From positions 1-42,133 of the forward strand of contig CANOVJ010000031.1 of the NCBI GenBank assembly GCA_947570615.1: DNA of 42,133 nucleotides. The letters run 5' to 3'. This document shows, in pieces, positions 1 through 42,133 of the stretch. Origin of the DNA: an uncultured Lachnospiraceae bacterium (lineage in GTDB: Bacteria > Bacillota > Clostridia > Lachnospirales > Lachnospiraceae). Position 1 is the first letter of the stretch. The number at the start of each line of letters is the position of its first letter. Made by a program: the position numbers and the translations under genes. Below the pieces are notes generated by a model. The model had not been told where the DNA came from. It was given only the letters and a program-made list of their open reading frames with translations, and searched no databases.

Positions 1-1
1 C

Positions 2-307
2 AATCCATATTTTATTTCCGTGGATTCCCTCACGCTGTTCCCGGATACGGAGCTGCAGCGCATGGAGCAGGAGGGGCAGTTTACCTCTGCCGGGGAGAAG
101 GAACGTCTGGAGGAACTGCAGGTGTTTATCAAAAATTTGCAGATAAGGACACACCTGTTTGCCAATTCCAGTTCAAATTTTTACCCGGCCAGCGCTTATC
201 TGCCGAAGGAGAGGGATTTTGTGGTCAGTGAACTGCAGCGGATTATGGATACGGTAAGCGAGGAGGAAATGGCGCAATACCGCAGGAACCTGAAATCTTT
301 AGGATAA
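2..307 (+). CDS. Radical SAM protein, C-terminal fragment
   Basis: The reading frame is open from the left edge of the window, so only the last ~101 residues are present and the true start lies outside. A GTG at 20 opens the same frame but sits in the middle of a conserved stretch (SVDSLTLFPDTEL), so it is unlikely to be the start. The pattern 'LTLFP.TEL' followed by a charged 'GEKERLEELQVFIKNL' helix and 'RTHLFANSSSNFYPASAYLP' resembles the C-terminal part of radical SAM (Fe-S oxidoreductase, Elp3/HemN-like fold) proteins, in which the barrel's last strand carries a similar LFPGT motif. The catalytic CxxxCxxC cluster would lie upstream of the window. Family assignment is by recollection of this motif; the substrate is unknown. 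Confidence 0.6.
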   Translation, partial: NPYFISVDSLTLFPDTELQRMEQEGQFTSAGEKERLEELQVFIKNLQIRTHLFANSSSNFYPASAYLPKERDFVVSELQRIMDTVSEEEMAQYRRNLKSLG

Positions 308-315
308 CAGAATTT

Positions 316-356
316 AAAAAAGCCGGCAGCGCCCGTGACAGTGCAAAGGCTTTTGG
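316..356. terminator. Bidirectional intrinsic terminator between convergent genes
   Basis: AAAAGCC at 318-324 pairs with GGCTTTT at 348-354. On the minus strand the stem ends in GGCTTTTTT, a good U-tract; on the plus strand it ends in TTTT. It sits between the radical SAM gene (plus) and the histidine kinase gene (minus), where a shared terminator is expected. Confidence 0.65.
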
Positions 357-372
357 CGCCGGTCTCACTGAT

Positions 373-1743
373 TCAGCTTACTGGCCCGGTCGGAAAATCT
401 AAAATGACTTTGCAGCCTTTCTGTTCTCTGTTTTCAATCCGCATAACTCCGTTATGGGCGTCTGCGATCTGGCGGACAAGAATCAGTCCAAGGCCATGCC
501 GCAGATCCAGTCTGTCATCGGTACTTTCCATATAATGCGGCTTATCGTTCAGTTCTTTCAGTTTTTCCTCTGACAGGCCCGCTCCGTTGTCGGATACGGA
601 AAGAGAAATGCACTCGCCCGTACAGTCGAGAGCCAGTGTGATGTCACAGCCATCCGGATTGTGGCTGATGCTGTTCTGCACAAGGTTGCCTGTGGCCCTC
701 GAAATCAGGCGGGCATCGCAGGGGAAAAAAACTGTTTCCGCCGCGGGCGCGATCTCGATGTTTATGGAATATCCATCCGGCAGACCTGTATTGAGGAATT
801 CAGCAGTACAGGAGCGCAGCAGGCCGGCCAGTCCGACAGGACTTTTATGGATGGGCTGCATTTCATATTCCAGCCTCGATACGAGATTGAGGTCCTGCAC
901 CAGTTCCCTGATTCTGACGCTTTGCTGCCGGATAATCCCGGCTTCCCTGCGGATATGGGAGGCCGCGCTTTTTTCCTGCGCAATCCGTTCCGCATATCCC
1001 ATGATCATGGAAAGGGGCGTCCGTATATCGTGGGACACGCCGCTGATCCAGTTTGCGCGGGCCTGGTTCTGCCTGCTTAATATGTCTGACGCTCTGTTTA
1101 CGCTGTCTGCGATTCCCGCAAGCTCTCCGCCCATGGAAAGGGAAGCTGGCCTGCCGTTTCCCAGCGCCGCGATCGAGGTTATGATCGGTTCGGCGTTTTT
1201 GAGAATTTTTCGTTTCGAGCAGTAATAAACCAGAAACAGAACCGCAAAATCAGCCGCCAGTATCCCCATAACAAAAAAAGGAAGGGTTTTGATGGAACGC
1301 AGCGAAAAGTAGTTGTTCGTCAATTTCATATAGCTATCCCGGGGATATCCCAGGATAAGCATCCCGTCATCTGTATTCCTGATAAAGACCGGATAATCCG
1401 CCAGATACCCTTTGGCAAATACGGCGACATCCCGGACGGTAAAACGCTCCGGGATCCCGTCCGGCGCGCCTGTCTCCCAGACCCTGTTCCCCTCCATGTC
1501 CAGATAGACGGCCCAGATGTGGTGGTCCCTTAACTGCCCGGATGCTTTGTCTGAGATGCCTTCCATGGAAGCGGATGCGGCAACCGTCTCTGACATATTT
1601 TGCGGCGAAACGTCGCCGTAGTCTTTTGTCACGATCCCGTAAAATGTCAGGCCAAAGGCGATGCCGTTGATGAGCAGCAGTATGAGGACCACTCCCAGAA
1701 AGGATGCCAGATATTTTGATATATATTTCCCAAGTGATTTCAT
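373..1743 (-). CDS. Membrane sensor histidine kinase of a lantibiotic/antimicrobial-peptide-type two-component system
   Basis: 456-residue kinase that should autophosphorylate and pass phosphate to the response regulator encoded just upstream in the same operon. Visible parts: transmembrane helix 1 at about residues 11-35, an extracytoplasmic region of ~115 residues, helix 2 at about 155-175, and a HisKA segment with the phospho-acceptor in GVSHDIRTPLSMI (His238). The HATPase domain carries an N-box (NLVQNSISHN), DNGAGLSEE and GLGLILVRQI. Length and architecture match VanS/SpaK-like kinases. It starts 4 bases after the regulator's stop codon. The neighbouring divergent LanFEG-type ABC transporter suggests the signal is a peptide antibiotic or cell-envelope stress; that ligand is an inference from context. 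Confidence 0.9.
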   Translation of the reverse strand: MKSLGKYISKYLASFLGVVLILLLINGIAFGLTFYGIVTKDYGDVSPQNMSETVAASASMEGISDKASGQLRDHHIWAVYLDMEGNRVWETGAPDGIPERFTVRDVAVFAKGYLADYPVFIRNTDDGMLILGYPRDSYMKLTNNYFSLRSIKTLPFFVMGILAADFAVLFLVYYCSKRKILKNAEPIITSIAALGNGRPASLSMGGELAGIADSVNRASDILSRQNQARANWISGVSHDIRTPLSMIMGYAERIAQEKSAASHIRREAGIIRQQSVRIRELVQDLNLVSRLEYEMQPIHKSPVGLAGLLRSCTAEFLNTGLPDGYSINIEIAPAAETVFFPCDARLISRATGNLVQNSISHNPDGCDITLALDCTGECISLSVSDNGAGLSEEKLKELNDKPHYMESTDDRLDLRHGLGLILVRQIADAHNGVMRIENREQKGCKVILDFPTGPVS

Positions 1744-1747
1744 GAGG

Positions 1748-2461
1748 TCACTTCCCTGTATTCAGCTTATAACCCAATCCTTTGACCGTGATCAGGGAGA
1801 CGGGCTTTGACGGGTCGGTCTCAATTTTCTCACGGATTCTGCGGACATGGGCGTTCAGGCTGTTCTCATAGCCAAAGGGGTTATCGCCCCACAGAGCCTC
1901 GCACAGGGCGTCCACGGTCACGATCCTGCCATCACTGCGGGCGAGGGTTTCCAGAAGGGTATGCTCCTTTGCGGTCAGCGGAAGAATCCTGCCGGCTTTG
2001 TGGACCTGGGCCCGGCTAAAATCAATGGTACAGCCCTCCAGCTTTATCAGTGGCGTGTCTTCCTTATAGCACCGGCGCAAAACGGCACAGATGCGGAACA
2101 GCAGCTCCTGCGGAAGGAATGGCTTTGCAATATAGTCGTCTGCCCCAAGCCCCAGGCCGGACAGCCTGTCTGCGGCCTCATCCTTTGCGGTCAGAAAGAT
2201 CACCGGTACGTCTGAAAATTTCCGTATCTGCTGCATAAGGGAGAATCCGTCTCCGTCTGGCAGCATGACATCCAAAATGGCAAGGTCAGGCTTCTCCTTT
2301 TGGAACGCAGAAATTCCTTCCTTCACGGAGCCTGCAGTGGCGATATTTCCAAAGCCCTCATCCGACAGGATCAATGTAACCATTTTAAGAAGTTCCGGCT
2401 CGTCGTCCACAAACAGAAGTTTTTTATTTTGTAAATATGAATGATCCATGATATTGCCCAT
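1748..2461 (-). CDS. OmpR/PhoB-family response regulator
   Basis: 237 residues. The receiver domain has the acidic pair (LFVDDEPELL), phospho-acceptor Asp64 in LAILDVMLPDGDG, the switch Thr in VIFLTAKDE and Lys in DYIAKPF. The C-terminal winged helix carries LTAKEHTLLETLA, the ALWGDNPFGYENSLNAHVRRIREKI recognition region and ITVKGLGYKL. It is the first gene of a two-gene operon with the downstream histidine kinase. ATG at 2461 is used; an in-frame ATG at 2449 is equally plausible because a GAGAAAGG ribosome binding site lies only a base or two before the first and 13 before the second. It probably binds the 11-bp-spaced repeat at 2581-2601 and switches on the divergent ABC transporter. Confidence 0.92.
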   Translation of the reverse strand: MGNIMDHSYLQNKKLLFVDDEPELLKMVTLILSDEGFGNIATAGSVKEGISAFQKEKPDLAILDVMLPDGDGFSLMQQIRKFSDVPVIFLTAKDEAADRLSGLGLGADDYIAKPFLPQELLFRICAVLRRCYKEDTPLIKLEGCTIDFSRAQVHKAGRILPLTAKEHTLLETLARSDGRIVTVDALCEALWGDNPFGYENSLNAHVRRIREKIETDPSKPVSLITVKGLGYKLNTGK

Positions 2462-2514
2462 GCCTTTCTCTCAGCCTGCAAACGCCGGGCAGACGCCTCT
2501 GCGGCAGCCTGTCA

Positions 2515-2540
2515 GAGCGTCATTCGGCCAACTGACGCTC
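2515..2540. other. 8-bp inverted repeat in the divergent regulator/transporter spacer
   Basis: GAGCGTCA (2515-2522) and TGACGCTC (2533-2540) form a perfect dyad with a 10-base loop. It lies upstream of the response-regulator gene. There is no immediate T-run, so it is not a clear terminator; it could be an operator or a leader hairpin. Confidence 0.4.
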
Positions 2541-2580
2541 ATTATATCATATTTTTTTCCCTTTTGATGTCTTTCTGAAA

Positions 2581-2601
2581 AAAGTAAGGTAAAAGTAAGG
2601 T
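2581..2601 (+). promoter_or_regulatory. Tandem direct repeat, probable response-regulator operator
   Basis: AAAGTAAGGT occurs at 2581-2590 and again, identically, at 2592-2601. The 11-bp period (one DNA turn) is the arrangement to which OmpR/PhoB-family dimers bind. The repeat lies between the response-regulator operon and the ABC transporter, 62 bases before the transporter start codon. I did not find a convincing -10 element just downstream, so the exact promoter remains unassigned. Confidence 0.6.
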
Positions 2602-2662
2602 CACGGGAAAGTGAATGTCAGGCTGGCGCGGTACCATGGAAACATGGAAAGGAGATGGTTTT

Positions 2663-3457
2663 ATGGAATACATCATTACCACTGAACAGTTGACAAAGAA
2701 ATACAGGGATTTTGTCTCTGTCAACAATCTTTCACTTCACATTCGCAGGGGCAGTATTTACGGATTCCTCGGCCCCAATGGCGCGGGAAAATCGACGACC
2801 ATGAAGATGCTGCTGGGGATGACTCCCCCCACAAAGGGCAGCTTCTCCATTGACGGCAGGCATTTCCCAAAAGAGCGGATCGACATCCTGAAGAGGGTAG
2901 GCTCCTTTATTGAATCGCCGTCCTTTTATGCAAACCTGACCGGCCGGGAAAATCTTGATATCATCCGCCGTATTCTGAGGCTGCCGAAGGACTCGGTCGA
3001 CGACGCCCTGGAGCTGGTCGGACTGGAGGAGTCCGGAGGACGTCTGGCAAAGAAATACTCGCTTGGCATGAAGCAGCGGCTTGGCCTTGCCGGCGCGCTG
3101 TTAGGCAGACCGCCTGTGCTGATCCTGGACGAACCGACGAACGGCCTTGACCCTTCCGGCATCCACGAGATCAGGAATCTGGTGAAGTCCCTGCCGGATC
3201 TTTATGACTGCACCATAATGATCTCATCCCACATGCTCTCTGAAATTGAACTGATAGCGGATGACATTGGAATCCTCAATCGCGGGAACCTTCTGTTTGA
3301 AGGAAGTCTGGAGGATTTGCGGCACAGCGTGGGAGAGGCGGAAAGTGCCCGGGCTGATGGCTCCGGTCGGCTGGAAGATGTGTTCCTGGCCATGGTGGAG
3401 CAGGATAACCGGGCAGGAGGGGCATTGCATGCCGGAAAGCGGAGGGCGGAACGATGA
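2663..3457 (+). CDS. Lantibiotic-protection-type ABC transporter, ATP-binding subunit (BcrA/LanF-like)
   Basis: 264-residue cytoplasmic ATPase that powers export of, or self-protection against, a membrane-active peptide. Walker A is GPNGAGKST (residues 37-45), the signature is YSLGMKQRLGLAGALLG, Walker B is PPVLILDEPTNGLDPSG and the switch His is in MISSHMLSEIE. The chosen ATG at 2663 follows GGAAAGGAG with a 9-base gap; an upstream in-frame ATG at 2615 would add 16 residues but has no such site. The stop overlaps the next start (ATGA at 3454-3457), so the subunits are translationally coupled. The order ATPase-permease-permease beside a two-component system is that of LanFEG immunity transporters; no lantibiotic structural gene is visible, so the role may be resistance to foreign peptides. 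Confidence 0.9.
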   Translation: MEYIITTEQLTKKYRDFVSVNNLSLHIRRGSIYGFLGPNGAGKSTTMKMLLGMTPPTKGSFSIDGRHFPKERIDILKRVGSFIESPSFYANLTGRENLDIIRRILRLPKDSVDDALELVGLEESGGRLAKKYSLGMKQRLGLAGALLGRPPVLILDEPTNGLDPSGIHEIRNLVKSLPDLYDCTIMISSHMLSEIELIADDIGILNRGNLLFEGSLEDLRHSVGEAESARADGSGRLEDVFLAMVEQDNRAGGALHAGKRRAER

Positions 3458-4179
3458 ATGTATTGGCTGTCGAGCTTCGGAAAGAAAAACGGACGGGCGT
3501 TATCCCGTTGCTGCCGGCTGTCGGGATTCTGGGCGCTGCTTATGCCTTCCCGGGCTTCCTTGTGCGGAAGGATGCATTGCTGGGGCTTGCGCTTGCGCCG
3601 ATGGATGTTCTGCTGACCCAGCTTTATGGGATGATCATGGTCCTGAATATGTTCGGCATCGTAGTCGCCGCCTGCATGATTTATAATATGGAGTTTAAGG
3701 GAAACGCCGTTAAAAAGATGTATATGCTCCCCATGAATATTTCGGGAATGTACTTCTGCAAATTCCTGATCTTATCGGCCATGCTTCTGTCGGCTGTCGC
3801 CCTGGAGAATCTGTCGCTTATGTGGATTGGTATGACGGAGCTGCCGCAGGGGGCGTTTGAAATGGGTGCGCTGGTTAAATTTGCAGGCTATTCATTTCTT
3901 ACGTCGATGCCTGTGCTGTCATTTATGGTTTTGGTCTCGTCCCGCTGCGCGGATATGTGGATGTCGCTGGGCGTTGGCGTTGGTGGTTTCCTGAGCGGTA
4001 TGGCACTGGCTGATTCAGGTTCCGGTCTGCTGCTGATTCATCCCTTTCTTATCATGCTCCGGCCTGCGGTTGCCATGAGCGCACAGCCGGATATAACGGT
4101 TGCCGTAGCCGCCGTTATTGAGACACTGCTTTTTCTCGGCGCAGGGCTGTGGCTGGCCGGGAAGCTGCGCTGCGAGTAA
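3454..4179 (+). CDS. Lantibiotic-immunity-type ABC permease, first subunit (MutE/EpiE-like)
   Basis: 241-residue integral membrane protein with about six hydrophobic helices. The N-terminal 'VLAVELRKEKRTG' is the cytoplasmic coupling stretch typical of ABC-2-type LanE/LanG permeases, followed by alternating hydrophobic segments (for example LLPAVGILGAAYAFPGFL and VAAVIETLLFLGAGLWLAGKL). It overlaps the ATPase gene by 4 bases and ends 14 bases before the second permease, with the latter's AAGGAGGA site starting at the stop codon. It is expected to form a membrane complex with its two neighbours. Assignment rests on length, topology and gene order rather than on a distinct motif. Confidence 0.8.
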   Translation: MNVLAVELRKEKRTGVIPLLPAVGILGAAYAFPGFLVRKDALLGLALAPMDVLLTQLYGMIMVLNMFGIVVAACMIYNMEFKGNAVKKMYMLPMNISGMYFCKFLILSAMLLSAVALENLSLMWIGMTELPQGAFEMGALVKFAGYSFLTSMPVLSFMVLVSSRCADMWMSLGVGVGGFLSGMALADSGSGLLLIHPFLIMLRPAVAMSAQPDITVAVAAVIETLLFLGAGLWLAGKLRCE

Positions 4180-4193
4180 GGAGGATTGTGAGA

Positions 4194-4958
4194 ATGCGTT
4201 TTTTGGAGCTTTTAAAAATTGAATTTATGAAAGTAAAACGATCAAAAATTGTACCCCTGATTTTTATTGCCCCGCTGCTGGTGGTTGCCTCCGGGGTTGC
4301 AGGCTTAAGCCGTTATTTTACTCCGGAATATACAGACGCATGGGCCGCCATGTTCATCCAGAGCGCGCTGGTTTACGCCTACTATCTGCTGCCGTTCTCC
4401 ATGATCGTGGTCTGTGTGCTGATTGCGGGACGGGAAACGGGGAATAACGGGATCTTAAAAATGCTGGTCCTGCCGGTCAGCCGGTATTTGCTTTCCGTGG
4501 CAAAATTCTGCGTGCTGGTATTCTGGCTGTCTGTGGAAATGGCCGTGTTTTTTGCGGTATTTGTAATCGCCGGGACAGTCGCAACAGAGACAATGGGGGT
4601 GGCTGAGACATTGCCGGTTTTTTATCTGGTGAAATGGTGTGCGGGGTTGTTTCTGACTATGCTGCCGTGCGTGGGAACCATGTGGGCGATTACCGTCCTG
4701 TTTGAAAAGCCGCTGCTTTCTGTGGGCCTGAACCTGCTCCTGGTCATTCCCGGCGTGCTGGTCGCAAACACTCCGTTATGGATCGTATACCCTTATTGCT
4801 ACAGCGGCTGTCTGGTGTCCTGCTCCCTGCATGATTTTACGGTGGAATCCGGCGCCACGGCATTTATGCTGTTCCCCTTCCTGCCGGTTGCGGTGCTGGT
4901 CTTCGTATTGACGTTTGCGGTTGCTGTAATAAAATTTGGGAAAAAGGAAATGAGGTAG
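4194..4958 (+). CDS. Lantibiotic-immunity-type ABC permease, second subunit (MutG/EpiG-like)
   Basis: 254-residue membrane protein with about six transmembrane segments. The start is the ATG at 4194 (MRFLELLKIEFMKVKRSKIVPL), preceded by AAGGAGGA at 4178-4185; the longer in-frame start at 4149 would overlap the previous gene and lacks a site. The amphipathic N-terminus 'LLKIEFMKVKRSK' followed by a hydrophobic helix is the hallmark of LanG/ABC-2 permeases, as is 'GRETGNNGILKMLVLPVSR' after the second helix. It is the third gene of the transporter operon; transcription seems to end before the rhodanese gene, although no clear terminator was seen. Confidence 0.83.
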   Translation: MRFLELLKIEFMKVKRSKIVPLIFIAPLLVVASGVAGLSRYFTPEYTDAWAAMFIQSALVYAYYLLPFSMIVVCVLIAGRETGNNGILKMLVLPVSRYLLSVAKFCVLVFWLSVEMAVFFAVFVIAGTVATETMGVAETLPVFYLVKWCAGLFLTMLPCVGTMWAITVLFEKPLLSVGLNLLLVIPGVLVANTPLWIVYPYCYSGCLVSCSLHDFTVESGATAFMLFPFLPVAVLVFVLTFAVAVIKFGKKEMR

Positions 4959-5083
4959 ATCATAATGGAACCCACAGAGGAGAACGGGACACACGTTCCA
5001 ATGTGATTTTATCACAGAGGCAGAGCGGAAAACAGTGTATACTGAGAGCCAGACAGGAAAAACTACACAGAGGAGGTACAGAA

Positions 5084-5404
5084 ATGGGAATATTCGATTT
5101 TTTCAGGCAGCCTGATATCAATGAGGGCGTAAAGACGTTTAAAACGGTTCCGGGAGCCGTTCTGCTGGACGTGCGCACCGCGCAGGAGTACCGGGAGGGG
5201 CATATTCCCGGCAGCAAAAACATTCCGCTGCAGGCAATAGACAGGGTGACGTCCGTGGCGGGAAACAAAGATACGGCGCTGTTCGTCTACTGCCATTCCG
5301 GCGCCCGCAGCCGTCAGGCATCCGGCATACTGCAGAGCATGGGATATACCAATGTGACCAACATCGGCGGCATCGCCGCCTGGTCCGGTGAGAGGCAAAG
5401 GTAA
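5084..5404 (+). CDS. Single-domain rhodanese-like sulfurtransferase
   Basis: 106-residue cytoplasmic protein made of one rhodanese domain. The catalytic Cys70 lies in the loop CHSGARSR, which forms the persulfide-carrying active site; 'LLDVRTAQEYREGHIPGSKNIPL' and 'GYTNVTNIGGIAAW' are the other family hallmarks. Members move sulfane sulfur (thiosulfate:thiol or persulfide chemistry). The ATG at 5084 is preceded by AGGAGG at 5071-5076; an upstream in-frame ATG at 5003 has no such site. A hairpin with a T-run lies directly after the stop, so the gene is probably transcribed alone. Confidence 0.93.
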   Translation: MGIFDFFRQPDINEGVKTFKTVPGAVLLDVRTAQEYREGHIPGSKNIPLQAIDRVTSVAGNKDTALFVYCHSGARSRQASGILQSMGYTNVTNIGGIAAWSGERQR

Positions 5405-5433
5405 CGGGCTTACTGGAAGCGGAGCCCTTTTCT
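5405..5433 (+). terminator. Intrinsic terminator of the rhodanese gene
   Basis: GGGCT at 5406-5410 pairs with AGCCC at 5423-5427, followed by TTTTCT. It starts one base after the rhodanese stop codon. Confidence 0.65.
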
Positions 5434-6609
5434 GATGACCGGATGCAGAGCATGCCGCGGGAGGGGGCTTTTTGAATGCGGAATATCAGATATTGGCGTC
5501 GACACTGACGATGCCTGACGGCACCATCTGCACCATCTGGTATACCCGGCCCTGTTGGCGTCCGCAACCCTGCCGTAGACGACGATTTTTTCCTCCTGCA
5601 AATCCCGGATATGTACACAACCGCGCAGCGTATGGTAGATGCCGTACTTGTCGAAGGACGCCACATATGCTTTCGAAGGAAGCACTTCGGGAAGTATGCG
5701 CATGAAAGGAACCCTGTGAAACTCATCTTTTGGGAATGAAATATATCTCTGCGGGCGGGTGCCGTCGTGGGAGGTTTCTCTGGGCGCGATCCGGGCCGTT
5801 TTGTCCGAAAAACCGGTGAGCGGGCCCCTCAGCCAGTATTTTTCCTGCCCCTGCAGGCTCAGAAATCCAAAGATGGAGAGCTCCCTGTCCTTTGTCGCAT
5901 TGTAGAGAATGCTGTGGCGGATGGGGAAGCCGAGCCTTTCGAGCAGCTCGAAGGTATGGGCCTGCCCCACGTTGATCCCAAAGCTTTCGGAGCGGTCTTC
6001 AAACTTGAACCTGACTTCTTCCACACAGATGTGGCCGGCGTTGTCAGTGGTAAAAAAATCGATATTCACGGCGGAGTGGAAATATTTTGGCAGAACCTCG
6101 TCCGCAAAATGCCGCTCGAGTGCAATGGGCTGCAGCAGGGAATAATTCTCAAAGAAATCAGGACATTTCTGCTGTCTTTCGTCTGTGCCCCCGTAGAAGC
6201 TGCCCCTTTGCCGCAGGGGAAGCTCAGAGAGAAAACCGCATTTTACCGCAAAGCTTTTTTCGTTCATCCAGCGAATCCCGTTTTCGGAGCAGTTTTCGCC
6301 GGCTTCCGGGCGCGTGGCCCGGGATATGTCGGCGAACATCCACTGTTCTTTCCGGGGAAAGGCCATCCAGATGGGGCGGCCGGGGCCGATCTGCGCGATC
6401 ACCCGATAATCCGTCTCGCTGAGAGCTTCCTTTATCACAAAAAATACCCGTTCATACTGACCGGTGACCGCGACCCACCAGCCATCGGTGAAGGAGCCGG
6501 CCCGGTTCAGAAACTGTTGTTTATACAGGTATTCTGTTATGTATCCCTCCAGAATGGTATGCTTATTCTTTAAAAGCAGCCTTCTGGCGTCCTGTGTACG
6601 TTCAAACAT
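5410..6609 (-). CDS. Unrecognised protein, probable frameshift near its C-terminus
   Basis: The open frame gives 399 residues of a soluble, aromatic-rich protein that I do not recognise. Residues 1-355 look like normal coding sequence. After residue 357 the tail becomes unlike a protein (RWCRWCRQASS..., Ser/Pro/Arg-rich) and runs into the rhodanese terminator. A one-base slip at about 5536-5541 would instead give ...GYTQMVQMVPSGIVSVDANI and a stop at 5486-5488, leaving a normal convergent spacer. The segment 'AVNIDFFTTDNAGHICVEEVRFKFEDRSESFGIN' has an Asp followed by E-x-x-x-K, which loosely recalls PD-(D/E)XK nucleases; this is weak and no function is claimed. Its start lies inside the 3' end of the upstream MATE gene (8-base overlap), so the two are probably cotranscribed. 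Confidence 0.6.
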   Translation of the reverse strand: MFERTQDARRLLLKNKHTILEGYITEYLYKQQFLNRAGSFTDGWWVAVTGQYERVFFVIKEALSETDYRVIAQIGPGRPIWMAFPRKEQWMFADISRATRPEAGENCSENGIRWMNEKSFAVKCGFLSELPLRQRGSFYGGTDERQQKCPDFFENYSLLQPIALERHFADEVLPKYFHSAVNIDFFTTDNAGHICVEEVRFKFEDRSESFGINVGQAHTFELLERLGFPIRHSILYNATKDRELSIFGFLSLQGQEKYWLRGPLTGFSDKTARIAPRETSHDGTRPQRYISFPKDEFHRVPFMRILPEVLPSKAYVASFDKYGIYHTLRGCVHIRDLQEEKIVVYGRVADANRAGYTRWCRWCRQASSVSTPISDIPHSKSPLPRHALHPVIRKGLRFQ

Positions 6610-7983
6610 CTCTGATCTCTTCCTCCCCTCCGGGGTCGACTGGTCTGGTCAGGTCCTGCACCCATTTGTACTTCTTAAAACGGATCATCACCCAGGGGAT
6701 CTTGCCCACCTCATCCAGACAGGTGCAGGCATAGACGGCAAGGGGCGACCAGTGCAGGACAAAGGCCCCCAGCAGAGCAAGGGGGATGGCGATCAGCCAC
6801 ATGCACACGATCAGGCTGTACATGTCGAATATGGTGTCGCCGCCTCCGTCCAGCACGCCGTTGATGGCGACGGTGTTGACACAGCGCCCGATCATGTACA
6901 CGGACATGATCACCATCATCCAGGTGAGATATTTCCTGGCCTGGTCCGTCAGCAGCACCAGATTCAACACCAGAGGCGTCACCGCGAGCACGAGGCCGGT
7001 GGACAGAAAGCCGATCACATACGAAATGTTCTTCAGCCTGATCCCGTAGGCCTTCCCCATGTCCAGGCGTCCCGCCCCCAGCTCGTTTCCAACCATGATC
7101 CCTGCCGCGCTGCCGATCCCGTTGCACATACAGCAGATCAGATCCCGGGCTACCGCGGCCACGGAGTTCGCCGCCGCGGCGTCGGTTCCCATATGTCCCA
7201 TGATCGCAGTGTAGGAGGTAAATCCGATCCCCCAGCACAGAGAACCGCCCAGAAGAGGCAGACACTGCTTCACAAAGTCGGCGCGAAGCTCACCGGGGAG
7301 CTTCGCAATGCGCTCGAGGGCCGGACGGATACAGCCCGCCCCGGAGGACACGGCGATACACAGTCCCAGCTCAACCACGCGGGAAATGGCGGTGGCAAGG
7401 GCGGCGCCCCTGGCCTGCATCCTGGGCGCGCCCAGAAGGCCGAAGATAAACACCGCATTCAGGGCGATGTTCAAAAGCACGGCGCAGGAGCTGATGAGCG
7501 CCCCGGGCCTTACGTGGTCCGACACCTTCATCATGGTGAGATAACACTGGGAGATCCCCGTGAGCAGATAGGACCATCCGGCTATGCGCAGATAGGAGCT
7601 GCCGATTGCGATCAGGGAGTCGTCGTGGGTAAAAATGTGCATGAGCAGTCCCGGCATCAGCTCGCAGGCCAGAAAGAACAGGACGGACACCAGGCCGCAA
7701 AAGCGCAGCATTATATTGAACAGATCCTCCAGCGTGCGCCGGTCCCCTTTCCCCCAGTATTGGGCTCCCAGGATGGCCCCCGCCGCAGTGATGGCCCCCA
7801 GGAACATGTTCTGCACAAACTGGATCTGGGTTGCCAGGGAAACCGCCGTCATCTCATTCTGGGCGACCTTCCCCAGCATCAGCGCGCGCCCGCCGCCACG
7901 GCCGCCAGCATCAGACTCTGAAGTGCGATGGGCAGCGCCAGCCTGGTGAGATTTCTGTAAAACGCTTTTTTATCGATGGTCAT
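6602..7983 (-). pseudogene. MATE-family efflux transporter gene with a frameshift near the N-terminus
   Basis: The long frame begins at the ATG at 7879 (MLGKVAQNEMTAVSLATQIQF) and is a clear MATE transporter with ~11 helices, but it lacks the first helix. Upstream, from ATG at 7983, another frame reads MTIDKKAFYRNLTRLALPIALQ and then SLMLAAVAAGAR followed by a stop. These are the missing first 35 residues of a MATE protein. The two frames join perfectly (…AAGALMLGKV…) if two bases are removed from the GCGCGCGC-like run at 7881-7891; the resulting length, ~459 residues, is normal for the family. Either the gene is inactivated or the assembly has an indel in a GC repeat. An intact product would be a multidrug/cation antiporter in the inner membrane. 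Confidence 0.85.
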
Positions 7984-8296
7984 TTATTTTATCCATAATA
8001 CCTTTCTCTTAATATCGGGGACAGTCCGCGAAGCGCGGCATCCGTTTGGTTACGCCGGATATTCTGCAGGAGAGAGTCTGCGGAATTCTTCCGGCGGTGC
8101 TATTCTATCACAGGAGGGAAAACAAATCCATGAAAATTTGTCGAAATCCCTTTCTTTTGGAGGTATTCGGCTGCTTTTCATATCCACCCCGGAGCAGGCC
8201 CGCCTTTACAACATGGAAACATTTTTGTGATATACTATACCAAAGGCGGCATGATAACGGGACGCTGTCTGTAAAAAATTTTTCCGGAGGATAAAA
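7984..8296. other. Divergent intergenic region between MATE and the second two-component system
   Basis: Holds the family 2 repeat copy at 8018-8050. A possible -10 (TATACT) lies near 8231, with TTTACA about 20 bases before it, which is too far apart for a confident call. A short frame from ATG at 8130 (54 residues, preceded by AGGAGG) has no recognisable content and is not called as a gene. Confidence 0.4.
8018..8050 (+). repeat. Palindromic repeat, family 2, diverged copy
   Basis: GGACAGTCCGCGAAGCGCGGCATCC-type sequence: CCGCG-AAG-CGCGG stem flanked by GGACAG and CATCCGTTTGG. The arrangement matches the copies at 16553-16591 and 41434-41471 (stem, GAAG-like loop, CATCCRTTG flank), though the stem has diverged. 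Confidence 0.5.
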
Positions 8297-8944
8297 ATGG
8301 CTGAAATACTGATCGTGGAGGATGAGCCCTCCATCAACGAGCTCATCCGCAGAAATTTGAATCTCACAGGACACCACTGCACTCAGGTGTTCGACGGACT
8401 CGCCGCCGCCGGGCTTTTAGAGAGCGGGAGCTTTGATCTGATTATTCTGGACATCATGCTGCCCGGGCTGGACGGCTATCAGGTGTTTGAGCGGGCCTGC
8501 GGGACGCCGACGATTTTCCTGACGGCCAGAGGCGAGCTCTCCGACAGGCTCAGGGGCCTGGCCATGGGAGCGGACGATTATCTGACCAAGCCCTTTCAGA
8601 TGCTGGAGCTGGCGGCGCGGGTGGAAGCGGTTCTTCGGCGCACGAAAAAGGCGGAGGCGTCTTTTTCCGTGGGGGAGCTTGTCTGTGATTTCGAGAGGCA
8701 TCAGGTCTTCCTGGGCGGACAGGCCGCAGAGTGTACCCCAAAGGAATATGAGCTGCTGGAGGTGCTGATCAGAAACCGGAATATCGCCCTTTCAAGGGAA
8801 AAGCTGCTGGAGCTGGTGTGGGGATATGATTTTGAGGGTGGCACCCGCACCGTGGACGTCCACATCCAGAGACTGCGCCGTAAGCTCCGTCTGGAGGAGC
8901 GGATCAAAACCGTTTATAAGCTCGGCTATCGGTTTGAGGCCTGA
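8297..8944 (+). CDS. OmpR-family response regulator
   Basis: 215 residues, start ATG at 8297 preceded by CCGGAGG. The receiver has the acidic pair in ILIVEDEPSI, phospho-acceptor Asp52 in LIILDIMLPGLDG, Thr in IFLTARGE and Lys in DYLTKPF. The effector winged helix has CTPKEYELLEVLI, LVWGYDFEGGTRTVDVHIQRLRRKL and KTVYKLGYRF. It is encoded 19 bases before its kinase. The receiver is slightly short (no residue loss at the key sites). Target genes are unknown; the secreted protein encoded after the kinase is the obvious candidate. Confidence 0.93.
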   Translation: MAEILIVEDEPSINELIRRNLNLTGHHCTQVFDGLAAAGLLESGSFDLIILDIMLPGLDGYQVFERACGTPTIFLTARGELSDRLRGLAMGADDYLTKPFQMLELAARVEAVLRRTKKAEASFSVGELVCDFERHQVFLGGQAAECTPKEYELLEVLIRNRNIALSREKLLELVWGYDFEGGTRTVDVHIQRLRRKLRLEERIKTVYKLGYRFEA

Positions 8945-8963
8945 AGGGAGTCTGAACAGAAAT

Positions 8964-10403
8964 ATGAAAAAACGCACCTTTTTCGTGGTATTGATCCTTT
9001 TTCTTGTCTTTCTCAATTCCCTGATCATGGTTCTGTCGCTGGTCATGCTTAAGGATCAGCTCTCGGCCCTTCGGGAGAAGGCCCTGGCGGAGCACTATGT
9101 GATCGCCTCGTCCCTGATCGGGGATATGCAGGCGCTGGAGCAAAGGGGCGGGAAACCGGAGAAAAGCATGGACAGGCTGATGCGCTCCTACGCCCGCTAC
9201 CTGCAAAGCGGCAGGGGCGGACTGGCGGTGTCATTTGATGGGGAATGGATTTATAACAGCTGTCAGATCATGCCCGCGCAGGATCCGCGGCTGCTGACGG
9301 ATCCGGCCGGTTCTTCTGAGCGGGTCATCCTTATGGAAAATAAGACGGATCCCATTCTCTGTATTTACGGACGGTTTCCGGCCCCCTGGCAGGACTGGGG
9401 GCTTATGTATGTGGGGGATCTGAGTATGTCTCTGTCCTCCTGGCGTCACACCAGAAATATTCTGTTTCTGACGGGGGCCGGGGTGATGCTGGCGCTGGCG
9501 CTGTTTCTCTTTGAGTTTCTCAATATTATTTTCCGGCCGCTGCGGCAGATCAGCACGGCTTCCGCCAGGATCGCCAACGGAGACTACGGGCGCAGGATCC
9601 CCGTTCAGGGAAAGGACGAGATCGCCGCTGTGGCGAATCACTTTAATCTCATGGCCAGTCAGGTACAGGCCCACATCCGAAAGCTCCAGGACAGCGCCGA
9701 CCAGAAGCAGCAGTTTATCGACAATTTTGCCCATGAGCTCCGCATCCCGCTGACCGCCATCTACGGCTATGCGGAGTATATTCAGAGAGCGGCCCTGCCG
9801 CAGGAGGAGCGCTATGAGTGTACGCAGTTCATCATGTCGGAGTGCAGACGGCTCCAGAACCTGGCATATCAGCTTCTCGACCTGGCGTCCCTTCGGGAGA
9901 TTGTGATGGAGGACTGTCCTCTGGAGGAGCTTTTTACACAGTGCCGGAAGATCATGCAGCCCAGGGCGGACCGGAAGGGCGTTGGGATTTCCTTCTCCGC
10001 GCAGGATGAGGACGGGCATATGCATATCGTCCGTGGAAACCGGGAGCAGCTCCTTTGCCTGGTCAATAACCTGATCGACAACGGACTCAAGGCAAGCCCT
10101 CCCGAAAGCCGGGTCAGCGTCAGAGCCTTTTCGGAGGATGGCCATGTGATCCTGGAGGTGGCGGACCAGGGCATCGGGATGCGGCGGGAGGAGCTTGCGC
10201 GGATTAAGGAGGCCTTCTACCGTGTGGATAAGGCCAGAAGCCGCGCCGACGGCGGAGCGGGACTGGGGCTTTCCATCTGCGAGAGGATCGCCTTGCTCCA
10301 TCGTGCGGAGCTGTCCTTTGACTCCGAGCCGGGAAAGGGGACCAGGGCCAGAATCAGTTTTCTCCGCGGGTCAGAGGACAGATGTTTTACAGATTCGCAA
10401 TAA
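8964..10403 (+). CDS. Membrane sensor histidine kinase with altered phosphatase motif
   Basis: 479 residues from ATG 8964; longer in-frame starts lie inside the regulator gene. Transmembrane helix at about residues 5-28, an extracytoplasmic domain of ~130 residues, a second helix at about 165-190, then a HAMP-like linker (FRPLRQISTASARIANGDYGRRI), HisKA with phospho-acceptor His257 in FAHELRIPLTAI, and HATPase boxes (NNLIDNGLKAS, DQGIGM, GAGLGLSIC). The residue four after the His is Ile instead of the Thr/Asn found in nearly all HisKA kinases; that residue is needed for phosphatase activity in characterised members, so this kinase may act as a one-way phosphodonor. Same operon as the upstream regulator. 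Confidence 0.92.
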   Translation: MKKRTFFVVLILFLVFLNSLIMVLSLVMLKDQLSALREKALAEHYVIASSLIGDMQALEQRGGKPEKSMDRLMRSYARYLQSGRGGLAVSFDGEWIYNSCQIMPAQDPRLLTDPAGSSERVILMENKTDPILCIYGRFPAPWQDWGLMYVGDLSMSLSSWRHTRNILFLTGAGVMLALALFLFEFLNIIFRPLRQISTASARIANGDYGRRIPVQGKDEIAAVANHFNLMASQVQAHIRKLQDSADQKQQFIDNFAHELRIPLTAIYGYAEYIQRAALPQEERYECTQFIMSECRRLQNLAYQLLDLASLREIVMEDCPLEELFTQCRKIMQPRADRKGVGISFSAQDEDGHMHIVRGNREQLLCLVNNLIDNGLKASPPESRVSVRAFSEDGHVILEVADQGIGMRREELARIKEAFYRVDKARSRADGGAGLGLSICERIALLHRAELSFDSEPGKGTRARISFLRGSEDRCFTDSQ

Positions 10404-10470
10404 CTCCGATATGACGCGGAAACAGGCCAGCTTTAGAGTGTATTTATCAAATAAAGAAAGGAGTTTCAGT

Positions 10471-11301
10471 ATGAAACGTAAAAACATCTTATTCTTATCA
10501 GCGGCAACGCTGGCCATCATTGGCGCAGGCGCCATCATTTTTAACACCGCAACGGAAAAGGCCATGGCGGCGGGATTTGAGCAGACCCAGAGTATTCCTG
10601 TCAGCTATCGGGTTCCCTCCATGGCACAGGCCGCACTTCCCGGGGCGGGAGCGGAGCAGGAGAGCAGGAAAAAGGCGGATTATCATGTGAGTATGGATGA
10701 TTTGAACACGGACAGTCCCACGGATACGGATCTGACCATGGAGGAGGCGGCCGATGTGGGGATGCAGTACCTTGAAACGCTTTTCGGGCTGGAGCCGGAG
10801 GGCGCATACGTGTATATGGGCTACACTTCGGGAACAGAGACCTTTCCAAGGGCATTCTGGTTCGGGGATGTTCTTTTTGAAAAGGAGCAGACGCCGGAAT
10901 CTACAAGGTGGACATACATGATCGACGCTGTGACGGGCGAACTCTTCAACGCCAGCTATGGCAGAATGCTTGACGCGAGTCCTTCTCTTGCGCTGGATCC
11001 GGCTCTGGAGAATAACTATGAGGTGTATGCGAATCTGGCCAGAGAGTATGTGCAGCGGTGCGCTCTGATGGAGAGCCCCGTCGCGGCGGTGGAATATAAC
11101 TGCCAGGGCTACAACGGGAATGATCCGACGATCACGGTGGATGTGGTCGGTGAAAACGGAGAGGTTGTGAATATGAGCTACTCCCGCTATGACCACGAAT
11201 TCCTGGGACTCATTACGGACACCTCCCTGAGGATCAGCGATTCCGCAATGGGAGATCTGGCGGGAGAGGCAGTGTCGGAGAGCTTCACGCAGGCAAAGTG
11301 A
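10471..11301 (+). CDS. Secreted or membrane-anchored protein of unknown function, PepSY-like pattern
   Basis: 276 residues starting at ATG 10471 (AAAGGAG at 10457-10463). The N-terminus MKRKNILFLSAATLAIIGAG is a signal peptide or single membrane anchor; the rest is acidic and soluble, so it acts outside the membrane. 'EEAADVGMQYLETLFGLEPEG' followed by 'RWTYMIDAVTGELFNASYG' resembles the helix-then-strand pattern of PepSY/YPEB domains, which often regulate proteases or sensor kinases, but this is a pattern-level resemblance only. It lies 67 bases after the histidine kinase on the same strand, so a link to that sensor is plausible. Its 3' end overlaps the convergent MerR gene by 17 bases. Confidence 0.75.
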   Translation: MKRKNILFLSAATLAIIGAGAIIFNTATEKAMAAGFEQTQSIPVSYRVPSMAQAALPGAGAEQESRKKADYHVSMDDLNTDSPTDTDLTMEEAADVGMQYLETLFGLEPEGAYVYMGYTSGTETFPRAFWFGDVLFEKEQTPESTRWTYMIDAVTGELFNASYGRMLDASPSLALDPALENNYEVYANLAREYVQRCALMESPVAAVEYNCQGYNGNDPTITVDVVGENGEVVNMSYSRYDHEFLGLITDTSLRISDSAMGDLAGEAVSESFTQAK

Positions 11302-12142
11302 GCGTATGCCCTGCGCCGGAGGCCCCCAGGCGCACCGGAACCTCGATCTGCACGATATAATCATCGATCCGGTCGATCACCGTCTCGTTGAGTCCCTTTT
11401 CGCAGGAAAATCCCCAGGGCGTCAGATCGTGCCTGCGCGCAAAATCCAGAATCGCCCGATACCGCCCGGGGAGGCCGTCCCAGGAGCCTTTGTGGAACGC
11501 CCTGATATAGCGTCCCCCGGGCTGGATATGCAGGCCCTTTTCCTGCGTCAGGAAGGGGATCTCGATAAAAAGCCGGGTGTAATCGTCGAAATCGCCGGCA
11601 AGAAGACTGGAGACGGGGATCATGGAGCCGTAGGAGGCCTCGTGCAGACGGCCAAGCCCGTACCTGGCGGTTTCTGCGGTGATCAGCTCCACCTCCTTCT
11701 CGAAGGAGGTGGTCCGGTCGATCTCCACGGTTACCAGCGCGCGCTCCGGCTTTTCAACCACATCAATTCTGGACAGGTCCATGGAGAGCAGAGTGTCCAT
11801 ATTCTGCACATGGTTTTGCAGCGTTTTTCGCACCGCTCCCAAGTGCATGAGCTGTGTGTCAAGGTCGCTGAGCCGCTCCTGCAAAAGGCTTTTCATGCTT
11901 TCTGCGGAGCGGTCTTTCATGAAATTCTGAATCTCCGAAAGGGGGACGTCCAGCTCCCGGAGGAGCAGAATCGTCTCCAGAATCGGACTCTGGTGATAAT
12001 TGTAACACCGGTAGCCGTTGTCAGGATTGACGGCGGCAGGGCGAAACAGCCCGATTTCGTCATACCACATCAGCGTTTTCTTATTGATGCCATGCAGGGC
12101 CGCGAACTGGCCGATGGTGAGCAGTCTGTCGTCAGAATTCAT
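11285..12142 (-). CDS. MerR-family transcriptional regulator with effector-binding domain
   Basis: 285 residues. The start is ATG 12142 (MNSDDRLLTIGQFAALHGIN), preceded by GGGGGAAA; an upstream in-frame start at 12208 would run across the promoter. Residues 7-75 form the MerR winged helix (LTIGQFAALHGINKKTLMWYDEIGLF, NGYRCYNYHQ), then a coiled dimerisation helix, then a GyrI/BmrR-like ligand-binding domain (ALVTVEIDR, PGGRYIRAFHKGSWDGLPGRYRAILDFARRHDL, DDYIVQIEVPV). Such proteins sense lipophilic cationic drugs and twist a 19-bp-spacer promoter into an active shape. The divergent MATE pump gene has exactly such a promoter, so BmrR/BltR-like drug-induced activation of that pump is the likely job. 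Confidence 0.93.
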   Translation of the reverse strand: MNSDDRLLTIGQFAALHGINKKTLMWYDEIGLFRPAAVNPDNGYRCYNYHQSPILETILLLRELDVPLSEIQNFMKDRSAESMKSLLQERLSDLDTQLMHLGAVRKTLQNHVQNMDTLLSMDLSRIDVVEKPERALVTVEIDRTTSFEKEVELITAETARYGLGRLHEASYGSMIPVSSLLAGDFDDYTRLFIEIPFLTQEKGLHIQPGGRYIRAFHKGSWDGLPGRYRAILDFARRHDLTPWGFSCEKGLNETVIDRIDDYIVQIEVPVRLGASGAGHTLTLPA

Positions 12143-12153
12143 TGATTTCCCCC

Positions 12154-12184
12154 TTGACCATACAGTCACTGTACGGTCTATGAT
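12154..12184 (+). promoter_or_regulatory. MerR-type promoter with palindromic operator in a 19-bp spacer
   Basis: -35 TTGACC (12154-12159) and -10 TATGAT (12179-12184) are 19 bp apart rather than 17, the hallmark of MerR-activated promoters. A 21-bp dyad at 12157-12177 (half-sites ACCATACAGT and ACTGTACGGT about a central C, one mismatch) fills the spacer. The MATE start codon follows at 12208 with TAAAGGAGGA as ribosome binding site; the regulator's own start is 12 bases from the -35 on the other strand, so the same site may also control the regulator. Confidence 0.9.
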
Positions 12185-12207
12185 ACCTGATAAAGGAGGA
12201 AAAATCA

Positions 12208-13539
12208 ATGGAAAATCAAAATGTTTATTTCAAACCTGTGACGCTGAAAAATGTTATGAAATTTGCGGTCCCCACCATCGCCATGACGGTGTTTATGTCC
12301 TTCTACACCATGGTTGACGGGCTTTTCGTGTCGAACCTGATCGGTACGGACGCGCTCTCGGCCATCAACCTGACGGCCCCGGTGATCCAGCTTGTGACCG
12401 CCGTCTCCACCATGCTTGCCACCGGGGGAAGCGCGGTGATCATGAAAAAGATGGGAGAGCACAAAGACAGGGAGGCCAGAGAAGACTTTACCGGACTGAT
12501 TCTGGTGAATGTGCTGGCGGGCGTTATCATGTGCGCCGCGGGATACCTGGCGACGGATCATATTTTTGCAGGGATGGATCTGACGCCCGGGGTGGAAGGA
12601 TACTGCGTGGAATATTTAAGCCGTTATCTGGTATTCACTGTCCCCATTCTTCTGATGAACAATTTCACGCTCTACATGATCGCCAGCGGGAGGGCGACCC
12701 TCTCCCTGATCTGTTCCGTGACAGGAGGCGTACTGAACATGGCGCTGGACTATGTGTTCCTGGGCGTGCTTCACACGGGAATCGGCGGCGCGGCCATCGC
12801 CACGGGCCTTGGATATTCCGTGACGACGGTGGCGGGACTGGTGGTGTTCAGTCAGAAAAGAAGCCTTCTGCACTTTTGCAGGCCGGTATTTCGTTTTAAG
12901 GTTCTGGCAGGCGCGGCTGCAAACGGCTGTTCGGAGATGGCAACCGCCCTTGTAACCGGGATCATCACCATGATGTTCAACTGGACGATGCTGCGCTATG
13001 TGGGGGAGGACGGCGTCGCGGCGGTCACCATCATCATGTACGTGCTGATGTTTGCCAGCTCCCTGTACGCCGGATATTCCTGCGGCGTAGCGCCCATGAT
13101 CAGCTATTATTATGGGGAACGAAGCCATGAGAAGCTGAAAAAGCTGGCGGCGCTCAGCCTGAAGGTGATCGCCTGTATCAGCCTGGTCACGGTGGCGGCC
13201 TCCTTCGGCCTGACCAGGCCTCTGGTCTCGGTCTTCGCCCGCCCGGATAACCCGGTGTATGACCTGGCGGTGACGGGCAACAGGATCTGCACCGTCGCCC
13301 TGCTCTTTATCGGCTTTAATATTTTTGCCAGCGGGATGTTCACCGCGCTGTCCAACGGAGTGGTTTCAGCCATCCTTGCCTTTTCAAGATCCTTTGTGTT
13401 TATGCTGATTACCATGCTTGTACTGCCTCTGCTTCTGGGGGTAAACGGGGTGTGGCTGGCGACGCCGGCGGCGGAGCTGATGGCGCTTATCCTTTCCGCC
13501 TTTATGTTTGTAAAGCACAGGAAGCGATATGGGTACTGA
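12208..13539 (+). CDS. MATE-family multidrug efflux transporter (MepA/NorM-like)
   Basis: 443-residue inner-membrane protein with about 12 helices, the usual length for the family. N-terminal 'FAVPTIAMTVFMSFYTMVDGLFVSNLIGTDALSAINL' is the MATE first-repeat signature, and the internal repeat is visible around residue 240-290. Family members export cationic drugs in exchange for Na+ or H+. Ribosome binding site AAAGGAGG ends 9 bases before the ATG. Transcribed from the MerR-type promoter at 12154-12184, so it is expected to be drug-inducible through the divergent regulator. Confidence 0.93.
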   Translation: MENQNVYFKPVTLKNVMKFAVPTIAMTVFMSFYTMVDGLFVSNLIGTDALSAINLTAPVIQLVTAVSTMLATGGSAVIMKKMGEHKDREAREDFTGLILVNVLAGVIMCAAGYLATDHIFAGMDLTPGVEGYCVEYLSRYLVFTVPILLMNNFTLYMIASGRATLSLICSVTGGVLNMALDYVFLGVLHTGIGGAAIATGLGYSVTTVAGLVVFSQKRSLLHFCRPVFRFKVLAGAAANGCSEMATALVTGIITMMFNWTMLRYVGEDGVAAVTIIMYVLMFASSLYAGYSCGVAPMISYYYGERSHEKLKKLAALSLKVIACISLVTVAASFGLTRPLVSVFARPDNPVYDLAVTGNRICTVALLFIGFNIFASGMFTALSNGVVSAILAFSRSFVFMLITMLVLPLLLGVNGVWLATPAAELMALILSAFMFVKHRKRYGY

Positions 13540-13572
13540 TCAGAAGCCGCTCCGGTTCAGAGACGTTTTCGA

Positions 13573-13612
13573 TTACAATAAGCGCTCTCGCGGAGCGTGA
13601 CGGCGTTTGTTG
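13573..13612 (+). repeat. Palindromic repeat, family 1, copy A
   Basis: TTACAATAAGCG...CTCGCGGAGCG...CGGCGTTTGTTG. The outer arms (CAATAAGCG / CGTTTGTTG) and the inner CGCGGAGCG pair to make a hairpin. Near-identical copies occur at 16513-16551 and 41286-41326, a reverse-oriented one at 20198-20234 and a shorter relative at 40128-40164. Confidence 0.75.
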
Positions 13613-13638
13613 CCCCCACCGTCTTTTTCTGATACAAT
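13610..13638 (+). promoter_or_regulatory. Probable promoter of the small membrane protein gene
   Basis: TTGCCC (13610-13615), 17-bp spacer, TACAAT (13633-13638). The -35 element starts on the last bases of repeat copy A. Confidence 0.5.
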
Positions 13639-13664
13639 GAAAAAAACGGACAGGAGGAAATACG

Positions 13665-13928
13665 ATGAAAAAATCATTTGACGGAAGAACGTCCGGTGAA
13701 GCCGGGCATACCCTGTTTTACTACGGGGACAGATATTTAAAGAAAAGCAGCTGGAAGGACCTTGCCATGGTCAAATTCTGCCTGTTCTCGATGGGCGTTT
13801 TAGCCGGCATGAAGATACCGCGCAGGGACAGGAAATGTGCGGCGGCCCTGGCAGGCGTTGTTTTTGCGATCACTTATATTCCGCTGATGACAAAGTTTTT
13901 TGCGATTGTGAGGGAGAAAGAGGAGTAA
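13665..13928 (+). CDS. Small membrane protein, family of unknown function
   Basis: 87 residues. Two hydrophobic segments (about 45-60 and 63-80: KFCLFSMGVLAGMKI and AAALAGVVFAITYIPLMTKFFAI) follow a polar N-terminus with DRYLKKSSWKDLAMVKF. Similar short proteins in clostridia are sometimes labelled 'permease of phosphate ABC transporter', a name not supported by any motif here. The ATG at 13665 has AGGAGG 10 bases upstream. It is followed after 5 bases by the YbaK-type gene, probably in one operon. Confidence 0.7.
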   Translation: MKKSFDGRTSGEAGHTLFYYGDRYLKKSSWKDLAMVKFCLFSMGVLAGMKIPRRDRKCAAALAGVVFAITYIPLMTKFFAIVREKEE

Positions 13929-13933
13929 GGCAG

Positions 13934-14404
13934 ATGTCGGTCGAGAGAGTAAAGTCATTTTTTGAACAATACGGTATGAAGGACAGGATTCTGGAATTCG
14001 ATGTGTCCAGCGCCACTGTGGAGCTGGCCGCGGCGGCGCTCTCCTGCGAGCCCGGCAGGATCGCCAAAACGCTCTCCTTTATGGTGGAGGGTCATGGGAT
14101 CCTGGTGGTGGCGGCCGGGGATACCAAAATCGACAATCACAAATATAAGGCCCGGTTTGGCGTCAAAGCCAGAATGCTTTCCGCTTTGGAAGCGCAGACG
14201 CTGGTGGGACATGCCGTAGGCGGCGTATGCCCGTTTGCGGTGAATGAGGGCGTGGAGGTGTATCTCGACTGCTCGCTGAAACGCTTTGAGACGGTCTTTC
14301 CCGCCTGCGGCAGCTCGAACAGCGCGATCGAGCTTACCATCCCGGAGCTGGAGAGATATTCCGGGTATGTGGAGTGGGTGGATGTGTGCAAGGGGTACGA
14401 ATGA
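13934..14404 (+). CDS. YbaK/EbsC-family aminoacyl-tRNA deacylase
   Basis: 156 residues, one YbaK/ProX fold domain. Members hydrolyse mischarged tRNAs (for example Cys- or Ala-tRNA-Pro) in trans. Seen: 'RIAKTLSFMVEGHGILVVAAGDTKID', with the conserved Lys after the first strand, 'VGHAVGGVCPFAV' (the G-x-x-x-G-G-V-x-P-F motif lining the active site) and 'VYLDCSLKRFETVFPACGSSNSAIELTIPEL'. Length is normal. The start is ATG 13934, 5 bases after the preceding gene's stop; the long upstream extension of the frame overlaps that gene and is rejected. Confidence 0.93.
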   Translation: MSVERVKSFFEQYGMKDRILEFDVSSATVELAAAALSCEPGRIAKTLSFMVEGHGILVVAAGDTKIDNHKYKARFGVKARMLSALEAQTLVGHAVGGVCPFAVNEGVEVYLDCSLKRFETVFPACGSSNSAIELTIPELERYSGYVEWVDVCKGYE

Positions 14405-14645
14405 CGATATTGAAAGCTGGCTGGAAAGCCGGCAGATTACAGAGGAGGATGAAATAACCCTGTGTGAAATTTTTTCATATAACCCTGGAGAAGGCCTGCG
14501 AAGGGCTTGGAACCACAGTGAGCAGATACGAGGAGGCCCGAAGGCTCATCTGAGCGGGCATTTCGTTCCGGGGAGGGGGCCCTCGCCCGGACAATGTGCA
14601 TCCTGCCCGGCGGGCAGGGGGAAAGCCCCTGCGCCCGGCCTGCCT
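14405..14645. other. Spacer between convergent genes with a short coding-like remnant and a GC-rich hairpin
   Basis: From GTG 14464 to the TGA at about 14552 a 29-codon frame reads VKFFHITLEKACEGLGTTVS..., which has protein-like character but no recognised family; it may be a remnant. At 14615-14631, CAGGGG-GAAAG-CCCCTG forms a hairpin between the deacylase (plus) and ABC exporter (minus) genes; there is no good T-run on either strand, so it is only a possible transcription end. Confidence 0.35.
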
Positions 14646-16490
14646 TTACTGATAAGCCTGTGCCTGCAGTTCCCACATTCTGCCGTACTCGCCTCCCAGG
14701 GCAAGGAGCTGATCGTGGGAGCCCTCCTCCACGATCCGGCCCGCCTTCATCATATAGATGCGGTCCGCGTCCCGGGCGGTGGCCAGACGGTGGGAGATGA
14801 AGATCACTGTCTTGTCCTGCGCAATTTCCTTAAGCTCCTGATTTAGCTGGTATTCGGAGGCGGGGTCCAGCGCGCTGGAGGGCTCGTCCATGATGATCAG
14901 ATCGTGCCCCCTGTAGAGCGTCCTGGCGATGGCCACCTTCTGGCTCTCGCCGCCGGATAAGTTGACGCCGTCCTTTTCGAATTCCGTGGTAAGGGGCGTC
15001 TCGATCTGATATTTCAGCTTCTGTCCGGCCAGGTTGAATCCGGCCCGGTCAAGGGCGTGCTCCACCTCCCAGGTCTCCTGTCTGTCCATGGAGCACAGAT
15101 CCATCACCACATTTTCCCGCAGGGAGGCGGCGTAAATCCTGTAATCCTGAAAAACCGCTCCGATTTGCCGGCGATAGTCTGCCAGCTTCAGACTGCGGAT
15201 ATCTTCCCCGTTTCGCAGGATCGTCCCGCTGCAGGGATCGTAGAGCCGCATCAGAAGCTTGACCAGCGTGGTTTTGCCGGCCCCGTTGTAGCCCACCAGC
15301 GCGATCTTTTCGCCTTTTCGGATCTCCAGACTGATATCGTGCAGAATCTCACGGCAGTCAGGCGCCGGGGCCCCTTCCGGGGATGCGCCCGTATCGTTCG
15401 TATGAGAAGAGCCCCCCGCCCCTGTATAGGAAAAGCTCACATGAGAGAGGGTGAGTGTCTCAAGGTTTCCCGAGACCTCCTTTTCACCGTCCACGATCTT
15501 CGGTTCAAAGGCAAGGAAGCGGCGGATCTTTTCGATAAAGGCCCCGTTGCAGGCAAAGGCGGAGAGGTATCCCACCAGATCGCCGGAGCGGCTGATCATC
15601 CTGCGCACGGCCGCCAGAAGGATCACCAGATCGCTCAGGGAAATACTCCCCAGAATCAGGGCCCGCCAGAGCAGGAGCGGGAGATAGACGGCGTAGAGCA
15701 TGAAACAGCCGGGGACATACCTGCGGATAATGTCCAGCGCCCACAGCTTCAGACCGTATTTTCGGCTGACGGCGCTCAGCTTCCCGCTGCAGCGGTCAAA
15801 GTCCTCCATCAGTTTTTCATTCATCTCGGGGTGGAGCCGCAACTCCTTTGCATAGTCGTGCAGATAAAAAACCCTGTGCTGGTAATCCCTCTCCCGCTCG
15901 GTGCGCAGCTTTTCCAGCCGGAGCTTTTCCTGCAGGCCAAAGTAAGCCCTGCCGGAGAAATAATTGATCAGGATACACACAAGAGCCAGCGCAAGTCCCG
16001 TCCGGTCCATGGTCAGCAGATAGGAAAAGTACAGGACGCTGACGGTGAGGGTGGAGACGAAATCCCTCCCCTCGTTCATAAACCGCTCCACGCACTGGTC
16101 TGCCTGCGTGGTGGAGAGCATGAAATCATTATAAAAATCCGGGTCGTCATAGCAGGACAGGTCCATGATCTTTGCCTTCTCATAAATCTGTCCCCGCAGG
16201 GCGAAGCTCAGAGCGGGCTTGATGCGCTCAAAGGACCACTGATAAAAAATGCTGTCGATGAACTGGTGAACCAGGTACAGGGCGAAAACGCCCAGGGTCA
16301 GGACAGCTACCTGAGAAAAGGGAGCGCCCTTTTCCGCGGCGTTTAAGTTGTAGCCGATCCAGATGGTATATTCCCAGAACACAAAGGCGCTCTGCTCCAC
16401 GGCGGCAAATATGTTAAACAAAAGCAGTCCGGGCGAGGTTTTCAGGCACAGCCGAAAGAGCCAGAGCTGATGGGAAAGTTGTTTTTTCAC
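14646..16490 (-). CDS. ABC exporter, fused membrane and ATPase domains (half-transporter B)
   Basis: 614 residues: about six transmembrane helices in residues 1-320 and a nucleotide-binding domain from ~340. Walker A is GYNGAGKTT, the signature LSGGESQKVAIARTL, Walker B DLIIMDEPSSALDP, and the switch His is in VIFISHRLATA. The start is GTG at 16490, with GGAGG 10 bases upstream. Between the A-loop (VSFSYTGA) and 'REILHDISLEIRKGEKIAL' is an unusual Gly/Ser/Pro-rich stretch of ~17-20 residues (GGSSHTNDTGASPEGAPAP), encoded by a palindromic GC-rich segment near 15360-15420; typical family members have only a few residues there. It follows its partner gene, with two palindromic repeats between, and together they should form a heterodimeric exporter. 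Substrate unknown; the adjacent LytTR system suggests a peptide. Confidence 0.92.
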   Translation of the reverse strand: MKKQLSHQLWLFRLCLKTSPGLLLFNIFAAVEQSAFVFWEYTIWIGYNLNAAEKGAPFSQVAVLTLGVFALYLVHQFIDSIFYQWSFERIKPALSFALRGQIYEKAKIMDLSCYDDPDFYNDFMLSTTQADQCVERFMNEGRDFVSTLTVSVLYFSYLLTMDRTGLALALVCILINYFSGRAYFGLQEKLRLEKLRTERERDYQHRVFYLHDYAKELRLHPEMNEKLMEDFDRCSGKLSAVSRKYGLKLWALDIIRRYVPGCFMLYAVYLPLLLWRALILGSISLSDLVILLAAVRRMISRSGDLVGYLSAFACNGAFIEKIRRFLAFEPKIVDGEKEVSGNLETLTLSHVSFSYTGAGGSSHTNDTGASPEGAPAPDCREILHDISLEIRKGEKIALVGYNGAGKTTLVKLLMRLYDPCSGTILRNGEDIRSLKLADYRRQIGAVFQDYRIYAASLRENVVMDLCSMDRQETWEVEHALDRAGFNLAGQKLKYQIETPLTTEFEKDGVNLSGGESQKVAIARTLYRGHDLIIMDEPSSALDPASEYQLNQELKEIAQDKTVIFISHRLATARDADRIYMMKAGRIVEEGSHDQLLALGGEYGRMWELQAQAYQ

Positions 16491-16512
16491 AGGTGTGTGA
16501 CCTCCTTTTTAC

Positions 16513-16551
16513 TACAATAAGCTGGCTCGCGGAGCGTGACAGCGTTTATTG
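16513..16551 (+). repeat. Palindromic repeat, family 1, copy B
   Basis: ACAATAAGCTGGCTCGCGG followed by AGCGTGACAGCGTTTATTG; arms CAATAA/TTATTG and internal GCTGGCTCGC/GCGTGACAGC pair imperfectly. It lies between the two ABC exporter genes, within the 5' region of the GTG-initiated gene. Copy C at 41286 differs at only about three positions. Confidence 0.8.
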
Positions 16552-16552
16552 A

Positions 16553-16591
16553 AACATAAGGATGGCTGGCGAAGCCTGGCATCCGTTGTTT
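16553..16591 (+). repeat. Palindromic repeat, family 2, copy G
   Basis: AACATAAGGATGGCTGGCG then AAGCCTGGCATCCGTTGTTT. The core GGATGGCTGGC-GAA-GCCTGGCATCC is an imperfect palindrome. It immediately follows copy B of family 1, forming a pair. The same sequence in reverse orientation occurs at 41434-41471 with only a few changes. Confidence 0.8.
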
Positions 16592-18455
16592 AGTCATAAA
16601 GGGAGAAAGCCGCCTCCCTCCGATACTGCTGCGCCTGCATCCGGTAGAGGCGCGCGTACTCGCCGTCGGCCGCCGTCAGCTCAGAGTGGGTTCCCTGCTC
16701 CGAGAGCCGCCCGTCCTTAAGGACGAGGATTTTATCCAGATCCTGCACAGAGGAAAGCCGGTGGGAGATGAGCAGGAGGATTTTCCCTCCTCCGCCTTCC
16801 TGCTCCTGCGCACCGCTCCCCGGAGCGTGGCAGCGTTTGATGCTTTCCATCAGAGCGTGCTCCGCGATTGGATCCAGCGCGCTGGAGGGCTCGTCGAAGA
16901 TATGCACCGGACTGTCCTGGGAAAAGGCTCTTGCGGCTGCCAGCTTCTGGTACTGGCCGCCGGATAATACCACGCCCTCCGGGTCGAATTCCCGTGTCAG
17001 AGAAGCCGCTCTGCCGCCAGGCAGACCTTCCACCGTGGAGAGGATTCCGGCCTTTGAAAGGGCGGAGGTAATGACTTCCTCCCCGCATTCACGCCCCATG
17101 GTCAGATTATCCCGGATACTCCGGGCAAAAATCTTTCCGTCCTGAAAGGCGGCGGCGAACAAATGCCGGTAGGCTCTCAGATTATATTCCCTGATGTTGA
17201 TCCCATTCACCAGGATTTCCCCCTCCGTGGGATCGTAAAAGCGCAGCAGGAGCTTGACCAGGGTGGATTTGCCTGCGCCGTTGTAGCCCACCAGGGCGCA
17301 CGTCTCGTTTTCCCTGAGCGTAAAGCTGATGTGGTGCAGGACCTTTCGCTGCCCGGGCTTATAGGAAAAGCTCACGTCCCGAAACTCGATGCTGCGAACC
17401 CTCCCCTGCGGAAGGATCCCGTCGCTGTCCTCCGGGATGGCCGGCTCGCTGGCCAGAAAATCCCGCAGGTTCTGAATGAACAGACTGTTTTTCATACTCT
17501 CCATCAGGGCTCTGGCGTATCCGATCAGAATCCAGGAGACGGAGGACATCAGAGTAGTGAGCACCGCAAAGTCGGAGAGAGACATGGTTTTTGACACCAT
17601 GGTCCGAAAAGCGCCGTAAAAGATCACGCCCTCGAAGATCACCACAAAGGTGAAATAGAGATAGCCCCAGCCCAGCAGCACATTTTTTACCAGATATTTA
17701 TCCATGGTGCCGGTGATGCCTGCCCTGGCATGCGCCTGCTTTTTCTCCATCACATGGAAAATGTCCGTCATGCGCAGCTCCTTTGCGTAATCCGCCAGAT
17801 GGATGACGCGGTTTACATAGTCCGCAATCCGACGGAAAATCACGGATTCCTCGTAGATTTTCCAGGAGAGCTTATTCAGGGCGCCGGCGAACACAAAGTT
17901 GCCGATGATGGGGGCGAGGGCGAACAGGATTACCCGGCGGTCGATGCGCAGCATCATCACCCAGGAGGCGGTCACCGCCCCGGTTCCGATCAGGATCTGC
18001 CACACGTTGTTGATGGTCTGGATCAGCCGTTTATCGCTGTCCGCCATGACCATCATATAGCGGTTATAAAAATCGCTGTCCTCGAAGCAGGCCAGGTCGG
18101 CGTTTGAGGCCTTTTTGTATAAGGTGTGGCACAGCCCCTGATAAATCGTCACATCCGTGACCGGAACCAGAACGTTTTCAAACCAGCCGTTGAACAGAAA
18201 GATAAGACCGCACAACGCCGCCGTGAAGAGTGAAAAGGCTGCGGGCTCCCGAAGGCCGGAGCCTTCCTCGATCAGGGAGAGAACCTTCTTTATAAAATAG
18301 CCGGAAAAATACAGCGACTCAAACTGGGTCAGGGCCTGACTTACCCCGGTAAGAATCACCCTCCGGGGGCAGATACGCAGGGCAAAGCCCATGATATACA
18401 GATTGTTTTTCACCGTCCGTCCGGCGTGTATCGATCGTTTCGTCCGTGTTTTCAT
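16590..18455 (-). CDS. ABC exporter, fused membrane and ATPase domains (half-transporter A) with repeat-derived insertion
   Basis: 621 residues from ATG 18455 (MKTRTKRSIHAG), which has GGAGG 5 bases upstream; an ATG at 18467 would add four residues but overlaps that site. Membrane domain ~1-340 with six helices, ATPase domain after ~355: Walker A GYNGAGKST, signature LSGGQYQKLAAARAF, Walker B VHIFDEPSSALDP, switch His in LLISHRLSSV. Between the D-loop and the H-switch (…ALMESIKRCHAPGSGAQEQEGGGG…) is an extra ~15-residue loop. The DNA for IKRCHAPG at 16821-16841 matches exactly 21 bp of the intergenic repeat at 20198-20234, so the loop seems to come from a family 1 element. All catalytic residues survive. 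First gene of the exporter operon, divergent from the LytTR regulator. Confidence 0.93.
   Translation of the reverse strand: MKTRTKRSIHAGRTVKNNLYIMGFALRICPRRVILTGVSQALTQFESLYFSGYFIKKVLSLIEEGSGLREPAAFSLFTAALCGLIFLFNGWFENVLVPVTDVTIYQGLCHTLYKKASNADLACFEDSDFYNRYMMVMADSDKRLIQTINNVWQILIGTGAVTASWVMMLRIDRRVILFALAPIIGNFVFAGALNKLSWKIYEESVIFRRIADYVNRVIHLADYAKELRMTDIFHVMEKKQAHARAGITGTMDKYLVKNVLLGWGYLYFTFVVIFEGVIFYGAFRTMVSKTMSLSDFAVLTTLMSSVSWILIGYARALMESMKNSLFIQNLRDFLASEPAIPEDSDGILPQGRVRSIEFRDVSFSYKPGQRKVLHHISFTLRENETCALVGYNGAGKSTLVKLLLRFYDPTEGEILVNGINIREYNLRAYRHLFAAAFQDGKIFARSIRDNLTMGRECGEEVITSALSKAGILSTVEGLPGGRAASLTREFDPEGVVLSGGQYQKLAAARAFSQDSPVHIFDEPSSALDPIAEHALMESIKRCHAPGSGAQEQEGGGGKILLLISHRLSSVQDLDKILVLKDGRLSEQGTHSELTAADGEYARLYRMQAQQYRREAAFSLYD
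16821..16841 (+). repeat. Palindromic repeat, family 1, partial copy E inside a coding region
   Basis: This 21-bp stretch (CGGAGCGTGGCAG, then CGTTTGAT) is identical to the reverse complement of bases within 20199-20219 in copy D. Here it lies in frame within the ATPase domain of the ABC exporter gene on the minus strand, encoding part of IKRCHAPG. Confidence 0.75.
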
Positions 18456-18533
18456 GTGAACCTCCATGTCGTGAAGTATGATAGTCAGTATATCTGATTC
18501 GGGAGAGAAAATCCAACCTGTCCCCCAATTCCC

Positions 18534-18584
18534 CCCTTTTGTCCTTAAAAAGGGATTGCCGCATCCGGAGATCCTGCTTATAAT
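18534..18584 (+). promoter_or_regulatory. Promoter of the LytTR regulator with an adjacent dyad
   Basis: TTGCCG (18556-18561), 17-bp spacer, consensus TATAAT (18579-18584). Directly before the -35 is an inverted repeat, CCCTTTT and AAAAAGGG, around 18534-18554, suited to being an operator for autoregulation or for control of the divergent ABC exporter. Confidence 0.6.
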
Positions 18585-18633
18585 GAAAGCCAGAGACCCT
18601 TACCGCAGAAAGAGGAGAGTGTGCAAAAGCGTT

Positions 18634-19455
18634 ATGATCAGAGTAGGCCTGTGCGACGACGAAAAGCCTTTGCTTGAAAAACTGAACAGCTTCGTGACAA
18701 CATACTATGGCGAAAACCGGATTTTTGCCAGAGTGCAGGCCTTTGAGAAGGGACAGAACCTGCTCTGGGAGATCGAGGACGGCGGCCGGTTTGATCTGCT
18801 GCTTCTGGATATCGAGATGCCCGGCATGGGCGGGATGGAGCTTGCACAGCGGGCGAAGAAGCTGTTGCCGGATGTGCTGATCATCTTTATCACCTCCCAC
18901 ATGGAATATGTGCTGGACGCCTATGAGCTGTCGGTATTCCGCTATGTGCCCAGGGCTGACCCGGGAGGGCGGCTTGCCCACGCCCTGCTGGACGCGGCGG
19001 CCATGGTGGAGGTTCAGCTCCGTGACAGCTATGTGATCCAGAACCAGAACCGGCTGGAGAGGATCCCTCTGCAGAACCTGCTCTATATTATCCACGAGGG
19101 CAAAAACGCGGTTCTCGTCACCAATCTTGCAGGGGAAAGGGATGGCGAAGGCGTACCGGGAGGCGGATGGGCCAGGCAGCGGGGCGGAGCCGAAGGCGCG
19201 GGCGTACCGGGGAGCTCCCGGGAAGGTGCGGGGGCACGCTTTAAGGTGCGCAAAACCCTCCAGCAGGTATATGCGGAGCTGGACGAAACGGAATTTTTCT
19301 TTATCGACAGAGGCTGCATCGTGAATCTTTCCAGGATTATGAGCATCCGGGAGGACTGCTGTATCCTGAAGGACGGTACGCGTCTGCCGGTGAGCCAGTC
19401 CAGGCTTCCCGGCCTGAAGGAGCGGCTTTTGCAGTTCTGGAAGCGGCATATCTGA
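18634..19455 (+). CDS. LytTR-family (AgrA/ComE-like) response regulator with a GC-rich insertion
   Basis: 273 residues from ATG 18634 (MIRVGLCDDEK); the frame is open further upstream but those codons cover the promoter. GTG 18619 is an alternative in-frame start but lies almost on top of the AGAGGAG site. Receiver: acidic pair CDDE, phospho-acceptor Asp59 in LLLLDIEMPG, Thr/Ser in FITSHMEY, VFRYVPR in place of the usual K-P region. The LytTR DNA-binding domain follows (RIPLQNLLYIIHEGKNAVLVTN, FKVRKTLQQVYAELDETEFFFIDRGCIVNLSRI, LPVSQSR). Between two of its strands, residues ~166-201 (nt 19129-19236) are an Arg/Gly-rich stretch (GEGVPGGGWARQRGGAEGAG...) absent from typical members, where a short turn is expected. 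Cotranscribed with the GHKL kinase that follows. Confidence 0.88.
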   Translation: MIRVGLCDDEKPLLEKLNSFVTTYYGENRIFARVQAFEKGQNLLWEIEDGGRFDLLLLDIEMPGMGGMELAQRAKKLLPDVLIIFITSHMEYVLDAYELSVFRYVPRADPGGRLAHALLDAAAMVEVQLRDSYVIQNQNRLERIPLQNLLYIIHEGKNAVLVTNLAGERDGEGVPGGGWARQRGGAEGAGVPGSSREGAGARFKVRKTLQQVYAELDETEFFFIDRGCIVNLSRIMSIREDCCILKDGTRLPVSQSRLPGLKERLLQFWKRHI

Positions 19456-19506
19456 GAAGGGATTTTTCCCGGCAGGCATGGAAGGGGCAGAGAAAAGGGG
19501 AAACAT

Positions 19507-20172
19507 ATGCGCAGCGCCATAAAAAGGGAAGCTGAAAAGGTCAGGATGCTCAGCGGGCAGTACGAGCGCCTGCAGCGGGCATGGTCGGAGAATGCCATGC
19601 TTTTTCACGATATGGAGAATCACCTGCAAACCGTCTCTTATCTTGCGGAGCAGGGAAAGAATGAGGAGATCAGAGAGTATATTTCCCGCATCAGCAGACC
19701 CGTGAAGGAGCTTGCGGGCGTGTTCTTTACCGGGGTGGGGATTGTGGACGCGGTGCTTGGCTCCAGACAGGATCTGGCCCGCAGGAAGGGATACGGGATG
19801 GATATCAACGCCCAGCTTCCCGCCAACACCGGGATTGCGGAGAATGATTTCTGTACCATCCTGACCAACCTTCTGGACAACGCCATCGAGTCCATGGACC
19901 GGGAGAGGGCGGACAAAGGGGAGATCTGCGTCTCCATAAGGAGCATCCGCCATTTTCTGGTGATCTGCGTCTCCAACCCCTGCGGGGAGAATCCTTTGCA
20001 GGGGAGGAATTGGTTCTCCACCTCAAAGGCGGACAGGACGCGTCACGGCTGGGGACTGAAAAGTGTGCGCAGAACCGTGCAGAAATATAACGGCTCTCTG
20101 TCCCTGGAGAGGGAGGACGGGCGGTTTGTGGCGGCGGCCATGCTGTTTTTCCCGTCCGCTCCGGGAAAGTAA
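19507..20172 (+). CDS. GHKL-type histidine kinase lacking a membrane sensor domain
   Basis: 221 residues. Contains the AgrC-type phospho-acceptor region (LFHDMENHLQTVSYLAEQG, His34) and a HATPase domain with N-box ILTNLLDNAIES and G-box HGWGLKSVRRTV. AgrC/ComD-like partners of LytTR regulators normally have ~200 residues of membrane sensor before this point; here only a short helix (KREAEKVRMLSGQYERLQRAW) precedes the His, and no hydrophobic segment exists. The 51 bases between regulator and kinase have no room for one. Either a sensor part was lost by deletion or the protein is a soluble kinase working with another sensor. ATG 19507 is preceded by AAAAGGGGAAAC. Confidence 0.85.
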   Translation: MRSAIKREAEKVRMLSGQYERLQRAWSENAMLFHDMENHLQTVSYLAEQGKNEEIREYISRISRPVKELAGVFFTGVGIVDAVLGSRQDLARRKGYGMDINAQLPANTGIAENDFCTILTNLLDNAIESMDRERADKGEICVSIRSIRHFLVICVSNPCGENPLQGRNWFSTSKADRTRHGWGLKSVRRTVQKYNGSLSLEREDGRFVAAAMLFFPSAPGK

Positions 20173-20197
20173 AAGGCAGCAGGGCGCGGAAGTGAAT

Positions 20198-20234
20198 ATC
20201 AAACGCTGCCACGCTCCGCAAGTCAGCTTATTGA
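20198..20234 (-). repeat. Palindromic repeat, family 1, copy D (reverse orientation)
   Basis: Read on the minus strand: ATCAATAAGCTGACTTGCGG, then AGCGTGGCAGCGTTTGATAT. Lies between the GHKL kinase and the isomerase-like gene. Shares 21 identical bases with the intragenic copy at 16821-16841. Confidence 0.8.
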
Positions 20235-20252
20235 TTTAAAAGAAAGGCAGGG

Positions 20253-21146
20253 ATGTTAATGATGAAGCTGGTTACACAGACAGACGTTCTGGCAAAAAAA
20301 TTTGGCGGCGAGGAGTGCGTGCGGATTCTGGCCGGGGCCGGGTTTGACGCGGCGGACTGGTCCTTTTTTGGCATGGAAAGGGGAGAGGGAATCTGGTGCG
20401 AAGCGGGATGGAGGGAATATGCCCTGTGTCTTAAAAGGGCGGGGCAGGAATGCGGTCTTGGCTTTGCCCAGGCGCACGCGCCGTTTCCCTCCTCCCGGGG
20501 AGAGGAGCCTTATGATACGGACATCAGAAAGTGGATTATCCGGGCTATGGAGGCCGCTTCCCTGATGGGGGTCCGGGATATCGTGGTTCACCCGCCCCAG
20601 CACCTGGAATATGCAAAATACGCGGAGCGGCTTTTCCGGGAAAGTCTGGCCTTTTACCGCAGTCTGATCCCTTACTGTGAGGAATTTCATATCCGTGTCT
20701 GCGCGGAGAATATGTGGCAGCGTGACAGCAGGCGGGGATACATAGTGGACAGTGTCTGCTCCAGTCCGGAGGAATTCAACCGTCTTCTGGACAAACTGGA
20801 CAGTCCCTGGATCGTGGGGTGCCTTGATCTGGGACACTGCGCCCTGGTGGGCAGGGAGCCGGAGGATTTTATCCGGGCGATGGGGAAGGACAGACTGCAG
20901 GCGCTGCATGTGCATGATGTGGATTATCTCAGCGACTGTCATACCATGCCGTTTCTGGAGAGCCTGAACTGGGAGGGGATCGCCTGTGCCCTGGGGCAGA
21001 TCGGCTATGAGGGGAACCTGACCCTGGAGGCGGACAATTTTCTCACTAAAATGCCCGGGGAGCTGATGCCCGGGGCGAGCCGTCTGATGGCGGAGACGGG
21101 AAGGTATCTGATCGGACGGATCGAGGCCGCTCAGCCCCGGAAATAA
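20253..21146 (+). CDS. Sugar phosphate isomerase/epimerase-like TIM-barrel protein
   Basis: 297 residues, AP-endonuclease-2/xylose-isomerase-like TIM barrel. Metal-binding pattern seen across the chain: His in IVVHPPQHLEY, Glu in RVCAENMW, Asp-x-x-His in GCLDLGHCALVG, His in LQALHVHDVD, and the C-terminal Glu in LTLEADNF. Members isomerise or epimerise sugars or inositol derivatives; the exact substrate cannot be read here. Start ATG 20253; ATGs at 20259 and 20262 (MKLVTQTDVL) are possible alternatives because AAAGG lies at 20243-20247. It precedes, on the same strand, a sensor kinase and a LacI/esterase/GH43 set, consistent with a role in carbohydrate use. Confidence 0.85.
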   Translation: MLMMKLVTQTDVLAKKFGGEECVRILAGAGFDAADWSFFGMERGEGIWCEAGWREYALCLKRAGQECGLGFAQAHAPFPSSRGEEPYDTDIRKWIIRAMEAASLMGVRDIVVHPPQHLEYAKYAERLFRESLAFYRSLIPYCEEFHIRVCAENMWQRDSRRGYIVDSVCSSPEEFNRLLDKLDSPWIVGCLDLGHCALVGREPEDFIRAMGKDRLQALHVHDVDYLSDCHTMPFLESLNWEGIACALGQIGYEGNLTLEADNFLTKMPGELMPGASRLMAETGRYLIGRIEAAQPRK

Positions 21147-21170
21147 GCCGATTTGCGCGCGCGGCCAATA

Positions 21171-21199
21171 TTGACATCGCATCCGGCGCTTGTTAGAAT
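21171..21199 (+). promoter_or_regulatory. Sigma-70-type promoter of the hybrid kinase gene
   Basis: TTGACA (21171-21176), 17-bp spacer, TAGAAT (21194-21199); 50 bases before the start codon. Confidence 0.75.
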
Positions 21200-21249
21200 A
21201 GGATCATGGACAGGTATGAATATTTCTGAGACAGAAGGAGAAAACAGAC

Positions 21250-24200
21250 ATGTATCATTGTCATATCCATTTCTATCTGGCGGGGCGCCAGGACAGGGCG
21301 TATGAGCTGATCAGGGAAATGCCGCCCCTTGAGAATTTCACTCATACGTTTTCAGAAAGCCAGGAGATCGACCGGCATCTGGCGGCCGGGGCGGATGTGA
21401 TTTTTGTAAGTCTTTCGGAGGCGGATGGAGCAGGGGCGCTGGAGACGCTTCTTACAGCCGGAAAGAAAGAGGCGGAGCTGATCGTGCTTGCGTCCGGGGA
21501 GCAGATCCCCGGGCTTTGCGGATATCTGCGGGAGATTAAGGATATATGGACGCAGCCCATGTCGGATGAGGAGATCCGCTTCCGGTTTCTGCGCTGGCAG
21601 CAGGCCGCTAAGATGAGCAGGGACTTCTGGCAGACCAGTCACTTTTTTGACGCGACCATCAACAACGTTCCCAATCTGGTCTGGTATAAGGATAAAAACG
21701 GAGTACACGAAAAGGTGAACGAGAGCTTCTGCCGGACCGTGGGCAAGACCAGAGCCCAGGTGGAGGGGCAGAGGCACGCCTATATCTGGGACGTGGAGGA
21801 GGATGATCCCGCCTGCATCGAATCGGAAAACGAGGTGATGCGCAGAAGGCAGACGGTGGTGTCCGAGGAAAAGGTCAAAACCGGGGAGGGGATGAGGCTT
21901 CTTACCACCTACAAATCTCCGCTCTATGACCTGGACGGGAGCGTCATGGGCACGGTGGGGGTGGCCATCGACGTGACCAGGGAGCGGGCCTACGAGCAGG
22001 AGATCGTGGAGAAAAACCAGACGCTTGAGACCATCTTCACCAATCTGGACTGCGGCGTCATGCATCATACCATGGACGGGAAGCGGATCATCAGCGTCAA
22101 CCAGGCAGCCCTGCGGATCCTGGGCTACGACACGAAGGAGGAGCTGCTTGCGGAGGGCTTTTTCATGGTGGCCTCCTCTGTCCTGGAGGAGGATCGGGAA
22201 AAGCTGGAAAAAAGTATCCGGCAGCTTCGCACGGTGGGAGAGAGCGTGGGCGTGGAATACCGGGTCCGCCACAGGGACGGAGAGATTGTACATGTGCTGG
22301 GCAATGTGAAGCTCCTTGAGGAGAACGGGGAGCTGGTTTACCAGCGCTTTCTTCTGGACTGGACTGCCCAGAAGCAGCAGGAGACCCGGAAGGATAAAAG
22401 ACAGAAGGAGCTGATCCAGGCCCTGAGCATCGACTATGAGTTTGTCTGCGTCTTTGATCTGGAAACCCGGGCGGGCACGCCCCTGCAGAGTAACGGAGCG
22501 GGAGGACGCCTGTTTGAAAGCTTCTTCCGGGAGGGGATTTCCTTCCGGGAGAGCATGGGGCAGTACATAGAGGCGGCGGTTTACGAGGAGGACCGGGAAA
22601 TGCTCCGCCAGCTCTCCTCCCTGGAGAAGCTTGAGGAGGAATTATCGTCCAGGGGAATCTATTTTGTGAACTATCGTATCGTTGACCGGGAGGAGATCAG
22701 ATATTATCAGATGAAGGCCGTGCGGGCCGGTGCCTGGGACAGGGAGAGAGGCATTGTGGTGGGCTTTCGCAGTGTGGACGCGGAGATCCGCAGCGAGATG
22801 GAGAAGAAGAGCCTGCTGGAGGACGCCCTCATGCAGGCGAACCGTGCCAGCAGGGCGAAGAGCGTTTTCCTCTCCAATATGTCCCACGATATCCGTACGC
22901 CCATGAACGCCATCGTGGGATTTACCTCCCTGGCAATCAGTCATATTGACCGCAGGGAGCAGGTGGAGGAGTATCTTAAGAAGATCATGACCTCCGGGAA
23001 TCATCTGCTGAGCCTGATCAACGACGTTCTGGACATGAGCCGGATCGAGAGCGGTAAGATCCATCTGGAGGAGAAGGCCTGTTCTCTGCCGGATATTCTG
23101 CATGGGCTGCGCAATATTTTACAGGCGGACGTCCATGCCAAGCAGCTTGAGCTGTATATCGACGCGGTGGATGTGCTGGATGAGGAGATCTACTGTGACA
23201 AGCTGCGGCTGAACCAGGTGCTGCTCAACCTGCTGAGCAATTCCGTAAAATATACGCCGGCGGGCGGCTCGGTGAGCATGGTGATCACCGAAAAGGCCGG
23301 AGCGCCCCAGGGCTTTGCCAACTATGAATTCTGTATTAAGGATACGGGCATCGGCATGAGCGAGGAGTTTGTGGCTCATATCTTCGAGCCCTTTGAGAGG
23401 GAGAAGAGCACGACCTTAAGCGGGATCCCGGGAACCGGCCTGGGGATGGCCATCACCAGAAATATCGTGGACATGATGCACGGCTCCATCAGTGTAAAGA
23501 GTGAAAAGGGAGTGGGGACACAGTTCACGGTCTGCTTTACCTTCCGTCTGAGCGAGGGACCGAAGGAGCCCATGGATATACCGGAGCTGCTCAACTGCCG
23601 GGCGCTGGTGGTGGACGATGATTTCAACTCCTGCGACGGCGTTACCAGTATGCTGGATCAGCTCGGCATGCGGGCCGAGTGGACTCTCTCCGGCAAGGAG
23701 GCGGTTCTTCGGACCCGTCAGGCGGCCATGCGGGGAGACGACTTTACGGTGTATATTGTAGACTGGCTTCTGCCGGATATGAACGGGATCGAGGTCACCC
23801 GCAGAATCCGCAGGGAGATGGGCGAAAATGTCCCGGTGATCGTGCTCACGGCCTATGACTGGTCGGATATCGAGGAGGAGGCCAGGGAGGCCGGCGTTTC
23901 CGCCTTCTGCAGCAAGCCTCTCTTTCTCTCGGAGCTGCGCAGCTGTCTGCGCACGGTGGTCGACGCGGCGGACGAGGCGCAGGAAAGCCACACAGAGCCC
24001 GTAAAGCTGCGTTCGGGCAGGATACTGCTGGCGGAGGACAACGAGCTCAATCAGGAGATCGCGGTGGCGCTTCTGGAGGAGGCGGGCTTTCAGGTGGACG
24101 TGGCTGGAGACGGGGATGTGGCGGTGGATATGCTTAAGAATTCCAGGCCCGGTTACTACCAGCTTGTTCTGATGGATGTGCAGATGCCTGTGATGAACGG

Positions 24201-24390
24201 CTACGAGGCCACAAAGATCATACGCAGGCTGGAAGACAGAGAACTCTCCTCGATCCCCATTATGGCCATGACGGCCAATGCCTTTGAGGAGGATAAGCAG
24301 GAAGCGCTGGTGTGCGGGATGAACGGACATATCGCCAAGCCCATCGATGTGGAGAAGCTCTTCGAGACGCTGGATCAGGTGCTTTCGTAA
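21250..24390 (+). CDS. Multi-PAS hybrid histidine kinase with two receiver domains
   Basis: 1046 residues, no transmembrane segment, so a cytosolic sensor. Order: residues 1-115 resemble a receiver fold without the phosphorylation site; PAS-type domains at about 125-245 (FFDATINNVPNLVWYKDKNG) and 255-375 (LETIFTNLDCGVMHHTMDGKRI), and a third PAS-like region ~395-520; HisKA with His546 in SNMSHDIRTPMNAI; HATPase with NLLSNSVKYTP, DTGIGM and GTGLGMAI; receiver 1 with Asp838 (VDWLLPDMNG); receiver 2 with Asp976 (LMDVQMPVMNG). Both receivers keep the acidic pair, Thr and Lys. No Hpt or output domain is present, so phosphate must leave to a separate partner, not encoded nearby. Signal unknown. Ribosome binding site AGAAGGAG. 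Confidence 0.95.
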   Translation: MYHCHIHFYLAGRQDRAYELIREMPPLENFTHTFSESQEIDRHLAAGADVIFVSLSEADGAGALETLLTAGKKEAELIVLASGEQIPGLCGYLREIKDIWTQPMSDEEIRFRFLRWQQAAKMSRDFWQTSHFFDATINNVPNLVWYKDKNGVHEKVNESFCRTVGKTRAQVEGQRHAYIWDVEEDDPACIESENEVMRRRQTVVSEEKVKTGEGMRLLTTYKSPLYDLDGSVMGTVGVAIDVTRERAYEQEIVEKNQTLETIFTNLDCGVMHHTMDGKRIISVNQAALRILGYDTKEELLAEGFFMVASSVLEEDREKLEKSIRQLRTVGESVGVEYRVRHRDGEIVHVLGNVKLLEENGELVYQRFLLDWTAQKQQETRKDKRQKELIQALSIDYEFVCVFDLETRAGTPLQSNGAGGRLFESFFREGISFRESMGQYIEAAVYEEDREMLRQLSSLEKLEEELSSRGIYFVNYRIVDREEIRYYQMKAVRAGAWDRERGIVVGFRSVDAEIRSEMEKKSLLEDALMQANRASRAKSVFLSNMSHDIRTPMNAIVGFTSLAISHIDRREQVEEYLKKIMTSGNHLLSLINDVLDMSRIESGKIHLEEKACSLPDILHGLRNILQADVHAKQLELYIDAVDVLDEEIYCDKLRLNQVLLNLLSNSVKYTPAGGSVSMVITEKAGAPQGFANYEFCIKDTGIGMSEEFVAHIFEPFEREKSTTLSGIPGTGLGMAITRNIVDMMHGSISVKSEKGVGTQFTVCFTFRLSEGPKEPMDIPELLNCRALVVDDDFNSCDGVTSMLDQLGMRAEWTLSGKEAVLRTRQAAMRGDDFTVYIVDWLLPDMNGIEVTRRIRREMGENVPVIVLTAYDWSDIEEEAREAGVSAFCSKPLFLSELRSCLRTVVDAADEAQESHTEPVKLRSGRILLAEDNELNQEIAVALLEEAGFQVDVAGDGDVAVDMLKNSRPGYYQLVLMDVQMPVMNGYEATKIIRRLEDRELSSIPIMAMTANAFEEDKQEALVCGMNGHIAKPIDVEKLFETLDQVLS

Positions 24391-24467
24391 GAGAAGGCCC
24401 CTGCCGGCCGGTGGGAATGGATCTTTGCGGGCAGTGAAAGGGAATACATAAAAAGGGACGACGAAAA

Positions 24468-25508
24468 ATGGTTACATTAAAGGAAATCGCCAGAGAATGC
24501 CATGTTTCACCGACCACAGTGTCTAATATTTTAAACGGCAAGCCGAAGGTCAGCCAGGAGACGAAGCAGAGGGTGCTGGAGGCCGTGGATAAGATGGGAT
24601 ACCGGCCCAACTATATCGCCCAGGGACTGCGCAACCAGAAGACCAGAACCATCGGCATCATTGCGGAGGATATCGCCCAGTTTACCACGCCGGAGGTGGT
24701 GGAGGGGATCATGAGCCGCTGCGAGGAAAAGGGGTACCGCGTCATAGTCAGGAACCTGCGTCTGTATGCCAGATGGAGCGATTCCTGGTATAACAACGAG
24801 AGCCGCTATCACTCCATCCTGGATCCCACCTTAAAGGAGCTGGAGTCCATCCGGGTGGACGGCATCATTTATATTGCCGGCCACGCCAGGATTATCCACT
24901 GCTTCCCCGAGGATTACAGGACGCCGGCGGTGATGTCCTGCGCATTTTCAGGCAATCCCAAAATCCCCTCCGTGGCCATCGACGATCTCTCTTCGGCCCG
25001 GGAGATGATCAGCTATCTCATCGGAAAGGGGCACAGACGCATCGGGGTGATCGGGGGCAGGGAAAACAATATCCACACCAGGCAGAGGCTGGAGGGATAT
25101 CAGAAGGCGCTGTTTGAAAATCAGATTCTCTACGACCCCTCCCTGGTCAGATACGCAGGATGGGACCGGGAGAGCGCTTACCTGGAGGCCAGGGAGCTTC
25201 TGAAAACGGATGTGACGGCGGTTTTCTGTATGGCGGACCGGATGGCGGGAGGCGTCTACAACGCCCTGGATGAAAAGGGACTTCGGGCAGGGCGGGACAT
25301 TGCGGTGGCCGGGTTTGACAATCAGGATATCGCGGAGTATTTTGTACCGGGGCTGACCACCATGACGCTTCCGCTGCGGGAAATCGGGAGTGTCTGCGCC
25401 GATCTTGTGCTGCGGCAGATGGAGGGGCAGGACCCGGGGGAAGGGCTTCCGGAAAAGGTTCTGATTCCCTGTACCTTTATGGAGCGGGATTCGGTTCAGA
25501 GGATATAA
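24468..25508 (+). CDS. LacI-family transcriptional regulator
   Basis: 346 residues. N-terminal HTH: VTLKEIARECHVSPTTVSNILNGKPKVSQETKQRVLEAVDKMGYRPN, then the hinge and a periplasmic-binding-protein-like ligand domain (RTIGIIAEDIAQF, IGKGHRRIGVIGG, AVAGFDNQDIAEYFVPGLTTMTLP). Hinge 'YIAQGLRNQKTR' has the residues that fit the operator minor groove. The likely target is the palindrome 25602-25615 directly downstream in front of the esterase gene, so it should repress the esterase/GH43 genes until a sugar binds. 77 bases separate it from the hybrid kinase on the same strand. Confidence 0.95.
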   Translation: MVTLKEIARECHVSPTTVSNILNGKPKVSQETKQRVLEAVDKMGYRPNYIAQGLRNQKTRTIGIIAEDIAQFTTPEVVEGIMSRCEEKGYRVIVRNLRLYARWSDSWYNNESRYHSILDPTLKELESIRVDGIIYIAGHARIIHCFPEDYRTPAVMSCAFSGNPKIPSVAIDDLSSAREMISYLIGKGHRRIGVIGGRENNIHTRQRLEGYQKALFENQILYDPSLVRYAGWDRESAYLEARELLKTDVTAVFCMADRMAGGVYNALDEKGLRAGRDIAVAGFDNQDIAEYFVPGLTTMTLPLREIGSVCADLVLRQMEGQDPGEGLPEKVLIPCTFMERDSVQRI

Positions 25509-25561
25509 AAAAGCGACTGGTCAGGGTTCGGATTTCTGCGGGAGTCCGGGCCCTGTGCTGT

Positions 25562-25590
25562 TTGACAGAAAACAGCGAAGGCAGTATAAT
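25562..25590 (+). promoter_or_regulatory. Consensus sigma-70 promoter of the esterase/GH43 genes
   Basis: TTGACA (25562-25567), 17-bp spacer, TATAAT (25585-25590): both hexamers match the consensus exactly. Such a strong promoter needs repression, which the operator just downstream can supply. Confidence 0.9.
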
Positions 25591-25601
25591 TTTGTCAGAA
25601 A

Positions 25602-25615
25602 GTTAAACGTTAAAC
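25602..25615. promoter_or_regulatory. Probable LacI-family operator
   Basis: GTTAAACGTTAAAC is a 14-bp dyad with a central CG and a single mismatched pair, the usual form of LacI-family operators. It lies where transcription from the promoter at 25562-25590 would begin (+4 to +18), an ideal roadblock position. The LacI-type gene ends 94 bases upstream. Confidence 0.75.
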
Positions 25616-25643
25616 AAAATGGGATTACAGAGAAGGAGAGGAA

Positions 25644-28304
25644 ATGATAAGGACAGCGAAAACGCAGAACGGCCAGGTCAGGGGGATTGAGGCGGCGGAT
25701 CCGAGGATCACGGCCTTTAAGGGGATACCCTTTGCGGCCCCGCCGACAGGTAAAAACAGATGGCGGGCTCCTCAGCCCTGCCAGGACTGGGAGGGAGTGC
25801 GGGACGCCTCGCGTTTCGGCCCCATAGCGGTTCAGGATACGCCGGGGATCGGGGATAATATTTACTGCCGGGAATGGCATGTGGACCCGGATACGCCCAT
25901 GAGCGAGGACTGTCTGTATCTGAATATCTGGACGGGGGCGCAGAGCGATGAGGAAAGGCGTCCGGTGCTGGTGTGGTTTTTCGGGGGAGCCCTGCAATGG
26001 GGATATCCGTCGGAGATGGAGTTCGACGGGGAGCGGCTGGCCCGTCGGGGGATTGTGGTGGTGACGGCCAATTACCGTATCAATGTGTTCGGCTTTATGG
26101 CTCATCCGCAGCTCACCTGCCAGCAGCCGGATGCGCCTGCCAATTTTGGCAGTCTTGACCAGCAGGCCGCTCTTAAGTGGACCATCCGCAATATTCAGGC
26201 CTTTGGGGGAGACGCGGGGAATATAACCATTGCGGGCCAGTCAGCCGGGGGCGGCAGCGTCTTAAGCCAGATGTCCTGCCCCGCAAACGCGGGACTGTTT
26301 CAGCGGGCGGTGGTGATGAGCGGTATGATCCGAAGCCCCTACGGGGAGGGCTCCATCGGGACGCCCAGGCCGCTCTGGGAGGCGGAGGAGGGCGGCGTGG
26401 ATTTTCTGGATTTTCTGGGGGTGTCAACCCTGGAGCAGGCCAGAGAGCTGGACGCTGTCTTCATCCGGGATAAGTATGCGGAGTATGTGAAGAACGCCCC
26501 CCGCATGGGGACGGCGGTGGACGGGCGGTTTTGCGTGGGGGATCCCCTTGCGCTCTTTCTGGAGGGGAAGTGCGCGGACGTGCCCGTGATGGCGGGAAAT
26601 ACGGTGGATGAATTTCCGTCCTTTCTCTCTGCCGGCTCCAGGCAGGAGCTGGCCGTTAAGGCCCGGAATATTTTCGGAGAGCGGGCGGAGGCGTTTTTAG
26701 AGCTGGCAGAACCGGAAGGCGGCGGGGCCGCAGGGCCGGCGGAGGCGGAAAAAGAGATGGGACAGGGCATCGGGACAGCGTGCGGCGAACCTGTGCGTTG
26801 CGGAACGGTCAGCGGGCTGGAATGCACCATAAAGGGGGTTTTCGAAGCGCGCAGCGGGGGAGCGGATTGCTATTATTATCAGTTTGCCCCATGGATTCCC
26901 GGCCCGGACGCTCCGGGATGCTTTCACTCCGTGGATCTGTGGTTCTTCTTTGAGACCCTGGCCAAATGCTGGCGGCCTTTTATCGGAAAGCACTATGATC
27001 TGGCCCGCCAGATGTGCAATTACTGGGTAAACTTTATCAAAAACGGCGACCCCAACGGGGAGGATGCAGACGGAAGGAAAATGCCTCTGTGGGAGCCTTA
27101 CACCAGGCTAAATCCGGTGCAGATGAGGTTTACCACCGACGGGCCCCGGCCGGCCACGGAGCCGGGAACGCCCCTGGTGCGGTTTCTGAGCGAAGCGGTG
27201 GTGAGAGATTTGCGGCAGGATCACTTCAGGCAGGAGTGGATGCAGCCCTTCTGGAAAGGGCAGGAAGTGTGGCGGGAGACCTTCGCCATGACGCAGCGGG
27301 AGGGAGTATGCGCCGCTCCTTTCCTGCGAAAGCCCGGGGAAATCCTGCGGGTGGAGAGCTACAGCGGCGAAACCCTGTACGAGCCGGGGCGGGACTATCT
27401 GGTCCGGGACGATATGCTGATCCTTCCGCAGGGAAGCAGGATTCCTCATACGCAGGAGGAGCGGTTTTTCCACCGGACACAGGAGGAATCCGAAAAGGCG
27501 CTGGAGAGAGCGGGGATTTGTCTGGATTTCGATGCAGTGGCCACTGTCGACGGAAGATATCTGAGCCTTTGCGCCATCGGAAATCCGGAGTATGTGACCC
27601 GCTGGCAGATCGCGGTGACCTATCGGGCGCAGGAGGAGTGGACGGGCTATGTGCCCCGGGGAAGAATGAAGGACCTGCCCCGGCTCCGGAGCAGGATTGC
27701 AGAAGGAAAGCCGCTCACCATCCTGCTCTACGGGGACAGCATTTCCTGCGGATGGGATTGCAGCGGAAAGTACGGCCATAAGCCCGGACAGCCCGTCTGG
27801 CCCGCCCTTCTTCTGCAAAAAATGCAGGAAAAATGGCAGGCTCCCATCCGGTTTCACAACACCTCCGCCAGCGGCATGGACACACAGTGGGCCATCGCCC
27901 ATGTGAAGGAGAGAGTATCCTTCTGCCGGCCCGACCTGGTGATTCTGGGCTTCGGGATGAACGACCGCTGTGACGGGGAGGAATACAGAGACAGAACCAG
28001 GCGTCTTGTGGATGCCATCCGAAGAGACACGCCGCAGGCGGAGTTTGTTCTGATCGCCACCACCCTTCCCAACCCACTGGCGGCCACGCCGCCCATGTAC
28101 TTCAGCGCCCATCAGGAGGAATATTCGGATGGTCTGAAGGCCCTGTGCGGGGAGGGGATCGTGCTGGCGGATGTGCAGGCCGTTCAGAAGGAGATGGGGA
28201 AGAAAAAGAGATATCCGGATCTGACCGGAAATCTGTTGAACCATCCCAATGACTTCCTTGCCAGAGTTCAGGCGCAGGTGATCGCGGCCGTGCTGGAGAT
28301 ATGA
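25644..28304 (+). CDS. Two-domain esterase: type B carboxylesterase fused to SGNH/GDSL hydrolase
   Basis: 886 residues. Residues 1-~510 are a type B carboxylesterase: TAKTQNGQVRGI, EDCLYLNIWTG, nucleophile Ser200 in GQSAGGG, acid Glu323 in GNTVDEFPSF, His428 in GCFHSVDLW. The oxyanion region reads FFGGALQWG. A linker of about 150 residues leads to an SGNH hydrolase domain: nucleophile Ser699 in YGDSISCGW, the GMND block III, and His867 in LLNHPNDF. No signal peptide, so it is cytoplasmic and would act on imported, esterified oligosaccharides. With the GH43 enzyme downstream this suggests removal of acetyl or feruloyl groups from arabinoxylan or pectin fragments; that substrate is inferred. 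Residues ~355-380 (EGGGAAGPAEAEKEMG) are low-complexity and unusual. ATG 25644 follows GAAGGAGAGG. Confidence 0.9.
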   Translation: MIRTAKTQNGQVRGIEAADPRITAFKGIPFAAPPTGKNRWRAPQPCQDWEGVRDASRFGPIAVQDTPGIGDNIYCREWHVDPDTPMSEDCLYLNIWTGAQSDEERRPVLVWFFGGALQWGYPSEMEFDGERLARRGIVVVTANYRINVFGFMAHPQLTCQQPDAPANFGSLDQQAALKWTIRNIQAFGGDAGNITIAGQSAGGGSVLSQMSCPANAGLFQRAVVMSGMIRSPYGEGSIGTPRPLWEAEEGGVDFLDFLGVSTLEQARELDAVFIRDKYAEYVKNAPRMGTAVDGRFCVGDPLALFLEGKCADVPVMAGNTVDEFPSFLSAGSRQELAVKARNIFGERAEAFLELAEPEGGGAAGPAEAEKEMGQGIGTACGEPVRCGTVSGLECTIKGVFEARSGGADCYYYQFAPWIPGPDAPGCFHSVDLWFFFETLAKCWRPFIGKHYDLARQMCNYWVNFIKNGDPNGEDADGRKMPLWEPYTRLNPVQMRFTTDGPRPATEPGTPLVRFLSEAVVRDLRQDHFRQEWMQPFWKGQEVWRETFAMTQREGVCAAPFLRKPGEILRVESYSGETLYEPGRDYLVRDDMLILPQGSRIPHTQEERFFHRTQEESEKALERAGICLDFDAVATVDGRYLSLCAIGNPEYVTRWQIAVTYRAQEEWTGYVPRGRMKDLPRLRSRIAEGKPLTILLYGDSISCGWDCSGKYGHKPGQPVWPALLLQKMQEKWQAPIRFHNTSASGMDTQWAIAHVKERVSFCRPDLVILGFGMNDRCDGEEYRDRTRRLVDAIRRDTPQAEFVLIATTLPNPLAATPPMYFSAHQEEYSDGLKALCGEGIVLADVQAVQKEMGKKKRYPDLTGNLLNHPNDFLARVQAQVIAAVLEI

Positions 28305-28421
28305 GAGAGCGATCGGAAGGAAAGTGGAACGAAAAAAATCGGCAGCGGAAGGAGAAAGGGGCGCGCGAAATGTCAGTGCAGAGCAAAAAGAATATAACAC
28401 AGAGAAAGGATGGAAAGCGAT

Positions 28422-29819
28422 ATGAAAAGACAGGCGTTTAACCCCTATCTCCCCTCCTGGGAGTACATACCCGACGGGGAGCCCTATGTGTTCGGGGACA
28501 GGGTGTATGTTTATGGCTCCCATGATTTTTATAACGGCTACGTGTTCTGTATGGGAGATTACGTGTGCTGGTCGGCCCCGGTGGATGATCTGGGGAACTG
28601 GCGTTATGAGGGTGTGATCTATCCGCGGAACGAGGATCCGCTGAATAAGGACGGAAAGATGTGCCTCTACGCGCCGGATGTGACGGTGGGGCCGGACGGC
28701 AGGTACTATCTCTATTACGTGCTGGATCATGTCTCCATCGTGTCGGTGGCCGTGTGCGATACCCCGGCGGGCCGCTATGAATTCTACGGATACGTCCACT
28801 ATGCGGACGGGACCCGCCTGGGAGAGCGGCAGGGGGACGAACCCCAGTTTGATCCGGGCCTGCTCACGGAGGGGGAGAGGACGTATCTCTATACGGGCTT
28901 TTGCGGCAGAGGGGACAAATCCCGGACCGGAACCATGGCCACGGTGCTGGGCCCTGACATGCTCACCATCCTGGAGGAGCCGGTGTTCATCGCGCCGGGA
29001 TGTGAATACGGGGAGGGAACGGGATTCGAGGGCCACGAATTTTTTGAAGCGCCCTCCATGCGTAAGGTGGGCGATACATATTACTTTATCTATTCCTCCG
29101 TGGTGATGCACGAGCTGTGCTATGCCGTCAGCAGCCATCCCACGAAGGGCTTTGCGTACGGGGGTGTGCTGGTGAGCAACTGCGATCTGCATATCGACGC
29201 GGGCAAACCTGCGGACATGCCCATGGCCTACGGGGCGAACAATCACGGCAGCATGGTGGAAATAAAAGGGAAGTGGTACATTTTTTATCACCGGCATACC
29301 AACGGAACCTGGTACAGCAGGCAGGGCTGTGCCGAGGAGCTTGAGATTCTGCCAAACGGGAGCATTCTCCAGGCGGAGATGACCTCCTGCGGCTTAAACG
29401 GCGGGCCCCTTATGGGAAAGGGAGAGTATCCCGCTTATATCGCCTGCCATCTGTTTACGGATACGCCCTGCGTCTATGTGGGCGGGGACGCCTTTCCAAG
29501 GATCATGCAGGACGGACGGGACGGGGACCGGGAGCCGGGCTATATCGCCAATATCCAGGACTCGGCAACGGCGGGCTTTAAATACTTTTCCTGCAGCGGG
29601 GTCCGAAGAATCCGGATTAAGGTGAGGGGCTATGCCGACGGGGTGTTTGAGGTAAAGACCGCCTGGGATGGCCAGGCGCTGGCGCAGATTAAGGTGAAAT
29701 ACGCCAATGTCTGGGAGGAATACAGCGCGCCGGTTGAGATTCCCGACGGGATGCAGGCCATCTATCTGACCTACCGGGGCGGCGGCAACGCCAGCCTTTT
29801 GTCCTTCGCTCTGGAATGA
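28422..29819 (+). CDS. GH43-family glycoside hydrolase with C-terminal CBM6-like domain
   Basis: 465 residues, five-bladed propeller family of arabinofuranosidases/xylosidases. Visible: NPYLPSWEYIPDGEPYVFGDRVYVYGSHD (catalytic base Asp region in blade 1), LYAPDVTVGPDGRYYLYY (pKa-modulating Asp), EFFEAPSMRKVGDTYYFIYSS (general acid Glu), and GANNHGSMVEIKGKWYIFYHRHT. From residue ~330 a beta-sandwich resembling CBM6 follows (AGFKYFSCSGVRRIRIKVRG, GMQAIYLTYRGGG). No signal peptide, so it acts inside the cell on imported oligosaccharides. ATG 28422 is chosen (AGAAAGGA 11 bases before); ATG 28410 overlaps that site. It follows the esterase gene by 117 bases on the same strand, likely one transcription unit. 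Confidence 0.93.
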   Translation: MKRQAFNPYLPSWEYIPDGEPYVFGDRVYVYGSHDFYNGYVFCMGDYVCWSAPVDDLGNWRYEGVIYPRNEDPLNKDGKMCLYAPDVTVGPDGRYYLYYVLDHVSIVSVAVCDTPAGRYEFYGYVHYADGTRLGERQGDEPQFDPGLLTEGERTYLYTGFCGRGDKSRTGTMATVLGPDMLTILEEPVFIAPGCEYGEGTGFEGHEFFEAPSMRKVGDTYYFIYSSVVMHELCYAVSSHPTKGFAYGGVLVSNCDLHIDAGKPADMPMAYGANNHGSMVEIKGKWYIFYHRHTNGTWYSRQGCAEELEILPNGSILQAEMTSCGLNGGPLMGKGEYPAYIACHLFTDTPCVYVGGDAFPRIMQDGRDGDREPGYIANIQDSATAGFKYFSCSGVRRIRIKVRGYADGVFEVKTAWDGQALAQIKVKYANVWEEYSAPVEIPDGMQAIYLTYRGGGNASLLSFALE

Positions 29820-29844
29820 GCGCTCTTTCTTATCATACATCCTT

Positions 29845-29892
29845 TAAAAATGATTCAGCGCACTGTCGCTTTATACGGCAGTACGCTGAATC
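29845..29892 (-). terminator. Intrinsic terminator for the minus-strand secreted-protein gene
   Basis: GATTCAGCG-x-ACTG (29852-29865) pairs with CAGT-x-CGCTGAATC (29879-29892) in a 14-bp stem with one mismatch. On the minus strand it is followed by ATTTTTAAAGG. It lies 72 bases after the stop of the secreted-protein gene; on the plus strand, no T-run follows. Confidence 0.75.
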
Positions 29893-29963
29893 GCCACACC
29901 TTATAGAAAATCGATTTTGTTTTTAATAACGATACATATCAGGTGAAACAGGCTGTCCGTTTT

Positions 29964-30527
29964 TTACTGAGCAACTTCGATGAATGCAATCACTCCGCCG
30001 GAAGTCATATCTACCACAACATGATCTTCTCTTACCTCGGTTACATTGAACTCAACCCACTCGCCCTTATTGTATTTGTAAACCTTTACATTCTGTCCTG
30101 CTGTGATGCCGGGCGTATAGAAGTTTACATTTGCAACGTTAAAGCTGAGGGTAACCGGATTCTTTACGGTAACAACGTTCAGCACCTTACCGCCCAGAGT
30201 TTCCGCAAATTTCTGTGCAACTCCTGAGTGATCAGCGTCGGCTTTCAAAACAGAGAAGGTAAGATCTGTCTGCACGCCGTCAACGATAACGTCGCCGCCC
30301 TGTGCAACCGGTACAACATCCTCCAGTAACCAGGTTCCTGTTACCGCATTGTTCATGTACTCACCAACTAATTTGTCTTCCTCGATCGCAGCCACCGTAA
30401 TGGCGGGATCACCTACGTTTGAGGAGTCCTCCAGATATACGGCTACGGGAGGCTCATAATCCTGTGCCATAACCGGCATGGAAAACGCCATTGTGCCTAA
30501 TAAGGTTAAAGCTATCAACTTCTTCAT
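29964..30527 (-). CDS. Secreted protein of unknown function, strongly promoted
   Basis: 187 residues with a clear signal peptide: MKKLIALTLLGTMAFSMPVMA, cleavage expected after VMA before QDYEPP. The mature chain is beta-rich, acidic, without cysteines, and alternates hydrophobic strands (GGDVIVDGVQTDLTFSVL, VVTVKNPVTLSFNVANVNFY, VKVYKYNKGEWVEFNVTEVREDHVVVDMTSGGVIAFIEV); no known family is recognised. Base composition is visibly more A+T-rich than in neighbours. Start ATG 30527 with GGAAGGAG; a perfect consensus promoter lies ~80 bases upstream and a strong terminator downstream, so it is an abundant single-gene transcript. It may be an envelope or surface protein. Confidence 0.85.
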   Translation of the reverse strand: MKKLIALTLLGTMAFSMPVMAQDYEPPVAVYLEDSSNVGDPAITVAAIEEDKLVGEYMNNAVTGTWLLEDVVPVAQGGDVIVDGVQTDLTFSVLKADADHSGVAQKFAETLGGKVLNVVTVKNPVTLSFNVANVNFYTPGITAGQNVKVYKYNKGEWVEFNVTEVREDHVVVDMTSGGVIAFIEVAQ

Positions 30528-30606
30528 GATTCCATATCTCCTTCCGGAATTTTTAAGTGTGGCATATGTATATTCTGCTCTCTGGAAAAATTATACATAC
30601 AACGTC

Positions 30607-30635
30607 ATTATAGTAGTCTGTTGCGGAAATGTCAA
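30607..30635 (-). promoter_or_regulatory. Perfect consensus promoter of the secreted-protein gene
   Basis: On the minus strand TTGACA (30635-30630), 17-bp spacer, TATAAT (30612-30607). Both hexamers are exact. This explains nothing else nearby, as the next minus-strand gene is the secreted protein at 30527. Confidence 0.9.
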
Positions 30636-30760
30636 TGATCGATTCGCCTGAGTTTCCCCGATTCTGCTGATTCTGGCGTAGTTTCATATACGTTGAAACG
30701 AAAAATAAATCGTTACACCAATGGAGCGGCGCCATGGCGTAGCGCCATGACAGAAAATCC

Positions 30761-30789
30761 TTTACAAAGGCATATAATTCTGGTATATT
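30761..30789 (+). promoter_or_regulatory. Promoter of the ABC-F leader
   Basis: TTTACA (30761-30766), 17-bp spacer, TATATT (30784-30789). Transcription from here would start near 30796 and give a leader of about 365 bases before the ABC-F start codon. Confidence 0.75.
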
Positions 30790-30846
30790 GAATCTGCATA
30801 CAGAGCACAGTACAGGGAAAGGCGCCAGAGGGCGTAAGGTGAAGAA

Positions 30847-30867
30847 ATGGCAGGGAGAGCGTTTTAA
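30847..30867 (+). CDS. Six-codon leader peptide in the ABC-F 5' region
   Basis: ATG GCA GGG AGA GCG TTT TAA encodes MAGRAF. AAGGTGA at 30836-30842 gives a good ribosome binding site 4 bases before the ATG. Leader peptides of this kind let a drug-stalled ribosome change the folding of downstream RNA. Its existence is seen in the sequence; translation is an inference. An ATG-TAA start-stop pair follows at 30888-30893. Confidence 0.5.
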   Translation: MAGRAF

Positions 30868-30894
30868 TTTGGTAAGAAACAGACGACATGTAAG

Positions 30895-30921
30895 TTAAAA
30901 ACCTGTTTTACCGGTTTTTTG
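30895..30921 (+). promoter_or_regulatory. Leader hairpin with T-run
   Basis: AAAAACC pairs with GGTTTTTT (loop of 9). Ends in a T-run and may be an early attenuator or an anti-antiterminator in the ABC-F leader. Confidence 0.45.
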
Positions 30922-31077
30922 CATGAGGGTGCAGGGTAGTGCCCGCTGTTTGTATTCCGAATCAGATGATCTCGCCTGAAATCGAAGCCTTTTTGTTGCC
31001 GCAGATCCTGACAGGCCCATGTCGCCTGGACAGGGACGTTTCTGTCATGGCGGCCTGGATATGGTTTTTTGAGTGTG

Positions 31078-31115
31078 AGCCCGTTTTCGGATACAAAACG
31101 AAAACGGGCTTCTTT
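31078..31115 (+). terminator. Attenuator hairpin before the ABC-F gene
   Basis: AGCCCGTTTTCG (31078-31089) and CGAAAACGGGCT (31099-31110) form a perfect 12-bp stem, then TCTTT. It lies within the leader, 46 bases before the ABC-F start, so it should stop transcription unless refolded. This matches the arrangement of antibiotic-inducible ABC-F and erm genes. Confidence 0.75.
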
Positions 31116-31160
31116 ATGCGCAGAAGCGTGAACCGGCAGGAATGGAACGGAGGGGTTTAT

Positions 31161-32717
31161 ATGTTACAGATCAGAAATCTGACCATTACACATAAAAAGG
31201 ATTTTCGGGTAATCCTGCAGGATTTTTCCTGTGTGCTGAACGCGGGGGATAAGGCGGTGATCGTGGGTGAGGAAGGGAACGGAAAGTCGACGATGCTCAG
31301 GTGGCTCTGCGATCCGGAGCTGATCGCGGACTATGCCGAGGCCGAAGGAGAGCGGATCTTCACCGGGGAGCGGCTGGCGTATCTGCCGCAGGAACTGCGG
31401 GACGAAGATAAAAAAAGAACCGTATATGAGTTTTTTGTACAGGAGAGCGCGTTTCTTTCCCGGACGCCGGGAGAGCTGGGAAGCCTTGCAGGAAGGTTTC
31501 ACCTGCCGATGGAGTTTTTTTACGGGGATCAGACCATGGAGACCCTCTCCGGAGGGGAAAAGGTAAAGGCTCAGATGATGCGCCTGCTCATGACAGAGCC
31601 GACAGTCCTTCTGCTGGATGAGCCCTCCAACGATATCGACCTGGAAACGCTGACATGGCTGGAGAGGCTGATTAGCGGCTGGGAGGGGATCGTGCTCTTT
31701 ATCTCCCACGACGAGACGCTGATCGAGCGCACCGCAAACATGGTTATCCATGTGGAGCAGATCCGGCGCAAAACCGTAAGCCGGACCACGGTGGCCCGCG
31801 TGCCATACGGGCAATATTGCCGGGAGCGGGCCAGCCAGTTTGAAAAGCAGGAGCAGAAGGCCATGAGCGAGCGGAGGGAGAAAAAAATCCGGGATGAAAA
31901 GCTGCGCAGGATCGAACAGAGCGTGGAGTCCGCTCTGGATAATATCTCCAGGGCAGAGCGGGGATCAAAGAAAAACCGGCTTCTGAAAAAGAAGATGAAG
32001 GCGGTCAAAAGTCTGGAGCACCGCTTCGAGCGCCAGGATGAGGAGATGACCGAAAGGCCGGAGCAGGAGAGCGCCATCTTTTTTAAACTGGGAGAAAAGG
32101 ACGCCCGGATCCCGGCGGGAAAGACGGTGACGGAGTTTTCGCTGGATGAGCTGCGCACGCCGGACGGGGAGAGGGTTCTTGCGCGGCATATTTTCCTGCG
32201 GGTGAGAGGCCCTGAGAAGATTGTCATTATCGGAAAAAACGGTGCCGGAAAAACCACGCTGCTGCGGCAGATTGCCCGGGAGCTTCTGGCAAGAAAAGAC
32301 ATTCACGCGGAGTATATGCCCCAGAACTATGAGGAGCTTCTTTCGCTTACACAGACGCCGGTGGAGTTTCTCTCCGTCACCGGGGATAAAGAGGAGCAGA
32401 CCAGGATCAGGACCTTTCTGGGGGCGCTGAAATACACCGCGGACGAGATGGAGCATCCGATCGCCGGGCTCTCCGGCGGACAGAAGGCCAAGGTGCTTCT
32501 TCTGAAAATGAGTATGTCCGGGGCGAATGTGCTGATCCTGGATGAGCCCACACGGAACTTTTCGGCGCTGTCCTCGCCGGTGATCCGCAGGATGCTGGCC
32601 GAATTCCCGGGAGCCATCATCAGCATCTCCCACGACAGGAAGTATATCGGGGAGGTGTGCGATAAGGTATACCGCCTGACCCCGAAGGGGCTTCTGGAGG
32701 AGGAGGCAGGTTCGTGA
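31161..32717 (+). CDS. ABC-F family ATPase (ribosome-associated, possible antibiotic-resistance type)
   Basis: 518 residues, two ATPase domains and no membrane segment. Domain 1: Walker A GEEGNGKST, signature LSGGEKVKAQ, LLLDEPSNDIDLETL, LFISHD. Domain 2: Walker A GKNGAGKTT, signature LSGGQKAKV, LILDEPTRNFSAL, ISISHD. The ~85-residue charged linker (EKQEQKAMSERREKKIRDEKLRR...) is the P-site tRNA interaction motif region that reaches into the ribosome. ABC-F proteins dislodge antibiotics or rescue stalled ribosomes. Start ATG 31161 with GGAGGGG; the frame stays open upstream to GTG 30939 but that part contains the attenuator. The leader structure suggests induction by ribosome-targeting drugs. 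Which drug class cannot be told. Confidence 0.92.
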   Translation: MLQIRNLTITHKKDFRVILQDFSCVLNAGDKAVIVGEEGNGKSTMLRWLCDPELIADYAEAEGERIFTGERLAYLPQELRDEDKKRTVYEFFVQESAFLSRTPGELGSLAGRFHLPMEFFYGDQTMETLSGGEKVKAQMMRLLMTEPTVLLLDEPSNDIDLETLTWLERLISGWEGIVLFISHDETLIERTANMVIHVEQIRRKTVSRTTVARVPYGQYCRERASQFEKQEQKAMSERREKKIRDEKLRRIEQSVESALDNISRAERGSKKNRLLKKKMKAVKSLEHRFERQDEEMTERPEQESAIFFKLGEKDARIPAGKTVTEFSLDELRTPDGERVLARHIFLRVRGPEKIVIIGKNGAGKTTLLRQIARELLARKDIHAEYMPQNYEELLSLTQTPVEFLSVTGDKEEQTRIRTFLGALKYTADEMEHPIAGLSGGQKAKVLLLKMSMSGANVLILDEPTRNFSALSSPVIRRMLAEFPGAIISISHDRKYIGEVCDKVYRLTPKGLLEEEAGS

Positions 32718-32731
32718 GCAAGAATATCCAT

Positions 32732-32759
32732 TTGTGTTTCGGATGTGCTGTGCTACAAT
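32732..32759 (+). promoter_or_regulatory. Probable promoter of the third MATE gene
   Basis: TTGTGT (32732-32737), 16-bp spacer, TACAAT (32754-32759); 36 bases before the start codon. Confidence 0.5.
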
Positions 32760-32794
32760 GGGCGTAACTGATTTGAAAGGATTACTGAAAAGAG

Positions 32795-34228
32795 ATGAGA
32801 AACGGGATACAGAGAGAAAAATTCGACTGGAATTACTTTATCCGCCACATCGCCATCATCGCGGTGCCGGTGGCGCTTCAGAATCTTCTGACTACCACCG
32901 GGAGCATGGTGGACACCATGATGCTGGCCTCCCTGGGGGAGCAGACGGTGGGAGCGGTGGGACTGTGCGCCCAGTTCTCGAGCCTGATGTTTGCCGGGTA
33001 CTGGGGCTTTGTGGGCGGCGGTATGCTGTTCTTCGCCCAGTATTGGGGGGCGAAAAATGACGACGGCATCACCCGCTCCTTTGGAATCACCCTTTCGTTT
33101 ATGATGGCGGTGGGGATCCTGTTCAGCTTTCTTGCGCTGGGAGCGCCGGAGTTTATCATGAGTATCTATACGGACAAGCCTGAGATTCAGAAGATCGGTA
33201 TCTCCTATCTGCGGATCGTGGGCTTTGCCTATGTGCTCCAGGTGCTGTCCATGGCGGTGAGCGCTCTGCTGCGCTCCATCGAACAGGTGAAGATTCCGCT
33301 CTACGGCGGAATGGCCTCTGTGTTTGCCAACTGCCTTTTCAATTATCTGCTGATTTTCGGCAAATTCGGGTTCCCCAGGATGGGCGTGCGGGGAGCCGCG
33401 CTGGGGACGGTGCTGGCAGGGCTGGTCAATCTGCTGATCCTGCTGGTTTTTATCCTGAAGAACAGAATTCCGTACGTGCTGGAGTTTTCCGGACATTTTC
33501 GCTGGAACCGGGAATTCGTCCGTCAGTATCTGCAAAAATGCTTTCCTATTATATGTAACGAGGTTCTCATCGGTGTGGGAAATATGATGATCAACATCGT
33601 GCTGGGGCATCAGAGCGAGAAGGCCATCGCCGCAGTGGCGGTATTCCGGACGCTGGAGGGCCTTGTGATCGCCTTCTTCAGCGGCTTTTCCAACGCGGCC
33701 ACCGTTCTGGTGGGAAAAGAGGTGGGAGCAGGAAACCACGAGGTGGCCTTTCAGCGGGCCAGACGGCTGGTGTACCTGTGCAGCGCCCTGATCGGCACGG
33801 CCTGTCTGGGTGTAATCGCGATCCACAATCCCCTGCTCCACGCCATGGGCCTGAATGGGGAATCCTACCGGATCGGAACCGGCATGCTGCTGATTTACAG
33901 CCTGGCGGCCGTCATCCGTATGGGAAACTGGGCCCAGAACGACACCTACCGGGCGGCGGGGGATGCGGCCTTTGGCTCCATCATGGAGATCACCTTTATG
34001 TATCTGATGGTGCTGCCCTTTGTGTATACGGCCAACTACCTCCTCCACGCCCCTTTCCTGCTGGTGTTCGCCCTGTGCTACGTGGATGAGCCGGTGCGGT
34101 ATATCATCATGCAGTGTCATATGTACTCCGGCAAGTGGGTGAAGCCCGTTTCCAGGGAAGGCCTTGCCGCCATCGGGGAATTCCGCAGGGCGCATGGGAT
34201 CAGGACAAAAGAAAGGACAGAGATATGA
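32795..34228 (+). CDS. MATE-family efflux transporter
   Basis: 477 residues with about 12 helices. N-terminal signature 'AIIAVPVALQNLLTTTGSMVDTMMLASLGEQTVGAVGL', second-half repeat 'CFPIICNEVLIGVGNMMINIVLGHQSEKAIAAVAVFRTLEG' and 'GFSNAATVLVGKEVGAGN'. Closer in character to the broken MATE gene at 6602-7983 than to the MerR-controlled one. The stop overlaps the start of the M32 carboxypeptidase gene (ATGA at 34225-34228), so the two are translationally coupled. Substrate unknown. Confidence 0.92.
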   Translation: MRNGIQREKFDWNYFIRHIAIIAVPVALQNLLTTTGSMVDTMMLASLGEQTVGAVGLCAQFSSLMFAGYWGFVGGGMLFFAQYWGAKNDDGITRSFGITLSFMMAVGILFSFLALGAPEFIMSIYTDKPEIQKIGISYLRIVGFAYVLQVLSMAVSALLRSIEQVKIPLYGGMASVFANCLFNYLLIFGKFGFPRMGVRGAALGTVLAGLVNLLILLVFILKNRIPYVLEFSGHFRWNREFVRQYLQKCFPIICNEVLIGVGNMMINIVLGHQSEKAIAAVAVFRTLEGLVIAFFSGFSNAATVLVGKEVGAGNHEVAFQRARRLVYLCSALIGTACLGVIAIHNPLLHAMGLNGESYRIGTGMLLIYSLAAVIRMGNWAQNDTYRAAGDAAFGSIMEITFMYLMVLPFVYTANYLLHAPFLLVFALCYVDEPVRYIIMQCHMYSGKWVKPVSREGLAAIGEFRRAHGIRTKERTEI

Positions 34229-35724
34229 GCAGATTATTTGAGGAGTTTCAGCAGTATTTAAAGAAAATGAACCAGTACAATCATGTGTGTACGCTGTTGT
34301 ACTGGGATATGAAAACCTGCACGCCCCGGCTGGGGCAGGAGGGTCATGTGGAGGCGCTGACCCATTTTTCGTCGGAGCACTTTGCCATGTCTACCGCTCC
34401 GGAGCTGGGCCGGATGCTGGATGAGCTGGCCGGCCTGGCGGAGTCTGATCAGCTTTCGGACACCTGGAAATTCATTGTCAGGCGGATGAAGCGGGATTTT
34501 GACCGGGATAAGAGGATTCCCCCGCAGCTTTACAGGACCTTTGTGCAGGCTCAGGCCGAGGCGGGAAACGCCTGGGTGGAGGCCAGGAAGGCGTCTGACT
34601 TTTCCATGTTTGCACCCCATTTGCAGAAGATGATTGATTTAACCAGAGAGATGACCGGGTATACCGACCCGGAAAAGGAGGTTTACGACGCGCTCCTGGA
34701 TCAGTATGAGGAGGGAATGGATTCCGCCGCCATCGACGGTCTTTTTGAGGAGCTGAAAAAGGAGCTGATTCCCTTTGTAAAGGAGATTCTGGGAAAACAG
34801 AAGCCGGAGAACGAGGCCTTCACACAGTATTTTGACCCTGACGCCCAGAAAAGAGCGCAGGATCTGCTTCTTGACTACATCGGCTTTCGCCGGGAGGCGG
34901 GAAGCACAGGGGAGAGCGAGCACCCCTTTACCCTGAATTTTTCCTCAAAGGATGTGCGGCTGACCAATCATTATTTCGAGAACGACCCGTTGAGCGCCAT
35001 TTTTTCCGCCATTCACGAGGGCGGGCACGCCATTTTTGAGCAGAATGTCAATCCCGAGTATGACAATACTGTTGCGGGAAGCTGCTGCTACATGGGACTT
35101 CATGAGAGCCAGTCCCGGTTTTATGAGAACATTCTGGGCAGGAATAAGAATTTCTGGATCCCCATCTATGAGAAGCTGGGAGAGATCCTGCCGCCCTTCC
35201 GGGAGATTTCACCGGACGATTTTTACCGGGAGATTAACCATGTAAAAAACAGCCTGATCCGGGTGAATGCGGATGAGGTGACCTATTGCTTCCATATTAT
35301 CCTGCGCTATGAGATTGAGAAAGCGATTTTCAGAGACCGGCTTCCGGTAGATGAGCTTCCGGCGCTGTGGAACCGGAAGATGCAGGAATATCTGCAGATC
35401 GCTCCCAGGGACGATGCAGAGGGGATTTTGCAGGATATGCACTGGTCGGACGGCTATTTTGGGTATTTCCCCTCCTATCTGCTGGGCAGCATTTATGACG
35501 GAATGTTCCTGGATGCCATGAAGGAGGAGCTGGGCGATGTGGATGAACTGCTCAGGGAGGGAAAAATCAGAGAGATCACAGGCTGGCTGAATGAGAAGAT
35601 CCATCGCTATGGCAGCACCCGCAGGCCAAAAGAGGCGGTCATGGCAGTGTGCAAAAAGGAGATATCCGCCGGGCCGCTGATCCGGTATTTTAAAGAGAAA
35701 TATACGCAGATTTACGGACTGTAG
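34225..35724 (+). CDS. M32-family metallocarboxypeptidase
   Basis: 499 residues, the standard length for the Taq/Pfu carboxypeptidase family. The zinc motif is HEGGHAIFEQ (HExxH, Glu as the base) and the downstream Glu ligand is in GLHESQSRFYENILGR; 'NADEVTYCFHIILRYEIEKAIF' is the other family block, and 'DMHWSDGYFGYFPSYLLGS' the last. It removes C-terminal residues from peptides in the cytoplasm. ATG 34225 overlaps the MATE stop codon; RBS GAAAGGACAGAG. Why a carboxypeptidase is coupled to a drug pump is unclear. Confidence 0.95.
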   Translation: MSRLFEEFQQYLKKMNQYNHVCTLLYWDMKTCTPRLGQEGHVEALTHFSSEHFAMSTAPELGRMLDELAGLAESDQLSDTWKFIVRRMKRDFDRDKRIPPQLYRTFVQAQAEAGNAWVEARKASDFSMFAPHLQKMIDLTREMTGYTDPEKEVYDALLDQYEEGMDSAAIDGLFEELKKELIPFVKEILGKQKPENEAFTQYFDPDAQKRAQDLLLDYIGFRREAGSTGESEHPFTLNFSSKDVRLTNHYFENDPLSAIFSAIHEGGHAIFEQNVNPEYDNTVAGSCCYMGLHESQSRFYENILGRNKNFWIPIYEKLGEILPPFREISPDDFYREINHVKNSLIRVNADEVTYCFHIILRYEIEKAIFRDRLPVDELPALWNRKMQEYLQIAPRDDAEGILQDMHWSDGYFGYFPSYLLGSIYDGMFLDAMKEELGDVDELLREGKIREITGWLNEKIHRYGSTRRPKEAVMAVCKKEISAGPLIRYFKEKYTQIYGL

Positions 35725-36058
35725 GCGGCTGACCCGCATTTGGAATTGCCGAAAAAGGGACGATTGGCGGTTGCATTTTCATGTCGTATCTGGCATCATA
35801 ATAAAAAGCATATTTTCTGACGTTGATCTGCAAAGGCTTACGCCTTATTGTCTGAAACATATCTTCGGCAGGACATACCTGCCTTTTCGGAAAATTCATG
35901 CTTTCAATTCACCTGGCAGGGCAGGAGTTTTCCGGATGAGAAACCTCCTGACTGTTAAACGCCGCGCCGGCCTGCTGAATCAGACACCGGTATGAACAGC
36001 CTGTTGAATCAGATGCCGTCAGGCCTGGCGTGTTATATGAAACAAAAAGGAGGAATGG
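35725..36058. other. Intergenic stretch, no gene recognised
   Basis: 334 bases between the carboxypeptidase and the decayed Rpn-like gene. No convincing promoter, hairpin or coding frame was seen apart from the AAAAGGAGG ribosome binding site at 36045-36053 that belongs to the following gene. Confidence 0.5.
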
Positions 36059-36795
36059 ATGGAAAAACAGCTACAGCCGGAAAAGGCCAGCCCCATGCAG
36101 TGGCATCCGCCCTTTTACGCGGGGATGCAGATTGAGCTTGCACAGGACGGAGAACCTGATCCTCGAAAATGAGCGCCAGCTCAGCGAAAAGCCGCTGGGG
36201 ATCGATATCCTTATCATCAAAAAGAATGTGGATATCCCGATCCGTAAGAATATCGGAAGGATTTTCCGCAGACACAACATTGTAGAGTATAAGAGTCTGA
36301 GAGATTACCTGGGCGTCAATGACTTTTATAAGGTATACGCCTATGCGTGCCTGTACAAGGCGCTGACAGAGCGCGAGGACGAGATCAGGACGAAGGAGAT
36401 GAGCATTACCTTCATCAGCTATCGTTATCCCCGGAAGCTGGAGAGATATCTGGAGAGAAACCGCCGTTACCGCTTTGAGGAACGGGAGAAGGGGATTTAT
36501 GAGATATGAAGCGGCCATGGAAATGATCATACGGGCGAATAAGAATACATTCAGGAAGGAGGATACGGACGTGTGTAAGGCACTGGAGGAGCCTTTTGAG
36601 GACAGGTTTCAGGAAAGAGAACAGAAGGCAAGGGCAGAGGGAGTATTGGAGCTTCTGGAGGACTATGGAGAAATCCCGGAGCGGATCAGGGAGAAGGTTT
36701 TCGGACAGAAGGATCCGGCTGTGTTAAAGCGCTGGCACAAAGCCGCCGCAAAGGCAGGTTCTATTGAAGAATTCGAGAGTGTAATACAGCAATAG
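36059..36795 (+). pseudogene. Decayed Rpn/PD-(D/E)XK nuclease-like gene, frameshift and internal deletion
   Basis: ATG 36059 with AAAAGGAGG upstream opens MEKQLQPEKASPMQWHPPFY then AGMQIELAQDGE, after which the frame reaches a stop (36172-36174). A shift at ~36148-36156 leads into ENLILENERQLSEKPLGIDILII then KKNVDIPIRKNIGRIFRRHNIVEYKS..., ending at 36509 in EREKGIYEI-stop. A third frame from 36475 gives MRYEAAMEMIIRANKNTFRKEDTD and a C-terminal EIPERIREKVFGQKDP...KRWHKAAAKAGSIEEFES tail. Together they resemble in order the N-, middle and C-terminal parts of a common clostridial Rpn-type protein (~280-320 residues), minus ~70 residues in the middle. Such genes encode PD-(D/E)XK recombination nucleases. 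No intact product is expected. Confidence 0.75.
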
Positions 36796-36943
36796 CATAC
36801 ATATGTGTCAGGACAGTGGACATAAAAGCAGATCTTTCCCTCCGGATCAAAAATGAACAGTGCAAAAAGCCCATAATCTGTGTTACAATAAAGGCAGATT
36901 CTGGCAGGTTCAGAGAACTTAAAACAGGAGGAAAGGATTGAAA

Positions 36944-38374
36944 ATGGATAAGATTAAGGAAATCCGGAAAATCTGCAAAGAAAAAGAAATCCGCATGATT
37001 GATTTCAAGATGACGGATATCGACGGGCGCTGGCGTCACATCACCATTCCGGTGGAGCGGTTCGGGGAGGACACCTTTACCAGCGGGATCGGGTTTGACG
37101 GCTCCAACTATGGTTATGCGCCGGTGGAAAAAAGCGACATGGTATTTTTGCCGGATCCGGATACCGCATACGTGGATCCCTTTGCCATGGTGCCCACGCT
37201 GACCATGTGCGGGAACGTGTGTACCATCGGAAAGGGGGAAAATAAGCCCTTCGACCAGTATCCGAAGAACGTGAGCCTGCGGGCCATGGATTATATGAAG
37301 CAGAGCGGTATCGCGGACCGGATGATCATCGGGCCGGAATTCGAGTTTTATCTCTTTGACAATGTGCGCTATGAGGTGACTCCTCAACAATGCGGCTATC
37401 GGGTGGACACCAGGCAGGCGGACTGGAATTGCAGCCTGGATCGGCCGGGCAACAACGGATACGAGGTACCGTACAAGGGCGGTTATCATGTGGCCGCGCC
37501 CCAGGATGTGGGATACGATCTGCGCAGCCGTATGTGTATGATGATGGAGGACTGGGGGATTAAGGTAAAGTATCATCATCACGAGGTGGGCGGCCCCGGC
37601 CAGATGGAGATCGAGGTGGAGCTGGCGGACATGCCCGCCATGGCAGACAACACCATGATCATCAAATATATCATCAAAAATATGGCGGCCAGAGAGGGTA
37701 AAACGGCTACCTTTCTTCCCAAGCCCATTTATCAGGAGGCGGGAAGCGGTCTGCATGTGCATATGCTGCTCTTAAAGGACGGAGAGCCTCTGTTCTATGA
37801 TGCGCAGGGATATTCCGGCTTAAGCCGCACGGCCCATTATTTCATGGGAGGATTGCTTAAGCATATTGCGTCCCTGTGCGCCTTTACCAATCCCTCTACC
37901 AATTCTTTCAGGCGGCTGGTTCCGGGTTACGAAGCGCCGGTTACCGTCGGTTATGCCACCTCCAACAGAAGCGCGGTGATCCGTATTCCCGCTTATGCCA
38001 AATCGCCGCAGACCAAACGCTTTGAGCTGCGCAATCCGGACGCGACTGCCAATCCCTATTACGCCTACGCGGCCATCCTGATGGCGGGGCTGGACGGAAT
38101 CGAGAATCAGATCGACCCGGCTGAAAACGGCTGGGGTCCCTATGACTTCAATCTCTATACCCTCTCGGAGGAGGAGCAGAAGAAAATCAAGGGCCTGCCC
38201 AGGTCGCTGGGAGAGGCGTTGGATGCCCTGGAGGCGGATCACGATTATCTCACAAAGGGCGGCGTGTTCCCCCAGAGACTGATGGATGTGTGGGTGGCGC
38301 GCAAACGGCAGGAGCTTAAGAAGCTGGAGCAGATCCCCAATCCGGCGGAGTTTAAGATGTATTATGATCTGTAA
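36944..38374 (+). CDS. glnA: Glutamine synthetase, type I
   Basis: 476 residues. Makes glutamine from glutamate, ammonia and ATP; dodecameric cytosolic enzyme. Motifs in order: FTSGIGFDGSNYGYAPVEKSDMVFLPD (latch and substrate region), GPEFEFYLF (metal-binding Glu), HHHEVGGPGQMEIEV (Glu/Gln metal and ammonia site), KPIYQEAGSGLHVHM (ATP site; the usual KP-x-x-G-x-N-GSGMH block is changed to QEAGSGLH), NSFRRLVPGYEAPV, NRSAVIRIP and FELRNPDATANPYYAYAAIL (usual R-x-E-x-R-x-PD). The Tyr in NLYTLSEEE corresponds to the adenylylation site of enterobacterial enzymes, but adenylylation is not expected here. ATG 36944 with AGGAGGAAAGG. Single gene; no GlnR-like operator was recognised. Confidence 0.93.
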   Translation: MDKIKEIRKICKEKEIRMIDFKMTDIDGRWRHITIPVERFGEDTFTSGIGFDGSNYGYAPVEKSDMVFLPDPDTAYVDPFAMVPTLTMCGNVCTIGKGENKPFDQYPKNVSLRAMDYMKQSGIADRMIIGPEFEFYLFDNVRYEVTPQQCGYRVDTRQADWNCSLDRPGNNGYEVPYKGGYHVAAPQDVGYDLRSRMCMMMEDWGIKVKYHHHEVGGPGQMEIEVELADMPAMADNTMIIKYIIKNMAAREGKTATFLPKPIYQEAGSGLHVHMLLLKDGEPLFYDAQGYSGLSRTAHYFMGGLLKHIASLCAFTNPSTNSFRRLVPGYEAPVTVGYATSNRSAVIRIPAYAKSPQTKRFELRNPDATANPYYAYAAILMAGLDGIENQIDPAENGWGPYDFNLYTLSEEEQKKIKGLPRSLGEALDALEADHDYLTKGGVFPQRLMDVWVARKRQELKKLEQIPNPAEFKMYYDL

Positions 38375-38419
38375 TCTCTCCGGGGCGGATTCGTTGCGGG
38401 TTTTCCCACGGACAGAAAG

Positions 38420-40099
38420 CTACTTTGGAGTAACCATATCATATGCGCCAAACTGTTCAAATTCAAAGAGGCTCTCGTCGAAGAGCGCAAGGTCTTCCGA
38501 CCGGATCACGTAAGCGGCGTCCTCGAGAGGATTGATCTGCAGATCGCGAGTCAGCCGGAAGACATACTTTTCCTGGTAGGAGAGCTCACCTGGCGGCGTA
38601 TTCTTTCCCTGGAAATATTCGGCATCGATCTCATGCCGGAAAAGGGTAAGGATTTCGCTGGCCGGGGAAGCCCCCTCCTGGCGGCAGTCCGGCGTAATGT
38701 AGTATTTTTCTGCGCCGCTTTCCTTCAGCGCGGAAACAGCCTCACAGAAGTCTCCGAAAAACCAGTAACGGATTTCCCGGGCGTAGGACGTAAAATATGT
38801 GTGAGTAAAAAGCGCAAAGGAGAGCAGATAAGCCATGGCAACGCCCCATCTGACCGGGGGACGGGGAATCCAGCGAAAGACCTGGTAAATCCCCAGTCCG
38901 GACAGGATCATGATGGGGTAGTAGATGATATTCAGCCGGTTGATATTCACGTTTCCGGTAATGAGCCCGCACCAGATGCCGGAGAGGAGGAACAGAAGAA
39001 TGAGCTTCGCTCCGGTTTTGCGGCGGAAGACTCTCAGCAGTGAGATAAGTCCTGTAATCCCGAAGGGGATGGAGAACAGATACATGGAGCCAAACCCCTC
39101 CAGGTCATTCCAGGGAAGATCCTTTTTCTGGAGCAGGGTGATGTTGACGAGAGAGCGGCAGTTATCAATCAGCTGCCCCGGGATATCCCCGGAAAAGAAC
39201 AGGATATCATGGGAGCGCACGCTTGCGGGAAAGCGGGGCAGGGTAAAGAGCCGGAAAACCTCGATGCTTTCCAGACCGAAAAAATTGATAGCCATGACTG
39301 CTATAAATGGCCATGCTGTGGACAGGTAAACCAGAAAGGCCAAAACCGCATGGCCAGGAGAGATAGTTCTGGAACAGATCAGATAAAGGCAGGCGCCCAG
39401 CAAAAAGACCGGTACAGTATAAAGAGACACGCCATAGCAGTACATGCACAGCCCGAACAGAATCATTGAAGCGCAAAGAAGCCCCCTGTGGATCCGATTC
39501 ATGAGAGCCCGGTGAAGAAGAAAAAGCCCTGCCAGAAAAAAATGAGGAAACAGGTTACAGTCTAACGCCCAGCGGCTTTGCAGAATATGCCAGGGATTGA
39601 CAGCTGCAAAGGAGAGAACAGCCAGCGCCGCATATTTCCCGAACATATCACGGATAAAAAGATATAAACACAGCAGACCCGCCAGGCTGACAATCAACTG
39701 AGGCAGGCGCATCGTAACGGTATTCAGCCCGAAAAGCCTGATAAACGGAATCATCAGCCAGGAGAGCATTGTGCTCATCTGGCCATATCCCCAGGCGGTG
39801 AGATGGATCGGAAACTTCATGCCGAACCGGTCCGTGCCGTAGTCCGCAAGAGCCCTGGCGTCAACGGCAGCCATTGCACCGTCCTGATTGACGCCGCCGG
39901 GAATCAGTCCGAACTGATAAACCCGTACAGCGACGGCGGTCAGTACGACAAGAAGCAGCAGGAGCCGATAACTTCTTTCGGAAAGATGGAGCTCTCCGGG
40001 AGCGATGACCGGGAGCTTCTTTGACAGATACATTCTGTATACGCTTATCACACACAATACCACTGCGATCCAGAAAAAAACAGGGTTTAAAGCAGACAT
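38420..40099 (-). CDS. Membrane glycosyltransferase (GT39/ArnT-PMT-like)
   Basis: 559 residues with about 11-12 transmembrane helices and a soluble C-terminal part (~440-559). After the first helices comes 'GGVNQDGAMAAVDARALADYGTDRFGMKFP', the acidic first-loop motif of lipid-linked-sugar-dependent transferases of the PMT/ArnT type; 'NPWHILQSRWALDCNLFPHFF' is a further family block. Such proteins move a sugar from a polyprenyl carrier to a protein or lipid outside the membrane; donor and acceptor are unknown. Start ATG 40099 preceded by AAAGAGGATCAG. It lies 205 bases after the ECF S-component gene on the same strand, with a palindromic repeat between. Confidence 0.88.
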   Translation of the reverse strand: MSALNPVFFWIAVVLCVISVYRMYLSKKLPVIAPGELHLSERSYRLLLLLVVLTAVAVRVYQFGLIPGGVNQDGAMAAVDARALADYGTDRFGMKFPIHLTAWGYGQMSTMLSWLMIPFIRLFGLNTVTMRLPQLIVSLAGLLCLYLFIRDMFGKYAALAVLSFAAVNPWHILQSRWALDCNLFPHFFLAGLFLLHRALMNRIHRGLLCASMILFGLCMYCYGVSLYTVPVFLLGACLYLICSRTISPGHAVLAFLVYLSTAWPFIAVMAINFFGLESIEVFRLFTLPRFPASVRSHDILFFSGDIPGQLIDNCRSLVNITLLQKKDLPWNDLEGFGSMYLFSIPFGITGLISLLRVFRRKTGAKLILLFLLSGIWCGLITGNVNINRLNIIYYPIMILSGLGIYQVFRWIPRPPVRWGVAMAYLLSFALFTHTYFTSYAREIRYWFFGDFCEAVSALKESGAEKYYITPDCRQEGASPASEILTLFRHEIDAEYFQGKNTPPGELSYQEKYVFRLTRDLQINPLEDAAYVIRSEDLALFDESLFEFEQFGAYDMVTPK

Positions 40100-40127
40100 T
40101 TTCTGATCCTCTTTCGCTCTTTATTCG

Positions 40128-40164
40128 GCATAAGGACAGTTCGGGGAGCGTGACAGTCTTATGC
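40128..40164 (+). repeat. Palindromic repeat related to family 1, copy F
   Basis: GCATAAGGACAGTTCGGGG followed by AGCGTGACAGTCTTATGC: arms GCATAAG and CTTATGC are exact complements and the centre carries GGGGAGCGTGACAG as in family 1. Lies between the ECF S component and glycosyltransferase genes. Confidence 0.65.
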
Positions 40165-40303
40165 TATGTATACGATAGCAGAAAGAGGAGAGATTTGCAA
40201 GGATCCGCCCACAGAATGAGGGAAGACGCGGGAGTGGTAAAAGCGTCCCCGCCGCCCGGCCATCGTCTCCGCGCCGCCTGGCAAAACCGGGAAAAGGAAC
40301 GAT

Positions 40304-40801
40304 TCAGATACGCTCCAGCACACGGTTCAAAGGATGAAAAAGAACCATGCAGAGAATTCCGTTGGACAGGCAGTGGATCAGGTCGTAGGGAATTCCGGCC
40401 ACCCACCAGGTAAAGGCCATGGAGGGCCCGCCGATAAAGAGATAGGGAATGGAGCACATGGCTCCGAAGAAAAGACCGAAAGCGCTGGCGAGAAGGCTCC
40501 AGAACCATACAGACTGCTGTCTGCGCAAAAGCCAGGTGAGAAGGGCAAGAAAGGGCCAGATGTAAGCGTACATGATCCACCAGAGCCCGAAGCCATACCA
40601 GCATCCCTCCAGAAGAAGATAGGCTGCCAGGATGTAGCCTGCCCTTTTTCCACGGGAAAGGGTAAAAAGAATAACAAGCACGGTCACTGGCTCCACATTG
40701 GGGAGCGGAGCCAGTGCGTGTACGGATACAATCAGCAAAGTGGTCATAACGCCCAGTATGGCCAGTTCTTTTATGGTAAGTTTTGACGCGCTTTTTTTCA
40801 T
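40304..40801 (-). CDS. ECF transporter S component, probably for a cobalamin-type substrate
   Basis: 165 residues, about five to six membrane helices, the size of an ECF substrate-binding (S) subunit. N-terminal LTIKELAILGVMTTLLIVSVHALAPLPNVEPVT, 'YGFGLWWIMYAYIWPFLALLTWLL' and 'FGAMCSIPYLFIGGP' match the general pattern of S components (ALGVM...P.....P helix). It binds a vitamin and joins a shared EcfAA'T module, not encoded here. It lies 13 bases after the DUF4430 gene in one operon under a cobalamin riboswitch, so uptake of cobalamin or a related cobamide/precursor is inferred. ATG 40801 has a GGTGAA site. Confidence 0.85.
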   Translation of the reverse strand: MKKSASKLTIKELAILGVMTTLLIVSVHALAPLPNVEPVTVLVILFTLSRGKRAGYILAAYLLLEGCWYGFGLWWIMYAYIWPFLALLTWLLRRQQSVWFWSLLASAFGLFFGAMCSIPYLFIGGPSMAFTWWVAGIPYDLIHCLSNGILCMVLFHPLNRVLERI

Positions 40802-40814
40802 TTCGGTTCACCGA

Positions 40815-41237
40815 TTACTCCCCTGTGGTGTATACGATTTTGTAGGACTGACCGTCCTCCACAGGCTGCTGGTCTATGCCGTAATTACAATACTCATCGT
40901 TCAGAAAAAAGGCCCAGTATGCGCCGTCTGTATTGTAATCCGCGCGCACGCCGTTTACGGTCTCCACCATCAGGCCATACTCGGATTCCGTTCCCTCAAC
41001 GGTAAGTCCTTCCGTCTCCTCCAGCGCCTGACGCAGATATTCCGCGTCGGTATGCACGGTGTAGGTGGTGGAGGCGGCCTGATCGTCTACAACCTCGATG
41101 GAGAGCTCCTTTGCGCCGGAGACGGCTTTGGGAGCGTTGAGCAGATAGACTGCGCCAAAGATTGCGGCGAGAGCCACAAGGATGGGAAGGGCGATGATCC
41201 ATTTTCTGTTTGTGTTCCTGGTTTGTGTCTGAGACAT
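40815..41237 (-). CDS. Membrane-anchored DUF4430 (transcobalamin-like) protein
   Basis: 140 residues from ATG 41237 (MSQTQTRNTNRKWI), preceded by AGGAGGAAAAAC. One membrane anchor at about residues 13-33 (IIALPILVALAAIFGAVYLL) places the rest outside. The domain matches DUF4430: TTYTVHTDAEYLRQALEETEGL, YGLMVETVNGVRADYN, AYWAFFLNDEYCNYGIDQQPVEDGQSYKIVY. The DUF4430 fold is related to the C-terminal beta domain of transcobalamin/intrinsic factor. With the riboswitch upstream and the ECF S component downstream it could be an extracytoplasmic capture protein for a corrinoid; binding itself is inferred. Confidence 0.9.
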   Translation of the reverse strand: MSQTQTRNTNRKWIIALPILVALAAIFGAVYLLNAPKAVSGAKELSIEVVDDQAASTTYTVHTDAEYLRQALEETEGLTVEGTESEYGLMVETVNGVRADYNTDGAYWAFFLNDEYCNYGIDQQPVEDGQSYKIVYTTGE

Positions 41238-41285
41238 GTTTTTCCTCCTGTTTTTCACTTTGCAGATGGCTTTTGGTTCAGCCTT

Positions 41286-41326
41286 ATTACAATAAGCTGG
41301 CTCACGAAGCGTGACAGCGTTTGTTG
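41286..41326 (+). repeat. Palindromic repeat, family 1, copy C
   Basis: ATTACAATAAGCTGGCTCACG followed by AAGCGTGACAGCGTTTGTTG; differs from copy B by about three substitutions, two of them compensating in the stem (CGCGG to CACGA-type change). Lies inside the long 5' leader of the DUF4430 operon. Confidence 0.8.
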
Positions 41327-41433
41327 GGAACGCTTTTCCTGTATATCCAAAGTTCAGGAATCGCCGCGGCTTTCGTACATCTGCTGTTTTTTTTCCGGCA
41401 CCGCCGGGGACGGGGATTGGTTTGAGGACAGGA

Positions 41434-41471
41434 AACAATGGATGCCGGGCTTTGCCGGCCATCCTTATGTT
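41434..41471 (-). repeat. Palindromic repeat, family 2, copy I (reverse orientation)
   Basis: On the minus strand AACATAAGGATGGCCGGCA, then AAGCCCGGCATCCATTGTT. Matches copy G at 16553-16591 apart from a few changes, including paired changes in the stem. Together with copy C it lies between the riboswitch terminator and the DUF4430 start. Confidence 0.8.
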
Positions 41472-41484
41472 CAGAGAAAAATCA

Positions 41485-41516
41485 GACAAAAACGCCCTCC
41501 GCGCGGTGCAGAGGGG
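41485..41516 (-). terminator. Riboswitch-controlled intrinsic terminator
   Basis: On the minus strand CCCTCTGC (41515-41508) pairs with GCGGAGGG (41502-41495) around a 5-base loop (one G-U pair), followed by CGTTTTTGTC. It lies ~100 bases after the B12 box and before the DUF4430 gene, so it is the probable expression platform of the riboswitch. Confidence 0.75.
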
Positions 41517-41610
41517 CATAGTAAGGCCTGTTTTCGAGTTTGCCTGTACCATGACCAATTCCTCGTGATCGTTTCAGGGCTGCCAGAAAGCGGACAGCTC
41601 TGCGGTACTG

Positions 41611-41801
41611 ATATCCAGGCAGGTCTTCTGACTGAAAGGTCAACATCCCCTGCACCTTCCCATTTCCCGTACAGGCGCAACAGCGGCCTTGTACGTCAGT
41701 TGAAACAGTGGTATTCGCAGGGCACTCTCTTATCACAGCGACGAGATCGTACGGGATTTGCACCCGTTTCCCTTTTCACCCGAACCACATCCAAAATACC
41801 G
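41611..41801 (-). ncRNA. Cobalamin (B12) riboswitch
   Basis: Minus-strand RNA with the B12 box AGTCAGAAGACCTGCC (plus 41633-41618). Upstream are other conserved parts: GGGTGCAAATCCCGTACGAT near 41767-41748, GTGCCCTGCGAATACCACTG, and GGGAAGGTGCAGGGG. The ends (GGTATTTTGG and CCTGGATATC) pair as P1, with wobble pairs. It controls the DUF4430/ECF S operon downstream, most likely by cobalamin-promoted termination at 41485-41516. Confidence 0.95.
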
Positions 41802-41853
41802 GGCCTTCGGCCCAGTCCGGACGCATCGGACACCTGAATTCAATTCACGAGAA

Positions 41854-41882
41854 AGTGTAGCACAGGCCAGGAAAAAGCGCAA
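41854..41882 (-). promoter_or_regulatory. Promoter of the riboswitch operon
   Basis: Minus strand: TTGCGC (41882-41877), 17-bp spacer, TACACT (41859-41854); the riboswitch begins about 50 bases downstream. Confidence 0.6.
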
Positions 41883-42015
41883 GAACTTTTTGCCGTCGGG
41901 AAATTTCCGACAGCAAATGCTTCTGTCGAGAATCTCCCGAACGGGAAGGGTGATAAGGCATCTGTTTTGTATAGATGGGCTTTTACAAAAAAATTGTAAA
42001 AAATGAAAAAAAATG

Positions 42016-42044
42016 TTGACAATTTCTCCTGGAAATAGTATTCT
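42016..42044 (+). promoter_or_regulatory. Promoter of the tRNA-Val gene or operon
   Basis: TTGACA (42016-42021), 17-bp spacer, TATTCT (42039-42044), 38 bases before the tRNA; the upstream flank is A/T-rich like an UP element. Confidence 0.8.
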
Positions 42045-42082
42045 AATAAAGCGGGTCAGCCAAAGAGGCGAGTCGGACATAC

Positions 42083-42133
42083 GGGATCTTAGCTCAGCTG
42101 GGAGAGCATCTGCCTTACAAGCAGAGGGTCATA
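42083..42133 (+). tRNA. tRNA-Val (anticodon TAC), truncated by the window end
   Basis: GGGATCT acceptor strand, TA, D-arm GCTC-AGCTGGGA-GAGC, anticodon stem TCTGC/GCAGA with loop CTTACAA (anticodon TAC, reads GUA), then GGGTCATA. The T-arm and 3' acceptor strand lie beyond the window. Confidence 0.93.

Follow-up and report, generated by a model that had tools for sequence, protein, structure and literature searches.

It is very probable that a dispersed hairpin repeat of about 36 nt was inserted in frame into the gene of an ABC exporter and that it spreads within these Lachnospiraceae genomes. The window, that is, the whole stretch of DNA analysed here (42,133 nucleotides), is part of a genome of 4.05 Mb that is 94.8% complete (G000); the assemblies are drafts, with G000 in 112 contigs and the relative G034 a MAG. 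This reading is carried by a dispersed family of copies, a palindrome with covarying arms, exporter orthologues with and without the insert that differ by a net 36 nt, and three further in-frame cases in G034. The relevant features of the window are:

16590-18467, minus strand: ABC exporter half-transporter (permease + ATPase), 625 aa, the host of the insert (ORF; PF00005, 1.1e-25; alignment)
16872-16886, minus strand: D-loop SSALD, residues 528-532, the upstream border of the loop region
16755-16769, minus strand: H-switch region ISHRL, residues 567-571, the downstream border of the loop region
16821-16841, minus strand: the repeat's 5' half, intact, translated as I-K-R-C-H-A-P at residues 543-549 (21/21 identical to 20198-20218)
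16803-16838, minus strand: net 36-nt insert, drawn as KRCHAPGSGAQE, residues 544-555 (+12 codons relative to five empty close orthologues), its edges ambiguous by a few codons and the variable stretch reaching 16785
16806-16819, minus strand: putative altered 3' arm GGAGCGGTGCGCAG, which nearly matches the 5' arm CTGCCACGCTCC at 16822-16833 in reverse complement (shuffle tests, post hoc)
20198-20235, plus strand: complete intergenic repeat copy, ATC...GAT subtype, between a GHKL kinase ORF and an AP_endonuc_2 ORF
16509-16551, minus strand: repeat copy, intergenic, between two exporter genes
13570-13612, minus strand: diverged repeat copy, AAC...TAA subtype
41284-41326, minus strand: repeat copy, AAC...TAA subtype

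The minus-strand sequence at 16821-16841 (ATCAAACGCTGCCACGCTCCG) is identical over all 21 bases to 20198-20218 on the plus strand, as an earlier note on this DNA had pointed out, and the complete intergenic copy to which the latter belongs ends at 20235. In the minus-strand exporter ORF the repeat stretch is in frame between SSALD and ISHRL. The ATPase motifs (Walker A, LSGGQ, Walker B, D-loop and H-switch) are all intact in the 625-aa ORF, which matches PF00005, and the reading frame survives, as the note had also proposed. None of the 25 NCBIfam profiles among the matches listed for the exporter reaches its cut-off. At the insert site the window protein reads I-K-RCHAPGSGAQEQEGGGG-K-I and the G030 orthologue I-K-RDGSG-R-I, that is, 17 residues vs 5, a difference of 12 residues or 36 nt; the description of a loop between D-loop and H-switch where homologues have only a few residues is therefore accurate.

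Six other close orthologues were aligned (60-72% identity by tblastn; the records with names are Lachnospiraceae). Five of them are free of the insert (L091, L092 from G036, L093 from G030, L094, and L095), and the sixth, L096 from G034, is filled at the same codon as the window. The G034 exporter contains a whole unit in frame (IKRCHASRAGLLT, with 3 of 36 differences to the consensus) followed by part of a second (RRCHTPQ), giving +17 codons vs +12 in the window. The insert is absent in all of seven distant homologues (L097-L103, 41-46% identity), in which the loop was sought as a possible refutation of its capture from the repeat, and the solved structure 8zpx (ABC transporter B family member 1), among the matches listed, has a 12-residue gap at the insert site in both ATPase domains. 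A family-wide exporter search at the very strict threshold of E <= 1e-190 returned 1 of 299, the window itself. Judged from these alignments, the exporter insert is real, limited to two of the seven close orthologues, and one unit long in the window. The proposal that a small palindromic element adds in-frame protein sequence is supported by the net +36 nt in the window and by the G034 unit at the same codon. The term "repeat fragment", used previously for the window insert, suits the 21-nt match but understates the event, in which the net gain equals one unit whose 3' half is unrecognisable.

The family to which the 21 nt belong is large. An 18-nt repeat core occurs at up to two mismatches in 49 copies in the G000 genome (29 forward and 20 reverse), vs 0 matches in the whole genome for the core pattern read backwards, and a chance-level match, raised beforehand as a possible objection, is thereby countered. 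At up to three mismatches the window contains 5 matches to the core where 0.05 are expected. Among 13 other genomes of the genus, copies were counted in G032 (112), G034 (92), G001 (79), G011 (24), and G006 (13), with 0-7 in each of the remaining eight; the totals for G001 and G032 are counts at two mismatches, and the reversed control pattern gave one match in this genus count, in G036. A 2-mismatch match to the core also lies inside a gene of G003 (L084), presumably that of an ordinary ABC-F protein, so that single 16-of-18 matches may be due to chance; the window match is 21/21.

An ordinary codon duplication in the exporter loop, with chance or convergent likeness to the repeat, is an explanation to which we give hardly any credence. 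The 3' half of the insert is Gly/Glu-rich and unlike the repeat, and another loop of the exporter also varies (a 26-residue Gly/Ser stretch in L092 of G036), but chance likeness is contradicted by two findings: all 21 of 21 bases agree with a family for which the reversed control gave 0 matches in this genome, and the G034 orthologue carries a whole 36-nt unit at that codon. The reverse direction, with coding sequence of the exporter as the source of the repeat family, is similarly improbable. The element starts with ATCAAA, and these bases are already present as I-K codons in four of the five empty close orthologues; nothing of the repeat beyond ATCAAA is found at the empty exporter sites, however, and G001 and G032, with 79 and 112 copies, have no exporter homologue at E <= 1e-60.

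Alignment of the copies gives approximately 38 nt in common and two subtypes, ATCAAACG...TTATTGAT and AACAAACG...TTATTGTAA. AAC precedes 31 of 50 copies in G000 and ATC 12 of 50, and in G034 ATC precedes 84 of 105. Mutual information was calculated over all position pairs of 209 distinct copies, taken from four genomes and recognisable at the 3' end, by a statistic that ignores relatedness among copies. The top pair is 2-37 (T-A in 103 copies, A-T in 59), and the stem pairs 3-36 and 10-28 are third and fourth; the second, 2-38, is no stem pair and mirrors the two subtypes. The other listed stem pairs are intact in 84-98% of copies, except for 1-38, which is kept in just 41%, so the element corresponds approximately to positions 2-37, or 36 nt. 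We take the repeat to be a hairpin family with maintained pairing. The folds of four units as single-stranded DNA did not stand out from those of shuffles (z from -1.62 to -0.09), and the covariation is the better evidence for a hairpin.

The unit length also appears in the spacing of adjacent copies: of 21 pairs in the G034 loci that were fetched, 18 have a distance of 36 nt, and all 5 pairs in G000, one of them an ATC pair, have one of 37 nt. With regard to a MITE of a DDE insertion sequence, the palindromic ends of the repeat are clear, and a 34-nt core with an AT duplication or a 36-nt element without duplication would both give a net +36 nt. In an Rfam scan of the window, the gathering threshold is reached by just two features, a cobalamin riboswitch and a cut-off tRNA.

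The repeat is presumably mobile as such. Its size, palindromy, arrays and intergenic bias would also fit an ordinary REP, mobilised by a RAYT (Y1 tyrosine transposase), and Y1_Tnp matches occur in 21 of 37 genomes of the genus, with one each in G034 and G032. Even so, this origin is unlikely: a PF01797 profile search found none in G000 despite its 49 copies, the flanks of 20 of 34 Y1_Tnp matches contain no clear repeat copy (two weak matches at 4 mismatches), and GTAG and CGTC are both absent from either strand of the consensus. Phage carriage was probed by searching viral contigs for one exact repeat pattern, with 0 matches. A G034 copy pair 1.5 kb apart, considered as the ends of an insertion sequence, was rejected, as it encloses an ORF instead, presumably glycosidase-like.

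The mechanism that we favour is thus a unit that spreads within these Lachnospiraceae genomes, probably without a RAYT. In the exporter it would have inserted at the isoleucine codon ATC after the D-loop segment, and the insert would have been retained, being 12 codons long, free of stops in the frame used, and set in a loop tolerant of extra residues; its effect on the exporter may be nearly neutral. Most copies are located between genes, with a few surviving in frame and becoming protein sequence. Coding-like open frames on both flanks, which may be different frames, are found for 2 of 48 copies in G000, 6 of 105 in G034, 1 of 48 in G001, and 1 of 38 in G032, compared with 258 of 440 random positions in the G034 loci. 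The copies avoid coding sequence, as expected if selection removes most genic insertions.

The same insertion in other proteins, to which the earlier note had looked for support, is found in AddB, an ECF transporter and a nucleosidase-like protein of G034; in G000, where 50 copies were surveyed, none but that of the exporter is a convincing internal case, so the generality of in-frame capture rests on one relative. For G034, 105 of 135 copies were fetched and both flanks were scored for coding in one open frame, which yielded seven internal candidates including the exporter. Besides the exporter, three candidates were compared with relatives (L147, L175, and L141 were left out of the comparison).

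AddB is the counterpart of RecB. The G034 protein reads LFPALKI-KRYHASQGSILD-ENT vs LFPSLKI-ENT in G036, a difference of exactly 12 codons (+36 nt), and its identity is given by TIGR02773 (E = 4e-240; 799.7 bits, obtained with a partial ORF, under the cut-off of 903.7). The element is present in one of 30 aligned AddB loci, that of G034 alone; the alignment comprises 30 of 36 matches, and the G014 match, 18 codons longer than most, is among the six left out. In G034, the S component of an ECF transporter (PF07155) exceeds by 37 residues its G000 counterpart, in which the two matching halves abut, and the stretch is absent in all of 11 homologues. Two units can be recognised in it at a distance of 36 nt (2 and 6 of 36 differences); the remainder, of approximately one unit length, is not recognisable as repeat. 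The third protein is weakly nucleosidase-like (PF01048 and TIGR03664, both below cut-off). At its second site there are exactly 12 extra residues (+36 nt), absent in 10 of 10 homologues, and its first site lies within a variable stretch. The checked sites differ from one of the two unit consensuses at 2-8 of 36 positions, and the best of 1000 random 100-nt pieces of the window differs at 16. Partial samples of G001 and G032 (51 and 52 copies) gave no convincing internal case: the unit likeness of the G001 candidate L320 is confined to the 5' half, and L297 (G001) and L285 (G032) are further candidates outside the comparison.

We also noticed AddB variation of other kinds. The G003 protein (L217) has in the same loop an unrelated tandem duplication, with SRVNHNAF present twice, and the G000 protein has five extra residues near the element site of G034. 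Copies are found at protein termini as well, at least two of them in G000. There, a PP-loop protein (PF01171, L012) runs on into element-coded TNAVTLREPAYCN... at its C-terminus, and the ORF of L121 ends in IIKRCHAPRVSLLNKKRG. Apparent multi-element proteins of G034 have copies at both the N- and the C-terminus (L141), one internal and one C-terminal copy (L175), or two internal copies (L335).

The subtype seen in the checked proteins is the ATC type, of which two forward frames are open. Read directly, the AAC...TAA type has a stop after TTATTG in the frame used by IKRCHAP. One may speculate that a frame-compatible form, the stop-free ATC unit with its 36-nt period, has taken over in one lineage; each insertion would then be exactly 12 codons, so that the element could colonise coding sequence repeatedly in 12-codon steps (one unit in AddB, two in the ECF transporter), and the same exporter codon would have been hit independently in two species. 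We consider this scenario possible but on the whole doubtful, and given the few genomes and small samples, the frame-compatible form is put forward as a hypothesis for why captures are found in G034.

Apart from that scenario, we lean modestly towards separate gains of the exporter inserts of G000 and G034, that is, two hits. A single gain in their common ancestor with later loss in G036 (and perhaps in L091) is a substantial possibility: the insert is at the same codon in both, the exporter protein tree does not reject a G000+G034 clade (AU p = 0.124), and the 21 nt of the window are identical to 7 other G000 copies but also to 4 G034 copies, so the sequence alone cannot tie each insert to its own genome. 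Against a single gain, the codon-DNA tree of the exporter rejects this clade (AU p = 0.021, the base composition of G000 being flagged as odd), the AddB tree places G034 with the empty G036 (93/89) and G000 outside, and the exporter trees group G034 with G036 weakly (75/86 for DNA, 82/94 for protein). An earlier exporter tree that left the five closest rows unresolved is superseded by these codon-DNA and protein trees. The two inserts also differ in make-up, and the variable base of CTYCG is in each the commoner one among the ATC-type copies of its own genome, a weak sign: C is found in 11 of the 13 G000 copies, counting that in the exporter itself, and T in 67 of the 93 G034 copies. Since G036 is empty, there was either a clean loss in G036, which would require exact excision, or the site was hit twice, and with ATCAAA pre-existing in most empty close orthologues the same codon could be favoured.

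In the window insert, the 5' half has kept its identity with the family and the 3' half appears to have changed beyond recognition. In the latter, no similarity to the 3' half of the repeat could be detected (0.25 of shuffles score as well), nor any to the remainder of the G034 insert (0.50 of shuffles). The origin from a full unit thus rests on the length match and on G034. Aligned with two gaps of one base each, the 3' stretch is similar to the 5' arm of the same insert in reverse complement; the fraction of shuffles scoring at least as high is 0.037, or 0.0052 if the arms are required to adjoin. This is a post hoc reading against shuffles that preserve base composition only. Hairpin-templated copying during replication is the process known as quasi-palindrome mutation, and we infer that it may have altered the 3' arm. 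The DNA fold of the window insert is no better than those of shuffles (z = -0.50), and a 20-mer through the changed half, searched in 40 genomes including G000, matches in the window alone.

Palindromes that encode protein sequence are known mainly from Rickettsia and Wolbachia. The present repeat shares two of their properties: it is a dispersed palindrome, and it has in-frame insertions in conserved genes that are absent from the orthologues of relatives. According to passages of two papers, Rickettsia palindromic elements (RPEs) are fused in frame into many proteins, and a host guanylate kinase is still active (PMC10969869, PMC2229807). RPEs as described there and the present repeat are alike in being small palindromes that occur both between genes and in frame inside conserved protein genes, to which they add residues (PMC10969869, PMC2229807). 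Classic RPEs are given as 105-150 bp and are from Rickettsia, whereas the present unit is 36 nt, from Lachnospiraceae, and mostly intergenic, the likeness being one of description and not of sequence. Nearer in size are RPE-4 and RPE-6, which the consulted part of PMC3733652 treats as REP-like CGTC elements. For Wolbachia, another genus in another phylum, protein-coding palindromic repeats are named in the title of a paper cited in PMC2229807.

REPs, as characterised in the same part of PMC3733652, are palindromes of 20-40 bp, single or grouped, mostly intergenic with some inside ORFs, in all of which they are like the present repeat. Intragenic REPs of the GTAG and CGTC superfamilies are there reported to include many in DNA repair genes, recBCD among them, and in one case two species have REPs at roughly the same position in recB (PMC3733652); here, an exporter codon is common to two genomes and AddB is also hit. 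Unlike those REPs, the present repeat has neither a GTAG nor a CGTC tag, and no linked RAYT was found in G000 or among the 20 of 34 Y1_Tnp matches examined. The searched text of PMC3733652 contains no Firmicutes, Clostridi- or Lachnospir-. Correia (NEMIS) elements of Neisseria, as outlined in an extract of PMC2229807, have 107-bp and 155-bp forms, the open-frame form occurring within genes and the stop-bearing sister almost only between them. The parallel here is the ATC type in the checked proteins and the stop in the AAC...TAA type; the present unit is much shorter and from other hosts, and is likened to Correia elements by description, not sequence.

The present family acts like RPEs and intragenic REPs, in Lachnospiraceae. 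Since the tag is absent and a linked RAYT was not found in the loci examined, and since RPEs are likened to it by description alone, we regard it as a member of neither family. Among open-licence PMC papers, we found no earlier report of such elements in Lachnospiraceae. If our reading is true, gut Firmicutes also have protein-coding palindromes, and theirs is a unit of no more than 36 nt, a length that by itself preserves the frame. Filled and empty orthologues are then available, along with copy numbers from 0 to 112 among 14 counted genomes of one genus.

Some further observations concern the surroundings of the repeat. A sister palindrome (AACAACGGATGCC-GGCTTCGCC-CATCCTTATGTT) with similar ends and a different stem is located at 16553-16590 on the minus strand and 41434-41471 on the plus strand (2 window matches vs 0 in 100 shuffles), and adjoins the main repeat in several loci. 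The cobalamin riboswitch (RF00174, 92.9 bits; 41601-41818, minus strand) lies approximately 280 nt from the repeat copy at 41284-41326. The Gly/Ser-rich stretch of L092, about 26 residues long, follows MGRE in the other loop of the same ATPase domain, and is absent or much shorter in the other 13 aligned proteins. Finally, at 19120-19245, the LytTR response regulator ORF has between its two domains a Gly-rich linker with the near-repeats GEGVPGGG and GAGVPGSS.
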